Assembly: GCA_945861465.1 (NCBI GenBank)
Contig: CAMAVB010000001.1
Location: forward strand, 1 to 64,000
DNA from: Candidatus Kuenenia stuttgartensis
GTDB taxonomy: Bacteria; Planctomycetota; Planctomycetia; Planctomycetales; Planctomycetaceae
Direction of reading: 5' to 3'
DNA: 64,000 bases
The notes under the pieces were generated by a model that was not told the origin of the DNA, did not search any database, and was given only the letters and a program-made list of their open reading frames with translations. The position numbers were made by a program, and so were the translations under genes. This document shows positions 1 through 64,000 of the stretch, one piece after another (position 1 is the stretch's first letter; each line of letters opens with the position of its first letter).

Positions 1-1
1 C

Positions 2-253
2 AAACTGTATCAGATTGAAATCGATAAACGCGAAGCCGAGGTTTCCGCGCGGCATGGTGAAAAAACCAAAATCGGTTTCGGCGGCCAGACAGTGCGCAAC
101 TATGTGCTGCATCCTGATCAGTTCGTCAAGGATGCACGGACAGGTACCAGGGTCGGCAATCCTCAACCGGTGCTCGATGGCGATCTGGATCTGTTTCTGG
201 AATCATATCTTCGCTGGACACTCGGAGGTTTGTCGACAGAAGAAAGTCTGTAA
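2..253 (+). CDS. prfB: Peptide chain release factor 2, C-terminal end (partial)
   Basis: The first 84 codons of the window, open from the left edge to TAA, read as the C-terminal part of RF2, which releases the finished protein at UGA and UAA codons. Seen: a lysine/glutamate-rich helix, then IGFGGQTVRNYVLHP, VKDARTG and VLDGDLDLFLESYLR in order, the usual RF2 end. The catalytic GGQ loop lies upstream, outside the window; the GGQ in this segment is not that loop. A methionine that appears near position 15 is in another frame. The gene runs convergently towards the coiled-coil membrane protein gene ending at 815. RF1 also shares this end region, but the YVLHP and LDGDLD wording favours RF2. The known RF2 autoregulatory frameshift site cannot be assessed because the 5' end is missing. 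Confidence 0.9.
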   Translation, partial: KLYQIEIDKREAEVSARHGEKTKIGFGGQTVRNYVLHPDQFVKDARTGTRVGNPQPVLDGDLDLFLESYLRWTLGGLSTEESL

Positions 254-410
254 TCGAAAAATGGACTCAGCAGCAATTCCAGCCGAGATGCAGTAGAATC
301 GAGGCGATTTATTGGGATCAGGGCGGATCAACCAGAACGCGACTGCCTCAGTGATGCTTGTCTGAACTGGCCAAATGAATCGAATTGCGTCACTCAGAGA
401 GTGACGAATA

Positions 411-437
411 CTTTGGGTTGCGGGCGAAGCCCGCGCC
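411..437. repeat. GCGGGCGAAGCCCGC palindrome, copy 1
   Basis: Reads CTTTGGGTTGCGGGCGAAGC then CCGCGCC. The same CTTTGGGTTGCGGGC string recurs at 40742-40768, and shorter versions lie at 660-679 and, inverted, at 27640-27669. Confidence 0.8.
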
Positions 438-518
438 AGGATTCTTCCGTATTACTAACAGTTAATTTCTTGTTCTCCCGCGAAGATTTACAGGCGTCTG
501 TTTTCAGAAGTCAGGTCC

Positions 519-602
519 GGCAGAAAAATGATCGGCAGAAAAATACAGACTTCGACTTAGTGTCTTTCTGCGATTCATTTTTCTGCCGTCAATTTTTCTG
601 CA
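519..602. repeat. GGCAGAAAAAT-unit inverted repeat, copy 1
   Basis: Two units of GGCAGAAAAATGA on the left face two inverted units (ATTTTTCTGCC and ATTTTTCTGC) on the right, so the strand can fold into a long hairpin. A diverged copy using GGCAGGAAAAT lies at 23473-23536. Confidence 0.7.
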
Positions 603-659
603 GCATGTGTTCCTGTCTGGATGACCCCGCTGTTCTTGTTTTCCCACTTCGACGATCGG

Positions 660-679
660 TTGTGGGCGAAGCCCGCGCT
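660..679. repeat. GGGCGAAGCCC palindrome, copy 2
   Basis: TTGTGGGCGAAGCCCGCGC is a near copy of the 411-437 palindrome, about 240 bp away in the same gap. Confidence 0.7.
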
Positions 680-814
680 GGGTATTCCGTGGTCCTAAAT
701 TGCGAACTGACCGAAATGATCGCGCGTGTGTCCGCACTGAACTGCGATCCCAGGACTCCGGCAGCGAGTGAATTGCGATCTTTGCGCGACATGGACGACT
801 GTGCCGGTTCAGCC

Positions 815-2311
815 TCACTCCGTGGGAGTTTTCGAATCCGTCTTGTCGTTAACTGCGTCCATTTCGCCGCCGTGAGGTCGGATCAGTTCGAAGTAGCGGC
901 GAATGGTTTGACGGTGACCCAGCGGGATGGATTCGGATTCAAGGGCCGATTCACTCAGTGCTTCATACTTGTCAGCCTTCTGGCGGTACTGGCGAACGGC
1001 CTCCTGTTCCTGTTCGGGATTCGTCGTCGTTTCGATATCGACATCGCCCGTGCCGGAATCCTGTCCGGTGAGTTTCATTTCCTGAGCGGTCTTTTGCTTT
1101 GCCGTTTTCTCGCCGGCAGAGTCTCCGGCACTGCCCTTGCCAGCTTTATTCCCGCCCTTTTTGTTGCCCGGTGCCTGATTCTTACATTCGCTTTCGCACT
1201 CAGATTTGCACTCACTCAGGCTTTGGCATTGCTTCTTCAGCAGATCAGAAAGTTTCTTCTTCTGTCCCTGCTTTTTGCACTCACCTGCCAGACCCTTCGC
1301 ACCGTCCCGGAACTTGCTCTTGTTTCCGGATGACAGCCCTTGAGTCATTTTCTCGAGTGCCTCTTTGACACTCTGCTTCTTGCTGCCTTCGCCAGAATTT
1401 TTCTGCGCCTGTTCAAGTTTTTCTGTGACCGCTTTCTCTGTCTTGCGATCCAGTTCCGGCATTTCCATCTTTGCCAGTTCCTCAGCCGCCTTCTCCATTT
1501 CCCCTTTGGCCATGGCTTGCCCGGCAGCAGCCATCGCTTCTGCCAGGGACAGGGCTTCGCCGATTTCCTGCATTTGTGCCTCGGAAGCCGGATCAGTCAA
1601 TTGCTGCTGCATCTCCTGCAGAGCCGCTTCCATTTCCGACAGCTTGGCCAGTGCTTCTTTGGGATCGAGACCTGGTTCGGTCAACTGTTCGAGTTGTTCG
1701 TTCAGTTCCTTCAGCAACTTCTCCAGTTCCGGATCGTTTTGCTCTTTCTGGAACTGTTCCAGGTCTTCCATTCCATCGGCGGCTTTAATCGCCTGCTGAG
1801 CGACTACATCGTTCGTTACGACAGACGCCACGAGTTGTTCCTGCGGGCCGGACAGCAGTGCGATCACCAGCGCCGCAACCGACATGATGACTCCCCAGCC
1901 CCAGGTCTTAGGCGCACGAATCGGAGCGACCTTTACAGGATCTACTGTCAGCAGGTGCTGCTCTGCATCTTCAATCTGCATTCGACGCAACGAGCCTTCT
2001 GACGGACTCTGCAGGAATTGCAGCGCGGTTTGAGCGCGATCTTTCAAATCGCAGCTAGTATCAATGTGCCGTGCTGCGGCCTGCAGAGTTCGTGACCTAA
2101 AGAGGGCGATGGTGATACCGGCAATGGCTGGGACGCAAACAGAGGCTGCCACCCAGATCCAGGAGAATGCCCCCTGAGTCAACAGGCGAGTCAACGCGAT
2201 CAAACATCCAGCGGCTCCACCCGCAAGCAACCCGGTCGAAGCACATTGCCAAAGCCACTGCCGCTGCTGACGAGTCTGAACGGCCTGAACTCGCTGTTGA
2301 ACGCTGTGCAT
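815..2311 (-). CDS. Membrane-anchored coiled-coil protein of the MoxR/vWA cluster
   Basis: Last gene of the minus-strand MoxR/DUF58/vWA group. The 498-residue product has two hydrophobic segments near the start (about residues 22-42 and 48-70) and a third near 137-155. A long Glu/Gln/Lys-rich coiled coil follows (about 180-330, with repeats such as QLEQL, ALQEMQQQL and AMAKGEMEKAAEELAK). Next come a Cys/Lys-rich stretch with CQSLSECKSECESECK (about 365-385), a Gly/Lys linker and a short C-terminal helix ending IRRYFELIRPHGG. The layout resembles the DUF4175-like or coiled-coil partners often found beside planctomycete vWA proteins; I infer a scaffold role at the cytoplasmic membrane. The start has no clear ribosome site. 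A 98-codon frame overlaps its 5' end (2200-2496), so the true N-terminus is uncertain. Confidence 0.75.
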   Translation of the reverse strand: MHSVQQRVQAVQTRQQRQWLWQCASTGLLAGGAAGCLIALTRLLTQGAFSWIWVAASVCVPAIAGITIALFRSRTLQAAARHIDTSCDLKDRAQTALQFLQSPSEGSLRRMQIEDAEQHLLTVDPVKVAPIRAPKTWGWGVIMSVAALVIALLSGPQEQLVASVVTNDVVAQQAIKAADGMEDLEQFQKEQNDPELEKLLKELNEQLEQLTEPGLDPKEALAKLSEMEAALQEMQQQLTDPASEAQMQEIGEALSLAEAMAAAGQAMAKGEMEKAAEELAKMEMPELDRKTEKAVTEKLEQAQKNSGEGSKKQSVKEALEKMTQGLSSGNKSKFRDGAKGLAGECKKQGQKKKLSDLLKKQCQSLSECKSECESECKNQAPGNKKGGNKAGKGSAGDSAGEKTAKQKTAQEMKLTGQDSGTGDVDIETTTNPEQEQEAVRQYRQKADKYEALSESALESESIPLGHRQTIRRYFELIRPHGGEMDAVNDKTDSKTPTE

Positions 2312-2554
2312 TTTGCTAATCCCGGATTCGACTTCAAACTTTCTTCCATCAGCCGGTACGCATTAGCGTCCGGTTTCCTGAAAACTTCTGCACAACCGGG
2401 TGCTAACGCACTGCGGCTGATACAAGTTGCGATCAAAGCAACCAATTCCTGAATAGTATCGCCCGACAATCCACTTTGACAGACACTTTGTCGCACTTCG
2501 AACCGACTTCATGCCTCAAAGTTCTGCAATTCACCACTTTTTAGCCCTCCAGCG

Positions 2555-2605
2555 CCGGCCAATTTGTGAATTTGTAGGGTGTGACAAGCGGCAGCGCTGG
2601 CACCC
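2555..2605. repeat. Truncated GTAGGGTG element (left half)
   Basis: GGCCAATTTGTGAATTTGTAGGGTGTGACAAGCG matches the left arm of the full element around 37510-37620, including its outer GGCCAGTTTGTGAA flank. The right arm is missing and another palindrome follows immediately. Confidence 0.65.
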
Positions 2606-2631
2606 CAGTGCATTGTCAACCGTGCTTTGAT

Positions 2632-2694
2632 GTGTGCCACTGGCTCTGCCAGTATTCTCCATCGCCATGAAGCACTGGCAGAGCCAGTGGCACA
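2632..2694. repeat. 22-bp perfect inverted repeat (CCACTGGCTCTGCCAGT stem)
   Basis: GTGTGCCACTGGCTCTGCCA at 2632 onward is repeated exactly inverted at 2673-2694, separated by 19 bp. Each arm is itself partly palindromic (CTGGC/GCCAG), so smaller hairpins can form inside it. Confidence 0.85.
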
Positions 2695-2739
2695 CAAACC
2701 ATCACTGACCGAGCACTGGACCTGTCTAGCTTCTAGCTT

Positions 2740-5388
2740 CTAGACTCTCGATGCCACGGACCGACCTTTTTTCATCGGCAAATGCAGCGCAAAATCGATT
2801 CTTCTCAGGGCAACATCCATTACTAAAAGGAACGCCGCGACTGTCAGCAGCCACGGCCACAACGGCGTTGGTCTGCTTGTCCACTCATTGGGACGGTCGA
2901 AAACTTTCGCAGGTTCCGGATTAAACTGACCGCCGGAAACGGTGGCAATTTCCTTCAGCAGAGTCTCGTTAGTCGGCTGGATGCGGAGTTCATCGCTGTA
3001 GCCAACCATCAGGCCTCGCGACTGGCGATACAGCACTTGCCCGTCTTTTTTCAGAGCAATCTCCATGTTGTACGCACCCGGCTGCAGTGTCGCGAAGTCT
3101 GCCGCATAACGACCTGGAGCCGTTTGTTTCAGAGCTGATTTTTCGCGTCGCAGCGACGGATTGATGATTGTCATTTCGACTTCGGAATTATTCAGAAACT
3201 GTCCAATTTCACTGACCGCATCGACGGAAATGGCAGTCCTTTTTCCGTCTCGCAACGTTGCCACCTGAATGCCCTTCGTGTCACTCTTTCGCATCGTCTG
3301 ACGCACAACCTGCGTCCAGAATTTGCCGTAACCCGGCCATGTCAGCCATTCGGCCGACCAACGACTTTTGGCATCGGAAGTGAACGCGGCCGTCATGCCA
3401 AGACCGTATCTCCACCATGCGAGAAGCGGATCGCCTTTTTCTGTCGCGAGGATCACTTCACACGTCGGTTTGGGTCGAGTCATTACGTAACCCAGCAGAA
3501 ACGGCGCAGATTCGAAATCGATTTCGGCGAGAGCTCGAGTGGCTCGTACGACCTGTGGGACGAAAGGTTGTTCATCAATGGCCGACTTACTGGCGGTGAC
3601 GGTCTCCTTGGCGAAAATCTGCGGAACCTGGGCCGGGTCTTCAGCAAGGTAATATCGACCTTTGCCAATGCGGGCGATCGATTCCAGCAGCTCTGTATCG
3701 GTCGAGCCATCTCCGCCAACGGCAACTGTCGAGACCGTCATCTTCGCTGAGACCATCTGCTGAGCCATGCCTTCGAAGTCGCCGGAATTGGAAATTCCGT
3801 CCGTCAGCATGATCACATGCTTCAGCTTGGCGGACGTAGAATTCAGAATCTCAAACGACATCTCCATCGCAGGGTACATGCTTGTCCCGCCGCCCGATTC
3901 AACTCTGGCAATTTCATCGCTGATCTTGCCCTTGTTGCTGGCGGACTGCATTTCGCTGATCACGTAAGTTTGATCGTCAAACGCCAGTACGGCCACCTGA
4001 TCGCGATTGCCGAGCAGTTCGACGGCGGATCGAGCTGCCGTCTTTGCCATTTCCAGTTTGTCGCCGTCCATTGAGCCCGAACGGTCGATGACCAGCACCA
4101 TACCGAGCGACGGTTTCTCTTTTTCCTTTTCGAAGTCGCTGCGAACCGGCAAAATTTCTTCGAGCGTGCTTTTGTAGTAGCCTCCCAGACCAAACGACTG
4201 TTCGCCGCCGAGCATGATGAAGCCACCGCCGAGTTCCTGCACATACGTGCGGGCAATCTCCATCTGCTGCTGAGTCAGCGCAGTGGCAGGAACGTTGGAC
4301 AATATCAGCAGCTCATAATTCTGAAGCCCGGCGAGCGAATCGGGCATGCCCTGAGGCGGACGCACATCGACCTGAATGCCTTCGTCTTCAAGAGCATAGG
4401 CAAGTTCCCGAATCAGGTTGGGATCACTTTCGATGATCAGAACTCGCGGTTTTCCCGCCGTGTAAACCAGTCCGGAGTCTGCATTGTTGTCCAGCAGCGT
4501 GTCCTGTTTCAATCCGGACAACCGGACTTTGAATGCCGCCATGCGATCGCGATCGACGGATTGCTGAAAGCGAAATTTGTTCTCGCCCGTCTTGAATTTG
4601 CGCGTCTCGCTGATCACCTTGTGATCGCCGCGAAAAACTTCGACCAGACCTTCGTCGTCGTGGTTTGACGAGATCGTCACATCGACAAAGAACGGTTCAC
4701 CTTCGCGTACTTCAGCAGGCACGCTGACTTCGGAAACCTGTACTTCGGGCTCGGTTCGCGTGGGAAGGGAAATCGTCGAAACGGGAACACGGCTTCCTGA
4801 GGCCGCAGCGGTCGCATTTCCTTCGGTCTGATTGCCGTCGGTCAGCAACACAATCTGTGGCACATATCCCGGGGGCATATAACCAGCCGCCGCTTCAATC
4901 GCCGCTGCTAAATTTGTTCCATCTCGCCGTGCCGTGTCTGCCAAAGAGCCAGCAGGACCGGTCGTGCCCGCCTGTGTCAAATCCGGTTTCTGCTTTCCCA
5001 TCAGCGACGGGCGAGCACCAAATTCCACGGGGTCTTCCTGCACACTTCCGACCGCCGCTGCAAACGGAAGATACGCGACTCGATGTGATCCCTTCTTCTC
5101 AGCCGCTTGCTTAAGGAATTCGGTCGCTGTCTTCTCGGCGTTCTCGCCAACGCTCGAGCTTTGGTCAACGACAAACAACACGAACTGTTCGTTCGTTCGA
5201 TGCAGCCACGTCAGCCCGGCCAATGCCAGCACCAGCAGGAGTCCAACGACCGATCGAGTCACCAGCGAAGCAATCCGCTGCGGACGCGGAAAGTCGCTGA
5301 GACTTCGAACAAATCCAACGCCAAGCACAATCGCGATCGGAACAATCAGGATCAGCAGCGTTGGTCGAGTGAATTCGAATGGAATCAT
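2740..5388 (-). CDS. Membrane protein with two vWA domains and a GATase1-like domain
   Basis: The 882-residue product starts with two hydrophobic segments (about 6-28 and 38-58). A first vWA domain follows with the metal site VDQSSS near residue 75. An immunoglobulin-like stretch and a class I glutamine-amidotransferase-like domain come next (RVLIIESDPN to QELGGGFIMLGGEQSFG, about 300-410). A second vWA domain has a complete DxSGS site (VIDRSGSMDG, about residue 440), and a C-terminal membrane helix (LWPWLLTVAAFLLVM) ends the chain. The start was set at the ATG two bases after the stop of the preceding gene; a longer reading would overlap that gene by 19 codons. Proteins of this layout belong to Bat/MoxR-type clusters; a role in envelope integrity or protein assembly is inference. 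Confidence 0.88.
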   Translation of the reverse strand: MIPFEFTRPTLLILIVPIAIVLGVGFVRSLSDFPRPQRIASLVTRSVVGLLLVLALAGLTWLHRTNEQFVLFVVDQSSSVGENAEKTATEFLKQAAEKKGSHRVAYLPFAAAVGSVQEDPVEFGARPSLMGKQKPDLTQAGTTGPAGSLADTARRDGTNLAAAIEAAAGYMPPGYVPQIVLLTDGNQTEGNATAAASGSRVPVSTISLPTRTEPEVQVSEVSVPAEVREGEPFFVDVTISSNHDDEGLVEVFRGDHKVISETRKFKTGENKFRFQQSVDRDRMAAFKVRLSGLKQDTLLDNNADSGLVYTAGKPRVLIIESDPNLIRELAYALEDEGIQVDVRPPQGMPDSLAGLQNYELLILSNVPATALTQQQMEIARTYVQELGGGFIMLGGEQSFGLGGYYKSTLEEILPVRSDFEKEKEKPSLGMVLVIDRSGSMDGDKLEMAKTAARSAVELLGNRDQVAVLAFDDQTYVISEMQSASNKGKISDEIARVESGGGTSMYPAMEMSFEILNSTSAKLKHVIMLTDGISNSGDFEGMAQQMVSAKMTVSTVAVGGDGSTDTELLESIARIGKGRYYLAEDPAQVPQIFAKETVTASKSAIDEQPFVPQVVRATRALAEIDFESAPFLLGYVMTRPKPTCEVILATEKGDPLLAWWRYGLGMTAAFTSDAKSRWSAEWLTWPGYGKFWTQVVRQTMRKSDTKGIQVATLRDGKRTAISVDAVSEIGQFLNNSEVEMTIINPSLRREKSALKQTAPGRYAADFATLQPGAYNMEIALKKDGQVLYRQSRGLMVGYSDELRIQPTNETLLKEIATVSGGQFNPEPAKVFDRPNEWTSRPTPLWPWLLTVAAFLLVMDVALRRIDFALHLPMKKGRSVASRV

Positions 5389-5390
5389 GG

Positions 5391-7469
5391 CTAAGAAATA
5401 AATCTCCTCTGATACAGAAACCATTCCACTGACGTCAGCACGCATGCCAGAATGATCAGGTAAAACCAGAGCGGCTTGCCGAACCAGCCTGCCATGATTG
5501 TTTTCGATTCAGGCGAATCGAGCAGTTCTTTCAACGGACGCAGATCGGTTTCGCGTTCACTTGCAAGATTCACGGCGACTTCTGCCAGTGAATCGATTTC
5601 CGGTCCTTCGACCTTTTTGGCAGTCGTTGGCCCGGTCGCAGTCAGCTTCCAGAGTCCGATTTCATTCAATGGCCCCACAGTGACCAAAGACGAATCGGAT
5701 TCAATGTCGGATGGTTTCGAAACAGCAACGCTTGATATCTTCTGCAGAGGAGATTGCAACGAGACATTTGCCGCTTTTGTTGTGACCGCCAGTGTGGTCA
5801 CCACACCCGTCGGAACGGACGCTTGCAACTCGCCGGTTGTTCCGGAGAACCAGCCGAGCGAATTGGCGACCATGATCGGGAACGCTGTGCGAAACGCCAG
5901 ATCGCTGCTGTCAAGACTGACGCTGAGTGCCAGGCATTTGCCATTCGGGCGTTTGACTTCGGCAAAGACGATTTCGCCGGACAAAGTCTTCGCAAGTGAA
6001 TGCGGCGGAGTCTTGAACTGCAATTGCCGGGCCTGTGGAATCAGCACATTGTCGAGGCGAATATGATTCATCAGCGGCGACGCCTTGTCCTGATCGGTCA
6101 CGATTGGATTCTCCAGCACTTCGCCCTGATCCCATTGATCGCAACTGCCAATGGAATCGATCGCAAAGACGTTGCCAGACGGCAGTGTGGCGGGCAACGG
6201 ACCATGCAGAACAATGATCGAATCCAAAGGCCACTGTTCCGGAAAATCTTTCCGGACGGTGACTTCCACAAGCGGGTTTGCTTCAAACACTTTCTGCAGG
6301 AACAGATTGCCCGGAGAAACCACGAGAACCTTCTGCGTCTTTCTGGCCGGCAGCAGCGCCCAGGCAGAATTGTCGGTTGACAGCAGATCCAACTCACTTG
6401 AGGTGGTCGAGCCAGAGACCTTTGTGTTTTCCGCCGCTGCCGCCGCGATTTCATCGACGGTGCCTGCGACGATTTGGGTCAACACTGCCTTTAACGGGCC
6501 GCCGTCGAGTGTCGTCTTTTCGATCGAGCGACTCCAGAGTTCTTCCGGCTTCAGCTTGAGCGAAATCACGTCCACAGGGATGTCGTTCAGAGTCAATTCC
6601 AGACGGCAGGCCACGGGCGACGTGGAGGCATTTTTTACGGACGCAAGAATCTCGTAGCCCAGCGGATCGATCAGACTTCGTCTCACCTGAAGCTGCGTGA
6701 TTCCAATGTTGGGAGCTTCGGTTGCGAACAGACGATACTCCACGGGCGACGGTTCGTTCATGTTTTCCACGGGCTGTTCCGGCGGCGTTTCTTTACTCGC
6801 TGATTTTTCAGCGACGTCAGCCACAGCAGTCGTGGGATCAGTCGGCAGGGCTTGTTTATCGCTGTCGGTCAGTCCGACGGCTTCGACGCAGCCATCCGTC
6901 ATGACGAGCACCTGGCCATGAGGATGTTCGCCGATCAACCGACGTCCCAGTTCAATCGCAGTGGTCAACGACGTGGGATTGTCTGAGAATTCAATCCCGT
7001 TGATGGCGTCTCGCAGCGTCGGAGCGTGGCCGGTCATACCAACGACCACTTCCGGAGTGCTCCCGGCCAGTACGATTGCTACCTCATCTCGAAACCGCAG
7101 GCCGTCGATGAGTTCCAGCGCACCGTTCTTTGCAGCATCGAGCCTCGTCGGTTTCACATCGGTGGCTCGCATGCTGGCGGAATTGTCAATGACGATCACC
7201 AGTCGCCGAGCCTGCAGCAACTGCCATGAGAAGTACGGATCTGCAATGGCGAGCACAATGAACAGCAACAACAGCAACTGCAGCAGCAGCGACAGCAGGT
7301 GCCGAAAATGCTGCCAGATGGATCGAGGCGGCTTCTCTTCGTAAATCTGTTTCCAGAAAAGATTGGTCGATACGGGCACGCGCCGCAGCCTGACTTTCAG
7401 GATGTACAAAGCAATGATCGGCAGCGCGAGGGCGGCCAGAGTCAGTGCGATGGGGAGTGCGAAGGACAT
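5391..7469 (-). CDS. BatA-like vWA-domain membrane protein
   Basis: The 692-residue product opens with the BatA-type N-terminus: a hydrophobic helix (LPIALTLAALALPIIALYIL), a basic loop, then a Leu-rich helix (LLSLLLQLLLLLFIVLAIA). The vWA domain follows with a DxSxS metal site (VIDNSASM, about residue 95) and a TDG motif (VLVMTDGCVEA). The middle is an unassigned beta-rich periplasmic part, and a C-terminal helix (LWFYLIILACVLTSVEWFLY) re-enters the membrane. It lies 2 bp upstream of the next vWA gene, so the pair is almost certainly co-transcribed and possibly translationally coupled. An AGAGGAG about 15 bp before the downstream ATG lies inside this gene's 3' end. Confidence 0.9.
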   Translation of the reverse strand: MSFALPIALTLAALALPIIALYILKVRLRRVPVSTNLFWKQIYEEKPPRSIWQHFRHLLSLLLQLLLLLFIVLAIADPYFSWQLLQARRLVIVIDNSASMRATDVKPTRLDAAKNGALELIDGLRFRDEVAIVLAGSTPEVVVGMTGHAPTLRDAINGIEFSDNPTSLTTAIELGRRLIGEHPHGQVLVMTDGCVEAVGLTDSDKQALPTDPTTAVADVAEKSASKETPPEQPVENMNEPSPVEYRLFATEAPNIGITQLQVRRSLIDPLGYEILASVKNASTSPVACRLELTLNDIPVDVISLKLKPEELWSRSIEKTTLDGGPLKAVLTQIVAGTVDEIAAAAAENTKVSGSTTSSELDLLSTDNSAWALLPARKTQKVLVVSPGNLFLQKVFEANPLVEVTVRKDFPEQWPLDSIIVLHGPLPATLPSGNVFAIDSIGSCDQWDQGEVLENPIVTDQDKASPLMNHIRLDNVLIPQARQLQFKTPPHSLAKTLSGEIVFAEVKRPNGKCLALSVSLDSSDLAFRTAFPIMVANSLGWFSGTTGELQASVPTGVVTTLAVTTKAANVSLQSPLQKISSVAVSKPSDIESDSSLVTVGPLNEIGLWKLTATGPTTAKKVEGPEIDSLAEVAVNLASERETDLRPLKELLDSPESKTIMAGWFGKPLWFYLIILACVLTSVEWFLYQRRFIS

Positions 7470-7666
7470 GTCTTATGTTTATTGGAAAAGATGTTCGCTT
7501 AAGGACCGGCGAAGAAATAACTGTCGTCTTCCGGACGTGGGGCACGTTTTCAACGTGCCCGGCACGATGGAATCGTGCCCCACCCATTTCTGTCTCAGTC
7601 CCAAGCCTACGAAAGAAAAAAAGAAACACAGAAAATCCCGCCGACGGAGCGGCGGGGCTACGTTAG
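7470..7666. other. Intergenic gap between DUF58 and BatA-like genes with repeat
   Basis: Holds the double palindrome at 7533-7602 plus a Gly/Arg-rich remainder. The presence of a repeat inside an otherwise compact gene group suggests later insertion. Confidence 0.6.
7533..7602. repeat. Double palindrome GGGGCACG/CGTGCCC, copy 1
   Basis: Two adjacent hairpins (GGGGCACGTTTTCAACGTGCCC and GGCACGATGGAATCGTGCC) followed by CCATTTCTGTCTCAG. A close copy including the same tail lies inside the giant TPR gene at 17532-17602. Confidence 0.85.
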
Positions 7667-8542
7667 TTACCGACCGGCACCGGATGCTCTCATCATCCTC
7701 ATGATTAAGTCATCGAATCGAATCACTGACGGCGACTGAGTACAGCCCAGCGCATATGTGTGACAGTAATCTCGTACTGCGGTCTGGTGGTCCGAAAATA
7801 ACTGCTTGTACATTTTCAGATTACGCTCTGTCACCGTAACTTTTCGCACGGACTCCGTTTCGATATCGACGAGTTCTGCGTCACCGAGCAACGCAGGGTT
7901 CGCTTCCGTGGGGTCATGCAACTGAATCACGTGAGCATCAAAACGGCGATAACGAAGCTGATCGAGTCCTCGCTGGAAGCCGTGTTCGTCGAAGAGATCA
8001 CTGACGACGACGGCCAAGCCTGTTCGGACACCTCGGTGGAGCAATCCCTGGACGGCTTTTTCCAGATTCGTATCTTCGCCAGAGGCAGGCAACTCTTCTA
8101 AAAATTTCATGATCGGCAGAATGCGAGCCTTTCCGCGTGTGACCGGCAGTTCCGCTATGACTCCGTTCGCATAGGCAATGATGGCGATGCGATCCAGATC
8201 AGCGAGCGCGATGTAAGCGAGAGCGGCGACCAGGTGTCGGGCGAGATCGAACTTGGGCGGATTCCCAAAGGCCATGCTGCGGGAACAGTCGATCATCAGA
8301 TAGACGTGCAGGTCCTGCTCTTCCTGGAACCGCTTGAGTAGAAGGTCTCCGTGACGAGCGTAGACGTTCCAGTCAAGATACCGCAGGTCATCGCCGGTCG
8401 TGTATTCACGGTGGTCGGAAAATTCGATTCCCGATCCCATCTGCATCGTACGCCTCTGAGCCAGCAACTGACCACGGAACACACGTTTCGAAATAATCGA
8501 AAGGTATTCAAGGCGAGTCAGAAAGTCGGACGGAAAGAGCAT
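7667..8542 (-). CDS. DUF58 domain protein (vWA-like fold)
   Basis: 291 residues, the normal size for DUF58 proteins. The family signature is plain: GSGIEFSDHREYTTGDDLRY followed by LDWNVYAR (about residues 37-64), then a vWA-like site IDCSRSMAFG (about 86) and the late VVVSDLFDEHG. DUF58 proteins accompany MoxR ATPases in nearly all bacteria; they are thought to be partners or substrates of the ATPase in metal insertion or assembly of vWA proteins. No membrane helix is present, unlike many DUF58 proteins, so this is a soluble type. It sits between the MoxR gene (upstream, 364-bp gap with repeats) and the BatA-like gene. The start at 8542 lacks a strong ribosome site but agrees with the usual N-terminus. 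Confidence 0.92.
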   Translation of the reverse strand: MLFPSDFLTRLEYLSIISKRVFRGQLLAQRRTMQMGSGIEFSDHREYTTGDDLRYLDWNVYARHGDLLLKRFQEEQDLHVYLMIDCSRSMAFGNPPKFDLARHLVAALAYIALADLDRIAIIAYANGVIAELPVTRGKARILPIMKFLEELPASGEDTNLEKAVQGLLHRGVRTGLAVVVSDLFDEHGFQRGLDQLRYRRFDAHVIQLHDPTEANPALLGDAELVDIETESVRKVTVTERNLKMYKQLFSDHQTAVRDYCHTYALGCTQSPSVIRFDDLIMRMMRASGAGR

Positions 8543-8560
8543 GGGGAAATCGCAGGGTTT

Positions 8561-8885
8561 ACCACGGAATACACTGAATACACGGAAGAATCGCAGGAAA
8601 GCAAAGAAGAAGTAAGGAGGACAAATAGGGGGGAGGATGATTTAGCGGGCGATGCGTTCGATTTGGACTCCGCGAGTTGAGAGACTGACTTTAACTCCAA
8701 CACGCACCTCGGATTGCGTACGACTCGCCTTCGTAGATTATTCTTCACGCGGTGCGAATTGACAATGGCGAGCGGCTGGGCGTGAGCCCTCCGTGGCCCC
8801 TGCATGAACACACGGAGGGCTGACGCCCAGCCGCTCGCCGCTGCCTCTTTCTGCGTTTCCTTTCCGTGTATTCTGTGGTTCCACC
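8561..8885. repeat. ACCACGGAATACAC inverted arms bracketing another palindrome
   Basis: ACCACGGAATACACTGAATA at 8561 and its inverted counterpart TTCCGTGTATTCTGTGGTT at 8862. A related but distinct inverted repeat (AACCACAGATAAACAC) is found at 55955-56030. Confidence 0.65.
8768..8839. repeat. GGCGAGCGG-ended palindrome, copy 1
   Basis: GGCGAGCGGCTGGGCGTGAG with CCCTCCGTG on the left mirrors CACGGAGGGCTGACGCCCAG plus CCGCTCGCC on the right, leaving a loop of about 14 bp. Confidence 0.85.
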
Positions 8886-8906
8886 TGTGATTCCAGCAAG
8901 CATTGT

Positions 8907-9917
8907 CTACGCGGCAGCCAAGGCATCTTCTTTCACGTCGGTCAGCATTTTCTGGATCACGTCATCGGCACTGATGCCTTCGGCCTGGCCTTCGAAGTTC
9001 AGGATCATACGGTGGCGCAGCACTGGCAACGCCATGGACTTCAGGTCCGCGCGAGCCACGTGGTAGCGGTTGTCGAGGATCGCACGGATCTTTGCTCCCA
9101 GAATGAGGGCCTGCAGACCGCGAGGGCTCGCGCCGTAGCGGACGTACTTTTTGGCTGCAGCAGATGCCAATTCGTGATCGGGATGAGTCGCCACGACCAG
9201 AGCAATCCCGTAACGTCGCACGTCGTTGGCAATCGGAATCATGCGGGACAACTGAGACATCTGCAGGATCCGCTCACCTGTGAGCACCGCTTCGGCTTTG
9301 GTTTTCAGGTTTTCGGTTGTTCGGTCGAGAATGGTTTCCAGGTCGGTCACCGTTGGATATTTCACCAGCAGCTTCACGAAGAATCGATCCAGCTGAGCTT
9401 CAGGCAGCGGATAGGTGCCTTCCATTTCCAGCGGGTTCTGCGTCGCCATGACGAAGAATGGTTCCGTCAGGCGGTGCGTCACGCCAGCGACGGTGACCGA
9501 ATGCTCCTGCATGGATTCCAGCAGAGCAGACTGAGTCTTCGGTGTCGCTCGGTTGATTTCGTCGGCCAGCAGGACGTTTGCGAAGAGTGGACCCTTCTGA
9601 AACTCAAATACTTTTCGACCGTCGCCGGATTCGGCAATCACCTGAGTGCCGATCAAGTCAGCAGGCATCAGGTCGGGCGTGAATTGAATGCGCCGAAAAT
9701 CCAGATGCAGTGCATCCGCCAGAGTTCGTACTGTCAGAGTCTTGCCGAGTCCCGGCACGCCCTCAAGCAGCACATGGCCACCGGCGATCAGCGAGATCAG
9801 CGTGTCATCCAGAATTTCCTGCTGTCCAACAATGACCTTCGAAATTTCTGATCTCAGCCGATGAAAGTCTTTTCGAAAATCATCAAGTTGCTGTTTCAGC
9901 TGGTCGTCAACGTTCAT
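8907..9917 (-). CDS. MoxR family AAA+ ATPase
   Basis: 336 residues. Walker A GVPGLGKT (about 52-59), Walker B LLADEINR, sensor-1 region MATQNPLEMEGTYPLPEAQLDRF, and the C-terminal lid helices end with RHRMILNFEGQAEG. MoxR ATPases act with DUF58 and vWA proteins as a chaperone-like or metal-insertion module, and those partners follow on the same strand. The start was set at MNVDDQLK: a longer reading (up to 10019) runs into the palindrome at 9978-10054 and its first 22 residues are repeat-encoded. An ATG at 9944 is a possible alternative. The gene is divergent from the giant TPR gene, with a 322-bp shared upstream region. Confidence 0.93.
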   Translation of the reverse strand: MNVDDQLKQQLDDFRKDFHRLRSEISKVIVGQQEILDDTLISLIAGGHVLLEGVPGLGKTLTVRTLADALHLDFRRIQFTPDLMPADLIGTQVIAESGDGRKVFEFQKGPLFANVLLADEINRATPKTQSALLESMQEHSVTVAGVTHRLTEPFFVMATQNPLEMEGTYPLPEAQLDRFFVKLLVKYPTVTDLETILDRTTENLKTKAEAVLTGERILQMSQLSRMIPIANDVRRYGIALVVATHPDHELASAAAKKYVRYGASPRGLQALILGAKIRAILDNRYHVARADLKSMALPVLRHRMILNFEGQAEGISADDVIQKMLTDVKEDALAAA

Positions 9918-10239
9918 TGAGTGTGAGCCCTGTTGGGACGTCATAGTGCGAGCGGTCGGAATTGATGTATTTCTTTGGCGAGCGGGGGATGTCAATCCCC
10001 TGATTGACCGCGTGGACACGGCAAAAATCAGGGGACTGACGTCCCCCGCTCGCCGGACCCATTTCCAGCCGCGCGAAGTCTATGTATGTTCTGCATTCAT
10101 CTAAATGAGTGAAAATAGGGGGAGACACTTCACAGAGCGCCCCCTTAATCCATCAGGCTGGTTTCTAGCAATCGTGGCACAGATTTGGTAGCTTCAGTGA
10201 TCGCTTGATTCTCGGAGAATGTAATTTCGGAGCAGATTG
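9918..10239. other. Divergent upstream region of moxR-like and giant TPR genes
   Basis: Both genes must be transcribed outward from these 322 bp. The palindrome at 9978-10054 occupies the part near the MoxR start. No confident -35/-10 pair was identified. Confidence 0.5.
9978..10054. repeat. GGCGAGCGG-ended palindrome with GGGGATGTCAATCCCC interior, copy 1
   Basis: Left arm GGCGAGCGGGGGATGTCAAT ending CCCCTGATTG; right arm CAGGGGACTGACGTCCCC ending CGCTCGCC. Each half also folds on itself (GGGGAT-GTCA-ATCCCC). A second copy is at 52894-52967. Confidence 0.85.
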
Positions 10240-13200
10240 ATGATTGCTGTCCGTTTCTCTTGCGGCTGGTCACGCTACTTCCTGGCCGCGGTTTTCTCCG
10301 TAATCGCAATCTGCAACATGACTGGCCCTCTGCGGGCGATCGCGGACGAACCGTCTGAAGAAGTAGCCGAACAAATCAAAGCGGCCCAGCGGTTTCTCTC
10401 GGTGCTCGAAAAGAGTCCCCGTCGAGGGACGGCGCTAGATCGAGTCTACGGGCATCATGTTGAATTCGGGACACTCGACAAGTTTATTGCCGGGCTGAAA
10501 GAAAAGACGACGGCCAATCCCAAAGATGGCACATCATGGACGCTGCTTGGGTTGATTGAAGCTCAGCGAGGCCAGGATGGAAATGCTGTCGATGCGTTTC
10601 GCCAGGCGGAGACTCATCGACCCAACGATCCGTTGACGTCTTACTATCTTGCACAATCGCTGCTGCGAATCGGGCAGAATGAGGAAGCAATCGCGGCGTT
10701 CGAGCGAGCGATCGAACGCAAGCCGCAGCGAAATGACCTGCTGGAGATTTTTCAGCAGCTGGGCCGAGTTCACCAGCGGGCTCAACGAACCGAAGACGCG
10801 ATGAAAGTGTGGCAGAGACTCGAATCGCTCTTCCCGGATGATCCGCGAGTGCTCGAACAGATTGCCGTAACACTGGCTGAGGAAGGTGATGCTGCCGAAG
10901 CATTGTCGCGTTATGAGCGGTTGGCGAAACTCGTCAAAGACGACTACCGCCGCACGATGTGTCTGATCGAAGTTGCCGAACTGAAAATCAAGAGTGCTCA
11001 GAAGGAAAACGGCATCGCTGATCTTGAAAAAGTCATGGCGGAGCTGGATCCTGACAGTTGGATCTACAAAGACGTTCGCCGTCGGATTGACGACGTGTTC
11101 CTTCGATCGGGCGATCAGGACAGTCTCGTCAAGTACTATCAGAAGTGGCTCGGAACGCATCCGGAAGACGTGGAAGGAATGGCTCGCCTCGCGCGGTTTC
11201 TGGCCCAGTCGGCGCGGGTTCCTGAGGCGACTCAGTGGATGGAAAAGGCGCTGAAACTGGCTCCATCGCGATCCGATCTGCGAAAGTCGTTCATCGATCA
11301 ATTGGTTGACGATCAACGAATTCCCGAAGCGATCAAACAGTATGAACAACTTGTTGCCGCTGCACCGACGAACTCGGATTTTCTGCGAGACTGGGGCAAG
11401 CTGGTCCTGAAGGATAAGTCGCAGGATCTGGAAGTGCGAAGGAAGGCAGCCTTTCGCATCTGGAATCAGATCGTGTCCAATCGCCCGGACGATGCGATCA
11501 CTGTCGCGCAGGTTGCCGACTTGTTTCGCCAGGCGAATCTTATTGACGAGGCACAAACGCTGTATGAAAAAGCCGTGAAGCTGGCTCCGGCGGATCCTCA
11601 GTATCGTGAGTACCTCGGTGAGTTCTATCACATTCAGAAGAAGACCGACGACGCATTGAAGACGTGGGCATCGATTGCAGAAGGCACGCAGCGAACGGCG
11701 GAAAACGTCGCGCGGCTGGCGGAGGTTTACAACAGCTTCGGGTATCTCGATCAGGCCGTGAAGGAAATCGGCGATGCCTGTAAACTGGCTCCGAAGGAAT
11801 TCGTGCTGCAGATGCGAGCCGCCGAATACCTCATGCGGGCAACGAAGTACGACGAAGCACTCACGTTTATCGATGCAGCCCAACTTCTGGCGGCCAGCGA
11901 TGATGAACGAGATTCATTGATTCGGCAAAGGATTGAGATCTATCAATCCAGTCAGAAGCTGGAAGAGGAAATCGCAAGGTTAGAAACCAGCGTGAAAGCC
12001 AACGCGGCTGCGACTCCGGCCGACTGGACCGTACTGGCTCGTTATTACGAAGCAAACCGACAATGGTCGGATGCGACGGAAGCTGTCGAAAAGGGACTTT
12101 CGATTGATCCGAAGTCCGTCCCGACGCTCAACGCAGCGGCAAGGATCTCGGAATCATCCGGCAACTTCGGCCAGGCCGCAGAATATAGTCGTCGGCTGGC
12201 GGAAAGCGATCGACGGGCGAAGGGTGACCATCTGATGAACGTCGCTCGTCTGGAAGCGCAGATGGGACGCTCCGAACAAGCTCTGGCAGCGGCGAATGAA
12301 CTCATCGTGTCGGCACCGGGGAACACGGACAATTACGAGTTCCTCGCGCAGATGTGTTTCCGCCTGGGTAAATCAGACGAAGGTCTGGAAGCGCTGCGCA
12401 AGGCGGTGCGGATCAATCCGAATGAGCCCCATCTGATCATGGCTCTGGCCGCAGCACTGGCGGATCAGTTGCGAACGGACGAAGCCATTGAAGTTTACTG
12501 GCGTGCGTTTGATAAGTCGGAAACCGTTGAGGACAAGACGAATCTGACTCAGAAACTCGTGCCGCTGTATGAACAGATCAACCAGCTTGAAAAGCTCATC
12601 GAACGATTCGAACGTGATCGTCGTGAGGAAGAAAAGCGACGTGAGATGACGATCTGCCTGGCTCAGGCGTGGCAGACTTCGGGCGATTTCGGGACGGCTC
12701 GGACGGAGCTGGAGCAGTTGCTGGGCGAAGACAGTCGCGACACGAATCTGCTGCAGCAACTGGCCAAACTGTGTGAAGCCAGCGGCGATCTGGAAGCGGC
12801 GATCGGATATCAGCGGCAGTTGATTGCGATCGCTCCAGGCCATGAGACGGAGTTTCCGTTGGTGGCGATGTTACAGACTCACAGTGATCGCGACGAAGCC
12901 ATGGAGATTCTGGTCAAGCTGACAGCTCGTGAGGAAGATCCGGCGCGGCTTTTGAAGAGCATTGATTCCCTGTTGAATCAGGGAGCCTACGAAGCGGTCA
13001 TCAGCATTACTGAACCGCTGCTTAGCCAACAGCGCGAAGATTGGGAGTTGCTGTATCGCGAAGGAGTGGCGTGGGCGAAGCTGGAGAAAAAGGACGAAGC
13101 CCGAAGCCGCTTCGAGCGAATTCTGGCGCTGACGATTCCGCATGACACGTACGGACTGTTTGCGACCGATGAATTCAAACGGGCTCAGGCAAAGGCGAAG

Positions 13201-16200
13201 TCGGAGAATCTAAAGGGGAATCAAACGCAAGGGCCGCAGAAACGATCGCCGCTGCAGTTAGTGAACAACTCCAGTCAGGTGCAGGCTGCGACTGGGTTGA
13301 TTTCGGAAGACTACTACGGCGGCAGTTCTTCGCGTCCGCAGACCTGGACTCCGCGAGAGTACGGAGTGGCTCGCATGGCGAGTTTCGCGTGGCTGATGAG
13401 ATTTGAGGACGATGCAGCCAGCGAGAATCAGGTTGCCACAGCCGCGCCGGGTGCTACTCCAGATTCGAAAGTTGCTGCTCCTGCTCCGGAAGCAAACGCA
13501 AAAACAGTGATCACCAGCATCGCCGAGAAGGCTCAGGCTGAAGGAGCGAGTCGTAATGCGATCTATGACTGGCTCTATGCCGCAAGACTCAAAGGAGACC
13601 AGGCGACGACGTTTCAGATCGCGCGCGATCTGGCGGAGACCGGCGGTCAGGAGGAACAGCAGTTCTTTTTGACATCACTGAGAACCCGCCATGTCACTAC
13701 GACTCCGAACAGATCGAGTCAAGATGACCCCAATGCCGGCAAGACGCCGCTGTCAGAAGAAGATCTGGCCTTGATGCTCAAGTGCGTGGACGACCTCTCA
13801 AAAGATGCCGACAAAAAGGGCAATGAGTCGGCCGCTGTGATGGGTGGGCAGATCGTTTATGACTCCGACGGCAATGGGTACATCCTGGTGGGAGGTTCGT
13901 ATGTAATGATCGGTGCCATGGCTGGAGGTAAGCAATTCACAATGCAGATTATCGAAGAACTGAAGCTTGCAAAACGTGACGCAGAGGCGGAAGCACGACT
14001 TAATGAACTGTATTCGTCCGCGAAATCGGCGGCGGAACTTTCCGGAGCTATGTCCGTGATGCTTCAGCAGGAAGAGCTTGAACAGCTTCCGGAGTTTTTC
14101 CAGCGCTGGCAAGTGGCTGCCCGGGAAGAAATCGCAAAGCCCGCTCCGCTCGGGTCAAAGGCGTCGCAACAGGCTCGACCAATACTGGCCGGGATGTCAA
14201 ATACGTTGATGCAGTGGATCGGCCGACTTGGTCCGGACGAAGAAAACGCTCAGATCCTGTCGATCCTTGATCAGGTTTTGGATATTGCAACCATCGAAGG
14301 CAAACAGCGGCAGATTGCTTTGGCGGCTCAGGCAGCGAAGGCACGGCGGTCATCGACAGCGACGGCGTCTCAAAATCAAGTCAGCATGAGCTGGATCTAC
14401 GGCAAGGAAAATCAGTACATCCAGGTGACCTGGCCGTCAAAAAATCTCGATTCATCTGTTGCAAGGCTGCTACGGGATGTCCACGAGGTGCTCAAAAGGA
14501 ACGATGTTCTGCCCGATTTGATAACGCGGCTGAAGGATCGAGCGAAAGCGGCTTCTCCGGAAGATGTTCAGTTCGCGAATCTGTATCTCGCGACGGAGCT
14601 CTGGTGGGCCGATGAGCAGGATGAAGCCGTTGAGATTCTTGTGCAGCTTGGGGAAGCACAGAAGAACGATCCGAACGCTCGCTTTGAACTGGCAGAGCTG
14701 CGATCTCAGCGCGGGGACATCGAGGATGCGCTGGAAATTGTCGATTCTGTCGTCGCTCGTGACCAGCAACTGCTGCAGCGACGTGAACTGATGGCGTTGA
14801 CGCTGGCGGAACGACTCGGCGACAACGAGCGTGCTCGCACGGCAGCCGAGAGACTCTTCGGACTGCGATTGGATTCCGCCACGCAGTTATCGCTGGTGGA
14901 CGGTATGCGACGACTTGGCATGACCGACATGGCGGATGCCGTCATTGCGCGAACCGAGCGGCAGTCCAGCAATCAGCCGCCGGCCCTGGCATCGTTGATG
15001 ATGTTGTATCAGAGTCAGGGAAAAGCAGACCGAGCCAAACAGCTGGCTCACATGCTACTGCGTAAAACTGTCAGCCCGATGACGACGATGGCCAATGCGA
15101 CTCGCAATCCGAACCGCTACGGCACTTCAACCGACAGCTCACGCACTCAGGCTTTAACGGTGTTGCAGCAAACGGGCGAATTAAAGACGCTGGTCGCTCA
15201 GCTGGAGTCCCAATTGGAACGATCGCCGGAATCGCCGAAACTGTACGAGCAGCTTATCGAGTTTTATGGGATTACCGGACAAAAGGACAAAGTCGGACCG
15301 TTGCTGGAGAAAGCGATCGCGTCACGCCCTGAGGCATTCGCCTTACGATTGCAGTTAGCCAAGCACTGGCAGCAGACGGGAAAAATCAGCGAAGCCTGTG
15401 ATCAGTACCTGACACTCATGCAACAGAAGCCCGACTGGATCTTTGAAGACTTCTATCAGATCCGCAGCCTGTTTCAGGCCGCGAAGAGAAGCGGAGACGT
15501 CGCTGCCGCGCTGAAGTCGATGAACCTGAAAAAAATCAGCCAGCCATTTTATCTGGTTGACTTCGTCAGCGAACTTCTGAATGACGAATCCAACGAGAAG
15601 ATTGCATTGGAGATTCTCGAAAACGTCGTGGAAGCATTTCCATCGTATCGGACGAACCTGATCTCTCAAGTGCGCAATCCTAAGCTCTGGCAGTCGGAAA
15701 GCTTCTTTGAGCTTGGTAAGAAAATGGTGCTGCCGACCGAAGCGGATCTTAAGTCAGATCCGTGGACGGGACTCAAGCTCTCTTCATACTCGAGCGGCGG
15801 AACCGTCAACTCAAATTTCGACTCTCTGCTGCAGGGGCTGGGTAAGTCGCCGCGCATCGACGATCTGCGGAAATCCATCGAAGGCATGGTCGAGACACAT
15901 CCGGACTGGTACGCTGGCCCGGCCATGCTCGCCCTCATTGATCTGAAGCAGGGGAAGAAGGTAGAAGGTCGCCAGCGACTGGAAGCGTTGATGGCCCGCG
16001 AAGAGGTGATGAAATCAATTCCATACGACTCCGGCTGGCTGATCGCGCAGGAACTGGACGAGTTCCAGGAAACTCGCGAGCTGGCTTTGAGCCTGTTTGA
16101 AAAGGCCATGAATGGTGAACGCGGCATGGACCAGTTTGAATACTCGCCGGGACCGCGGTTGATCAAGTCGTACATCGCCAACGGCCGACGCGAAGACGCG

Positions 16201-19200
16201 CGGGCGTTGCTGATGAAGTCGACTCAAAACGTCCGAATGAACACGTCTCAGCCAGACTATGCTGCCTATCAACGCGCGAGCAATTCGATGACTGCGGCGA
16301 ACCATTTTCTGGAGATGAAATACACCGTTGATGCCGTCAAGATCTACCAGAACATGCTGAACGATGAAGCTGACCTGAAACTGGCAGGAACCTGGAACGG
16401 TAATGCCGATTACTACGTGACTCAGGCAAAAGCCGGACTGTCAAAGGCGATGGCGGCTTTGGACAGTTCTCAGGCGGCAGTGGCAGTCGAACAGTTGCTG
16501 ACGGTTGAATCGGCGGCGAGCGATGCGACGTCGGGCGGATCCAGGCCATCGCTGGATCTGATGATTCGGGTTCCGACCAGTATTGCATCCAGTGCTGCGA
16601 CGCCGGAATCGATTGACAGCGGACTGGTGAGATTACTTGTGACACTGGCCAGAGATGAAAAGGTCAGGACAGCCATCGACTCCCGGCTTGAGACGTTGCA
16701 GAAACAGCATCCGACGGACCTTTCCGTGGCCATCGTGCTGGCAGCATTTCGCGGTCAAATTCTGGATACTCGTTTTGCAGATTCAGTCCAGACGTTGGCG
16801 AAGCTCGTGTCTGAGCAACCACTGGAAGACATCGCCGAGGGCCGCCGCCCGAATTCTCGACAGCGTAAAGTCGCCGCGATGTCAGTCCCGTTGTGGATTG
16901 TCGCTCGTGAGGCCTTCAAGAATGAAAGTTTGCGTCCCCAGGCTGCCGAGCTGGCCGAACGATCAATAGCAGCCGCTCGCCGACAAACAGGGCTGCAGAG
17001 CGTGTCGAGTATCCTGTTGGAATGGAGTCAGACGCTTTTAGCGAACGGCCAAAAGGATGAGGCAGAGGCAAAGTTGACCGAGCTACTGCGAATTTCCACG
17101 GAACGTCCAAAACGAAAAGCGAAGGACGCTGAAAAACCCGTCGGCGCAATCCGTAGGGTGGGACCAGCGAGCATCGCGAGCGCCGGTCCACCACTAGTAG
17201 GACATAATCCACGTGATTCCAGGGACCGTGATTCAGTCCCGGAGGGACGACAAGATGTAGCCACGGGCGCGAGCCCGTGGTACGCGATGATGGAGCGTCG
17301 GAAGTCCCGAAGGGACGACAGGAATTGCGACTGGGGCGTCTCATGTCGTCCTTTCAGGACTGAAAATCACCTGTGCTTCCCCAACCACGGGCTCACGCCC
17401 GTGGCTACAACCTGCCGCCACATTCGTGGCTCAAACGCAGGATCGGTTCGCCCCGCAATGCCTTTCATAAATCCTGTGTTTTGGCGGGAAAAATCCTTCA
17501 CGGCGTTGCCCAACGGGGCGACCCTAAACTTGCGGACGTGGAGCACGTTTCTAACGTGCTCGGCACGATGGAATCGTGCCCCACTTATTTCTGTCTCAGC
17601 CCTTAGCGCCGCCCCGTCGGAGCGTGGTACAAATTTGCCACATGAACCCAGGGCGTTGCCCTGGGCTGTCATAGGGCTGGCCCGTTGGGCCGGAAACGAC
17701 ATCTTGCGCACCGCATTCTTCGCCACCACAACCCTACTGCAACCGCCGGAGGTTGCTCAACGTGCTGTGCCGACACCCAAAATCTCGCCCCCGGACGAAG
17801 TGGGTCCGCCGCTCACGATTTCCCAATTTCGCCTTGCCATGACAGTCGCTGACACTGCGGCGAAAAACGGGATGGCCAATTTGTCTCGTAACGCCGTGCG
17901 AGAAGCGATGGCAGGCGGGTCACCGGTTCCGGATCCAACAATCACACCTGTGGCCACAAATGGTCGAGTCATGCGATCGTCCGGCGTGCCCGTACCAACA
18001 GGAACTGGCCAGTTTGATGCCGAACTCGTGGCTTCATTGCAGGGCGTTGTCACCCAATGGACGGGGGATGAGTATCCCGCTGATGAAGTTTACCAGATCC
18101 TCAAGCCGCTCGTGTTTCCATCGTCGCGCCCAAACGACATTATGCTGTTTCCGGACAACACAAAACTGCGAAACGCGAAGTCAATGAGTCTTGGAGCGAC
18201 GCTCGTGGGCTGGGCGAAACGGGCCGACCGGATTGCTGACCTGAAGACGCAAATCGAAGCGAGGAAGGCAAATCCTTCGGCGATCGTGCCTGCGCTTGTT
18301 CTGTTGACGCAGGCCGATCTCGCAGTCAGCGAAGAGAATGCAGCAGCCGAGCATCTGAAAGAACTCGCCGAGTCATTGCAAAAAGCACCCAACCCCGCGA
18401 TGTATCAACTCGCCTGCCACGCTGCACTGCCTGCCGCCGATCGGAAAGTCCTGGAAAGTGCGGCGTATGCCATTTTGAAAGCAGCCGTCCAGATCCCGTG
18501 GACGACTCCGGACAGGAACAGTGGTGAAATCGCCACTGCGACTGGCAAGCTTGATGAAATGGTCAACCACTATCTCGCCAAAAGCGGTGATCTTGACGGT
18601 GTCCGCAAGTATTTCGAAGCACAACAGGCTGCCAGCCAGGTCGATGCGGCGCGCTATGGCGGCGACTATGGACTCTACAAACAGTGGAGTGATCTGGGCC
18701 GATTTGCGACCGAATCTGCCCGGAACAACGTGCCGTCGATTGCAGCAGATTTTCTGGGAAGAACGGCTGATTTCGACGCGAAGCAGTATTCCCCTCCCGA
18801 CGTCGCATTTCCGCTGATCATTGTCGCCAATGACTTTGCAAAATTGCCTCCGAAGGAAAGATATGAAGCCTGGCGCACGTGGACGATGCCAACTGAAAAT
18901 CGTCGCACCGTTCGATGTCTCGCGCACTGGATTCAGGATTCACACATCCCGGACATTTTTGTACCTGCTGACGCGCCAGTGCGGCAGACTCAGTTCGATT
19001 CGGTCGTGTGCAACCTGACCGAACTCATTGACGCCGCGCGCGAAACCGGAGCGCTGGCGGAACTGTCGCAGCTCGCAAAGCAGGCCTACGACGAAAAACT
19101 GCCGAACGCGGATTTCCTGTGGATGCTGACTCAGATGGAAACATTGGATCGAGATGCGTTCGAACCAGTCTTCCGGCAATTCTTTGATTCCATGCCCGAA

Positions 19201-22200
19201 CGCCGCAAGGATCGCCAGAATCGCACTGCGTTTCCCGACTTTCTGGTTCTGCGAGAATCTCTGCGGTCTGACAAATTGAATGAAATCGCTGTCAGTTACG
19301 GGAAGCAGAAACTTCGAAAACCATTCGAGGATACGAACGGCTCCGCATTCGTTCCTTACATTGAAACAGAGTTCGCTGATCGACTCGCGAAAAACTTTGG
19401 CAGCAAGCTGGAGTCGAAGTTTCACACACAACTTGCCAACTGGGTGCCCCAGGTCGTCTTGTCCAGTGCTGCCGTGAACGCCGAACAGTTCTGGCTGGGG
19501 CACGACAATCTCATTTCTCACTACTCCGGATCGTCCAGGGACACACTCTATTTAAAATGGCCGTTGGTTGGTAATTTTGAATTCCATGTGGATTGTCTGG
19601 AAAAATACTGGGGAGAATGCGACGCAGGCTACGGTGGAGTGATTGTCAATTCGAACACCTGGGGCGCTTCCGGCGGAGTTTTCAATTTTACGGGTGAAGA
19701 TTCCATCGACCGACCAACCGGCATGAAACGCGGAGTGCCGTCGTTCAATCACATCACGATTCAGGCGCATGACGGCATGATGCGATATTTGAACAATGGC
19801 AATCTCATCTATGAAGAAAAACTGACCGGCACCGTGCCGTGGATCGTCCTCGCGACCGAGGGCAGCAAGATGTCCGTCTTTCGCAACCCGCGGCTCGCTG
19901 GAACTCCAGAGGTTCCGCATGAAGTGGCATTAATCGGGGACCAAAGTATGCCCGGTTGGGGCTGTTCTGGATTTCCTGGCTCGATGCCTTCTCCTCGAAT
20001 TCTGGCAGAGAAAGTCACCGATGAAAACAGTTCAGCCTTCTATCGCCAGCGCGACGCTGCCACCGAACCGCTTTGGTCCGTGAAGTCGGGAGTCATGACT
20101 GGAAGAGCAAACCCGTTGTCGGATCGCGATGAGCAGAGTTCCCTGTTTTACTGTCGGCCTTTGCTGAATGATGAAACATTCAGCTACGAATTCTTCCGAG
20201 ACGCCGATCGTATCGTGGCCCATCCGTCGATCGGACGTCTGGCGTTTATGATCGAACCGGACGGTGTGAAAACTCACTGGCTGGCATCCGGCGTCTTCGA
20301 CAACGAATTTCGCAGGATTTCGAACGACAACAGCCTCGTCGAAAGTGAATTCCAGCGTGGTTCAAAGACGTTGCCACTCAAGGAGGCCGACTGGAATCAG
20401 GTGACGATGGCACGCCGCGACAATACGATTGAGATCACTCTCAACGGCGAACTCATCTTTGCGAGGCCGCTTCCGGAGATGAAGGATTTCCGTCCCGGAT
20501 TCTTCCGCTATTTTCCGCAGGAGGCTCGAGTTCGTAACGTGACGCTCAGCGGAACGTGGCCGAACGGATCTGTCGAAGAGTTGAATTCCCACCTGCTCGA
20601 CCTGACCGAGCCGCTTGGCCCCGCCGACCGACGTCTGATCAATTCAATCCTGCCAGAGCCATTGGGGGAATTGCTCGTTCCGGAATTGCTGGCCAAAGCA
20701 AAGGCATTGCCCGCAGTGGATGGCTATGCATTGCTGAAAGATTGGGTGCTGGTGAGCAACGATGTCAATTTGATCCGCCTCGGGTGGAATAGTACGCCGA
20801 TCGGGCCGGAGGCCGATGCAGCCAATCGAACGTCCTCCGATCTGCAAAGCCCTGCGCTGGAACTTGTGCGGCTGGCGACAGCGCTGAATCGCATTGAAGA
20901 GTTATCGAAAGATGTTGAGGCAATCGTGACTGTCAACGATGTCGATAAACGCAACAAGCAGGCTCTGAAAGCACTGCTGGCGATGCAGGGGATGGATCCA
21001 GAAGAAACTCGCACTGCCCTGACTGTCGTTCAAACAACGCTGGCTACTGGTTTGCCGCAAACGCTGACTCCGCAGCAGCGGGCCGCCGAGTTGCTCGTCG
21101 CGTGGGAAGCTATGAATCACCCTGAATCGCTGTCGTCTGCCGGCGAGATCGCCACGAAACTCCGCGACAACGAACGAGATGAAAAACTGCGATCAAACGA
21201 CGATCGGTTCCACAAGGTGGCACACGGACTGATCGGACGACTGGATCTCATGAGCCGCAAGGCGCTAGCCGCGGGCGACTCCGCCAATGACGCCGGCAAA
21301 TCAACAGCCGCCAAGCTCAAGCAATGGGCATCGGTTCCGTACGTCAAGCCCGATCACAGATTTCGCGGTCAACATGCGTCACACTGGTCCTTCACGCCCG
21401 GTGAGGTAAAACATCATCCGGCCGAAACATGGACTCAGCTCTTCTTCCAGTCGCCTTTGCGCGGCAAATTTGAGATCCTCGTGGATCGATCCACGTATGG
21501 CTATCAGGAAGTCGCCGTGACGTGGGGCATGCATTCGGCAGAACCGCGTCATGATCTGAAGGCGGTGAAGGTCATCAAGTTGATGCATGCGTCGAATGAT
21601 ATCGAGCAGCGTGTGACGTTGCCCGCCTGGGAGCCGATGGCCAGCTTCAGGATTGTTGTCGATGGTTCAAAGATCACCACATTCACAAATGGTGTGCCGA
21701 TCCATGAACAGACCCTCGAGGGATCACCCAGCCCGTGGGTTGTCCTGCAATCACACAACCCAACGGACGAAGCGACGATTCGCAATCTTCGTATCGTGGG
21801 AACCCCGGAAATTCCGGACCAGATCGATCTGATCGACATGTCCGGGTGGGCCTGCTGGCGAGCCGACACCTTTGGCGAATGGCACTCAACCGCCAGCGAT
21901 GATGCCGCCAACGCCGCTCCATGGCAGAAAGTCGGCGATGAGATCGTCGGCAAACTGAAGACGGGTGCCGCCGGTCCAACGGAAAGTCTGCTGCTGTATC
22001 AGCGACCGATGCTGGAGGACGGCGAAATCGAATTCGAGACGTTTTACGTTCCGGGCGAACAGGAAATTCATCCGGCCGTCGGAAAAACAGCGATCCTCCT
22101 GCAACCTGACGGAGCAAAGCTGCACACTCTGACCGAGGCTCAGTACGAAACTCGCGATCTGGCACCCGACAATGCTTCGCCGCTGGCCGGAGCCGCAGCG

Positions 22201-22449
22201 ACAATTGACCTGAAACCGAACGACTGGAACCGCGTCAAGCTGACATTGAAAGGCGACCAGCTGACCATCTCAGTCAATGGTATCGACGTGGCGACACATA
22301 CAGTCACTGAACGAGCTAACGAACGCTTCTTCGGACTGTTTCGATATTCCAACAAGACACAGTGCCGAGTGCGGAACCTTGTCTATCGAGGCAACTGGCC
22401 AAAGACACTGCCGACAGAGGACGCACAGGAATTGGCGACTGGCAAATAG
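10240..22449 (+). CDS. Giant secreted TPR protein with duplicated DUF1583-like C-terminal units
   Basis: 4069 residues. The ATG at 10240 has GGAG seven bases before it; a TTG just ahead is less likely. A signal peptide (about 1-35) is followed by many TPR-type helical repeats with A..A...P motifs (about 40-2300), giving a periplasmic or surface scaffold that binds unknown partners. Residues about 2304-2510 look foreign: they are the translation of dispersed palindromes (see separate entry). Helical repeats resume at ISQFRLAM. The C-terminus holds two related beta-sandwich-like units (about 3083-3445 and 3708-4062), each with a LxSFxI/NHITIQ-type strand set, VPWIVLATEG or SPWVVLQSH, a W-rich middle and a final VRNVTLSGTWP or VRNLVYRGNWP. 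This resembles the planctomycete DUF1581/DUF1583 group. Function is unknown. It faces away from the MoxR cluster and stands alone. Confidence 0.85.
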   Translation: MIAVRFSCGWSRYFLAAVFSVIAICNMTGPLRAIADEPSEEVAEQIKAAQRFLSVLEKSPRRGTALDRVYGHHVEFGTLDKFIAGLKEKTTANPKDGTSWTLLGLIEAQRGQDGNAVDAFRQAETHRPNDPLTSYYLAQSLLRIGQNEEAIAAFERAIERKPQRNDLLEIFQQLGRVHQRAQRTEDAMKVWQRLESLFPDDPRVLEQIAVTLAEEGDAAEALSRYERLAKLVKDDYRRTMCLIEVAELKIKSAQKENGIADLEKVMAELDPDSWIYKDVRRRIDDVFLRSGDQDSLVKYYQKWLGTHPEDVEGMARLARFLAQSARVPEATQWMEKALKLAPSRSDLRKSFIDQLVDDQRIPEAIKQYEQLVAAAPTNSDFLRDWGKLVLKDKSQDLEVRRKAAFRIWNQIVSNRPDDAITVAQVADLFRQANLIDEAQTLYEKAVKLAPADPQYREYLGEFYHIQKKTDDALKTWASIAEGTQRTAENVARLAEVYNSFGYLDQAVKEIGDACKLAPKEFVLQMRAAEYLMRATKYDEALTFIDAAQLLAASDDERDSLIRQRIEIYQSSQKLEEEIARLETSVKANAAATPADWTVLARYYEANRQWSDATEAVEKGLSIDPKSVPTLNAAARISESSGNFGQAAEYSRRLAESDRRAKGDHLMNVARLEAQMGRSEQALAAANELIVSAPGNTDNYEFLAQMCFRLGKSDEGLEALRKAVRINPNEPHLIMALAAALADQLRTDEAIEVYWRAFDKSETVEDKTNLTQKLVPLYEQINQLEKLIERFERDRREEEKRREMTICLAQAWQTSGDFGTARTELEQLLGEDSRDTNLLQQLAKLCEASGDLEAAIGYQRQLIAIAPGHETEFPLVAMLQTHSDRDEAMEILVKLTAREEDPARLLKSIDSLLNQGAYEAVISITEPLLSQQREDWELLYREGVAWAKLEKKDEARSRFERILALTIPHDTYGLFATDEFKRAQAKAKSENLKGNQTQGPQKRSPLQLVNNSSQVQAATGLISEDYYGGSSSRPQTWTPREYGVARMASFAWLMRFEDDAASENQVATAAPGATPDSKVAAPAPEANAKTVITSIAEKAQAEGASRNAIYDWLYAARLKGDQATTFQIARDLAETGGQEEQQFFLTSLRTRHVTTTPNRSSQDDPNAGKTPLSEEDLALMLKCVDDLSKDADKKGNESAAVMGGQIVYDSDGNGYILVGGSYVMIGAMAGGKQFTMQIIEELKLAKRDAEAEARLNELYSSAKSAAELSGAMSVMLQQEELEQLPEFFQRWQVAAREEIAKPAPLGSKASQQARPILAGMSNTLMQWIGRLGPDEENAQILSILDQVLDIATIEGKQRQIALAAQAAKARRSSTATASQNQVSMSWIYGKENQYIQVTWPSKNLDSSVARLLRDVHEVLKRNDVLPDLITRLKDRAKAASPEDVQFANLYLATELWWADEQDEAVEILVQLGEAQKNDPNARFELAELRSQRGDIEDALEIVDSVVARDQQLLQRRELMALTLAERLGDNERARTAAERLFGLRLDSATQLSLVDGMRRLGMTDMADAVIARTERQSSNQPPALASLMMLYQSQGKADRAKQLAHMLLRKTVSPMTTMANATRNPNRYGTSTDSSRTQALTVLQQTGELKTLVAQLESQLERSPESPKLYEQLIEFYGITGQKDKVGPLLEKAIASRPEAFALRLQLAKHWQQTGKISEACDQYLTLMQQKPDWIFEDFYQIRSLFQAAKRSGDVAAALKSMNLKKISQPFYLVDFVSELLNDESNEKIALEILENVVEAFPSYRTNLISQVRNPKLWQSESFFELGKKMVLPTEADLKSDPWTGLKLSSYSSGGTVNSNFDSLLQGLGKSPRIDDLRKSIEGMVETHPDWYAGPAMLALIDLKQGKKVEGRQRLEALMAREEVMKSIPYDSGWLIAQELDEFQETRELALSLFEKAMNGERGMDQFEYSPGPRLIKSYIANGRREDARALLMKSTQNVRMNTSQPDYAAYQRASNSMTAANHFLEMKYTVDAVKIYQNMLNDEADLKLAGTWNGNADYYVTQAKAGLSKAMAALDSSQAAVAVEQLLTVESAASDATSGGSRPSLDLMIRVPTSIASSAATPESIDSGLVRLLVTLARDEKVRTAIDSRLETLQKQHPTDLSVAIVLAAFRGQILDTRFADSVQTLAKLVSEQPLEDIAEGRRPNSRQRKVAAMSVPLWIVAREAFKNESLRPQAAELAERSIAAARRQTGLQSVSSILLEWSQTLLANGQKDEAEAKLTELLRISTERPKRKAKDAEKPVGAIRRVGPASIASAGPPLVGHNPRDSRDRDSVPEGRQDVATGASPWYAMMERRKSRRDDRNCDWGVSCRPFRTENHLCFPNHGLTPVATTCRHIRGSNAGSVRPAMPFINPVFWREKSFTALPNGATLNLRTWSTFLTCSARWNRAPLISVSALSAAPSERGTNLPHEPRALPWAVIGLARWAGNDILRTAFFATTTLLQPPEVAQRAVPTPKISPPDEVGPPLTISQFRLAMTVADTAAKNGMANLSRNAVREAMAGGSPVPDPTITPVATNGRVMRSSGVPVPTGTGQFDAELVASLQGVVTQWTGDEYPADEVYQILKPLVFPSSRPNDIMLFPDNTKLRNAKSMSLGATLVGWAKRADRIADLKTQIEARKANPSAIVPALVLLTQADLAVSEENAAAEHLKELAESLQKAPNPAMYQLACHAALPAADRKVLESAAYAILKAAVQIPWTTPDRNSGEIATATGKLDEMVNHYLAKSGDLDGVRKYFEAQQAASQVDAARYGGDYGLYKQWSDLGRFATESARNNVPSIAADFLGRTADFDAKQYSPPDVAFPLIIVANDFAKLPPKERYEAWRTWTMPTENRRTVRCLAHWIQDSHIPDIFVPADAPVRQTQFDSVVCNLTELIDAARETGALAELSQLAKQAYDEKLPNADFLWMLTQMETLDRDAFEPVFRQFFDSMPERRKDRQNRTAFPDFLVLRESLRSDKLNEIAVSYGKQKLRKPFEDTNGSAFVPYIETEFADRLAKNFGSKLESKFHTQLANWVPQVVLSSAAVNAEQFWLGHDNLISHYSGSSRDTLYLKWPLVGNFEFHVDCLEKYWGECDAGYGGVIVNSNTWGASGGVFNFTGEDSIDRPTGMKRGVPSFNHITIQAHDGMMRYLNNGNLIYEEKLTGTVPWIVLATEGSKMSVFRNPRLAGTPEVPHEVALIGDQSMPGWGCSGFPGSMPSPRILAEKVTDENSSAFYRQRDAATEPLWSVKSGVMTGRANPLSDRDEQSSLFYCRPLLNDETFSYEFFRDADRIVAHPSIGRLAFMIEPDGVKTHWLASGVFDNEFRRISNDNSLVESEFQRGSKTLPLKEADWNQVTMARRDNTIEITLNGELIFARPLPEMKDFRPGFFRYFPQEARVRNVTLSGTWPNGSVEELNSHLLDLTEPLGPADRRLINSILPEPLGELLVPELLAKAKALPAVDGYALLKDWVLVSNDVNLIRLGWNSTPIGPEADAANRTSSDLQSPALELVRLATALNRIEELSKDVEAIVTVNDVDKRNKQALKALLAMQGMDPEETRTALTVVQTTLATGLPQTLTPQQRAAELLVAWEAMNHPESLSSAGEIATKLRDNERDEKLRSNDDRFHKVAHGLIGRLDLMSRKALAAGDSANDAGKSTAAKLKQWASVPYVKPDHRFRGQHASHWSFTPGEVKHHPAETWTQLFFQSPLRGKFEILVDRSTYGYQEVAVTWGMHSAEPRHDLKAVKVIKLMHASNDIEQRVTLPAWEPMASFRIVVDGSKITTFTNGVPIHEQTLEGSPSPWVVLQSHNPTDEATIRNLRIVGTPEIPDQIDLIDMSGWACWRADTFGEWHSTASDDAANAAPWQKVGDEIVGKLKTGAAGPTESLLLYQRPMLEDGEIEFETFYVPGEQEIHPAVGKTAILLQPDGAKLHTLTEAQYETRDLAPDNASPLAGAAATIDLKPNDWNRVKLTLKGDQLTISVNGIDVATHTVTERANERFFGLFRYSNKTQCRVRNLVYRGNWPKTLPTEDAQELATGK
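17150..17760. repeat. Cluster of dispersed palindromes inserted in frame in the giant TPR gene
   Basis: About 610 bp unlike the flanking coding sequence. In order: a half GTAGGGTGGGAC element (17152-17200), GTCCCGGAGGGACGACA and CCCGAAGGGACGACA pieces with facing TGTCGTCC, CCACGGGCGCGAGCCCGTGG and CCACGGGCTCACGCCCGTGG palindromes about 140 bp apart, the double palindrome of 7533-7602 (17532-17602), and CCAGGGCGTTGCCCTGG. There is no stop in the gene frame and the frame is the same on both sides. Exact edges are estimates. Confidence 0.8.
17532..17602. repeat. Double palindrome GAGCACG/CGTGCTC, copy 2
   Basis: Close copy of 7533-7602, including the ATTTCTGTCTCAG tail. One stem has changed in both arms (GAGCACG...CGTGCTC instead of GGGCACG...CGTGCCC), which keeps it paired. 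Confidence 0.85.
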
Positions 22450-22730
22450 CGGATGCACTTTATACCTCACACGGTTGGCATTGACTCGTTTAACCGCGTG
22501 CCCAGCGGGCCGCGATTGTTCTATTTGAAATTTCGTATTTGAAATTTGAAATACAAAGCGCGGGGCGTTGCCCACGCGGTCAAACGATTGTGCCATCGTC
22601 AACCGCGTGAGTTACAACAGCACGTCGCAGCACTTCACGGGCACGCTCGGTATCGCTTGTTCACGGGGTATAGAACCGTTAAACTTGCGCCGCCTGTCAT
22701 CGACCTCATTTCCTGATCAGGAGCGTCCAC
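22450..22730. other. Intergenic gap with long repeat
   Basis: Mostly filled by the repeat at 22471-22602. The last 20 bp carry AGGAG ahead of the dioxygenase gene. No other feature seen. Confidence 0.6.
22471..22602. repeat. AACCGCGTGCCCAGCGGGC element, copy 1
   Basis: CGGTTGGCATTGACTCGTTT, AACCGCGTGCCCAGCGGGCC, tandem GAAATTTGAAATAC pieces, then GCGCGGGGCGTTGCCCACGC and GGTCAAACGA. The ends are inverted (CGTTTAACCGCGTG and CACGCGGTCAAACG). A near-identical copy is at 53824-53945. Confidence 0.85.
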
Positions 22731-23444
22731 ATGATCTCTCGTCGTCTTTTTTTTCAGCATGCTTCATTGCTGGCTGCATTACCTTCCGCTTCGTTGTTGC
22801 TGGCTGCGGACTTGAGCAAAACACCGAAGACGACTGAAGGGCCGTTTTATCCTGACAAATTACCGCTCGATACCGATAACGATCTCCTGGTGATCACTGA
22901 CAGCATCACTTCGGCAGTTGGCGAAATCTCGCATGTCACAGGGCGAGTGCTGGGGGTCGATGGAGCTCCCATCCGGAATTGCCTGGTCGAAATCTGGCAA
23001 TGCGACAAACATGGAGCCTATCTGCATTCCGGAACATCAAATGCTGAGAACCGCGACCGAAACTTCCAGGGATATGGCCGCTTTCTGACGGACACTGCAG
23101 GCAGATACTACTTCCGGACAATCAAACCTGTGCCCTACCCAGGCCGCACGCCTCACATTCACTTTGCCGTGTCGCGCGGTCGTGAGCGGTTGCTGACGAC
23201 GCAGTTGTTCGTGAAGGGAGACGCAGGAAACGATGGTGACGGAATCTATCAGGCTCTCGGTGACGGCAAAGATGCGGTAACCGCTGAATTCGCGCCCATG
23301 CCGGAATCCAATATCGGGGAACTGACAGCGCAATTCGAAATTGTCGTGGGCCTGACACCGGAAGAACCAAATAAGGGTGGTCCGGGTGGCAATCGCCCCG
23401 CGCGACCTCCCGGACGCGGGCGACCAGCCGGACCGCCTCGATGA
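22731..23444 (+). CDS. Secreted intradiol ring-cleavage dioxygenase-like protein
   Basis: 237 residues with a signal-type N-terminus (RRLFFQHASLLAALPSASLLLAA), so probably exported. The rest matches the catalytic domain of protocatechuate 3,4-dioxygenase-type enzymes, which open catechol-like rings between the hydroxyls using Fe(III). All four expected iron ligands are visible: Tyr in DKHGAYLH (about 104), Tyr in GRYYFRT (about 126) and the two His of PHIHF (about 140 and 142). TEGPFYP near the mature start is also typical. The C-terminus is an unusual Pro/Gly/Arg-rich tail (PARPPGRGRPAGPPR). AGGAG seven bases before the ATG supports the start. Exported intradiol-like proteins are common in planctomycetes; the substrate is unknown and no aromatic-degradation genes are nearby. 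Confidence 0.88.
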   Translation: MISRRLFFQHASLLAALPSASLLLAADLSKTPKTTEGPFYPDKLPLDTDNDLLVITDSITSAVGEISHVTGRVLGVDGAPIRNCLVEIWQCDKHGAYLHSGTSNAENRDRNFQGYGRFLTDTAGRYYFRTIKPVPYPGRTPHIHFAVSRGRERLLTTQLFVKGDAGNDGDGIYQALGDGKDAVTAEFAPMPESNIGELTAQFEIVVGLTPEEPNKGGPGGNRPARPPGRGRPAGPPR

Positions 23445-23472
23445 TATTCTCCATCGTGTATCCGAAATTCAA

Positions 23473-23536
23473 CGGCAGGAAAATGGTGGGCAGGAAAATT
23501 AGAACGACAGCAGCAACTTGGTTCGTTTTTCTGCTG
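23473..23536. repeat. GGCAGGAAAAT-unit repeat, copy 2
   Basis: GGCAGGAAAATGGTGGGCAGG plus AAAAT, followed by TTTTTCTGC inverted. It is a diverged relative of 519-602, between the dioxygenase and DUF4160 genes. Confidence 0.6.
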
Positions 23537-23599
23537 AACCAGGATTCAGGCAGGTCGTGCGGCGTTGCAGAATAATGGATATGACCATAGCATAAAGAA

Positions 23600-23836
23600 A
23601 TGCCAACAGTTTTTCGAACCGGCCCATACCGATTCTTCTTCTATGCCGGAGATCGAGACGAGCCACCGCATGTGCATGTTGAACGCCAAAACTTTGAGGC
23701 GAAATTCTGGATTGACCCTGTCAGGTTCGCGAGAAGTCATGGTTTCTCGCCGAACGAAGTCAACAGGATCGAAGAACTGATAATCGAACATCAACACAAG
23801 TTACAGGCGAGCTGGGATGAATTCTTCAACGGTTGA
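23600..23836 (+). CDS. DUF4160 family protein
   Basis: 78 residues, full length for the family. It shows the hallmark start PTVFRTGPYRFFFYAGDRDEP, then PHVHVER, FWIDPVR and a C-terminal helix (NEVNRIEELIIEHQHKL) ending WDEFFNG. It overlaps the next gene by 20 bp, and the DUF4160/DUF2442 order is the one normally seen. Such pairs look like toxin-antitoxin modules from size, mobility and overlap, but their activity is not established, and which partner would be toxic is unknown. No clear ribosome site is visible before the ATG. Confidence 0.88.
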   Translation: MPTVFRTGPYRFFFYAGDRDEPPHVHVERQNFEAKFWIDPVRFARSHGFSPNEVNRIEELIIEHQHKLQASWDEFFNG

Positions 23837-24131
23837 AACTCAATTCCCGCAGGCCACAGACGCAAACGTCAGCGACGATGTTCTGGCTGTCAATTTGTCC
23901 GATGGGCGAATGATTTCGGTTCCGATTGCGTGGTATCCTCGCCTCTCGCATGGAACATCTGTGGAGCGAAGCCATTGGCGGCTGATCGGCAATGGACGCG
24001 GAATTCATTGGCCGGATCTCGACGAAGACATCAGCGTGGCGAATCTGCTTGCCGGTCAGACATCGGGTGAAAGTCAAACGTCGTTCAAACGCTGGCTGGA
24101 ACAAAGGTCGATTCCGCAGATTGATCGGTGA
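23817..24131 (+). CDS. DUF2442 family protein
   Basis: 104 residues. DUF2442 features: VSDDVLAVNLSDGRMISVPIAWYPRL in the first half, then W.LIGNGRGIHWPDLDEDISVANLL, which is the family core. Partner of the overlapping DUF4160 gene upstream. The C-terminal tail (SFKRWLEQRSIPQ) is typical in length. I infer a two-gene TA-like module. The region after its stop (24132-24337) has an open frame in another phase, but no convincing gene. Confidence 0.85.
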   Translation: MNSSTVETQFPQATDANVSDDVLAVNLSDGRMISVPIAWYPRLSHGTSVERSHWRLIGNGRGIHWPDLDEDISVANLLAGQTSGESQTSFKRWLEQRSIPQIDR

Positions 24132-24337
24132 GCATTTGGACATTCATGTCCGATGTTTCATCATGCATCCGAAAGCGAATCGCTGGAAAGTGGTTGGCAT
24201 GCATGAATTCTTCATGGACAATGCGGTTGCACTTCACAATGCGTACGAACAGCGTTATTCTCGTGTCCGCAGAATGACAGCATATTGGTTTCCCGACTAC
24301 GATCAGTGCTGCCACGCAGTTGACAGAGACTCAGATT

Positions 24338-25969
24338 ATGCAAAACGATACTTCGAAGGCATTGGTTCCAGTTCTTAGTCGGATTCCAATGGCTTGCCTG
24401 ATGCTCTTTGTCACGTTTCTGGCAGGTGCTGGGTATCCCTCTGCGCCGCCAGAGGAATTACCACTCGTCCGTGTGATGACGAAGTCCGGTTCGCTGGTTG
24501 GCGAACTGCAGAATGAAGACGCGAAGTCGGTGCAGATATTCGACTTTCAGTCCAATCGCAGCGTGTCCCTCGACAAAACTTCGGTGACCCGGATTGAGAA
24601 TCCGATTACGCTGGATAACGCTGCGGGTTACGTCGGACTTCCGGCAGTGATGGGAAGAAAAATCAGTCTTCTGTCAGAGCGTCAGGCTCCTGCCGGCAAG
24701 ATCGCCAAGGTCAGTCCGCAGGTCGTATATCTCACGCTGGGAGAGTCCAGTGGTGTGGCGGTCGGACAGAAGGTATCCGTATTTCGCGGCGAAGGGGATA
24801 TCGTTGATCCTGATACCGGGGAAGTGCTTGCCAGTGAACGAGCCAGGATTGCGGAGCTTGAAATATCGGAAGTCAATCAGAAAGTCTCCAAGGCCCGACT
24901 CATCGGCGACCTTGAGATCAAACTGGAAGTCGGTGACGAGGTCGAACCGCAGGGGGGCAAAATCATTGTCGCGGTCTGTCCGCTTTCCAATGATGATGGC
25001 TCAGCCAATCCGACTGGCAACAGCCTTGCAGAGGAACTTGTCAGCGCGCTCGTGCAGAGAAACGTGAGCGTGGTCGAACGGAGTGCGCTGGACATGGTGT
25101 TGTCTGAGTTGCTTGCACAAAACACGATTCTGTTCGACCAGAAATCCGCACAGCAACTGGGGAAACTGACCGGCGCGAGCATGGTGCTGACCGGGAAGAT
25201 CATCCAGGAAAAGAGTGCGGGCAAGGCCCATCTGCGACTCATTGATGTAAAAACAGGCGAAATCCTGCTTGCAGTATCCGCTCCGGTGAAATTCACAGCG
25301 CGATCCTCTGCATTGAACTCGTCCACAGGATCAAGACCCGGCACGCCAAGGTCTTCGTCCAAAAAAGAGGAGGTGCCGAAACCAAGTGGCGAACTCGAGT
25401 ACCTCGGCAAGTCGAAATCACTCCCAAAGTACCTGACGACAACGGCGACTTTGGAACGCACTCCGGAAGACGGAATCCGATTTCTGGGCTTCCCGAAACA
25501 CTACGCCTATGAAGCCGGCATCATCGTCACGCGCGAGCGGAATTTCCTCGATCGCAATTTCATCTTTGAGGTTCTGGTGACGTTTGGTCCAAACGACGGC
25601 ATTGCGCATATCGGAATTGGCGCTGGAAGGCAGGATGGTTCCGCGAACAGGCGAGCTGAATCCGTTTTCATTGTAGTTTGTGCGCCGCACCACTGTGACG
25701 GAGAAGTCCAATTGGAAGGTGGGAAGTCCGGCATGGTCAGGTTAGGGAAAGTTCTCCAGACAGGCGTTCATCTTGTGCGAATGACGAAGGAGGGTGACTC
25801 CTTGACATTTGAGGTGGACCCTGAAAATGACGGGCCAACGGATGACGACATTGAGACCGTCATTCCAGACCTGCGCGAGTATGCGCCTTACCTGAATTCG
25901 AAAAACAGCACTCTGTTCCTCGGTGGCACTGGCACGCTTGTGGCCACGCGACTAAAGATTCTTCCGTGA
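24338..25969 (+). CDS. Secreted CsgG-domain protein with C-terminal beta-sandwich
   Basis: 543 residues from the ATG at 24338 (a TTG 18 bp upstream is possible). A hydrophobic signal segment (IPMACLMLFVTFLAGAG) is followed by a small beta-rich part, then an SH3-like stretch with VGQKVSVFRGEGDI and VGDEVEPQG (about 145-205) that resembles the FlgT C-terminal fold. A CsgG/FlgO-type domain follows (about 210-330): IIVAVCPLS, LAEELVSALVQRNVSVVERS, LGKLTGASMVLTGKI. The C-terminal 190 residues look like a jelly-roll or concanavalin-like sandwich. No lipobox is visible, so unlike CsgG it may not be a lipoprotein. It is probably an envelope or secreted factor; no curli genes are nearby. Confidence 0.75.
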   Translation: MQNDTSKALVPVLSRIPMACLMLFVTFLAGAGYPSAPPEELPLVRVMTKSGSLVGELQNEDAKSVQIFDFQSNRSVSLDKTSVTRIENPITLDNAAGYVGLPAVMGRKISLLSERQAPAGKIAKVSPQVVYLTLGESSGVAVGQKVSVFRGEGDIVDPDTGEVLASERARIAELEISEVNQKVSKARLIGDLEIKLEVGDEVEPQGGKIIVAVCPLSNDDGSANPTGNSLAEELVSALVQRNVSVVERSALDMVLSELLAQNTILFDQKSAQQLGKLTGASMVLTGKIIQEKSAGKAHLRLIDVKTGEILLAVSAPVKFTARSSALNSSTGSRPGTPRSSSKKEEVPKPSGELEYLGKSKSLPKYLTTTATLERTPEDGIRFLGFPKHYAYEAGIIVTRERNFLDRNFIFEVLVTFGPNDGIAHIGIGAGRQDGSANRRAESVFIVVCAPHHCDGEVQLEGGKSGMVRLGKVLQTGVHLVRMTKEGDSLTFEVDPENDGPTDDDIETVIPDLREYAPYLNSKNSTLFLGGTGTLVATRLKILP

Positions 25970-26006
25970 AGTTTGTTTACCAAACGGGCATTTTCATTAT
26001 TCGGGC

Positions 26007-26152
26007 GTTCTGCTCTGTCGAGCCAACGAATTGCCTTTGAATCTGTAGGCCGGACCAAGCGCAGCCCCGTTCCGGCAGATCGGCCAATTGCCGGAACGGC
26101 GCTCCGCTTGGTCCGGCCTACTCCAAAATCAAGTCTTGACAGAGCACGAACC
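26007..26152. repeat. Nested palindrome TAGGCCGGACCAAGCG with outer arms
   Basis: The inner element (26046-26121) has arms GTAGGCCGGACCAAGCG and CGCTTGGTCCGGCCTA and a further inner pair TTCCGGCA/TGCCGGAA. Outer arms GCTCTGTCGAG (from about 26007) and CTTGACAGAGC (to about 26152) are also inverted. It has the form of the GTAGGGTGGGACAAGCG element with changed stem bases. Confidence 0.8.
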
Positions 26153-26175
26153 TGACACGCTGGATTTGTCGGTGG

Positions 26176-27624
26176 CTACGAGAGGATGTCCGTTGCGACG
26201 TTGCCATAGACATCAGTGAGGCGGAAGTCGCGACCGCCGTAGCGGAACGTCAGGCGTTCGTGATCCAGTCCCAGCAGGTGCAGAACCGTGGCGTGCCAGT
26301 CGTGGATGTGCATTGGGTTTTCGACCGCCTCGTAACCGAATTCGTCGGTGGCTCCGTAGGTCATACCTCGCCGGACGCCGCCGCCAGCCATCCAGATCGT
26401 GTAACCCTTGTTGTTATGGTCGCGGCCATTGCCGCTCTGAGCATACGGCGTGCGTCCGAACTCGCCGGCCCAGATGACGAGCGTGTCGTCGAGCAGGCCA
26501 CGTTGCTTCAAATCGGCGAGCAGCGCGGCAATCGGCCGGTCGGTGGCCGCACAGCTCTTCGTCAATTCCTCTTTGAGAATGAAATGGTGGTCCCATCCGA
26601 CGGGAGCTGTGATTTCAATAAACCGCACTCCCGCTTCCGCCAGTCGTCGAGCCATGATGCATTGCCGGCCGAATCGATCCGTCGGCAGACCAGCACCGAC
26701 GCCATACATCTTGAGGATCGACTCGGGCTCGGATCGCATGTCGAGCACGTCAGGAACTTCATCCTGCATCCGAAAGGCGAGTTCAAACGATGCAATCGCG
26801 CCTTCGATCTCTGGATGATAAATGTCGCGATCCAGTTTGTGACGATTCAGGTTTCGCACAAGGTCGAACTGCGTTCGTTGCAGATCGCGGGAGATGTGGG
26901 TGTTTTCGATGTTCTTCAACGGTGGCCCAGGCTCCTGGTCTTTGCCTAACAACGCCGCGTAAAATCCTGGAATCTGATTGCCGCCGACTTTCGTGCCCTG
27001 GCAGATGGCTGGCAGAAAACCGCTGCCATAATTTCGAGCGCCGCCATTGTCCGACGGAGGATTCACTGTGATGAAGCCAGGCAGATTCGCGTTTTCGCTG
27101 CCCAGACCGTACAGCGTCCAGGCCCCGACCGATGGCCGCACAAATTGAAAACTGCCGGAGTGCATTTGCATGAAGGCCTGCGAATGATTCGGCAGATCGG
27201 TGTGCATGCTGTTGATGACGCACAGGTCATCGACCTGTCTGGCCAACTCAGGGAAGACTTCTGAAATCCACAGCCCCGCCTCACCGTGTTGCGCGAACTT
27301 GAACGGCGAGCCCAATAGCCTGGCTCCGCCTCGTTCACGTCCAATGGTCGAGGCAGCGCCCGATTGACGGTTCAGCACGGGCTTGTGGTCGAATAAATCG
27401 ACATGCGACGGGCCTCCATTCATGCACAGGAAAATCACGCGCTTGGCTCGCGCGGGAAAGTGCGTGGCTCTGGCATCCAGCCCGCCGCCGCGAGCTTGTG
27501 TGGCCGCTTCCTCGTGGGCCAACCCTGCAAACGCAATGTAGCCGAATCCGGAAGCGGACGATTTCAGCGCGTCTCGTCGTGAGTAGAGCGAATTCCAACG
27601 ACCGTCAGGATGTTGAGTTGTCAT
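26176..27624 (-). CDS. DUF1501 secreted protein (sulfatase-like fold)
   Basis: 482 residues. The N-terminus carries a twin-arginine-type signal (SRRDALKSSASGFGYIAFAGLA), so export is probably in folded form. DUF1501 hallmarks: FLCMNGGPSHVDLFDHKP, VGAWTLYGLGSENANLPGF, ITAPVGWDHH, VIWAGEFGRTPYAQ, GRDHNNKGYTIWMAGGGV and a final HLLGLDHERLTFRYGGRDFRLTDV. The start was set at MTTQHPDG because the 30 codons further upstream are repeat-encoded (palindrome 27640-27717). DUF1501 proteins nearly always pair with a DUF1549/DUF1553 cytochrome-type protein in planctomycetes; here that gene is directly upstream on the same strand, 618 bp away across repeats. Enzymatic role unproven. Confidence 0.9.
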   Translation of the reverse strand: MTTQHPDGRWNSLYSRRDALKSSASGFGYIAFAGLAHEEAATQARGGGLDARATHFPARAKRVIFLCMNGGPSHVDLFDHKPVLNRQSGAASTIGRERGGARLLGSPFKFAQHGEAGLWISEVFPELARQVDDLCVINSMHTDLPNHSQAFMQMHSGSFQFVRPSVGAWTLYGLGSENANLPGFITVNPPSDNGGARNYGSGFLPAICQGTKVGGNQIPGFYAALLGKDQEPGPPLKNIENTHISRDLQRTQFDLVRNLNRHKLDRDIYHPEIEGAIASFELAFRMQDEVPDVLDMRSEPESILKMYGVGAGLPTDRFGRQCIMARRLAEAGVRFIEITAPVGWDHHFILKEELTKSCAATDRPIAALLADLKQRGLLDDTLVIWAGEFGRTPYAQSGNGRDHNNKGYTIWMAGGGVRRGMTYGATDEFGYEAVENPMHIHDWHATVLHLLGLDHERLTFRYGGRDFRLTDVYGNVATDILS

Positions 27625-27639
27625 GAGCGACAGATCCTT

Positions 27640-27717
27640 AACGCGGGCTTTGCCCGCAACCCATAGTTGCCCGTCACTCCGTGGCGGGAAGACTCGCGTC
27701 GGAGACACGAGCAACTA
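27640..27717. repeat. GCTCGTGTCTCCGAC element plus GCGGGC palindrome
   Basis: On the minus strand: GTTGCTCGTGTCTCCGACGC, GAGTCTTCCCGCCACGGAGT, then GGGTTGCGGGCAAAGCCCGC. The first 45 bp recur at 33858-33905, and the last part is the 411-437 palindrome. Confidence 0.8.
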
Positions 27718-27936
27718 TAATGCATGCACAGTGCGCGCATAAAACAGTGTAAGACTCCAGCGAGGCATCGCGGCTTCGCCGCTCGCCTCAGACCAATCGA
27801 TTGTAAATCTCAGTTGAGCGGATCGACATGGTGTCGAATCGCAGTCGCGGCGTTCTGCCCGGAAAGTTTATCGCATTGTGGCCAAATCCGGAGTGTGGGT
27901 TTGCTGAGAACGAGGTAGAAACCAAGCATCGATCGG

Positions 27937-28182
27937 CCCCACTGGCCCCGTGCCAGTGGATCGAAGGTTTGGAAACTATGTGAACTCGCAATATGCTGTC
28001 ACAGCCCCACTGGCCTCGTGCCAGCGGACTGCGGGTTTGACAACTCACTGCGACTTATCAAAGGCTCATGGTTGTAGTTGTCAAACCTGCGTTCCACCGG
28101 CATGAAGCCGGATGGGGACGAAGCGGTGAAATGGAATCGTTCGTAGTTGTCAAACCTCGATCCCACCGGCGTAAAGCCGGTT
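27937..28182. repeat. Four 40-bp hairpin units, two direct and two inverted
   Basis: Each unit is a short hairpin followed by GGTTTGACAACTA (or close). Units 1 and 2 (27937-27978 and 28004-28046) have CACTGGC/GCCAGTG-type stems. Units 3 and 4 (28076-28112 and 28142-28182) are inverted and have CCGGC/GCCGG stems. Confidence 0.8.
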
Positions 28183-28242
28183 GGGGGTCGCCGGAATTCA
28201 AAACTTGACTCATCTGCAACATGTTTTGAAAAGTGAACGTAG

Positions 28243-30789
28243 CTAATCTACATTTCTGAATTCCGCTGTGGCCAGCAAAGCCTGGCAGTAGTTTGCAAGG
28301 AGTTGACGAGACGAGTCGACGGTGTCTTCTGTGAGACGTCTTCCCTGCTCGAAAAACGCTGCAGCAATTGTTGTTTCGTCTGCGTCCGGAGCACGGCTGA
28401 AGCAAAGCATCCAGGCGATGCGGAGCCGCTGTTCGTGGTCGTCGGATTCGCGGAGCAGGCGATCGGCCAGGGCTGTCGCTCGTGCCTGCACGAACGGGCT
28501 GTTCATCAAATACAGAGCCTGAACAGGCACGTTCGTGATCTCGCGATCGCCCGTGACCAAACTCGGTTCGGCAAAATCGAACAGGTCCAGGACATCCGGC
28601 AACCGATCACGGAGCACGGGCAAATAGACCGATCGGTGCCGCGAGCCATCAAGGTCGGTGGGCAGGCTGGGGTCGAGGCCGATGAGCGAAATCGGTCGGT
28701 CGCCGATCTGTTTTGCGACGAGCGAGCCGTCTGGTCGCGCGGCGTCGAGCTCTCCGGAAACGACGAGCATCGCGTCGCGAATCGCTTCGGCATCAAGCCG
28801 TCGCTTGCTCGCTCGCCACAACAGCCGGTTCTCAGGATCAGCAAGGAATGCCTCTTCGCGATAGGCTGAAGCCTGACGATAAGTGCGAGACAGCACGATT
28901 TCCCGCACAAGTTTCCTGATTGACCAGCCATCAGCCATGAATCGAACCGAGAGATCATCGAGCAGTTCCGGATGGCTGGGACGCTCGCCGCTGAAGCCGA
29001 AGTTGTCCACCGTTCGGACAAGGCCAGCACCAAACAGATGACGCCACACGCGATTTGTGATCACGCGAGCCGTCAACGGATGATCCGGGTGCGTCAGCCA
29101 GCGTGCGAACTCCAGTCGCCCACTATGTTCTGCGGAGACCTGCGGGGCATCGGCAAGCTCAATGACACGCGGAAAGCGGCGCGGAACCGGTTTGCCTGGC
29201 CGGGCGATCTCGCCACGCTCCAGCAGCGGCGCGTCGCCGATCTGTTCGCGATCCAATACGCCCATCGCCAGAGGCAACGCCTGTCCCGACTCATCCACTT
29301 TTTCCAGTTGCCCTTCAATGCCTCCCGATGTCCAGAAGATTCGCAGCGCATCTCGCAGTGTGAAGACCTTCTCGGTGTCCTCGCCGTTCCTGAAGGCGTT
29401 CATCGCGGCGGCCATACCGACTTCATGCTCCTTCCTGAGTGCCGCAAGCTGGGCCTTCAGGTTGGCGACCTTTTCCTGCGGAATGGAAGCATGGAAGATC
29501 GGTTGTCCGGCACCGCGCGGCAGAATCAGCGGATCACCAGCGATCCGATTCGACGGTGACACGGCGGTGCCAAAGTAGGCTTTCGTGCTGGTGAACACTC
29601 CGGCCAGCGCGTAGTAATCCTGCATCAGGAATGGATCGAACTTGTGATCATGGCACCGTGCGCACGCGACTGAGTTGGCCATCACCGCACGCGTCACCGT
29701 GTCGATCTGCTCATCCACGACATCGGCCTCAAACTGCAAGGCGTTTGCTTCGTCGAGGTTCTTTGGCCCGATCGCCAGGAATCCGGTGGCGATCAATAGT
29801 CGAGCACGCTCAGAGTCGTTGTCGAACGGCAGCAGGTCGCCAGCGATCTGTTCCACGACGAAGCGATGAAACGGCATGTCGGCATTTACCGCGTCGATGA
29901 CGTAGTTCCGGAATCGCCAGGCATACGGGAACGAGATATTCGCTTCTTTGCCGCTCGATTCCGCAAAGCGAGCCACATCCAGCCAGTGTCTCCCCCAGCG
30001 TTCGCCGAAATGCGACGACGCGAGCAATACATCGACTTCCGCCGCCAACGCCGCATCGAAGCCGTCGGCATCGATGCACTGCAGAAAATCGTAAACTGAC
30101 CTGGGCGAAGGCGGAAGTCCGACCACGTCGAAATGCAGCCGTCGCAGCAAGGTCGAAGGCTCGGCATCTTCGGACGGACTAAGGCCGTTTTCTTCCAGTT
30201 TCGCCAGTGTAAAATGATCCAGATCACGTTTTGCCCAGGTCGGGTCCTTCGTGATCGGAGGCTGGTGGGCGACTGGTTTCTGAAAGGACCAGAACCGCCG
30301 ACCCGCTTCAATGTCCACAGGTGGGATGGCTCCCTTAACCTCATCCTCCTCGCGCGAGTCTATGGCCCCCATCCTGATCCAGGATTTGAAATCGTTGATC
30401 ACGGATTCCGGCAGACGTTCCTTTTTGGGAGGCATCCTGAGGTCGAGATCGGTGTGCGAGATGGCCGTCAACAGCAGACTCGCGTCCGGGTCACCCGGCA
30501 CGATCGCCGGACCACGGTCGCCACCCGCGCGAATCGTTGTTCGCGAGTCGAGTCGCAGTCCACCTTCTGACTTGCCGGCACCGGCCGAATGGCACTTGTA
30601 ACAATGCTCGACGAGTATCGGTCGGATCTTCGTTTCAAAGAACGCGAGCTCAGTGGCGTCGTCCTCGGAGCTCCTGTCTCGGGCGTTCACAACATCCGAG
30701 CCGACCAGCAGCAGAAGGGCCAAGCCGAGTGCCAAAACTCGATCCCATGAACCGAGCCGAGCCGAGACGTGTTGAGCTTCCTGGGCCAT
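28243..30789 (-). CDS. PSCyt1/DUF1549/DUF1553 protein (planctomycete cytochrome type)
   Basis: 848 residues. After a signal segment (VLALGLALLLLVGSDVVNA), the PSCyt1 heme-type domain has one CxxCH (VEHCYKCHSAGAGKSEGGLR, about residue 63) and the usual DLRMPPKK end. DUF1549 follows (about 185-395: LHFDVVGLPPSPRSVYDFL, GERWGRHWLDVARFAESSG, ACARCHDHKFDPF). DUF1553 closes the chain (about 580-830: LARWLTHPDHPLTARVITNRVWRHLFG, LDDLSVRFM, SRTYRQAS, ALYLMNSPFV). A second CxxCH (CARCH) is within DUF1549. The next gene on the strand encodes the usual DUF1501 partner. These pairs are exported; roles in polysaccharide or sulfated glycan breakdown are proposed, not proven. GAGGA lies 11 bases before the ATG. 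Confidence 0.93.
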   Translation of the reverse strand: MAQEAQHVSARLGSWDRVLALGLALLLLVGSDVVNARDRSSEDDATELAFFETKIRPILVEHCYKCHSAGAGKSEGGLRLDSRTTIRAGGDRGPAIVPGDPDASLLLTAISHTDLDLRMPPKKERLPESVINDFKSWIRMGAIDSREEDEVKGAIPPVDIEAGRRFWSFQKPVAHQPPITKDPTWAKRDLDHFTLAKLEENGLSPSEDAEPSTLLRRLHFDVVGLPPSPRSVYDFLQCIDADGFDAALAAEVDVLLASSHFGERWGRHWLDVARFAESSGKEANISFPYAWRFRNYVIDAVNADMPFHRFVVEQIAGDLLPFDNDSERARLLIATGFLAIGPKNLDEANALQFEADVVDEQIDTVTRAVMANSVACARCHDHKFDPFLMQDYYALAGVFTSTKAYFGTAVSPSNRIAGDPLILPRGAGQPIFHASIPQEKVANLKAQLAALRKEHEVGMAAAMNAFRNGEDTEKVFTLRDALRIFWTSGGIEGQLEKVDESGQALPLAMGVLDREQIGDAPLLERGEIARPGKPVPRRFPRVIELADAPQVSAEHSGRLEFARWLTHPDHPLTARVITNRVWRHLFGAGLVRTVDNFGFSGERPSHPELLDDLSVRFMADGWSIRKLVREIVLSRTYRQASAYREEAFLADPENRLLWRASKRRLDAEAIRDAMLVVSGELDAARPDGSLVAKQIGDRPISLIGLDPSLPTDLDGSRHRSVYLPVLRDRLPDVLDLFDFAEPSLVTGDREITNVPVQALYLMNSPFVQARATALADRLLRESDDHEQRLRIAWMLCFSRAPDADETTIAAAFFEQGRRLTEDTVDSSRQLLANYCQALLATAEFRNVD

Positions 30790-30845
30790 TCGGCTTCATT
30801 CCTCTTCTGTTGCCTGGTGATGGGTTCGACCGGCGAAATAGATCC

Positions 30846-30916
30846 GGCGAGCGGAGTGGCGTGAGCCCTCCGGTACCTCGTTTTTGTACCAGCAAGCTGA
30901 CGCATGTCGCTCGCCA
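30846..30916. repeat. GGCGAGCGG-ended palindrome, degenerate copy
   Basis: GGCGAGCGGAGTGGCGTGAG with CCCTCCGGTAC on the left; GTACC, AGCTGACGCATGTCGCTCGC on the right. Both arms are partly degraded compared with 8768-8839. Confidence 0.6.
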
Positions 30917-31108
30917 ATTCTCTCAATCATCACCGCATGGAGTATAGATCGAGTTACCTCCGATTAGGAATTCAACCCCAGAAAAGTCAGTCTGACTGAT
31001 GCCGCTCGCTGCTCAAAAAAACGAGATTTTTGCGAGCATGGGATTTGTCACGCAGCCTGACGCTGGTTCGCACAGACCGACTCTCCGGGAATCAGTGATC
31101 AGTTAACG

Positions 31109-31145
31109 AAAAACGGCGTACTGGTGATTGCACACCAGAACGCCG
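31109..31145 (-). terminator. Rho-independent terminator after the PEP-CTERM gene
   Basis: On the minus strand CGGCGTTCTGGTG and CACCAGTACGCCG pair around a six-base loop (TGCAAT) with one mismatch, followed directly by TTTTT. It lies 45 bp after the stop of the PEP-CTERM gene. Confidence 0.85.
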
Positions 31146-31189
31146 AAAGAGTATGAACGATCATCTGCCTGGATTGCGAAAGCTCAAAT

Positions 31190-31810
31190 TCAGGCTGCAA
31201 TGCGGCGCTTACGCCACGCCATGCCGCCCAAGCTCACGCGGCCAACGCCGAGGAGTGTCAAGCTGCCTGGTTCGGGTACAGCAGCAATAGTGTCTCCGTT
31301 GACCCGAAACGCGGACAGAGTGTTGTCGAATGGAATCCAGGACGCGCCGGAATCGAGGGTAGATGCCTCTGGGCCAATAAACCCCTGGTCGTTCAAATTC
31401 CATCCGCCGTCATAGCCATCCGTTAGGTACTGGGTCGCAATCCAATACGTTGTGCCAGCGACCAATGTAGGAAAGGCGGTAGATGTCGCAGTAGTGATGC
31501 CCGCCGGATCGGTCACGGTGATTGATTCGATCACGCCCCCGGGTAATCCCGCGGCATCGGACATCAGCAGTATGTTGAGAGTGCCCAAGCTGCCAGACAA
31601 CGCGAGCTCGACAGAAGTGAACGTGAAGTTCGACCCACCGGACACTGTAAACGGCATGGCCATGTCTTGGGACGCGTCCACAATCCACCCAGTTCCCGCA
31701 TCGAAACTGTCCCCCGGCCCAAATGTGGAAGTAATTACCCCCGCAGTTGCCGGTGGGCTGTCGATCAGAAACATTGATCCCATCAACATCGCTAGAATCA
31801 ATCGTTTCAT
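31190..31810 (-). CDS. PEP-CTERM sorting-signal protein
   Basis: 206 residues. A signal peptide (LILAMLMGSMFLIDSPPATA) is followed by a beta-rich, Thr/Ser/Gly-rich body with FTFTSVELALSGSLGTLNI and GTTYWIATQYL. The C-terminus is a PEP-CTERM signal: VPEPGSLTLLGVG, hydrophobic stretch, WRKRR. PEP-CTERM proteins are anchored or released by an exosortase and often relate to exopolysaccharide; no exosortase gene lies in this window. An arginine (GVGRVSL) interrupts the hydrophobic helix, which is odd and may weaken processing. AGGAG eight bases before the ATG supports the start, and a strong terminator follows, so it is a single-gene unit. Confidence 0.88.
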   Translation of the reverse strand: MKRLILAMLMGSMFLIDSPPATAGVITSTFGPGDSFDAGTGWIVDASQDMAMPFTVSGGSNFTFTSVELALSGSLGTLNILLMSDAAGLPGGVIESITVTDPAGITTATSTAFPTLVAGTTYWIATQYLTDGYDGGWNLNDQGFIGPEASTLDSGASWIPFDNTLSAFRVNGDTIAAVPEPGSLTLLGVGRVSLGGMAWRKRRIAA

Positions 31811-31904
31811 ACTTCAGTCTCCTGTATTTTGAGTAAGTCAATCGTATTTGCCAGATCGCGAGACTTGGCAATGCGAGGTGTGTTAGTGCAATTGAATTGC
31901 ATTG

Positions 31905-33842
31905 TCAACGACGTATTGACACGAGTGAATGATTCTTTGGCTCCGGCATCCTGAAACCTCGGTCTGCGGACCAGACTCGACATACCTCGCCAGTCTTCCT
32001 GAAGCCGTTTTCCGCAGTCGCTGTCGTTGAATAACGATGTTCGCCCGTCTCATCATGCACGAACTCAAGTAAGAGTTCCGTCGTGGCGGGAGCATCCGCC
32101 TGATCAGCCGGCAGAGCAAAGAACACTGGCGCACCGAAAAAACCAGCGGAACTTTCCGTCGTCAGTTGCTGATGTCCTTTGACGTTCCGCGAGTATACAG
32201 GGATCGTCGCGAATGTCTTTCTGTCGAGCGCAAAAAATTCCATGCGACTGCGCTCCGGAACAGAATCCGCAGATGCTCGTGACTGAAGACTTTGTGCTGC
32301 ACCATTGGTTTGACCAGTTCGATAGACGGGAACTGGCAATGCCAGACGTTTGTCTGCCAGATCGAGGCGATACAGGATCTGGTTGTAGTCGTATCGCGGC
32401 GTCTGTTCGGTATTGCCGGAAAACGTGTGAGTGTAAGTTCCTTCAAAAAAGATCACCCGACCATTTTCACGATCGAACATCGGATGTTGTTTGGGATTGT
32501 AGAAACTATATTTGTCGTGCGTCACAACTTTGCGAGCGTAGAGCCACGGACCGATCGGTGTATCGGCTTCGGCAAACCAGATTTCACCAAGCATCGACTT
32601 GCCCCACGACTCAAGGACGATCATCACCCATCGCTGGCGATATTCATTCCAGTACACGGAACCACCGTGAGCCTTAATCGGCGTGCCCGAATCCACATCG
32701 ACAAGCTGAAAATGCACATCCTCGGGTTTCAGGTCTCCGGACTTCAACAATCGTTCCTGAAGTGGACCACGCACCGCCGGGACACCGCGTTTCCAGCTGT
32801 ATTTAGCGACGCCGTTTTCGTTGCGATCAACGACGGCGTTCGTTTCGGTGCTGTCCGCTGTCAGGCATGTATACGATTCGTATTGAGTCAGATCCTGAAA
32901 ATCATTCGGCGTGGCTCGGACTCGCAGCGTGGGAAACGGCTGCGGAAAATAGACGTACTCAACTCCCTGCTCGGTCACTTTGAGCGGATGCCCGTCCGGA
33001 AACATCGGCGCTTCCAGAGGGATCTTTTTCACCAGTTCGAATCGTTCTGCGTGTGCATCAAACTCCACCAGCCCACGTTCGTAGGTTTCCATCGGCGGTT
33101 TGATTTTCACATAGTTCGCAAACATGCGTTCGCGATGATCTTCGTCCTGCAGCACCGTCAGGCCACCAATCCATGTCGGGCCAGGGCCTGGCATGTCGGC
33201 CGTCGCCTTTGCATTGCCCGCGTCATTCAGGAAGTAGCTCAGATCGACACCCACGTCCGGTTGCAGTCCGCCGTTTTCCGGCAATTGCGAGGTCGCTCCT
33301 GGAACATCAAAGATTCCGAGTGGATGAGGCGGAAGATTGGTGTCACCCCAGAACCAATGAATCCGGCCATTGAAGACAGCATTCACGACGCTGTCGGAAC
33401 CCAGCACGCCGGCGTTGAGTAACGGCTGGGCCAGCGGAGGCTTGTCACCGAGCAACACGCTGTCACGATAAATGCCGCCACCGGTGACTCGGTAGAGCCG
33501 TTCTGCAATGTTAATCCGTTTCAGTTTCAGGACTGCCTCGCCCCCGGAAGTCACATCGAACGCACGCCCGCGAGCACCATAACCGCCATCGGGTGATTCG
33601 TAGCCGTGGCTGGACACTCGAAAGAACGTTCGTCGATTTAATAAGCCCGGCTCGTCGAATGCAACCAGCCCCGCAGAATCCGTCACAAACCGCACATTGT
33701 TCACGGTCGTCAATTCGACGAGCGGCACTCCGCGCCCGGTTGCTTCATCGACGACTTTGATTCGAAAACAGTCGGATGCCTCTTCTGCGTCTGCAGACAA
33801 CACACAGAACAACGCCGCCAGTAACATTGGAAAATATTGCAT
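31905..33842 (-). CDS. Secreted protein with carboxypeptidase-like N-domain and predicted propeller
   Basis: 645 residues. The signal peptide (MQYFPMLLAALFCVLSADA) is followed by a short carboxypeptidase-regulatory-like beta-sandwich (IKVVDEATGRGVPLVELTTVN, VTDSAGLVAFDEP). A long domain then shows repeated W/F-rich strand patterns (NGRIHWFWGDTNLP, TWIGGLTVLQDEDHRERMFANY, GGSVYWNEYRQRWVMIV, GEIWFAEADTPIGPW, RVIFFEGTYTHTFSG). These recall five-bladed propellers of glycan-active proteins, such as DUF4185 or GH43-like folds. I cannot name the family. The ATG at 33842 was preferred over the GTG one codon upstream. It sits next to the IS element and the PEP-CTERM gene. Probable extracellular glycan-related role, as inference only. 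Confidence 0.75.
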   Translation of the reverse strand: MQYFPMLLAALFCVLSADAEEASDCFRIKVVDEATGRGVPLVELTTVNNVRFVTDSAGLVAFDEPGLLNRRTFFRVSSHGYESPDGGYGARGRAFDVTSGGEAVLKLKRINIAERLYRVTGGGIYRDSVLLGDKPPLAQPLLNAGVLGSDSVVNAVFNGRIHWFWGDTNLPPHPLGIFDVPGATSQLPENGGLQPDVGVDLSYFLNDAGNAKATADMPGPGPTWIGGLTVLQDEDHRERMFANYVKIKPPMETYERGLVEFDAHAERFELVKKIPLEAPMFPDGHPLKVTEQGVEYVYFPQPFPTLRVRATPNDFQDLTQYESYTCLTADSTETNAVVDRNENGVAKYSWKRGVPAVRGPLQERLLKSGDLKPEDVHFQLVDVDSGTPIKAHGGSVYWNEYRQRWVMIVLESWGKSMLGEIWFAEADTPIGPWLYARKVVTHDKYSFYNPKQHPMFDRENGRVIFFEGTYTHTFSGNTEQTPRYDYNQILYRLDLADKRLALPVPVYRTGQTNGAAQSLQSRASADSVPERSRMEFFALDRKTFATIPVYSRNVKGHQQLTTESSAGFFGAPVFFALPADQADAPATTELLLEFVHDETGEHRYSTTATAENGFRKTGEVCRVWSADRGFRMPEPKNHSLVSIRR

Positions 33843-33857
33843 CACGCGCTCGCATCA

Positions 33858-33953
33858 TTGTTGCTCGTGTCTCCGACACGAGTCTTCCCGCCACGGAGTG
33901 TCGGGGCACATTGGGATCCAAAGTTGTAGCTGAATTCGTGAGAATTCAGTTGT
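33858..33953. repeat. GTTGCTCGTGTCTCCGAC element with CTGAATTC palindrome
   Basis: GTTGCTCGTGTCTCCGACAC, GAGTCTTCCCGCCACGGAGT, then GTTGTAGCTGAATTC-GTGA-GAATTCAG, whose last part is a perfect 8-bp hairpin. The inverted partner of GTAGCTGAATT lies beyond the IS at 35641-35651. Confidence 0.75.
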
Positions 33954-34070
33954 TCGAGCAAGAGGATTGAATTGCTTCTAATTGGACAGCGCCATGTTCG
34001 GCAGAGTTGAGAGTCGTAAGTGATTGTTATGATTGGGTTTAATTGCGATTGACGAAAAGGTGAAAAAGAA

Positions 34071-34120
34071 GCGACCCTCCGCGTGATAAATCGTTTCACG
34101 GAGAAACCACGGAAGGTCGC
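34071..34120 (+). promoter_or_regulatory. Hairpin directly upstream of the transposase start
   Basis: GCGACCCTCCGCGTG and CACGGAAGGTCGC-type arms face each other, ending three bases before ATG. Such structures commonly block read-through translation into transposase genes when transcription enters from outside; here that role is inferred. Confidence 0.55.
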
Positions 34121-34123
34121 CCC

Positions 34124-35601
34124 ATGTCAGTGATGTCAGTTCGGCAGATTGCGGGGCTCGGCGGGAAGCTGAGTCGGTTTTTATATCGGTTTCGGAATTG
34201 TTTTGCGAGACCGGCTGGTCGGGCTTTGCTGTTGGCGTACGTGCTGGGCCTGATGTCGGTGGTTCAGCGGAAGAACGTCGAAGCCATGGCGCTGGATCAG
34301 AACATCGCACCTCGGACGTTGCAGCGGCTGCTGGATTCGATTGCCTGGGACCATCACAAGGTCCGGGATCTGTGTCAGCAGATTGTGGCCAAAGAGCACG
34401 CGCATCCTGAGGCCATTGGCTGCATCGACGAGACGGGGACTGTGAAGAGTGGCCCTCACACGGCGGGCGTCAAGCGGCAGTACAACGGGAGTCGCGGCAA
34501 GATCGAGAACTGCGTCAACACGGTCGCGTTGTCGTATTCGGCTCCGGGCTTCAGCGTGCTGCTTGACACGCAGTTGTATCTCCCCGAGGAATGGGCGAAT
34601 GATGCAGCGCGCCGAAAAAAAACTTCATCCCCGACGAAGTCGAATTCCGCACGAAGCCACAGATCGCGATCGATCAGATCGATCGCGCGCTGGCCAACGG
34701 CATCCGCGTCATGGGCTGGACGGCGGATGAATTCTATGGACAGAACGCCGCGTTCCTGAATGCGCTGGACGACCGTGACCAGGCGTTTGTCGTGGAGATT
34801 CCTGGCGACGTTCGTGTGTGGACGCGGAAGCCAAAAGTGCTGAGAAAACAGGGTAAAAACGAACCTGAGCGACAAAAAAAGTTTCCGCGACTGAAGGCCA
34901 GCCAGAAGCCACCGAGCGAAGTTCGCAACCTCGCTCGACACTCGCCCGCGTTCCACGAACAGGCACCGCAGCGCTATCGCATTCGCGACTCACACAAGGG
35001 CAGCGAAGTCTGGGAGATCCGCTGGGTCACCTGCTGGAGACAGACTCACGACGATTCCATCGTGAGCAACCAATGCACGCTGATCGTTGCTCGCAACGTG
35101 CTCACCGACGAGGTGAAATTCTTCCTCTCGAACCGCGTCCCCGGTCGCGACGGATGGACACTGCGGATGATCCTTCGCATCGCCTTCGGTCGCTGGCCGA
35201 TCGAAGACTGCTTCCGCGAAGCGAAGGAAGAACTCGGGCTGGATCACTTCGAATGCCGCAGCTGGCACGGCATCCATCGCCACTTGTTCCTGGTGATCCT
35301 GAGCCAGTTGTTCTGCGCCATCACGCGGCAGAAACTTTCGCCGAGCGAAGACGTCGAAAGCGGCGAACTGCTCACCACCGAACAAGTCCGCCGCGCCGCC
35401 AGCGTCGTCGTCGCGTCCATCACACTTCCCCCGCGATCCCGAAACCAGGCCTTCGAGGCCGAAGCCAACCGTCAGGCCTACTACGCCCGCCGCAACGCCT
35501 CCGCCGCCAAATCCCACCGCAAAAAACGCCGCGTGAAACTCGCCCGACTCGGTATCCACCCCGACAAAATCAAGTCCCTCGAACACCCAAATTCCCAGTA
35601 A
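34124..35601 (+). CDS. IS701-family DDE transposase, split by a frameshift at an A8 run
   Basis: Two overlapping frames together encode one transposase. The first (34124 to about 34620) carries the N-terminal helical part, LDSIAWDHHKVRDL, the first catalytic Asp in IGCIDETG, VKRQYNG, and LLDTQLYLPEEWAND. The second frame, one base back, continues NFIPDEVEFRTKPQIAIDQI, DRALANGIRVMGWTADEFYG with the second Asp, and WPIEDCFREAKEELGLDHFE with the catalytic Glu, to the stop at 35601. The switch lies at AAAAAAAA (34615-34622), a slippery run, so a programmed -1 shift is possible. Otherwise the element is inactive by mutation, or the base count is wrong. IS701 transposases are normally single-frame. 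The C-terminus is Arg/Lys/Ala-rich. Confidence 0.85.
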
Positions 35602-35671
35602 TCCGCGACACTTCCCCAAGAACTTGGCGCTGTCCAACTAATTCAGCTACGGTAGATCCATTTCTGCCGAT

Positions 35672-35759
35672 CGCCCAAGTCAACCCGCGTGTGCCCACAG
35701 GCGACATAATATACCGAACTCGGACCGCGGCACACGTCGGGTTGAACCGCTTGTTAAGC
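35672..35759 (-). other. attC recombination site of the cassette
   Basis: Minus strand. The R-type box GCTTAAC begins two bases after the stop codon of the DUF5071 gene. The arms TTCAACCCGACGTGTGCC and GGGCACACGCGGGTTGACTT pair except for one unpaired A, like an attC extrahelical base. TTGGGCG closes the site; joined to the cassette's TTAGGC it gives GGGCGTTAGGC, with GTTAGGC complementary to GCTTAAC apart from one G-T pair. Length about 94 nt in the circular form. Confidence 0.75.
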
Positions 35760-35760
35760 G

Positions 35761-36159
35761 TCATGTTTCATTTAGCCAATCCAACGCCTCACGTGCTTGC
35801 TCGTCCACTTGTTCAGAACGGTCATTGGCCGTCGGATGATAGGCAAGCTGCATCAAATCGGAGCGAAGTGTTTCAGCCAATGCCCGTGGCATTTTACGAA
35901 TGAGAGCTGCAATGCACCAGTACTTCCAAATCCCGTCATTGCCACCAAATACATGACGGATATGCGGAATGACCGGTTCGCCTATGGAGGCGAGAAAAAT
36001 CGAGATTGAGCCAGAGATTGGCCAGTTGCAATCTTGAAGCCATTCCAGAAGTTCTGGCAGCACGGGAGCGACTGCGGGATACCCGAGTGCAACGATCGCT
36101 CGAGTATGCTCCGAGTCGGATTTGTGTCGCGGGAGTAGAGTATGTGGGTCGACGATCAT
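35761..36159 (-). CDS. DUF5071 family protein in a gene cassette
   Basis: 132 residues and no signal. The DUF5071 pattern is clear: LLPRHKSDSEHTRAIVALGY, PAVAPVLPELLEWLQDCNWP, SIFLASIGEPVIPHIRHVF, DGIWKYWCIAALIRKMP, then a helix and EQVDEQAREALDWL. Such proteins are small HEAT-like helical domains of unknown function and turn up repeatedly in mobile or cassette contexts. Cassette-type edges on both sides (core site 25 bp before the ATG, attC two bases after the stop) explain how it arrived. No promoter is evident within the cassette, so expression may depend on the upstream thioredoxin-like gene, which ends 36 bp before its ATG. Confidence 0.85.
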   Translation of the reverse strand: MIVDPHTLLPRHKSDSEHTRAIVALGYPAVAPVLPELLEWLQDCNWPISGSISIFLASIGEPVIPHIRHVFGGNDGIWKYWCIAALIRKMPRALAETLRSDLMQLAYHPTANDRSEQVDEQAREALDWLNET

Positions 36160-36195
36160 TCCGTTGGCGCTCGATTTGTTCCGCCTAACGCCTAA

Positions 36196-37368
36196 TTAAT
36201 AGCCGGTCGTCATTATGTCCAGAATCTTTGCCAGCAGGTCTTCTTCCTTGATCTCCCCTGTGTGGCGGAACACAATTTTTCCGCCAGGGGCGATGAGCAC
36301 CGAGTGCGGCTGCGGACCTTCCCAGTCGGGATCGAGGGCCTGCATCAGCGAGTCCATACTGGGTTCGGTGTAGAGATAGTTGTTTGACTTACGCCCCTCT
36401 TTTTCCAGTGATGGCTTCAATTTCGCGGGGAGTGCGGCACGCTGTTTGTCAAGAAATGCGGAGACTCGCACGCGGTCGTCGGGGAGATCGGTGCTGAGTG
36501 TGATGAGTTCAAAATCTCGCAGGCCCATGCGGCGGGAGATGCGGACCAGTGCGGGAAACTCCACGATGCATGGGGCGCAACTGGTGGACCAGACGTTGAT
36601 CAATCGATACTTGCTGGTATCGTTCTTCACCATTGCGGCGACTCCTTCCGAGGTGATATCATCGAGCGTGACTTTCGCCTGTTCCCAATTCTCGTTGTCC
36701 TTCATGACGTCGGGGATTTTTTCCCGCCACTTGGTCGAACAGCCGAACGGTTTCGTTTCTGCCACGGCCACAGGCTTGCCTTCCAGCAGAGCCAGAATGG
36801 CGTCTCTCGCATCATGTCGTATGACAGTCGAGGCATCCGGAAATCGCGAGTCATCCAGCCAGCCCTGATATTGCAATTTGCGGGCTTGATCGAACACGAA
36901 AACGTGTGGTGTCGCGAGACAACCGTACGACTTCGCAACGGTCTGCGTCGCTCCGTCGTAGAGGTACGGAAATGTGAAGCCTTCGTCTTTGGCATACAAC
37001 TTCATGTGTTCGAAACTGTCGTCGTATTTTGAATAGCCCAGTTCGTCGGGCCGAAGTCCGTCGCCGGAATTCGGATTGATCGCCACGATCGCGACACTCT
37101 TTCCTGCCAGGTCGTTCAGCAGTGTGAGCAAGCGAGGATCCTGGGCATGACACACAGGGCAATGGTTCGATGTAAAATAGACAATCAGTACTTTTGTGTC
37201 TTTAAAATCAGACAAGCTCCAGTTGCGATCATCAATGCCCGGCAATTTGAAGTCGGGTGCTCGATCGCCGATCGCCAGCTTCTGAAATCCGGGCGGATTG
37301 TCCGCCGCGAATCCATGTGGCAGGAATGACAGCAGGCAGACCAACAGACTCAAAATCGTCTTCATCAT
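36196..37368 (-). CDS. Secreted protein with two thioredoxin-like domains
   Basis: 390 residues. The signal peptide (ILSLLVCLLSFLPHGFAA) is followed by an AhpC/TSA-type redoxin domain (about 30-185) with FTSNHCPVC and later TPHVFVFD. A second TlpA/ResA-like domain has VWSTSCAPC (about 265). Both keep CxxC, and both have the Pro before a late strand (TPHVFV, QPHSVLI). Two thioredoxin folds in one exported chain suggest periplasmic thiol-disulfide exchange, with the redox partner unknown. An AGGGATC sequence lies before the ATG. The gene cassette with DUF5071 begins right after its stop. About 600 bp upstream lies a small secreted protein gene in the same direction, separated by a terminator-like hairpin. 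Confidence 0.85.
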   Translation of the reverse strand: MMKTILSLLVCLLSFLPHGFAADNPPGFQKLAIGDRAPDFKLPGIDDRNWSLSDFKDTKVLIVYFTSNHCPVCHAQDPRLLTLLNDLAGKSVAIVAINPNSGDGLRPDELGYSKYDDSFEHMKLYAKDEGFTFPYLYDGATQTVAKSYGCLATPHVFVFDQARKLQYQGWLDDSRFPDASTVIRHDARDAILALLEGKPVAVAETKPFGCSTKWREKIPDVMKDNENWEQAKVTLDDITSEGVAAMVKNDTSKYRLINVWSTSCAPCIVEFPALVRISRRMGLRDFELITLSTDLPDDRVRVSAFLDKQRAALPAKLKPSLEKEGRKSNNYLYTEPSMDSLMQALDPDWEGPQPHSVLIAPGGKIVFRHTGEIKEEDLLAKILDIMTTGY

Positions 37369-37509
37369 GGGATCCCTGAGAAACGGCTACCGGTCGTGTG
37401 GCGATTCGTTTGGAGCGCAAGACTCCATGGACGACCAGCGCCATAGTGAAGCGAAGCTCAGGAGAAATTGGAAGCGACCGTGGATTTTTGCCAACGACTG
37501 GCCAGTTTG

Positions 37510-37620
37510 TGAACCTGCGCCGTTCGTAGGGTGGGACAAGCGACAGCGCTGGCCCACCATCCATTCGATTTGGTGGGCCGGCGCTCCGTTGGTCCCACCC
37601 TACAAATTCGCAAGTTGGCC
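37510..37620. repeat. GTAGGGTGGGACAAGCG element, full copy
   Basis: GTAGGGTGGGACAAGCG...GGCCCACCAT faces GGTGGGCCGGCGCTCC...GGTCCCACCCTAC. Outer flanks GGCCAGTTTGTGAA and TTCGCAAGTTGGCC are also inverted. Relatives: 41851-41948 (full), 17152-17200 and 2555-2605 (halves). Confidence 0.85.
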
Positions 37621-37695
37621 GACCGTGGGATTTTGCCTTACTGCATCGAGGCTTGGCGATAGAGGAGAACCTGCCTTCGCGATTCCGCTGGCACG

Positions 37696-37735
37696 TAAAA
37701 AAACGCGGCACCCTCATTTCGAGTTTGCCGCGTTT
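37696..37735 (-). terminator. Terminator-like hairpin after the small secreted protein gene
   Basis: On the minus strand AAACGCGGCA and TGCCGCGTTT pair around a 14-base loop, followed by further T. It lies about 250 bp after the stop of the 84-residue protein gene, so its transcript may be rather long. Confidence 0.55.
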
Positions 37736-37984
37736 ATGTCGATCCGGGTATCAGACGCTGGTTTCGGGCGGGATTCGCAATTTTGTCTTGAATCCTTGCC
37801 CGCAGAATCAAACGGCCTTTCAGAGTTCAGATTGAAATGTTTGATTCAACATTTCACACTGGCTGAGGAAACTACCGGGAACGAACGCCATACTACAAAA
37901 CGAAAGCTCGCTTTGCTACTAAATTCTGCAGCTTTTTAAGAACAGGCATTTGACCGGAAAACACGGCACATTACCCGTAATCTG

Positions 37985-38239
37985 TTAACGGACCAGACCG
38001 CGCAACCACGCATTCTTGCGGCGTTCCATTTCCATCAGTCGATTAAAGAAGCCGCCAGCTCGGCCACGCTGTACGACTGAGAACTCATCCGCCTGCTTCG
38101 ACGACTTGCGAATTTCCAGCGACTGTAATGACTGAGTCAGGTTACCGGAAGTGATCTGTGATGGAGCAGATTCAAAGCCCATCGCCGATGACGTCAGCCC
38201 AACCATCGCCACGGCTGAAAGTGCAACAAGCAAACGCAT
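37985..38239 (-). CDS. Very small secreted protein with ERRKNAWL tail
   Basis: 84 residues with a signal peptide (LLVALSAVAMVGLTSSAMG). The mature part of about 60 residues is polar, then ends FSVVQRGRAGGFFNRLMEME and RRKNAWLRGLVR. A Gly-Phe-Phe-x-Arg-Leu-Met-Glu, then Glu-Arg-Arg-Lys-Asn-Ala-Trp-Leu type tail occurs, as far as I recall, in other very small planctomycete exported proteins. No function is known. AAAGG eight bases before the ATG supports the start. It stands alone, convergent with nothing and divergent from the MFS gene 543 bp away. Confidence 0.75.
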   Translation of the reverse strand: MRLLVALSAVAMVGLTSSAMGFESAPSQITSGNLTQSLQSLEIRKSSKQADEFSVVQRGRAGGFFNRLMEMERRKNAWLRGLVR

Positions 38240-38782
38240 AGATGAAACCTTTCGCGAAAATTAGTGGAGTAGCTGGAATTCTCGTGCGACTCCAGGTACC
38301 GAAACTCTAAAAGAATACTCGGCATTGAGCTCTCAAAGAATTTTTTGCAGCCACAGCTTTCAACTCACTCAACGCGATTTCTCGCCGAATTTGCCGACGA
38401 TTCCGCGTTGTGCCGCAGGACCGTTGAATTGTTGATCTTCAGCAGAGTCGATGATAGTTCGCACTGTGTTCCCAGGCGTCAAAGTCCGCAGCTCGCATTG
38501 AGACGCAGGTCCTGGCGGGCGGCAACGAATTCGGCGGACGACCTTTTGTCGGCAGGGATCTGCAACCGACTGATCTGGACGCGGAGGACTCCACTCGACG
38601 AATCGCGAGCCGATTCGTGCTTTGTTCATGGAAACCGTTCAATTGCCCGATTAGACTACGCCTCGTGTCAGGGTAAAGGTTGGCCCACGCCTAACTGCAA
38701 ACGGTGCCGATTCCGGACTCTGTTCAATGGTCTATGTCGCATTCCCATCCGTCGAGCGAGACTTGTCTAGGAGAATTTCTGA
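38240..38782. other. Divergent upstream region, no recognised feature
   Basis: 543 bp between the small secreted protein gene and the MFS gene. A 141-codon frame (38345-38770) crosses it, but its Arg/Cys-rich product resembles nothing. AGGAG lies ahead of the MFS start. No repeat family found here, which is unusual for this window. Confidence 0.5.
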
Positions 38783-40354
38783 ATGAGTTCAGGTGATACT
38801 CAAAATACTGCTCCAAACGCCCAGCGTTTGTTGCTGGCTGGTTTTATGGCCATTCTGGCCGCAGGCGTCGGCTATTCTGTGCGAGGTGGAATCCTCGGAC
38901 AGTGGGCCAATCAGTTTGGCTTTACAATGACGGAGCTGGGTGCGATCACAGGAGGGGGGCTGACGGGCTTCGGCATTGTCATTATCCTGAGTTCGCTGAT
39001 TGCGGACAAGGTTGGCTATGGCAAACTGATGATCCTCGCCTTTCTGCTGCACCTCGTTTCCGCCGGGCTCACTCTGGGTACTCCGATGGCATTTGCTTCC
39101 GGCGGCAAAGCGGCAGCATTTACATGTCTGTTTTGGGGAATGTTTATATTCGCGGTTGGCAACGGTCTTTGTGAGGCAGTTGTCAATCCGCTGACCGCAG
39201 CATTATTCCCGAAAAACAAGACGCACTATCTGAATATTCTCCATGCCGGATGGCCTGCCGGGCTGGTCCTGGGAAGCGTGGCATCGGCACTGATGGCAGC
39301 CACGACAGATGATGCAGGGAATGTCGTCACTGCTGCTGTCGACTGGAAGATTCAGATGTCGCTGTTTCTGATTCCGGTCATTGCTTACGGTGTGATGCTC
39401 TTTGGACAAAAGTTTCCAAAGTCGGAAGCAGCGGACGCTGGCGTGTCCACGGGAAGCATGGTTGCTACTGTATTCGCACCATTGATGCTGTGCCTGCTCG
39501 CGATTCATGCGATGGTGGGTTATGTCGAACTGGGAACCGATTCGTGGATCTCCAAGATTACAGGCGCAATCATGGGGAGTCCGACAAAGGGACTTATTCT
39601 GTTTTCCTACACATCAATGCTGATGTTTGCACTTCGCTTTTTTGCCGGCCCGATTGTCCATCGAATTTCTCCACTTGGTCTCTTGTTCTGTAGTGCGGTT
39701 CTGGGTGCAATCGGCCTGACATTGCTTGGAGGCGCAACGACAGTCGCAACCTGCGTCATTGCCGCGACAGTGTATGCACTTGGAAAAACATTCCTCTGGC
39801 CGACAATGCTGGCGGTTGTTTCAGAACAGTTTCCGAAGGGAGGCGCGATTGCAATCGGAATGCTGGGGGGTGCCGGAATGCTCTCGGCTGGATTACTCGG
39901 CGGTCCAGCAATCGGTTTCAAGCAGGACTACAATGCCTCGGCGAACCTCAAGGAGAAATCCCCTGCCGCATATGAGCGATATAACGCCGGCAAGGAAGAG
40001 AGCTTTCTGGGCTTCAAGACAGTCGGCCTCGACGGAGCCAAAGTTGGTGCCCTCGAAGACAAAGGTAAGGAACTTGCCCGCGTCGGGAAGCTCCTGGCCG
40101 CTTCTGGCCAGAAGGATGAAAACTACGAGTTACAGGCAGCCTGGTGGGAGTCTGCGAAGGCCTTCGAAAGTGAAGATGCCCAACCGGTAAAAGACGCCGG
40201 GATCTATGGTGGTAAACAGGCTCTGAGGCTGACAGCGTACGTGCCAGCCACGATGGCCGTGTGTTATCTCCTGATGATGATGTATTTCAAGGCAACGGGT
40301 GGCTACAAAGTAGTTCACGTTTCCGATGAGGAGCCTGAGGCTACGTCTCCATAG
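38783..40354 (+). CDS. Major facilitator superfamily transporter
   Basis: 523 residues with about 12 hydrophobic segments, typical of MFS carriers. N-terminal half: AGFMAILAAGVGYSVRGGIL, GLTGFGIVIILSSLIADKVG (a motif A-like loop ADKVGYGK), CLFWGMFIFAVGNGLCEAVV, then NPLTAALFPKNKTHYLNILH and GWPAGLVLGS, which recalls the FucP-like sugar:proton group. Between the penultimate and last helices lies a long hydrophilic insert (about residues 385-480) rich in Ala, Lys and Glu (ASANLKEKSPAAYERY, EDKGKELARVGKLLAASGQK). It is an unusual place for a loop of 90 residues. Substrate unknown. AGGAG is eight bases before the ATG, and a strong palindrome follows the stop. Confidence 0.88.
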   Translation: MSSGDTQNTAPNAQRLLLAGFMAILAAGVGYSVRGGILGQWANQFGFTMTELGAITGGGLTGFGIVIILSSLIADKVGYGKLMILAFLLHLVSAGLTLGTPMAFASGGKAAAFTCLFWGMFIFAVGNGLCEAVVNPLTAALFPKNKTHYLNILHAGWPAGLVLGSVASALMAATTDDAGNVVTAAVDWKIQMSLFLIPVIAYGVMLFGQKFPKSEAADAGVSTGSMVATVFAPLMLCLLAIHAMVGYVELGTDSWISKITGAIMGSPTKGLILFSYTSMLMFALRFFAGPIVHRISPLGLLFCSAVLGAIGLTLLGGATTVATCVIAATVYALGKTFLWPTMLAVVSEQFPKGGAIAIGMLGGAGMLSAGLLGGPAIGFKQDYNASANLKEKSPAAYERYNAGKEESFLGFKTVGLDGAKVGALEDKGKELARVGKLLAASGQKDENYELQAAWWESAKAFESEDAQPVKDAGIYGGKQALRLTAYVPATMAVCYLLMMMYFKATGGYKVVHVSDEEPEATSP

Positions 40355-40389
40355 TAAGTGTTGGCTGCGATAAATTGATTTCGTCATTC

Positions 40390-40416
40390 GAGGCCGGTCA
40401 GAATCTGACCGGCCTC
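40390..40416 (+). terminator. GAGGCCGGTCAGA palindrome after the MFS gene
   Basis: GAGGCCGGTCAGA is repeated exactly inverted one base later. The T tract after it is weak (GTCTGTT), so it might also act bidirectionally between convergent genes. Confidence 0.6.
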
Positions 40417-40577
40417 GTCTGTTGGAGGACAGGCGTCAGCCAGTCGCTTTCGCACTAGTGAAAGTTCAATTCTTGTTGTGCCGCGAAGATTTTCCGGCGG
40501 CGGTTTGTTGAGGTTGTTCTCGTGCATAAACTCTCGCCCTCACCGGGGTTCGGCCTCGGTGACCGGCAAATCGCAAA

Positions 40578-40770
40578 GTAGCCGTCACGCTCCGCCGTGA
40601 CGAGCCTGGAACAGGGCCACATTGATGAAGACCCCGCGGCGATTGATCTTCAACCCTTTGCGAATCGTCTGATCAAGGAGCCTTGTTTCAGTTAATGATT
40701 GTCGTTTGATAAATGCTCATCACGGCGGAGCGTGATGGCTACTTTGGGTTGCGGGCGAAGCCCGCCCCGA
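40578..40770. repeat. GTAGCCGTCACGCTCCG element with inverted ends and GCGGGC tail
   Basis: The left end GTAGCCGTCACGCTCCGCCG plus TGACGAG (40578-40604) is matched inverted at 40715-40742, where both arms have changed together (ATCACG/CGTGAT). CTTTGGGTTGCGGGCGAAGC plus CCGC (40742-40768) follows. A related hairpin is at 48321-48347. Confidence 0.85.
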
Positions 40771-40789
40771 GTTCTATGCAAACAGCGGG

Positions 40790-41815
40790 CTAAGGCATGA
40801 GCTGCAGTTGGAGCAAATTGCCGCGTAATTCAGCGCGGATGTTGCCGGGGAGATCGATCGATGATGGCGGCGGATCGAATAACATCGCGGCCAGGCGGTT
40901 CCAGTGATCACGACTCATGTCGCGGCGGCCCCAGTTTTGCTGAATCCACAACACCGTGAGCGCATGGCGGACGACAGGTTCCGGATGTTGAGTCAACCTG
41001 CGCACGTCCAGACGGCAATGTTCGGGTGTCCGTTCAAGGACGGCTTCGGCGAGCAGTGATTCTGACACGGCGTCGAGACTTTGCAGTAACTCCTGAGTCT
41101 GTTCAGCCAGCCGCACGATGGAATCCTGCACGCCTGGATTGAATTCGGTCGCCAGCAGCGGCAGCAGTTCGTGCCGGATGCGATTGCGGGTGTGTCTGAT
41201 GTCATCGTTGGTCGCATCCGACGCATACGCGATGCTGTGCAATTCAATATATTCCCGGATCGCGTCGTCACGAATTGTCAGCATGGGCCGAATGAGTTCG
41301 ACAGTGTCACTCAAACGCCGTCGTTCCGGAATGCCTCGCAGACCACGCAAACCAGTGCCGCGCAGAATATTGTGCAGCACCGTTTCTGCCTGATCGGCGG
41401 CATGATGACCCGTCGCAATCAAATGCATCCCATGCTCCCGGGCGGTGGTTTGCAGAAATTCATAGCGGGCGATCCGAGCCGCTTCTTCAAGACTTCCTCG
41501 CGAAGCACGTTCAAGCTGCCCAGCCGTACACTCCGCGATGACCGCCGCCACATCGAGCGACTGACAGACCGATCGGACAAGTTCTGCATCCTGCCGCCCC
41601 GCATCACCCCGCAGTCCGTGATCCAGATGCGCGACGACAATTTGCGGAATGTCCAAAACGCCGCGAATTCTGGTCATCCCGTGCAGCAACGCCATGCTGT
41701 CGCGGCCACCGGAAACCGCCAACAACACGCACTGCGCTGGCGAGTTGAGGCGTTTCAGATTCTGTTCGAGCTGACTTTCGAAACTCATACGATGTGCGGG
41801 TGCGGAGTGAGACAT
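40790..41815 (-). CDS. tilS: tRNA(Ile)-lysidine synthase
   Basis: 341 residues. TilS attaches lysine to C34 of the CAU-anticodon isoleucine tRNA in an ATP-dependent reaction, so that it reads AUA. The PP-loop motif VSGGRDSMALL (about 30) is followed by VAHLDHGLRG, SLEEAARIARYEFL, IATGHHAADQAETVLHNILR, GTGLRGLRGI, RPML and RNRIRHELLPLL, all in the family's order. The C-terminal substrate-binding part is short and ends with a beta-like stretch. The start was placed at MSHSAPAHRM; a longer reading (to 41908) is encoded by the palindrome at 41851-41948 and was dropped. An ATG at 41788 (MSFESQLEQ) is an alternative. Confidence 0.92.
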   Translation of the reverse strand: MSHSAPAHRMSFESQLEQNLKRLNSPAQCVLLAVSGGRDSMALLHGMTRIRGVLDIPQIVVAHLDHGLRGDAGRQDAELVRSVCQSLDVAAVIAECTAGQLERASRGSLEEAARIARYEFLQTTAREHGMHLIATGHHAADQAETVLHNILRGTGLRGLRGIPERRRLSDTVELIRPMLTIRDDAIREYIELHSIAYASDATNDDIRHTRNRIRHELLPLLATEFNPGVQDSIVRLAEQTQELLQSLDAVSESLLAEAVLERTPEHCRLDVRRLTQHPEPVVRHALTVLWIQQNWGRRDMSRDHWNRLAAMLFDPPPSSIDLPGNIRAELRGNLLQLQLMP

Positions 41816-41850
41816 GGATTGTTGATCGAATGAGAACTGTGACTTTGGAC

Positions 41851-41948
41851 GTAGGGTGGGACAAGCGGCTGCAAAGCCGCGCCGGCCCACCATTACACCC
41901 GCAAACATGGTGGGCCGGCGCTCGCGTTGCTCGCTGGTCCCACCCTAC
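41851..41948. repeat. GTAGGGTGGGACAAGCG element, second full copy
   Basis: CGTAGGGTGGGACAAGCGGC...GCCGGCCCACCAT faces ATGGTGGGCCGGC...GGTCCCACCCTACG. The inner loop includes GGCTGCAAAGCC, a palindrome absent from 37510-37620. Confidence 0.85.
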
Positions 41949-42035
41949 GAAACCTTGCTCATCATACAGAATGCTGGTGACTTTGGGACGGAACTCAGCC
42001 GTCAGCTTCAGAATACGGACAGTCGCGGTTTTCAG

Positions 42036-42190
42036 GTAGGTCCTGCTTGCCGAGCAGGACTTCGCGGCCTCGCCGCGACCAGCGACCACACGAGGTGGAA
42101 AGAACAGCAACACGTCGCCGGGGAGCGGATGTGCGTCCCAGGGCGGTTCGAGCTTTGCTCGAAAGTCCTGCCCGGCAGGCAGGACCTACG
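42036..42190. repeat. TAGGTCCTGC element, copy 1
   Basis: TAGGTCCTGCTTGCCGAGCA plus GGACTTCGCGGCCTCGCCGC, GACCAGCGACCA, then CGGTTCGAGCTTTGCTCGAA and GTCCTGCCCGGCAGGCAGGA plus CCTA. The ends are inverted and several smaller hairpins lie inside. Copy 2 is 48390-48540. Confidence 0.85.
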
Positions 42191-42327
42191 GGTTCGCCTT
42201 GCGGCGAAAGCTATTCCGGCGTCAAGTTCTGAAGTGCAGCACACTCGTTTTCAATCGTCGTGTCAAAACGATAAGCTCCCGTTGCTTGTGTCGAGGCGAT
42301 GCTAAATGCCGCATGTTAAGGATTTCC

Positions 42328-43989
42328 ATGACAAAGTCCGTGAAGAAGCGAAATCGAATTCTGATTCTGGGAGGTGGCTTCGCGGGCGTCTATACCGCGA
42401 TGTATCTCGACAAGCTGCTCCGTTCAGAACCTGATGTCGAGATCGCACTCGTCAGTCGAGAGAACTATTTCGTCTTTCAACCAATGCTCGCCGAAGTGAT
42501 CTCAGGGAACATCGGTCTGCTCGATACCGTCAGCCCGATTCATCGGCTCGTGCCACGTTGTCGCCTCTACATTCGTGAAATCGAATCGATCGATCTGCTG
42601 GAACGCACGGTCACTCTCGGCCCGGGATTCTGGCCACAATCTCTCGTGCTTGAGTTTGAACATCTGGTGCTGGCGCTGGGGACGGTCACGGATTTTCGAG
42701 GTATCACCGGACTTCACCAACATGCGTTGCCATTCAAAAATCTGGCAGATGCCGTCCGATTGCGAAATCACCTGATTCATGTTCTGAATGAAGCGGAGAT
42801 CGAACCTGACCCGGAACGTCGTCAACAACTGCTCACGTTTGTGGTGGCGGGGGGTGGCTTTTCAGGTGTTGAAGTTTGTGCGGAGTTGAACGACTTTGTG
42901 CGGCAAATGGCGAAGCAGTGTCGAGGTTTTTCACCCGCTGACATTCGCGTCGTGCTGGTGCATTCGGGCAAACAAATTCTTGAACGTGAAGTTGGCCCGA
43001 AACTCAGTGCCTATGCTCAGAAACTCCTGCAGCGGCGCGGTGTCGAACTGTGCCTCGAGAATCGACTGAAGACCGCGACTCCCGATGCGGCCATTCTGAG
43101 CAGCGGCGTTCGAATTCCAACCAAGACGCTCGTTTCGACTGTTCCCTCCTTCCCTAACCCGCTGATTGACACCCTTGATGTCAAGAAAGAGGGCGGACGC
43201 ATTGTGGTGGATGGTCATCTTGAGGTCATTGGGTCAGAAAACATCTGGGCTCTGGGTGACACAGCGCGCGTGCCGAACGCGGCTGATAACGAACATTGCC
43301 CTCCGACTGCTCAGCACGCGATCCGACAGGCAAAAACGCTGGCGCACAACATTGCGGCACGAATCCACGGCCGCGAGCCAATCGTGTTTCGCTTTCCAGG
43401 GCTCGGAAAGATGGGATCGCTCGGACATCACTCTGCGGTCGCCGAACTCTTTAACCGGATACATATTTCAGGTTTCCCGGCCTGGGTGTTATGGAGAACT
43501 GTGTACTGGTGGAAGCTCCCGGGTTTTGATCGTAAGTTGAAGGTGGGATTTTCCTGGCTGTTGGATTTTTTGATCCCACCGGAAACCGTGCAACTCAGAA
43601 TCGACGGCGGTTCTGCACTCGGGCAGCTGCACTTTGAACCCGGCGAGATCGTATTTCGCAAGGGCGACCGGGGCGACTCGCTCTACATTATCCTGTGTGG
43701 AGAAGCAGAAGTCATCCGGGAGTCTGAACCAACGGAGAACTCAACCTCCGCGGGTGAGAATGTGGTACGACTCGCGACACTCGTGGCCGGAGAGTATTTT
43801 GGCGAGATTGCTTTGCTCAAACAGAAGACGCGCAGTGCCACCGTCCGCTGCACCAAATCCCTTGATCTGCTGGCACTGCCGCAAGGACAGTTTCAAGCCT
43901 TGACGACCAATCTCCCGGAATTGAAGAACAGCTTCGAACTGGTCATGGATCGCCGCATGAAACGGGATGCAGACGCAAACCACGGCTAA
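42328..43989 (+). CDS. NDH-2-like FAD dehydrogenase with C-terminal cNMP-binding-like domain
   Basis: 553 residues. The first 400 match type II NADH:quinone oxidoreductases: FAD-binding ILGGGFAGVYTAMYLDKLL (about 10-28), YFVFQPMLAEVISG, LVLALGTVTDF, NADH-binding VAGGGFSGVEVCAELNDF (about 173), WALGDTARVP (about 307), then PTAQHAIRQA. A hydrophobic part follows (AWVLWRTVYWWKLPG) and should touch the membrane. The C-terminal 120 residues resemble a cyclic-nucleotide-binding domain: FEPGEIVFRKGDRGDSLYII, GEAEVI, LVAGEYFGEIALLKQKTRSA and TVRC. This includes the GEIALL and R-x-A type phosphate-binding signature. NADH oxidation under cyclic-nucleotide or similar control is inference. The start at ATG 42328 has AAGGA six bases before it; longer readings extend into the repeat. 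Confidence 0.88.
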   Translation: MTKSVKKRNRILILGGGFAGVYTAMYLDKLLRSEPDVEIALVSRENYFVFQPMLAEVISGNIGLLDTVSPIHRLVPRCRLYIREIESIDLLERTVTLGPGFWPQSLVLEFEHLVLALGTVTDFRGITGLHQHALPFKNLADAVRLRNHLIHVLNEAEIEPDPERRQQLLTFVVAGGGFSGVEVCAELNDFVRQMAKQCRGFSPADIRVVLVHSGKQILEREVGPKLSAYAQKLLQRRGVELCLENRLKTATPDAAILSSGVRIPTKTLVSTVPSFPNPLIDTLDVKKEGGRIVVDGHLEVIGSENIWALGDTARVPNAADNEHCPPTAQHAIRQAKTLAHNIAARIHGREPIVFRFPGLGKMGSLGHHSAVAELFNRIHISGFPAWVLWRTVYWWKLPGFDRKLKVGFSWLLDFLIPPETVQLRIDGGSALGQLHFEPGEIVFRKGDRGDSLYIILCGEAEVIRESEPTENSTSAGENVVRLATLVAGEYFGEIALLKQKTRSATVRCTKSLDLLALPQGQFQALTTNLPELKNSFELVMDRRMKRDADANHG

Positions 43990-44003
43990 TGCAGTTTCTG
44001 TTA

Positions 44004-44125
44004 GGCGAGCGGCAGGATAGAACTTACCATTCGCAATTTGTACGACGGACTTCCAGTCCGTCGAGTAGCACCATGCGACGGACTGGAAGTCCGTCGTACC
44101 GGTAAATTCACTTCTGCCGCTCGCC
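44004..44125. repeat. GGCGAGCGG-ended palindrome with ACGGACTTCCAGTCCGT interior
   Basis: The outer arms CTGTTAGGCGAGCGGCAG and CTGCCGCTCGCCTTACAG pair at 17 of 18 bases. Inside, GTACGACGGACTTCCAGTCC plus GTCG and the inverted copy at 44075-44099 form another palindrome. Same ends as 8768-8839, unrelated interior. Confidence 0.85.
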
Positions 44126-44186
44126 TTACAGGCTGAATCCCTGATTGACCCCCCTTTGCCAGAACTTTCATCACTGGAGACACAAC

Positions 44187-45464
44187 ATGGCGCCAAACGC
44201 AATTCGCTGGATCTGCTGTACGGTCGTTTTTTCTATTCATCTGCAGTCCACAACGGCTGATAACTGGCCGGAGTGGCGCGGGAATCATGGGGACGGCACA
44301 AGTGACGAGAAGGGTCTTCCGACGAAATGGAATTCCACTGACAATGTTGCCTGGAAAGTCGCCCTGCCGGAGCCTGGAAATTCGACACCCATTGTCTGGG
44401 ACGATCGCGTCTACATGACTCAACCGGTGGTCGCTCAGAATCGTCGCGCGCTGATGTGTTTCCATCGCAGCGACGGTCGGTTGCTGTGGCAGGCGGAAAC
44501 AGAATGGAAAGAGGCCGATCCGACACATGCCACCAACCCCGTGTGTTCGTCATCGCCCGTGACCGACGGTGCAAGAGTCATTGCCTGGTTCGGATCAGCA
44601 GGACTGTTCTGTTACGACATGGAAGGTCACGAACTATGGAATCGTGATCTGGGAATTCAGAAACACATCTGGGGCTATGGCTCGTCGCCCGTGATTCACG
44701 GTGACTTGTGCTACCTGAATTTCGGTCCCGGCGAGCGATCGTTCTTAATTGCCGTGAATAAGAAGACCGGCGAGACAGTCTGGCAGCATGACGAACCGAT
44801 CAACACGCAGGGAACAAGCGAAGCAAAGTTTTCGGGCGCGGACTATTACGGTTCCTGGAGCACGCCGGTCCTGCGGCATATCGGAGAACGCGATCAGCTG
44901 ATTATCAGTTTTCCGTTTCGGGTATGTGGCATGGACCCACTGACCGGCCACGAACTGTGGACAAGTTCCGGCATTAACGCCCTGGCTTACACTTCGCCCC
45001 TGATTGCCGATGACACCGTTGTCGCGATGGGAGGGTACAACGGAATGTCGATTGGAATTCAGGTCAAAGGCAACGGAGATATCACGGAATCAGGCCGACT
45101 TTGGCGACATCCGAAGACGAAACAACGCATCGGGTCCGGCGTGATTCACGCTGGCTATCTGTTTATCCATAACGATCCTGGAATCGCCGAATGCTTTGAA
45201 CTGAAGACCGGGAAAACGGTCTGGGAAGAGCGGCTCTCCGGACCCGGAACCTCGGCCACGAACTGGTCATCCGTCATGGTCGCGGACGGTCACTGCTACA
45301 CGATGACTCAGGGCGGCGATTGTTTCGTCTTTCGAGCCAGCCCGCAGTTTGAACTGGTATCGACGAATTCACTTGGAGAAGCGTCCAATTCCTCCGTAGC
45401 GGCCAGCAACGGACAGCTGTTCCTGCGCACGCATCAGCATTTGTGGTGCATCGGAAAGCGTTGA
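44187..45464 (+). CDS. Secreted PQQ-like beta-propeller protein
   Basis: 425 residues with a signal peptide (AIRWICCTVVFSIHLQSTTA). The body starts NWPEWRGNHGDGTS, the usual opening of planctomycete PQQ-type WD40-like propellers, and has repeated blades: NVAWKVALPEPGNSTPIVWD, LMCFHRSDGRLLWQAE, CYDMEGHELWNRDLG, AVNKKTGETVWQHDEP, CGMDPLTGHELWTSSG, CFELKTGKTVWEERL. It lacks the motif expected of a catalytic dehydrogenase, so I read it as an exported scaffold or binding protein. GGAG lies eight bases before the ATG. It follows the NDH-2-like gene across a repeat and may be transcribed separately. Confidence 0.9.
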   Translation: MAPNAIRWICCTVVFSIHLQSTTADNWPEWRGNHGDGTSDEKGLPTKWNSTDNVAWKVALPEPGNSTPIVWDDRVYMTQPVVAQNRRALMCFHRSDGRLLWQAETEWKEADPTHATNPVCSSSPVTDGARVIAWFGSAGLFCYDMEGHELWNRDLGIQKHIWGYGSSPVIHGDLCYLNFGPGERSFLIAVNKKTGETVWQHDEPINTQGTSEAKFSGADYYGSWSTPVLRHIGERDQLIISFPFRVCGMDPLTGHELWTSSGINALAYTSPLIADDTVVAMGGYNGMSIGIQVKGNGDITESGRLWRHPKTKQRIGSGVIHAGYLFIHNDPGIAECFELKTGKTVWEERLSGPGTSATNWSSVMVADGHCYTMTQGGDCFVFRASPQFELVSTNSLGEASNSSVAASNGQLFLRTHQHLWCIGKR

Positions 45465-45667
45465 CACGTTTGGTGTCCTCTGCAAGCCAGCAGAATTCGT
45501 CCCAGCAGAATTCGTCTTGCATTGGCAGTTGAATCTTCTGGGAAAAACTGACGGCTGGAGCAGGGCGAGTGGTTTGAATTTCGAGGTCCAGCTCATCTGC
45601 CTGCTACACACAATTGCCTTGTAAGAAACTTTTGACAGCCACTGGATCCGCGTGGTAGACTGTCAGC

Positions 45668-46090
45668 ATGATAATCAATATCCCACCCGACCTTGAACAG
45701 ATTATTGACAGGCAACTTTCCTCCGGTCGTTTTGCAGATGCGGTAGATGTGATCCGCGCAGCACTGACACGTCTGGTCACCTTCACAAATCTGGATCTGT
45801 CCACGCTGGAAAATCGGGACTCACTGGAAGAAGTGAAAGGGGAGTTAATTCTTGACCTTCTCGAAAAACTCCACGCGGTGGAGTTATTCGACCTCCGCAA
45901 TGAGTCGCCCGCCACCAAATGGTCAGGCAGCGGAATCCAACCTGGTAAGTCCACTGTCGAGCGTTTGCCAGAGTTTTTCACAAGCTCTGATGATTCTTTT
46001 GTTCCAACAGCCATTCCGATGCCAAGGGGACGATTTGTCCAGCCCGTCAAAGGCGGCAAGCGACTACCTGAATTTCATGGCATTGAATGA
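45668..46090 (+). CDS. ParD-like DNA-binding protein with unusual tail
   Basis: 140 residues. The first 40 (INIPPDLEQIIDRQLSSGRF, ADAVDVIRAALTRLV) look like a ParD/CopG ribbon-helix-helix antitoxin. ParD proteins are usually 80-90 residues; here the chain continues with a Glu/Leu helix (LEEVKGELILDLLEKLHAVELF) and a Ser/Pro/Gly-rich tail ending PKRGRF-like (MPRGRFVQPVKGGKRLPEF). The stop overlaps the next gene by 14 bp, as in many toxin-antitoxin pairs, but no ParE/RelE-type partner is present; the partner is an unknown 166-residue protein. The start has no strong ribosome site. Function as autoregulatory antitoxin is inference. Confidence 0.7.
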   Translation: MIINIPPDLEQIIDRQLSSGRFADAVDVIRAALTRLVTFTNLDLSTLENRDSLEEVKGELILDLLEKLHAVELFDLRNESPATKWSGSGIQPGKSTVERLPEFFTSSDDSFVPTAIPMPRGRFVQPVKGGKRLPEFHGIE

Positions 46091-46577
46091 TGTCGAGACC
46101 CCAAATCCAGCAGACTCTCTGACTCAAGGCGACATTTTCGGTAGCTGTCCGATCATCGCCTTCGTCGCCTCGGAAGATGGAAGCTATCGTGTCGCGGAGT
46201 TCGAAGCCAACCTCATAGTACTCACGCAGGCGTGCGATTTGGCAAACGCTAAAACTCAGCGTGTCCAGGTCTGCATCGTCCATGATGTGCAGACCATAAT
46301 TGCCCAAGGCGTGGTCACTGCAAACGTCGTCCGCGACCAAGTTCGGAATCATCGAGTCTTTGGATGGTATTTTCTGCCCGAACATCAACCGATGATTTCT
46401 GAATCAATCGTTGATCTGCGGGACATCCATACGCTGCCACGAACTATGCTTGAACAATTCGCTTCCAGCGGAAAGCGAATTGGCAGACTCATCCCGCCAT
46501 ACCGGGAACATATGGCCCAGCACTTTGCGACTACGTTCTCGCGCATTGCACTTCCCCAACCATACTCAACAACGTAG
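46077..46577 (+). CDS. Unknown protein with LTQACDLAN motif, partner of ParD-like gene
   Basis: 166 residues. It overlaps the ParD-like gene (ATG at 46077). Visible: LTQGDIFGSCPIIAFVASED, NLIVLTQACDLANAKTQRVQ, VRDQVRNHRVFGWYFLPEHQ, VDLRDIHTLPRTMLEQFASSGKR and LIPPYREHMAQHFATTFSRI near the end. I do not recognise a named family. The LTQACDLANxK core and the HRVFGWYFLP stretch look conserved in character (aromatic, charged, buried strands), and the conserved Cys-Asp pair may bind a metal or act in catalysis, which is speculation. The two-gene overlap suggests an antitoxin-effector or phage-defence type unit. Confidence 0.7.
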   Translation: MALNDVETPNPADSLTQGDIFGSCPIIAFVASEDGSYRVAEFEANLIVLTQACDLANAKTQRVQVCIVHDVQTIIAQGVVTANVVRDQVRNHRVFGWYFLPEHQPMISESIVDLRDIHTLPRTMLEQFASSGKRIGRLIPPYREHMAQHFATTFSRIALPQPYSTT

Positions 46578-46598
46578 TGAACGCAATTCAAGAAACAA

Positions 46599-48260
46599 CT
46601 ATGGCTGCGTAATCGCCACGGGTGCGATGATCTTTGAACGATGGTTGCGGTTGTGATGGATCGTGTTCGTCGCTGAAGCTGCGTCAGGCGGGAACTCGAT
46701 CGTCGCTGGTTTTCCAGTTTGCGGATTGGGTTCATAGAGTGGTGATCCGGTGCTGGCGACAGTCACGCGAATCCGGTGGCCTTTGTTGAAGATCTGGCTG
46801 ATCCAGCCGACGTCGAAGGCCACTTTGACGACTTCGCCGGGCTTCATCAGGACTTCGTGATCAAAGCCGTCCCGGTAGCGAACTCGCTGAGGATAATCGA
46901 CGATCAGAATTGAGCGACCATCGGGATAGACGTCGCTGATTCGAACGATGACGTCGGTGTCAGGTGCTGTGGATGACAGGTACAGCTCGGCGCGAATTCG
47001 TCCGGTCATTTCTGTCGGAGATCTGAGTGATTCTGTTGTGAATGTTCGCACTTCCGACTGTTTTTCGAACGCCTGAGCATTCGTCGCACCCGGAAAGCCG
47101 GTCCCCGGAATCTCCATCGGATGCAGCGGATCGCTGACGTAACTTGTCACACTCATCTCACTTGTGGGTGAGGCCGTTGTCAGCAGACCGTCCGCAGCAA
47201 GATATAGCGGAGTCGATTGGACTGCGGGCGGAAAATTGTCAGCATTTCTCCAGACGTTGCCCGGAGCTTCCGGCTCACCGACAGCACCCATGACGTAATA
47301 GCGCACCGCCGGTTCTTGATCGACGCCCGTGTCTTTGCCTTTCAGCCAGTAGTCGAACCACCGAATCATATGTTCGAGTTCCGGCCATGTCGCATCGACC
47401 GGGTACACGAGATCGCCAACCTTGCTGCCCTTATTGAGTCGACCGTGCAGCCAGGGGCCGACGACCAGCTGTTGCCTGCCGCGTGAGTTTTCTCCGCCGT
47501 GCTCCTGTCTGCCCTGAAAGCTGGCGATGGAGCCCTGATTCATGAAGTCATACCAGCTTCCGATCGTGAAACAGGGCACATTCATTTTGCCGAAGTGCAG
47601 CGAACAATCTTCATCCCGCCAATAGTCGTCGTAGTGAGGATGCGTCATCCATTCCTCCAACAGGCGATCGTTGTCGGCTGGCACACGGCAGTTTCCCGCC
47701 AGCGACTTGAATCGTGACGGGCGACTCGTCCCGCCAATGCGATAGCCTTCGTGGAACAGGCTCAGCCCCGTATCGACCATGTACTGCGCGGTCAGATGAG
47801 GCGGTTGCGTGATCGCCAGGAAGTTCTGCGCGTATCCGGCCTGTGAACTTCCAAACGTCCCGACCTTACCTGTACTCCATGGCTGCGTCCCCAGCCACTC
47901 GCAAGCGTCGTATCCATCCTTGAGTTCGCCCCAGCCGAGAGCGCGGTAGCCAACCCAGGTGCCTTCCGATTTGTGAGTGCCTCGATAATTGACCATCGCA
48001 ACAACATATCCGGCCTCGGCCAGGCTCGCCGCTGCCTTGCGAGTTCCCGCGCCAGTGATGTCGGCGTAGCGTTGTTCAAACAACACCGGCCAAGGCCCAG
48101 CGCCTGGCGGAAAATAGAGGTTCGCTGAAAGATGTTTTCCGTCCCGCATCGGGATCATCTGTTGTTTCTCGGTGATGGTCCCAAGGTCAACGTCCTGAAA
48201 GGCGACCGCCTGATGCTGGCAGAGACCGCCAAGGATGATGCAGAGAAGCATGGATCGCAT
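46599..48260 (-). CDS. Secreted CocE/NonD-type alpha/beta hydrolase
   Basis: 553 residues from ATG 48260, with AAGGA eight bases upstream and a signal peptide (SMLLCIILGGLCQHQAVA). The N-terminal hydrolase part has ISMRDGKHLSANLYFP-like RDG motif, LFEQRYADITGAG, GYVVAMVNYRG, GELKDGYDACEWL and the nucleophile elbow FGSSQAGY (about 145, Ser). The Asp/His region includes VVGPWLHGRLN. The C-terminal jelly-roll starts near GTGFPGAT and includes SSTAPDTDVIVRISDVYPDG. This is the X-Pro dipeptidyl-peptidase/cocaine-esterase fold; the substrate is unknown (acyl or peptide ester). The 78 residues upstream in the longest reading are encoded by the repeat at 48321-48540 and were removed. It is convergent with the unknown gene ending at 46577. 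Confidence 0.88.
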   Translation of the reverse strand: MRSMLLCIILGGLCQHQAVAFQDVDLGTITEKQQMIPMRDGKHLSANLYFPPGAGPWPVLFEQRYADITGAGTRKAAASLAEAGYVVAMVNYRGTHKSEGTWVGYRALGWGELKDGYDACEWLGTQPWSTGKVGTFGSSQAGYAQNFLAITQPPHLTAQYMVDTGLSLFHEGYRIGGTSRPSRFKSLAGNCRVPADNDRLLEEWMTHPHYDDYWRDEDCSLHFGKMNVPCFTIGSWYDFMNQGSIASFQGRQEHGGENSRGRQQLVVGPWLHGRLNKGSKVGDLVYPVDATWPELEHMIRWFDYWLKGKDTGVDQEPAVRYYVMGAVGEPEAPGNVWRNADNFPPAVQSTPLYLAADGLLTTASPTSEMSVTSYVSDPLHPMEIPGTGFPGATNAQAFEKQSEVRTFTTESLRSPTEMTGRIRAELYLSSTAPDTDVIVRISDVYPDGRSILIVDYPQRVRYRDGFDHEVLMKPGEVVKVAFDVGWISQIFNKGHRIRVTVASTGSPLYEPNPQTGKPATIEFPPDAASATNTIHHNRNHRSKIIAPVAITQP

Positions 48261-48320
48261 ATCATTTTCCTTCAGGACAAACCACAGGCCGCGACCATTG
48301 TCGCGCAGTTGTGGCGTACT

Positions 48321-48347
48321 GTAGCCGTCTCGCTCCGCCGAGACGAG
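48321..48347. repeat. GTAGCCGTCTCGCTCCGCCG hairpin
   Basis: Same hairpin as 40578-40604, but the stem is GTCTCG/CGAGAC instead of GTCACG/CGTGAC, so both arms changed together. CTTCGAATCACATTGGGT follows. Confidence 0.8.
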
Positions 48348-48389
48348 TCTTCGAATCACATTGGGTGAAGAATGCGGTCGCGGATTTTG

Positions 48390-48540
48390 GTAGGTCCTGC
48401 CTGCCGGGCAGGACTTCGCGGCTTGCCGCGACCAGCGACCAGTCGAAGTCGGATGAATGGCCACGTGGCGACGTGGAGCGGGTGTGCGACCCATGGCGGT
48501 TCGCCTTACGGCGAAAGTCCTTTCCGGTAGAAAGGATCTA
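48390..48540. repeat. TAGGTCCTGC element, copy 2
   Basis: Shares TAGGTCCTGCCTGCCGGGCA, GGACTTCGCGGC, GCCGCGACCAGCGACCA and the CGGTTCG...CGAAAGTCC module with copy 1. The middle 40 bp and the last stem (TTTCCGGTAGAAAGGATCTA) differ. Confidence 0.8.
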
Positions 48541-48637
48541 CTTCAGCGACTGCACTATCGCGTGACGACTGGATGTAGCACTTGCTATTCTTATGACTCA
48601 CGCCTTTGAATCACCGGGAATTGCAGGGAGACATGAA

Positions 48638-50059
48638 ATGCGTCAATCAGTTGCGCGAAGAGATTTTCTTTCCAGTGTGGCTGCTGCAACACTTTCTGCA
48701 ACGGCATTCTCGGGCAGTATTCTCGGTCAAGTGGCTGCAACTGTGGCCGACGAGAACAAATCCGCCGTCTGGAAAGCTGGTGTTGCCAGAACGGTGATCA
48801 CTCCCGAAACGTCCGTCTGGCTGGCTGGCTACGGGACCAAACGAGCGCCGGATGGAAAGTTGCACGATCTGTGGATGAAGGCCCTGGCCCTCGAAGACAG
48901 TAATGGAAAGCGGGCTGTGCTGATCACCAGCGATTTCCAGGGCGTGCCGAAGATGATGAGCGACCGCGTCTTTCAACAGTTGAAGGAGAAGTTTCGGCTG
49001 GAGCGGTCGCAGATCATGTTTACGTTTTCTCACAATCACTGCGGACCTCGGCTGGGCGATGACCTTATCGACTACTATCCGGTGGAAGCCGAGCAGGAAC
49101 AACTGGTCACTGAGTACACCGATCTGATGGTGAAACGAACCGTCGAACTCGTCGGCGAGGCGTTGTCCAGACTCGCCCCGGCCAGCCTGCAGACTGGCGA
49201 TGGAAAAACGACGTTTGCCGTGAATCGACGCAACAATCGAGAGGCCGACGTTCCGGACCTGATCGCGAAAGGAACGCCGCTTGTGGGTCCGGTGGATCAT
49301 ACCGTTCCGGTCATGACTGTGACTCGACCGGACGGCAAGCCCGAAGCGGTCCTGTTTGGTTACGCCTGCCATCCGACGACGCTGAGCTTCACAACCTGGT
49401 GCGGCGACTATCCCGGTTTCGCACAACTGGAACTGGAGAACAAACATCCCGGTGTGACAGCGATGTTCGTGAATACCTGCGGAGGCGACCAGAATCCGCT
49501 GCCTCGTCGTGAGGTCGAGTTGTGCGAAAAGTACGGGCACATGCTGGCCATTGCCGTGGAAGAGGTCCTTGCGAAGCCACTGAAACCAGTGTCGTCCGGG
49601 CTGAAGCTAGCGTTCGAGATGGTGGATCTGGCTTATCTCAATGTCGTCTCGCGGGAAGAACTAACGGCGTTACTTGAGGACAGCAACGCCTTGAAAGCTC
49701 GATGGGCGAAACGGCTGCTGGCAAAGCTGGAAGCTGGTGATCAGTTTCCAGCGGAGTATCCGTATCCTATTCATGCCTGGCAGCTAGGCAGCGAGATGCT
49801 GCTGATCGGCATGGGCGCGGAAACAGTCGTCGATTACGCACTGCGATTTAAAGCAGAGTTCGGCGAAGGCACATGGGTACTTGGTTACGCCGACGACATG
49901 ATTTCCTACATCCCGTCGCGCCGAGTCTGGGACGAAGGTGGCTACGAAGGCGGCTCCAACCTGTACGAATACGGTCGTCCCGCCTTCCGCTGGGCCGGGG
50001 ACATCGAGGACCGTATCGCGGCAACGGTACACAAGCTCGTAAAGCAGGTGCGTGAGTAG
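48638..50059 (+). CDS. Neutral/alkaline non-lysosomal ceramidase-like secreted protein
   Basis: 473 residues. A twin-arginine-type signal (RRDFLSSVAAATLSATAFSG) directs export. The body matches the N-terminal domain of neutral ceramidases: AGVARTVITPETSVWLAGYG, LWMKALALEDSNGKRAVLIT, SDFQG, FTFSHNHCGPRLGD (zinc-binding His), FGYACHPTTLSFTTWCGDYP and FVNTCGGDQNPLPR. These families hydrolyse lipid amides or related bonds with one Zn ion, but planctomycete members are often of unknown substrate, and the typical C-terminal domain is missing here. GGGAG eight bases before the ATG supports the start at 48638 rather than 48593. Confidence 0.87.
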   Translation: MRQSVARRDFLSSVAAATLSATAFSGSILGQVAATVADENKSAVWKAGVARTVITPETSVWLAGYGTKRAPDGKLHDLWMKALALEDSNGKRAVLITSDFQGVPKMMSDRVFQQLKEKFRLERSQIMFTFSHNHCGPRLGDDLIDYYPVEAEQEQLVTEYTDLMVKRTVELVGEALSRLAPASLQTGDGKTTFAVNRRNNREADVPDLIAKGTPLVGPVDHTVPVMTVTRPDGKPEAVLFGYACHPTTLSFTTWCGDYPGFAQLELENKHPGVTAMFVNTCGGDQNPLPRREVELCEKYGHMLAIAVEEVLAKPLKPVSSGLKLAFEMVDLAYLNVVSREELTALLEDSNALKARWAKRLLAKLEAGDQFPAEYPYPIHAWQLGSEMLLIGMGAETVVDYALRFKAEFGEGTWVLGYADDMISYIPSRRVWDEGGYEGGSNLYEYGRPAFRWAGDIEDRIAATVHKLVKQVRE

Positions 50060-50121
50060 TTTAACGGCGTGGGCATCGCCCCGCGCTTTGGAATCCAAAT
50101 CACCGGGGCGGCAGTTCCATC

Positions 50122-50211
50122 GGCGAGCGGTTGGGCGTCAGCCCACCGAGTTCATTTTTACCCGTCCGCCGCCGGAATCGCACTCGGAGGGCTGACGCCC
50201 CGCCGCTCGCC
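50122..50211. repeat. GGCGAGCGG-ended palindrome, copy near 50.1 kb
   Basis: GGCGAGCGGTTGGGCGTCAG with CCCACCGAG on the left; CTCGGAGGGCTGACGCCCCG plus CCGCTCGCC on the right, loop about 30 bp. Confidence 0.85.
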
Positions 50212-50355
50212 TCTCGCAACTTGCAACTTGCAACTTACCTCTCCCCTCGCCAAATCACCGGATGCGTCGCCTCAAGATCAAAATCCGGCCAGTTCTGCTG
50301 AATCCATGCAGCGGCGTCATGCATGTTATGAAACCGCCGCGGCGGTAGTTCCCCC

Positions 50356-50462
50356 GGCGAGCGGTTGGGCGTCAGCCCTCCGTGCCCATTTCCGTCCGCC
50401 GCAGGAATCGCATCCGAGGTCGCAGGAATCGCACTCGGAGGGCTGACGCCCTGCCGCTCGCC
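50356..50462. repeat. GGCGAGCGG-ended palindrome with internal duplication
   Basis: Same arms as the previous element. The loop holds CGCAGGAATCGCATCCGAGG followed by TCGCAGGAATCGCACTCGGA, a roughly 20-bp tandem duplication that covers part of the right arm. Confidence 0.85.
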
Positions 50463-50499
50463 AAGTCCCGGACTTATGTCTGTCCTGGCCAGACGGCAG

Positions 50500-50988
50500 T
50501 CAGGGCAGGTTCACAAACAGCAGGATTCGTCCCAACTCGGATTGCAAAGAAGCAGCGAGTCCCCCTGTCTCGGCACTGGACAGTTGATTGACACTTGTGG
50601 CACGAGTCACGACAGGCGTGGAAATGGTGTAATGGTGAGGAGTTCCTTTGAGAACTGTTTTTGCCTGTCCTGCAATGACATTCGCGAATTCACCGGCGAC
50701 ATCATCGACTATTTCCCGGTTCAACGCTGTTCCTTCAGGAAGGTAGCGCGCCGCCAGCCGTGACGCGGTTTCTTCGGTCAGGACCAGAGACATTGTTCCG
50801 GGGACGTTGCGCTTGAGCGTCAAGCTGGCTGACACGAATGTCCCAGGCGATGAGTCAAGCGGGTTGTGGATGTCCGGATCCGCAAACGCTTCGACCTGAA
50901 TCAGTTCCTGAAGGGCTGTCATGGCCGCCGTCGAAAAAGCAATCACGACTTCCTGAGGGAGAGTCGCCGGAGGCTTGCAGTCGTTCAT
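50500..50988 (-). CDS. CheX-like chemotaxis phosphatase domain protein
   Basis: 162 residues from MNDCKPP. CheX/CheC-type features: ALQELIQVEAFADPD, SASLTLKRNVPGTMSLVLTE, ASRLAARYLPEGTALNREIV and DDVAGEFANVIAGQAKTVLK, where E and N three apart are the phosphatase residues of CheX. The C-terminal GLAASLQSELGRILLFVNLP ends as in the family. CheX dephosphorylates CheY-P, and no chemotaxis operon is nearby, so the partner receiver is unknown. A longer reading from ATG 51087 adds 33 residues that look unconserved. The start is uncertain because neither candidate has a clear ribosome site. Confidence 0.8.
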   Translation of the reverse strand: MNDCKPPATLPQEVVIAFSTAAMTALQELIQVEAFADPDIHNPLDSSPGTFVSASLTLKRNVPGTMSLVLTEETASRLAARYLPEGTALNREIVDDVAGEFANVIAGQAKTVLKGTPHHYTISTPVVTRATSVNQLSSAETGGLAASLQSELGRILLFVNLP

Positions 50989-51229
50989 TCGTCGGCTTTC
51001 GTCTGTTGAATCTAAGTCTCTATTGAGCAAACCCGGAGAGCGTTGTATTTGAAAGGAGATCTTCGAGTATTCAAGAATAGTGGACATGTCTGAAGGTGAT
51101 CATTGTATGCTTAATGTACTGGCAATGGTGTCGGTGCTTCGGGCCTGAAACGCCCAACTTCAGAACATCAGCGTTAATCGAAAAAACAACTCCATTTTCT
51201 GATGGCCGCACGACGTGCGCCTGATCGCC

Positions 51230-52768
51230 TTACTGCTGCCAGTAGTTTCTGTCGAGCGTGCGATAATTAATGGCTTCGCTCAGATGTACTGAACTGATAT
51301 CTTCGCATTCTTCGAGATCCGCGATCGTGCGACTGACTCTCAGGATTTTGTCGTGGGCGCGAGCTGACAGACCCATTTCTTCCATCGCGTGTTGCAGCAG
51401 GCTTTCAGCATCCGGCTGCAACTTGCAGAACTTACGGATCTGTGGTGGTTTCATCTTGCCGTTGACTCGTGTCGATTCGCCCTGAAATCGTGCGGACTGT
51501 CGCTTTCGCGCAGTCACGACAGCGTGCCGCATGGTTTCACTCGACGTGCCTTCGGACGTATCGGATAGTTCTCTGAAGGGCACCGGCGGCACTTCGATAT
51601 GAATATCAATGCGGTCCAGCAAAGGCCCGCTGATTCGACTGAGATAGCGTTCGATCTGCAGCGATGTGCAGTTGCAGCTGCGTTTCGGATCACCGCGAAA
51701 CCCGCACGGACAGGGATTCATCGCCGCGACCAGCATGACGCTGGCCGGAAACGTCACGCTTCCCATGGCGCGGGAAATCGTCACGTTCTGATCTTCCAGC
51801 GGCTGACGCAGGACTTCCAGGGTGCGCCGATTGAATTCCGGCAGCTCATCCAGGAACAGAATCCCGTTGTGCGACAGACTGATCTCACCCGGCTGCGGAA
51901 TGCTGCCACCACCGACAAGTCCGGCTTCGCTGATCGTGTGATGCGGCGAACGAAAAGGTCGGCGGAGCAACAGTGGCTGGCCCGGTTCCAATTGGGCGAC
52001 CGCACTGTAAATTCGTGTTGTCTCAAGACTCTCTTCGGGTTCCAGTTCGGGCAGGATCGTGCAGAGTCGCTGCGACAGCAATGTCTTACCGGTACCGGGT
52101 GATCCGATCATCAGCAGATGATGACTTCCAGCGGCTGCAACCGTGACCGCCCGTTTGGCCATTTCCTGACCCTTGACATCCACGTAGTCGATTTCGTATC
52201 GACCGAAGTCACGTCGCGCGTGGTCCCAACTGAAGACGACCGGCTCCAGCGGCAGCTGTGCCGTCAGAAAACCAACGGCTTCCGCCAACGTGCCGACGGC
52301 GATGACATCGATTCCTTCGACGACTGCAGCTTCCATCGCGTTCGCGGCTGGCACGACAATGTGGGTGTGTCCAGAATCTCGCGCAGCAAGCGCCATCGAC
52401 AGGACACCTTTAACGGCACGCAGACTTCCGTCGAGAGCGAGTTCACCGATGTAAATGGCTTTGCGACTGAAGTCCTGTTCGGCCTGCCCGTCGGCCGTCA
52501 GCAATCCGAGTGCTATCGGCAGATCCAGCGATGCGGCGTCTTTGGGGAGATCTGCCGGGGACAGATTGATGACGACGCGATCATCAGGTCGGTGATATCC
52601 GCTGTTGACCAGCGCGCGTTCGATCCGATGCACGCTTTCTTTGACTGCGGCTTCCGCGAGTCCAACCAGAATCGTCTTGGGCAGCGCGCCGGGCGAAATA
52701 TCGACTTCCACTTCGACCAGGCGCGCTTCGATGCCAAACAGAGTGTAAGTTGCAAGTCGCGAAAGCAT
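51230..52768 (-). CDS. YifB/ComM family Mg-chelatase-like AAA+ ATPase
   Basis: 512 residues, the usual length. N-terminal Lon-like fold: [40 protein letters not shown] and [23 protein letters not shown]+ domain: Walker [17 protein letters not shown] (about 213), [20 protein letters not shown], Walker [31 protein letters not shown] (zinc-like Cys set). The C-terminal Mg-chelatase helical domain ends with [20 protein letters not shown] and AINYRTLDR. In naturally competent bacteria the homologue ComM is a branch-migration helicase for transformation; competence of this organism is unknown. Stand-alone gene with no ribosome site recognised. Confidence 0.94.
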
Positions 52769-52893
52769 GTCAGAACTTCTGCGCGGACGGGTGAAATGAT
52801 CTCAGGTCCGCGCAGTGTGACGGTCTTTGGCAGACGTTGCAATTCAAGCGCAGCGAACTTGTTCTTCGCGCGGGCTGGCTTGAGGCTCCGATC

Positions 52894-52967
52894 GGCGAGC
52901 GGGGGGACGTGAGTCCCCTGATTCTGCGTGCGTCACCAATCAGGGGATTGACATCCCCCGCTCGCCG
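52894..52967. repeat. GGCGAGCGG-ended palindrome with CAGGGGA interior, copy 2
   Basis: GGCGAGCGGGGGGACGTGAG plus TCCCCTGATT faces AATCAGGGGATTGACATCCC plus CCGCTCGCC. Partner of 9978-10054, with inner stem changes (GGACGTGAGTCC versus GGATGTCAATCC). Confidence 0.85.
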
Positions 52968-53014
52968 ATGAAATACATCTATTCTGACCGCTCGCAATAT
53001 ATTTCCAAAACGTA

Positions 53015-53776
53015 TCAGGCGGCTTCGCTGTCGCGTCCCTCATCGTCAGTATCAAACTCGTACTCAGAGGCATCGTCGTCGTCATCGTCGAACTCGCCCG
53101 ATTCGATCGCAAGTATCTCCGATTCGCCCAGAAGTTGCACGGCAGTAGTTCTGGAGACCTTGGTCATGTGGTGGAATCCATCCTGACCGCCGGCAGCACC
53201 GAGTTTCCTCAGAATCTCCATGCTGTCGCGTTCCGATTCGAAAGGGCCCGAGACGTAAAACGCTTTGCCGTCTCGTCCCATTTCCACAAGCTGTTGACCG
53301 GCCGATGCATCGATATCACCAAAAATCAGTTTTGCAGTCCGGTAGTCCGGATGTGGCTTGAGATCATATCTCGCGGCAAACTCCACGGCGTCTTCGACCA
53401 GACGACGGGCTGACGGTGCATCAATACGCACATAGTCCATGCCCCGCGCTGTCATGCCTTCCAGCATATCCTGATACTGCGATGGATACACAAACTTTGC
53501 GAAGCAATCTTTGACGCCCAGACAGTAACGGTCCACAAGGAAGTTGCTGAAGAGGATTTCGCCGGTGGAAACACGCCGCGCAATGATCACCGGCCCAATC
53601 CCACGTGACTTCAGCGACTCCCCCATGATACATTCCATGATCGGAGATTTTGAACGCAGGAGCACCTTTTCGGCGTGGCTCATATTGCTTTTCAGCACCA
53701 GTTCATGACGCTTGCCGTCGCGTTTTTTCTTTTTCTTTTCCAATTGTTTACGTCGTCGTGATTCCGATGCGGCCAT
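53015..53776 (-). CDS. Unknown protein with basic head and acidic tail
   Basis: 253 residues from ATG 53776, with a perfect AAGGAGG six bases upstream. It begins with a very basic helix (SRRRKQLEKKKKKRDGKR), then a folded middle with KVLLRSKSPIMECIMGESLK, GIGPVIIARRVSTGEILFSN, FLVDRYCLGVKDCFAKFVYP, DMLEGMTARGMDYVRIDAPS and the C-terminal region VSRTTAVQLLGESEILAIES. It ends with a run of Asp (DDDDDD) and mixed acids. The charge layout could suit RNA or ribosome contacts, but that is speculation; I do not recognise a family. A 16-residue longer reading was dropped. Confidence 0.8.
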   Translation of the reverse strand: MAASESRRRKQLEKKKKKRDGKRHELVLKSNMSHAEKVLLRSKSPIMECIMGESLKSRGIGPVIIARRVSTGEILFSNFLVDRYCLGVKDCFAKFVYPSQYQDMLEGMTARGMDYVRIDAPSARRLVEDAVEFAARYDLKPHPDYRTAKLIFGDIDASAGQQLVEMGRDGKAFYVSGPFESERDSMEILRKLGAAGGQDGFHHMTKVSRTTAVQLLGESEILAIESGEFDDDDDDASEYEFDTDDEGRDSEAA

Positions 53777-54170
53777 GAGATCCTCCTTGATTTGTGACAG
53801 CTCCAGAATGCAACGATACCGCACGCGGTCGGCATTGGGTCGTTTAACCGCGTGCCCAGCGGGCCGCGATTGCCCTGTCTGAAATTTGAAATTTGAAATA
53901 CGAAGCGCGGGGCGTTGCCCACGCGGTTAAACGAATGTGCCATCTTCCACCACGGGCGGTATAACTCCCAATCGCACATTGCGAATTATGCCATCGGAAA
54001 GCAAGTTGTAAAGTCCGACCTTCGTCGAAACAGCGGATCCATCCGCACGAGGGGACTGTCGTTGTAATCGTTTAACGGCGAGCCGCAGGCGTCGTTCCCA
54101 GGTTTCGCCTACGCCTGCGGCTCGCCGTTAAACGAAAATCCCGTCATTGAAGACTAAAACGACGGTCCCC
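53777..54170. other. Intergenic gap with two repeats
   Basis: Contains the AACCGCGTGCCCAGCGGGC element copy 2 (53824-53945) and a nested 24-bp palindrome (54050-54172). No gene recognised. Confidence 0.65.
53824..53945. repeat. AACCGCGTGCCCAGCGGGC element, copy 2
   Basis: Near-identical to 22471-22602: CGGTCGGCATTGGGTCGTTT, AACCGCGTGCCCAGCGGGCC, GAAATTTGAAATTTGAAATA, GCGCGGGGCGTTGCCCACGC and GGTTAAACGA. Differences are scattered, with one in each arm near the end. Confidence 0.87.
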
Positions 54171-54172
54171 TT
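54050..54172. repeat. Nested palindrome with 24-bp perfect arms
   Basis: CGTTTAACGGCGAGCCGCAG plus GCGT (54069-54092) is repeated exactly inverted at 54111-54134. Outer arms GGGGACTGTCGTT (54051-54063) and AACGACGGTCCCC (54158-54170) also pair. The outer arm touches the end of the ankyrin gene. Confidence 0.85.
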
Positions 54173-55877
54173 ACATCGCGCCGTATTTTTGCAGCAGTTC
54201 CACAAGGTCGCTGTTCTCGTACCGGGTCGCCCAGGCGAGTGGCGTGGCCCACGGTTGGTCGCCGGGCAGGTTGGTTGCCGCGCCGCGCTTGAGCAGGAAA
54301 GCGACCATTCGTCTCAAGCGCTGCGATTGCGAGGGGTCCGTTTGTGGGCCGCAGGCGCGGACTGCTGCGGCCAGGGGCGTCGCCTGAAATTCGACGTCTC
54401 GGGCGTTGATGTCGGCTCCGGCGTCCAGCAGGATGGCTGCAAGGGACCGGTCACCCTTCTCGGCGCAAGCGTGGAGAAACGTCCTGCCGAGCCAGTCAGT
54501 TTGATTCGGGTCGAGACCGCGCGCCAGCAGGCTCCTGACTAAAGTCGATGGTTTTTCAATGATGATGCCGCTTCTGGCATCGATGCGTTTCAGGACTGCG
54601 GGGTCTGAGCTAAGATACAAATCCAGCAATCCGCGGTCGTTCGTATTCATCACGCTGTTGAGAAACTCGTCGTGATCGACGACTTTATCACCTTCGCGAA
54701 TGGCTTGCTTCAATTCCTCGATGGACATGTTGTAAGGCGGTGTGAATGCTCCGTGGTGGCGTAAGAGCTGCTGCAGCGGCCTGGCGTTGTCGCCGTGATA
54801 CACTTCGCAAATCGTGAGACAGCACCCGTTCGAATCCGTGCCGGCGTTGGGTTCAGCACCGTGCTCCAGCAGCAACCGAGCGACTTCGAGATGATTCCTG
54901 CAGCATGCCTCGAACAGCGCCCGTCCTTGAGGTGCCGCGTCCTCGGGCGTGTTGGGATCGGCACCGTGTGCGAGCAGCAGGCGGACGATGTGCAGATATC
55001 CTTCGCGCGATGCATACGACAAGGGGCTGATTCGCGCTGAGTCAAGTCGCGTGGCCAGCCCGGGGTCTTTCTTCAGCAGTAGCTCGACACGCTCCTGATC
55101 GCCGACGGCAGCCGCAATGGAAATGGAGTAACTGGCTCCGTGAGCCAGCAGGCTCCCGACAATCACGGAAGTGTTTCGCAACGAAGGGTGTGATCTGCCG
55201 CGTGTCTCACGATACCAATAATCCGTGGCACCGTTCACCGCCAACAATACCGGGGTCTGTCCATCAGCGCGTCGGGCATCAATCGGTGTTCCCAGTGCGA
55301 CGAATCGCTCGATCAGACCCAATTGCCGGGTGATGACGGTCCAGTGCAGGGCATTATTTCCCAGTGCGTCACTGGCCCGCGCCAGGTTTGGTTGCCGACG
55401 CAATACTTCGCCGACTTTTCGCGCATTCCTTTCGAGGATGGATTGTTTCAGCAAATCGAATTCAGGCGCGAAGTTGAACTTCTTTTTCATCGCCTGTCGG
55501 AGAAGCAATTCGATCGGACGATTGCCACGTTCCTTGGCGCAGTGAAGCAGCTTGTCCCACGAATTATAGGTGTAGATCGACTGGCCCGGGTCTGCGCCAT
55601 GATCCAGCAGCAATCTGACGATTTCTGCACGTCCCGCATACACCGCCAGATGAATGGGAAACTGGTACCAATACTGCGCATTGACCAGTCGTTGGTCCTT
55701 TGCGATCAGAGCCTTCGCTGTCGCTGCGTCGCCAAAGGCGCTGGCTTCAAACAGCGACCACGCATCATAGCCGTTCAGCCTGTCAACGCCGTAGACGTAT
55801 GTCTTTGTCTTCATTTCCTGCGGCTGCGTCATGCGTGGCGCTGACGGCATTTGCTCTCGTGAAACCGGGTTTGTCAT
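54171..55877 (-). CDS. Ankyrin-repeat protein
   Basis: 568 residues with about 10 ankyrin repeats spread over most of the chain: HLAVYAGRAEIVRLLLDHGA, NNALHWTVITRQLGLIERFV, TPVLLAVNGATDYWYRE, SPLSYASREGYLHIVRLLLA, HGADPNTPEDAAPQGRALFE and EVARLLLEHGAEPNA, TFLHACAEKGDRSLAAILLD, AGADINARD and TPLAAAVRACG. No signal or membrane helix is seen, so it is likely cytoplasmic and a protein-binding scaffold. The first 20 residues are Pro/Gln/Met-rich. A tandem of small exported or DNA-binding genes around it does not explain its role. The start at 55877 has only weak ribosome-site support. Confidence 0.9.
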   Translation of the reverse strand: MTNPVSREQMPSAPRMTQPQEMKTKTYVYGVDRLNGYDAWSLFEASAFGDAATAKALIAKDQRLVNAQYWYQFPIHLAVYAGRAEIVRLLLDHGADPGQSIYTYNSWDKLLHCAKERGNRPIELLLRQAMKKKFNFAPEFDLLKQSILERNARKVGEVLRRQPNLARASDALGNNALHWTVITRQLGLIERFVALGTPIDARRADGQTPVLLAVNGATDYWYRETRGRSHPSLRNTSVIVGSLLAHGASYSISIAAAVGDQERVELLLKKDPGLATRLDSARISPLSYASREGYLHIVRLLLAHGADPNTPEDAAPQGRALFEACCRNHLEVARLLLEHGAEPNAGTDSNGCCLTICEVYHGDNARPLQQLLRHHGAFTPPYNMSIEELKQAIREGDKVVDHDEFLNSVMNTNDRGLLDLYLSSDPAVLKRIDARSGIIIEKPSTLVRSLLARGLDPNQTDWLGRTFLHACAEKGDRSLAAILLDAGADINARDVEFQATPLAAAVRACGPQTDPSQSQRLRRMVAFLLKRGAATNLPGDQPWATPLAWATRYENSDLVELLQKYGAM

Positions 55878-55954
55878 CTCAGCATTCTTCGCTTCGCGGG
55901 TTCAGCACTTCGTTGTCGTAACCGATCACGCCTCAGAACGAAACCTGCGCAAGC

Positions 55955-56030
55955 AACCACAGATAAACACAAATTCACACAGATAGAAATCAACAATCAA
56001 TCTGTGTTCATTCGTGTCCATCTGTGGTTT
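55955..56030. repeat. AACCACAGATAAACAC inverted repeat
   Basis: AACCACAGATAAACACAAAT plus TCACACAGAT faces ATCTGTGTTCATTCGTGTCC plus ATCTGTGGTTT with a 16-bp loop. Similar elements with CACAGAT spacing are widespread in environmental bacteria by my recollection. Confidence 0.8.
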
Positions 56031-56082
56031 AAACTGTCATTCTCGAAATGTCGTGAACGGTTACTCGTTATCGACCTCAGAA

Positions 56083-56550
56083 TCAACCATTACGCGGCGC
56101 GATCATCCTGCGTTCGTCAGCCGTTTTCACAGCATCGGCCTGCTTCTGTCGCAGTTCGTCAATCGCCTCCTGCAGCGCCTGGCGAGTCTGGCGATTCTTT
56201 CGCAGTGACTGACTGATGTGAATTCGGCTGGCGACCGCATCGCCCAGTGCCAAAAGCACGAGCCACATGGAAAGTAACAGCAGGCTCATGACGTATGTGG
56301 CGGCAAATCCGGGTGAACTCTTGAACTGCGGAAGATAGTCGCACATCGAAATCAGCGCCCCAAGCGTAATCGTGAGCGCCGAGGTTTGCATGCGACGGTG
56401 ATACTGCTGCTCCAGAAATTTAAGTTCCGGTGGGGAGATCCCGGCATCGCTCAGGAACCTGCGCCGACGATAGACGTGCCACGACACCATTGCGATTCCG
56501 AAGAACCAGACGAACGCACCGACGCCGATGAACATGTAATCTGTAGCCAT
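56083..56550 (-). CDS. Small membrane protein of unknown function
   Basis: 155 residues. Three hydrophobic segments: about 6-26 (MFIGVGAFVWFFGIAMVSWHV), 58-77 (ALTITLGALISMCDYLPQ) and 85-105 (YVMSLLLLSMWLVLLALGDA). They are followed by an Arg/Gln/Glu-rich amphipathic C-terminal helix (RKNRQTRQALQEAIDELRQKQA) that can form a coiled coil. A basic RRRR loop follows the first helix. I do not recognise a family. It lies between the ankyrin gene and the polysaccharide export gene on the same strand; the 259-bp gap to the latter contains nothing else. Confidence 0.75.
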   Translation of the reverse strand: MATDYMFIGVGAFVWFFGIAMVSWHVYRRRRFLSDAGISPPELKFLEQQYHRRMQTSALTITLGALISMCDYLPQFKSSPGFAATYVMSLLLLSMWLVLLALGDAVASRIHISQSLRKNRQTRQALQEAIDELRQKQADAVKTADERRMIAPRNG

Positions 56551-56809
56551 ACGCCCTGCCCGCCCGCATTGATTCCCCGCATCGCGCGGTTATGGAACGC
56601 GCCCAGGAATGCGATTCAACCGACGGACAGTTTGCGACAAGTGTCTCGGCAAATCAAGCATGCTGACCACTCAATTAACGAACACGATGCTACAATTCGA
56701 GTTCTGTATTGCATCGTTTTGCGGCCCGTCGAGCCTGATCTGCTATGTCTCTTCTGGGGAATGATCCGTTCAGCGGGAAAAACTTTGACCACCGAAAAGT
56801 GTGGCTCGA

Positions 56810-58118
56810 TCAACTGCCCGGCAAGAGAGCATTGCCCGAACCGCTGGATGAACCTGTGGTAAACAAGTCAGCAAAGAAGTTGAGAGTAATCGCGTTGGTG
56901 AAGAAGCGAGCGGTTGCTTCTCCCGGGGTTTCCTGCAGGATCAGCACATCGCCCGCCTGGATCAGCAGGTTTTCACTCGGATCCTGGAGTGCCCGATGCA
57001 GGTCGACACGAATGTTGACCTGCCTGCCGTCGGGGGTATGACGTAAGACCGACAAGAGACTCGGTGAGGGGTGACCGAGTCCACGGGAGACGATCTGCCC
57101 GGACAGGTTGCTGGAATTGATGCCGCCGTTGACCAGTGGGCCTCCGCAGCGCGTCACGGCTTCGACGGCAGTGATGTCGACATCGCGGGGGAGCGGCACT
57201 TCACGGGCCGGCAGCAATCCTGCCGTGTAATAGACCTCAGCCAGCCTGGCCTCGATGAAGACGATGTCGCCGGTCTTGAGAATCACATCCTCCGGTTTGA
57301 AAAGGGGGGGGGGCACCGGGATTAACTCGCAATGGAATCCGCACGGTCTCACTGGAATCGGTGAGAGTGCCTTCGGGATCGTCACCGGGACGGAAGCCGC
57401 CCCGTTGAATGACAATCTCATTCAACGCGGTGGAACCAGGTAATCCTCCCGTGCGGGCCAGTACATTCAGGACGTCATTTTCATTGGCCGGCAGATCAAT
57501 GACCGTACCCGTTCCGGCATGTGCTGTGCTGGCGGTGGTGGCGAGACTGCTCAACCCACGAAAGTTTCCGCTACCGCCAAATGTTGTGTTGGATGTGCCA
57601 TCTTCTGGATTGTCCTGCCGGATTACCAGAATCCGTTCGTAACGAGGACGCATCAACGTCACGAGAATCCGTTCTGTGTCGATACGGACGATCTGGCGCT
57701 TGACCGAGTAGGCTTCGATGATGGTCTGCTCGGCCTCTGCGACCGTCATTCCCCCTACCTGGATTGGAGCGACGAGTGGCAGGGGCAGCGTCCCATCTTC
57801 ACGAATTGGGATCGGCACACCAACTGAAGGGGGAAGATTCGTGGCGTCGGGCACCATGACGGGAGGCAATATCCCTCGGTCTCCAAGTACGCCGTCGATA
57901 TAGATTCCCAGAATGTCGCCTGCACCAAGGCGATATTCGCCCACTGGTGGACGTTTCAACCAATTCAGCGGTATTGTTCGTTTCTGTTCACGGGCTTCCG
58001 TCAGTAGTTCCGACGGCACAAGACGGACTGGAATGCCTTCCGCAACCGGGTTTGTCAACGACGCGCAACCCGTGAGCATGGGGACTGTCAGAATCCAGAA
58101 TCGCAGAATGCGCAGCAT
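56810..58118 (-). pseudogene. Polysaccharide export outer-membrane lipoprotein (OPX/Wza-like), frameshifted at C10
   Basis: Two overlapping frames form one export protein. The first part (58118 to about 57304) has a lipoprotein signal ending LTGC (about residue 17), a Poly_export domain with YRLGAGDILGIYIDG, GVPIPIREDGTLPLPLVAPI and TVAEAEQTIIEAY, an SLBB-like part with ERILVIRQDN, and NDVLNVLARTGGLPG. It breaks in NPGAPPP. The second frame resumes PLFKPEDVILKTGDIVFIEA, then AVTRCGGPLVNGG, PDGRQVNIRVDLHRALQDP and a final VLILQETPGEATARFFTN. The junction is a run of 10 C (G at 57304-57313 on the plus strand); nine would keep one frame. OPX proteins form the outer-membrane channel for exopolysaccharide. 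The next genes upstream (unknown lipoprotein-like, kinase, Wzc-like) fit one locus. Confidence 0.85.
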
Positions 58119-58284
58119 TTCCACAATTCGGCGACTGACACCGAACAATGGGCTGCAGCAAATGGATTGTTTGGAACGCACGGACGGCTCCGGATGGATC
58201 TCCGACGGGATCTGGTTAAGGAAATGCCAGGAGAGTTGTTGTTTTGAATATCACGGCACCTGTCCCAACTGGCATCCTTCGAAG

Positions 58285-58860
58285 TTATGACGGATCTTCG
58301 AAAACTTGCGGCAATTTCTCGGGGACGTTGGATTCCCATATCACGGGCTCAAATTCACTCATGGGGATTGTAGAGGGAATAACGGCGGAGTTGCGTAGGC
58401 ATGACTCCGCTGCATTTGCTCGTCCATCTGTCGCGCCGGACAACCATTTCTGTGCGGCGTTCTGCCTGGTGCCGGTACGATTGCCCAACTTCCAGTAACA
58501 GCGCGGTGGGAGCAGGGGGGGCAAAGGATCACCGCCATTTGTCAGGTATTCAACGAACCCCTGCTCAAAGCCGGCGGCATAATCCGGGTCGATTTCAGCC
58601 CGTGAATTATCAGCTCTCGACACCTGGAGTGCATTTCGAGCAAGCTGGCGATGGTACCGGTCTGTCGAGCAACGGTCCTTGTGCAGTTGAAACTGCAGCG
58701 GTGCCACGACCAGATTATTGAAACCTGAACGGTACATCGAACAACCACCCAGAATTGTTCCCCACCAGAGCAACAAAAGAGGCAGCGGCGATTGTCGAGC
58801 ACGGCTGCGGAATTTTTCCAATAGTCCGCTGTTTGCAAATGTCGGGAATTCAGCAGACAT
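58285..58860 (-). CDS. Planctomycete-type lipoprotein-like protein of the export locus
   Basis: 191 residues. A hydrophobic segment (PLPLLLLWWGTILGGC) ends in a lipobox-like GGC near residue 41, so the N-terminal 25 residues may be surplus and the true start later. The mature part has a helical region (FNNLVVAPLQFQLHKDRCST), then DPDYAAGFEQGFVEYLTNGG, DPLPPLLPPRCYWKLGNRT and a Ser/Ala-rich end with VIPSTIPMSE. The AGFxxGFVxYL...PPxPPRxYW pattern is one I associate with small planctomycete envelope proteins beside polysaccharide genes. Function unknown. It is separated by 166 bp from the export gene downstream on the same strand. Confidence 0.7.
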   Translation of the reverse strand: MSAEFPTFANSGLLEKFRSRARQSPLPLLLLWWGTILGGCSMYRSGFNNLVVAPLQFQLHKDRCSTDRYHRQLARNALQVSRADNSRAEIDPDYAAGFEQGFVEYLTNGGDPLPPLLPPRCYWKLGNRTGTRQNAAQKWLSGATDGRANAAESCLRNSAVIPSTIPMSEFEPVIWESNVPEKLPQVFEDPS

Positions 58861-59088
58861 TTGGCGACGGGTCCGGGGACAGGTTGCGGCATCAAACGTA
58901 CTGACAAACGTTCCGATGCGAGCGTCGTCATTAATTCTGTTTTTCGGTCATCCGCACCTTCAACTTTAATGATTTGGGGGATGTTGACGATTTTTCGGAC
59001 TGGGGAGTCTGGGGTCAGTTCTTATGCGGATTCCGATTCGGCCGGGAGGACGTCGCGAGTGTCACGCCAAGCGAGTTCTTGAACGTCC

Positions 59089-62000
59089 TCAATTGCGTTC
59101 CAGGACTTCTGCAATCAGTCCCTTGAGTCTTTCAAGTGCGGGCTGTATCTGTTGCAAGGTATGTCCCGCGCAAAGGTTGCCCTCGCACTCTGCCGCCGCT
59201 TTCGTAATCTCAGGAAAGCCATAGTTGCTGGCCGTGCCACTCAGTCGATGTGCAACCAAGCTGATTTCGACACGATCATTGCGCAACTCGGCGTTAGAAA
59301 TCGTCGCCAGATGCCTGCCCAACGAGACTTTGTAGCGTTCGACGAGTACTTCAAAACCTTTGGGCGACTGGGCGACCGAGTCCAGCGGCTGAACGATAAG
59401 CTCGGATTTCGCCGGGGAGATTGCATCCAGCGTCGATAGGTGTGGCGTGCAGGCGTCCAACAGGGTCGAAATCAGATTTTGTCGAATGATTGGTTTCGTC
59501 ACGAACAAATTGCAACCGGCCTTAAGACACCGTTCCTTATCAGATGCCATGGCAAATGCGGAAAAGGCGATAATCGGGATTTGAACACCGCTGTCCCTCA
59601 GTCGCGAAGTGGCCTCGAATCCGCTCATGATCGGCATCTGCATATCCATCAGAATGACATTAAATGCTTCCGTTGTAGCCAGTCGATCAAGCACAGCTTT
59701 CACAGCCGCCGCACCATTGACTTCGACGTGGATTCGAATACCAAAGGGCTCGAGAAAATGGGTCAGAATTGCCACGTTGTCCGGATTGTCCTCGGCTAAC
59801 AGAACCCGCAGGCCACGTAGTTCAGTTGGGCTGCGACGAGTGTCTGATATCGCATTCGAATCAGAGGCATTCTCGCACGGCTGGGCCTGCGAGATTGACG
59901 GGACGCAGGTACGCAGGGGGAATTCGAGTGTGAAAGATGTACCGACATCGGGCTGGGACGCGACCTCAATTCGCCCTTCCATTAACTCAACCAGCCGCTT
60001 TGAAATGGCGAGCCCTAAACCGGTGCCCGGGATCGCCAGCGTTGTCTGGTGCATCCGTTGAAACGGCTGGAAGAGCTGCGCGATCTGATCTTCCGTCATG
60101 CCAACACCCGTGTCGCTGACACAGATGTGAAGTTTGTCTGGCAAATTGATCTGATGGATGCGTTCCAGTCGGATCTGAATTTCACCCTTCTCGGTAAATT
60201 TGACGGAATTCGAGACCAGATTCGTCAGGACTTGCCGCATTCGCGTCGCGTCCGACATGACCTGTTGCGGCAGATCAGGATCGAATCGTATGGCAAAGTT
60301 CAACAACTTGTCCGAGATCTGAGGTCGAAACATCTCAACGACTGCTTCTACGACAGCCACGAGATCGACCGGGCGACAATCGACGGTCAGTCGACCGGCT
60401 TCGACCTTCGCCAGGTCGAGAATGTCATCAAGCAATCTTCCCAGGTGTGCTGCGCTGCGCTGAATCTGCTGCGCCCATTTGACGTCCTGCGCTGACCGAT
60501 GTTCGGGCATCGACAACAGGTCGGCATAGCCGGTGATTGCAGTTAACGGCGTCCCGATTTCATGGCTCATATTTGCCTGGAACTCGCTTTTCGCGCGGTT
60601 TGCGGACTCGGCGCGAATCAGCATCTGGGCCAGCAATTGTTCGTCGCGATGGCGTTTGCAGGCAATGCCGGCGAGATTGGCGGCCATTTCCAGAAGAGCC
60701 TTCTGCTCGCCGGATGGTGTAGCCGCCTGTCGCAGCGAGATCGAAAAACAGCCCGCGACATCCTGATTCACGCGAATCGGATGCGACCAGAAGGCAATGA
60801 TCTGGTACTGCTCCGAAAAACGGCGCAACTCGATGGACACGGGCTCTTTGACGACGTCCGCTACGAAGACCGGTTGGTCCGAATAGGCTGCGATCCCGAA
60901 CGATCTGGCGGCCACCAACGGGCTGACGTTCCTGAGTCCACCCTGCATTTCAACGGTCAGACTGGGAGCGCTTGCCAACTCCAGAAACTCATGTTGGTCA
61001 TCGAACAGCATGATTGAGCATTGGCAATCGTCGATCGCCTCTTCAACCAACTGGCACAACTGATTCAGGATTCCGGGCAGGGGTCGGCCGATTGCGACCT
61101 GCTCCAGGATGCGGCCCTGCAAACTCAGTCTCGCTTCAGCCCGTTTGCGCTCAGTAATGTCGGATTCGATTGCGATGAAATTACTTAGACGCCCTTGATC
61201 GTCATGGATTGGGCGCACGTGCGTTGCGATCCAGTATTTTCGACCGGTCCGGGAATAATTGATGATTTCAATCTCAAATCCAGTTCCCGATCGAATTTGC
61301 TGCCGCATGAATGCAATGGTCTCGGGATCTGATTCGGGTCCCTGCAGGATCGACCCGGGCGTCCGATGAAGGACTTCGTCCTGCGAATAACCAGTGATCC
61401 GCTGGAACCCTTCGTTAACGTACTCAATACGTCCATAGGCGTCCGTGATAATCACGGCGTTGTCGGTGCCGGACGCGACCATGGCCAGTTGTTTGAGAAT
61501 TTTGTGGGTCCGCTGTGCAATGGTCACGTCTCGGTAGTGCCAGAAGTGCCCGCGATACGAATCGCCCGAGAAGATCGGAATGTAGTCGCGTTCCAGAATC
61601 CGACCATCTGTCAGACGCAACAGTTCTGACGAGACAGGCTCCCGGCGAGAAAGGATTTCATGGATGCGTTCGTCGAACTTGTCCGGCTCTTCGAACATGT
61701 GATGAGAGTGCTCGACGACCGCGCATTCGATGCCAATCAGCAACTGGGGGTTCGCCTTGACGCCAAGCATGTCGCTCAACGTCTGATTCATGAATACGAT
61801 CTCCCGCGATTCGTCTTCGAGCAGGAGTCCACCCTGCAAATTGTTGACGAGGATCTCGAACCGGCTTCTCGCAAGTCTAAGTCGAGGCTCCGTGTCATTT
61901 CCCTCCAGGATGATGCGCGCATTGACGCACATATACTTCTCACCATCCCATTCAATGACATTGATCGTAAGTTCAACAGAGATCAGATCACCATTCCGGT

Positions 62001-62412
62001 GAATCAATCGCGTTTGCCGCCTCACTCCATCTGACGAACAGAGTTCGTCCCGCACTGAATTCCAGTCCTGGGAATGAAAATCGGAATCAATATCACGGAA
62101 ACGCATCTGCTGAAACTCTCCGGTCGAATAGCCCAGAATTTTGCTGGCAGCGTCGTTTGTGTATATGAACCGGCCATTGGCTGAAGTCCAGAAAGCAGCG
62201 TTCAACTCATGGTCCACTGTGAACTGCGCGAGGTGATGCTGCGACGTCTCCCGCTGTTGCTCCTTCAACAGGCTCAGCAGTCGACGATCGAATGATTCAA
62301 CCGGCTTCCGAAGCGCCGCAAGTTCGCTGCGGCAGGCCTCCAGGGCCTGTTCCGCCGTATGGCGCGCCTGAACGGCGCATTCAAGTTGTCCTTGCCAGTC
62401 GATGTCGCTCAT
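59089..62412 (-). CDS. Hybrid sensor histidine kinase (PAS-PAS-PAS-GAF-HK-REC-HPt)
   Basis: 1107 residues and no membrane helix, so a cytoplasmic sensor. After a coiled coil (about 8-58) come three PAS-type domains (about 62-175, 182-300 and 308-432, the last with ITDAYGRIEYVNEGFQRITG). A GAF domain follows (about 440-590). The kinase core has NMSHEIGTPL (His near 617; the usual Arg before TPL is Gly here), NLVSNSVKFT, DTGVGM and GTGLGL. A receiver has AEDNPDN and the phosphorylatable Asp in LMDMQMP (about 923) and Lys in VTKP. A C-terminal HPt has AHRLSGTASNYG (His about 1055). Phosphate likely moves His to Asp to His to an outside receiver, perhaps the protein of the upstream gene, whose stop is 138 bp away. 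It sits in the polysaccharide locus. Confidence 0.93.
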   Translation of the reverse strand: MSDIDWQGQLECAVQARHTAEQALEACRSELAALRKPVESFDRRLLSLLKEQQRETSQHHLAQFTVDHELNAAFWTSANGRFIYTNDAASKILGYSTGEFQQMRFRDIDSDFHSQDWNSVRDELCSSDGVRRQTRLIHRNGDLISVELTINVIEWDGEKYMCVNARIILEGNDTEPRLRLARSRFEILVNNLQGGLLLEDESREIVFMNQTLSDMLGVKANPQLLIGIECAVVEHSHHMFEEPDKFDERIHEILSRREPVSSELLRLTDGRILERDYIPIFSGDSYRGHFWHYRDVTIAQRTHKILKQLAMVASGTDNAVIITDAYGRIEYVNEGFQRITGYSQDEVLHRTPGSILQGPESDPETIAFMRQQIRSGTGFEIEIINYSRTGRKYWIATHVRPIHDDQGRLSNFIAIESDITERKRAEARLSLQGRILEQVAIGRPLPGILNQLCQLVEEAIDDCQCSIMLFDDQHEFLELASAPSLTVEMQGGLRNVSPLVAARSFGIAAYSDQPVFVADVVKEPVSIELRRFSEQYQIIAFWSHPIRVNQDVAGCFSISLRQAATPSGEQKALLEMAANLAGIACKRHRDEQLLAQMLIRAESANRAKSEFQANMSHEIGTPLTAITGYADLLSMPEHRSAQDVKWAQQIQRSAAHLGRLLDDILDLAKVEAGRLTVDCRPVDLVAVVEAVVEMFRPQISDKLLNFAIRFDPDLPQQVMSDATRMRQVLTNLVSNSVKFTEKGEIQIRLERIHQINLPDKLHICVSDTGVGMTEDQIAQLFQPFQRMHQTTLAIPGTGLGLAISKRLVELMEGRIEVASQPDVGTSFTLEFPLRTCVPSISQAQPCENASDSNAISDTRRSPTELRGLRVLLAEDNPDNVAILTHFLEPFGIRIHVEVNGAAAVKAVLDRLATTEAFNVILMDMQMPIMSGFEATSRLRDSGVQIPIIAFSAFAMASDKERCLKAGCNLFVTKPIIRQNLISTLLDACTPHLSTLDAISPAKSELIVQPLDSVAQSPKGFEVLVERYKVSLGRHLATISNAELRNDRVEISLVAHRLSGTASNYGFPEITKAAAECEGNLCAGHTLQQIQPALERLKGLIAEVLERN

Positions 62413-62550
62413 CGTCGTGCAGCTTCAGTTTGGTGTTGAGAAAGCATTGATCGGAGTCAATATGTTAAGGATTGTCCCGACAATGCGGAACCTTGATGTT
62501 TGCCTGCGAATTGCCGGTGTCGCCGCAAGAGAAGTGGAGAAGTCGTTGCG

Positions 62551-63081
62551 TCATCCTTTGCTTTGCGGTGAAGTCGAAGTTTCAAACGCCGGAGTCGAAC
62601 TGAGTTCGCCGCTGCGTCCGCCATCCAGCCTCCGGTTCCATTCACGCAACAGACTGCGAATGGAATGGATGGCTGTGATCAGAACAGATTTGGACTGCTC
62701 CACGGTCTCGCAACGGCGGCGGTTCAGATGGGCGGATACGATCCGCATCATGAGTTCGACATCCTGCGATTCGGACTTCTCACACGCGCCATCACATCCG
62801 GCGTTCACGAGCAATTTCAGCGTCTTGTTGTCCAGACGTGCAGAAAACGCGACGATCAACGCCGGGGGATTGATAGCACGAATCGCGGCGGCCAGGTCGG
62901 CGGCCAGACTTTTGCCGTGGAAGTCATTGTCGATGAAATACAGGTCGAACTCCCCGCTCAGATCGGGCGATTCGCGGCACACGATTTCCAATTCGGGGAA
63001 TCGCTCATTCAACCTGTAGGCCAACCACGCCGAGGCATCAGGATCGTCGTCAACAACCAGTGCCCTGAATTTCATTGTCAT
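62551..63081 (-). CDS. Response-regulator receiver-like protein
   Basis: 176 residues. The receiver has ALVVDDDPDASAWL (acidic cluster), the candidate phosphorylation site in LYFIDNDFHG (Asp in strand 3), FSARLD (Ser/Thr site), and CEKSES (Lys). No DNA-binding domain follows; instead a helical end (LITAIHSIRSLLREWNRRLD) and a Ser/Thr-rich tail. As a stand-alone receiver it could take phosphate from the hybrid kinase encoded next. The start was set at MTMKFRAL; the ATG two codons later or a longer reading is possible. In the acceptor site the motif is IDND rather than the usual hydrophobic-Asp-hydrophobic pattern, so phosphorylation is not assured. Upstream on the same strand is the Wzc-like gene. 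Confidence 0.82.
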   Translation of the reverse strand: MTMKFRALVVDDDPDASAWLAYRLNERFPELEIVCRESPDLSGEFDLYFIDNDFHGKSLAADLAAAIRAINPPALIVAFSARLDNKTLKLLVNAGCDGACEKSESQDVELMMRIVSAHLNRRRCETVEQSKSVLITAIHSIRSLLREWNRRLDGGRSGELSSTPAFETSTSPQSKG

Positions 63082-63148
63082 GTAAAAGTTCTCATTCTCT
63101 GGGAAGTTATCGGAAAAACAGTAAGTCGAGTCTGAAATGGACCTGAAG

Positions 63149-64000
63149 TTAGATCGCCTGCAGGAGTGGATCACCAGGCACGGCAAAATTCAGGATCGTC
63201 AGCGCTCGCTGGGGGGCAAGTCGCTCCAGTTCGGAGATTGCCGGATTGACGACCCTCGCTTTGGCCCCCGCCGGAACAACTAACAGAACGCGATCCGCGA
63301 GCGCTGATCCCAATCGGGCCACCAGACGTTCTGTCAGCGGCCCCAGATCAACGATGACCAGATCACACTGTGATCGAAGTTGGTGCAGCAAGTGGGCGAA
63401 CTGTCGGCGGGCAATATGCGAATCGGTCAGCAGTTGGTTGTTGCCCAGTGGCAGTGTTCGCAGCAAACTCAGCTGACTTTCGACCAATTGTTTGCCAAGG
63501 TTCCCCTCCAACAAACATTCGCGCAGCCCCGCCGAACCCTGCAGACCCAGCAGGCTGGTCAGAGAGCCATCTGTAAAATCAGCATCGACGAGGACAGTGT
63601 TCAATCGTGAATACGAGAAGGCCCTAGCCAGATTCAGGGCCACTGTTGAACTGCCCGATCCGCCGCTGGAGCCAGTGACGGCGACGACTTTTCCACCCGG
63701 AGTCGCATCCAGCAGCAACTGCAGGTCAATACTCAGGCGATTAATGGCACGCTGGAATTCCGGGTTGCTTTCAGACTGCGAATCGGCCATCGTCGGCAGG
63801 ACTCCTACCATCGGGATGCCGGGTTGGCCTTCACTCAGATCGTCACTGAAACGATAGCCGCCAAACAACAGGCCAAACGCCAGCGTCAAAGCGATTCCTC
63901 CGACTGCACCGAATCCCCCACCTGCCAGACAGAACATCATGCGTTTGTCTGAAGCTGGACGCGTCGAAACGACTCCGCGAGATTTGATTTCGATAGTTCC
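63149..64000 (-). CDS. Wzc/CpsD-like polysaccharide co-polymerase ATPase, 5' end outside window
   Basis: The frame is open to the window edge (283 residues seen). The visible part begins with a basic stretch (IEIKSRGVVSTRPASDKR), the last membrane helix of a chain-length determinant (GGFGAVGGIALTLAFGLLFG), then a kinase-like domain. VVAVTGSSGGSGSSTVALNL is where the P-loop should be, NTVLVDADFTDGSL is the Walker A' region, and LVIVDLGPL is Walker B. The P-loop lysine of tyrosine autokinases is replaced by Ser, and the signature KGG/GK lysines are absent. A Tyr cluster at the C-terminus is not present either (end VPGDPLLQAI). So a regulatory or scaffold ATPase-like protein is likely rather than an active kinase. 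It belongs to the export locus that follows on this strand. Confidence 0.82.
   Translation of the reverse strand, partial: GTIEIKSRGVVSTRPASDKRMMFCLAGGGFGAVGGIALTLAFGLLFGGYRFSDDLSEGQPGIPMVGVLPTMADSQSESNPEFQRAINRLSIDLQLLLDATPGGKVVAVTGSSGGSGSSTVALNLARAFSYSRLNTVLVDADFTDGSLTSLLGLQGSAGLRECLLEGNLGKQLVESQLSLLRTLPLGNNQLLTDSHIARRQFAHLLHQLRSQCDLVIVDLGPLTERLVARLGSALADRVLLVVPAGAKARVVNPAISELERLAPQRALTILNFAVPGDPLLQAI

Follow-up and report, generated by a model that had tools for sequence, protein, structure and literature searches.

We found that positions 35672-36188 (minus strand) of the window, by which we mean the whole 64,000-nucleotide stretch of planctomycete DNA analysed here, are a genuine solitary integron gene cassette in a non-classical site. 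Its gene encodes a DUF5071 protein, and we consider it very probable that an integron integrase (IntI), acting in trans, placed the cassette circle in an attG or secondary site and left a SALIN. The source genome comprises 8.2 Mb in 474 contigs, and the cassette lies on a contig of 128 kb (C1).

Direct reading of the minus strand (slashes mark junctions) gave ...GGC TAT TAA TTA GGCG/TTAGGCGGAAC...ATG on the left side and TGA C GCTTAAC AAGCGG TTCAACCCG A CGTGTGCC ...loop... GGCACACG CGGGTTGA CTTGGGCG/ATCGGCAG on the right (Table 1). The cassette thus starts at G36189/T36188 TAGGC, with TTAGGC conforming to TTRRRY, and ends at G35672/A35671 TCGGC, such that its last base is G35672 and the cassette circle would carry an R' box GTTAGGC (G/TTRRRY) that is complementary to R'' GCTTAAC through six Watson-Crick pairs and one G-T. 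Between these ends lies a single short ORF in the cassette direction, as expected of a gene cassette, with a leader of 29 nt from cleavage point to ATG and one base between the TGA stop and R''. The attC (94 bp, measured to the R box) possesses R and L boxes, the conserved fold and an extrahelical base, A35737. The initial annotation had described a DUF5071 cassette with complete attC at these positions, with arms pairing around one unpaired A and ends that rejoin to GTTAGGC opposite GCTTAAC, and we located every one of these sequence elements; it had also read the outer junction G/AT as fitting secondary integration sites, in line with the cleavage of GAT between G and A reported in PMC10127599. 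Two of its spacings needed adjustment, as the core placed 25 bp before the ATG is close for the end of TTAGGC (23 nt) but not for the cleavage point, and the attC begins one base after the stop, not two.

Table 1. Features of the cassette locus, in window coordinates.
Feature	Position	Strand	Basis
Integron gene cassette, complete, 517 bp, TTAGGC...GGGCG	35672..36188	-	boundaries read directly; attC model match; joined flanks match a repeat known also without the cassette
Cassette ORF, 132 aa, DUF5071 (PF16804), all-helical, HEAT/ARM-like	35761..36159	-	profile match and predicted structure
Left recombination junction G/TTAGGC	36183..36189	-	direct reading; pairs with R'' GCTTAAC after circularisation
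attC site, R'' GCTTAAC to half-lost R' box (GATCGGC)	35666..35759	-	R3 match; top window match of R1 and R2; folds
attC R'' GCTTAAC	35759-35753	-	
attC arm L'' with extrahelical A35737	35746-35729	-	
attC arm L'	35696-35680	-	
Left target remnant: TTA (probable 3-bp target duplication of repeat) and GGCG (terminal inverted repeat tip)	36189..36195	-	repeat comparison
Right target remnant ATCGGCAGAAATGGATCTACCGTAGCTGAAT, repeat continuation; junction G35672/A35671	35641..35671	-	matches repeat copies of congener G011 at 28/31 bases
Distal repeat part, severed by insertion sequence	33919..33978	-	alignment of joined flanks
Redoxin/thioredoxin-like gene, upstream, co-directional; stop codon 7 nt before cassette	36196..37368	-	ORF and profile match
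Insertion sequence with DDE_5 transposase, inserted mid-repeat	33979..35640	+	terminal repeats; second copy

We evaluated the attC site with three covariance models, of which R1 derives from class 1 cassettes and was made without the source genome, R2 includes the window site, and R3 was built from 29 attC of other planctomycete genomes with the source genome left out. R2 is therefore no test of this site (its top window match is also here), though its matches pointed to intI-adjacent arrays in congeners and it helped to find the R3 training sites, which stand on their own covariation and array position. In the R3 training alignment, 14 pairs of the 16-pair L helix show two-sided changes, no pair shows a one-sided change, and shifting the pairing register abolishes this covariation. 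With filters off, R3 gave the attC site 40.3 bits (E=1e-8) within the window, where the runner-up reached 15.5 bits, and at E=1.3e-6 against the whole genome. The best full-window match of R1 was the same site, a weak one (12.9 bits, E=0.39) owing to a long loop and a right R box that reads GATCGGC; elsewhere in the source genome R1 found clear attC matches. As a single strand the attC folds better than 200/200 dinucleotide shuffles (z about -3.1 to -3.4), and a scan for R'' plus GWT plus 12/12 arm pairs around one bulge returned one site in the 64-kb window and none in 6 shuffled windows. A covariance model had been proposed as the check on the cassette reading, and R3, independent of the source genome, bears it out; what had been named as contrary evidence, the lack of any model match together with this palindrome recurring at the corresponding position in distant relatives, was not encountered. 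Strict IUPAC attC patterns found no site in the source genome and nearly none in 392 planctomycetes, because the planctomycete R' is often GTTNNNC rather than GTTRRRY, such that covariance models are needed; a crude arm scanner overlooked native attC. Separately, near-perfect palindromes with GTTTAAC/GTTAAAC ends are repeated in the genome (window 54070-54133 and 53842-53932; L024:3051-3116; L025:4714-4817) and are not attC by model score.

The cassette protein matches the DUF5071 profile at 99.5 bits (cut-off 27), and its structure is predicted to be all-helical (mean pLDDT 96.5), with a fold matching 3UT7 and 3UT4, two solved but uncharacterised proteins, at TM 0.84-0.85. This HEAT/ARM-like predicted fold suggests a protein-binding role. 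A role as a defence gene was considered and dropped, there being no PADLOC match; DUF5071 was not named in any paper found by our literature search, and a plasmid DNA search gave no match. Only 5/392 planctomycete genomes hold a DUF5071 above the cut-off, a rarity in the phylum that fits lateral gain. The relatives in Pirellula are not located in cassettes, and in one Pirellula MAG an attC (L049:1759-1848, 55 bits) lies ~1.2 kb upstream of a non-cassette DUF5071 gene.

Joining the two flanks of the cassette restores TTA GGCG/ATCGGCAGAAATGG, which corresponds to one terminus of a palindromic repeat with dispersed copies (target sequence at the insertion point, GGCGATCGGCAG), and predicts the intact repeat of the empty locus as TTAGGCG-ATCGGCAG. 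Copies of this repeat that are empty of the cassette number four among the loci retrieved from congener G011 (L210, L214, L218, L222), and two related copies occur in the source genome (L194 position 142, minus strand; L024 position 8). In the repeat copies GGCG precedes the 31-base stretch, the same four bases that end the cassette's left flank, and three G011 copies have the inverted termini GGCGAGCGGCAG...CTGCCGCTCGCC, accompanied by probable 3-bp duplications (TAA, CTA, TAA), from which the repeat looks like a MITE. When the sequence past the insertion sequence (IS) is added to the left flank and these 31 bases, ~100 bp of repeat are restored. The left-side match is short (GGCG and a plausible TTA duplication), with 7/8 nt agreeing with the repeat copy and 7e-4 of window 8-mers matching equally well, so the assignment of the target to the repeat rests on both flanks meeting at the same repeat point. 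Measured against the paralogous empty copies, the cassette interrupts the terminal repeat 4 nt from its end, at G/AT, and is exactly 517 bp, with 0 target bases duplicated or lost. The G011 copies read G/AG where the window reads G/AT; either the target carried a substitution or the change came later, and the window G/AT may be a variant that made its repeat copy usable as a target.

The nearby IS does not account for the right junction. Its terminal repeats TAATTGGACAGCGCC (33979-33999 pairing with 35620-35640) and a second copy on contig C13, which stops at the equivalent of 35640, place its end 31 bp from the cassette; the 31 bases between are therefore target DNA, and the IS is ruled out as the maker of G/AT. 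Its transposase is broken across two frames (34124-34759 and 34711-35601). Close to it, at window 33850-33915, is a ~63-bp repeat (TGTGCCCCGACACTCCGTGGCGGG...) that is dispersed in congeners G014 and G005.

The window contains no intI and no second attC, contig C1 has no intI match and hence no complete integron with intI and attI beside the cassette, and the nearest other attC on the contig, among the matches listed, is about 68 kb off (C1:103988-104632). Elsewhere the source genome holds at least 51 attC matches (E<=1, R3; attC counts per genome are lower bounds), including an array of at least 8 attC on contig C147 and attC adjoining intI on contigs C223 and C52, while ~10 among the matches listed are solitary within the several kb retrieved either side. 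Solitude near contig ends is uncertain for those other cassettes in this fragmented assembly, and the window site is unaffected. Genes resembling intI exceed the family cut-off on C322, C223, C52, C102, C191 and C333, several of them partial or interrupted and at least 2 full-length. The C322 IntI retains the catalytic R..HxLRH..GH..Y set and the IntI-specific insert, and in the C223 IntI a Leu replaces the catalytic Arg of HxLRH (HSLLH); IntI of this genome (L022:1210-2541, L021:6719-8047) carry ~110 extra N-terminal residues.

These surveys also bear on the remaining claims of the initial annotation, beyond which the repeat identity of the target and the other integrons of the genome are additions. 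Its suggestion of looking for intI elsewhere was borne out by these genes and the many attC; its picture of one cassette behind a thioredoxin-like gene without an integron platform holds locally and fails genome-wide; and its predicted empty site, TTAGGCG then ATCGGC, is recovered as a paralogous repeat end (28/31 on the right, terminal repeat tip GGCG on the left), the neighbouring thioredoxin-like gene that would mark the orthologous locus being absent from 17 congeners at E<=1e-60.

Several further sites were observed. Single cassettes follow attI-like sequences without intI on C58, C101 and C227; two attI-like families lie beside intI (C223, C52; L022:1055, L023:823 and 11960) and before these lone cassettes (L188, C58:16633; L193, C101:5921; L194, C227:6025), forming units of orphan attI plus cassette. 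On contig C62 a 60-bp attC of class 1/proteobacterial type (L107:9671-9730, minus strand, 47.6 bits with R1) lies beside a dihydrolipoamide dehydrogenase gene with right junction G/TTTAGG, and planctomycete G428, from another family of the class, has attC-type sites at L094:9843-9917 and 8660-8749 (pattern and model).

We propose the following course for the insertion. IntI would bind the cassette attC, folded from its bottom strand, and join the cassette at G/TT to the target GGCG/ATCGGC. This target is located 4 nt into the terminal repeat of the small, dispersed palindromic element that follows the thioredoxin-like gene, and the reaction would give G/TTAGGC on the left and G/ATCGGC on the right with no target duplication. 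Such conservative joining of G/TT to G/AT is the behaviour of IntI at secondary sites. The IS entered the same element, either before or after the cassette. Lacking an integron promoter, the cassette gene probably owes its expression to transcripts reading through from the thioredoxin-like gene, since the two are co-directional and its start is 36 nt from the upstream stop.

We weighed other histories against this insertion in trans. That the cassette is the relic of a larger integron or CALIN, whose neighbours were deleted and left one cassette by chance, gains some plausibility from the arrays and the single cassettes at attI-like sequences without intI, which indicate that integron decay occurs in this genome; we regard it as quite improbable here, given that the two flanks join into one repeat unit, which is unexpected from a deleted array, that the left flank consists of 3'-terminal coding sequence of the redoxin-like gene with none of the attI-like motifs of the other single cassettes, and that the right flank G/AT is not a cassette start. 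A slightly smaller chance attaches to entry of the cassette into a repeat copy elsewhere that then moved or was copied here with it: the repeat looks mobile, the G011 copies having matching terminal repeats and probable 3-bp duplications, but no second cassette-bearing copy was present among the loci retrieved, and the distal end of the window copy, where its own duplication would lie, is lost or diverged beyond 33919. An ordinary intergenic palindrome or terminator resembling attC by chance, for which the other GTTTAAC/GTTAAAC-ended palindromes such as window 54070-54133 might be cited, is refuted by the R3 score (40.3 bits against at most 15.5 for the others) combined with the flanks rejoining to a repeat. 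In addition, the R box and extrahelical A, the arm lengths, the cassette start and the spacing to the gene all agree, and the scan for R'' plus GWT plus arm pairs gave no site in 6 shuffled windows.

Insertion in trans, the reading we favour, is of a known kind; the novelty lies in an empty site read from paralogous copies and in its occurrence in a planctomycete. With one attC, one cassette and no intI close by, the locus resembles other SALINs and differs in that its target is resolved to the base through the empty paralogous copies. It likewise resembles the insertion of cassettes at attG sites (Loot et al. 2024, Nat Microbiol 9:228, as cited in PMC12444791, PMC12901181 and PMC12690207), as the target is neither attI nor attC and is cut at a G-(A/T)-T triplet, precise insertion being read here from paralogous empty copies only; the test cited there is an E. 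coli assay, whereas ours is a natural event in planctomycete DNA, with the cassette placed within a repeat's own terminal repeat. In the secondary-site integration described for IntI (Francia 1993, as cited in PMC10127599), the cut likewise falls between G and A of GAT, although plasmid and class 1 integrons were involved. Compared with planctomycete chromosomal integrons (attC model, Ghaly 2021, PMC8352920; intI survey, PMC2426708), the ~90-bp attC has the same fold as in arrays beside intI in congeners, but the cassette is solitary and its attC score of 40 bits is below most array members, which reach up to 84-94.

Cassette insertion outside integrons has been described only recently, the cited test being an E. 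coli assay, and the window offers a natural case that can be read against empty paralogous repeat copies, which gives the reaction to the base: no duplication and a cut at G/AT. With about 50 attC in one planctomycete genome, several of which stand alone, the frequency with which cassettes leave integrons becomes directly countable. More speculatively, and with the odds clearly against it, dispersed MITE-like repeats may serve in this genus as natural attG landing sites that scatter cassettes under host-gene promoters; if so, the ~10 solitary cassettes of this genome would make up a standing population that is served by integrase though it lies outside any array.
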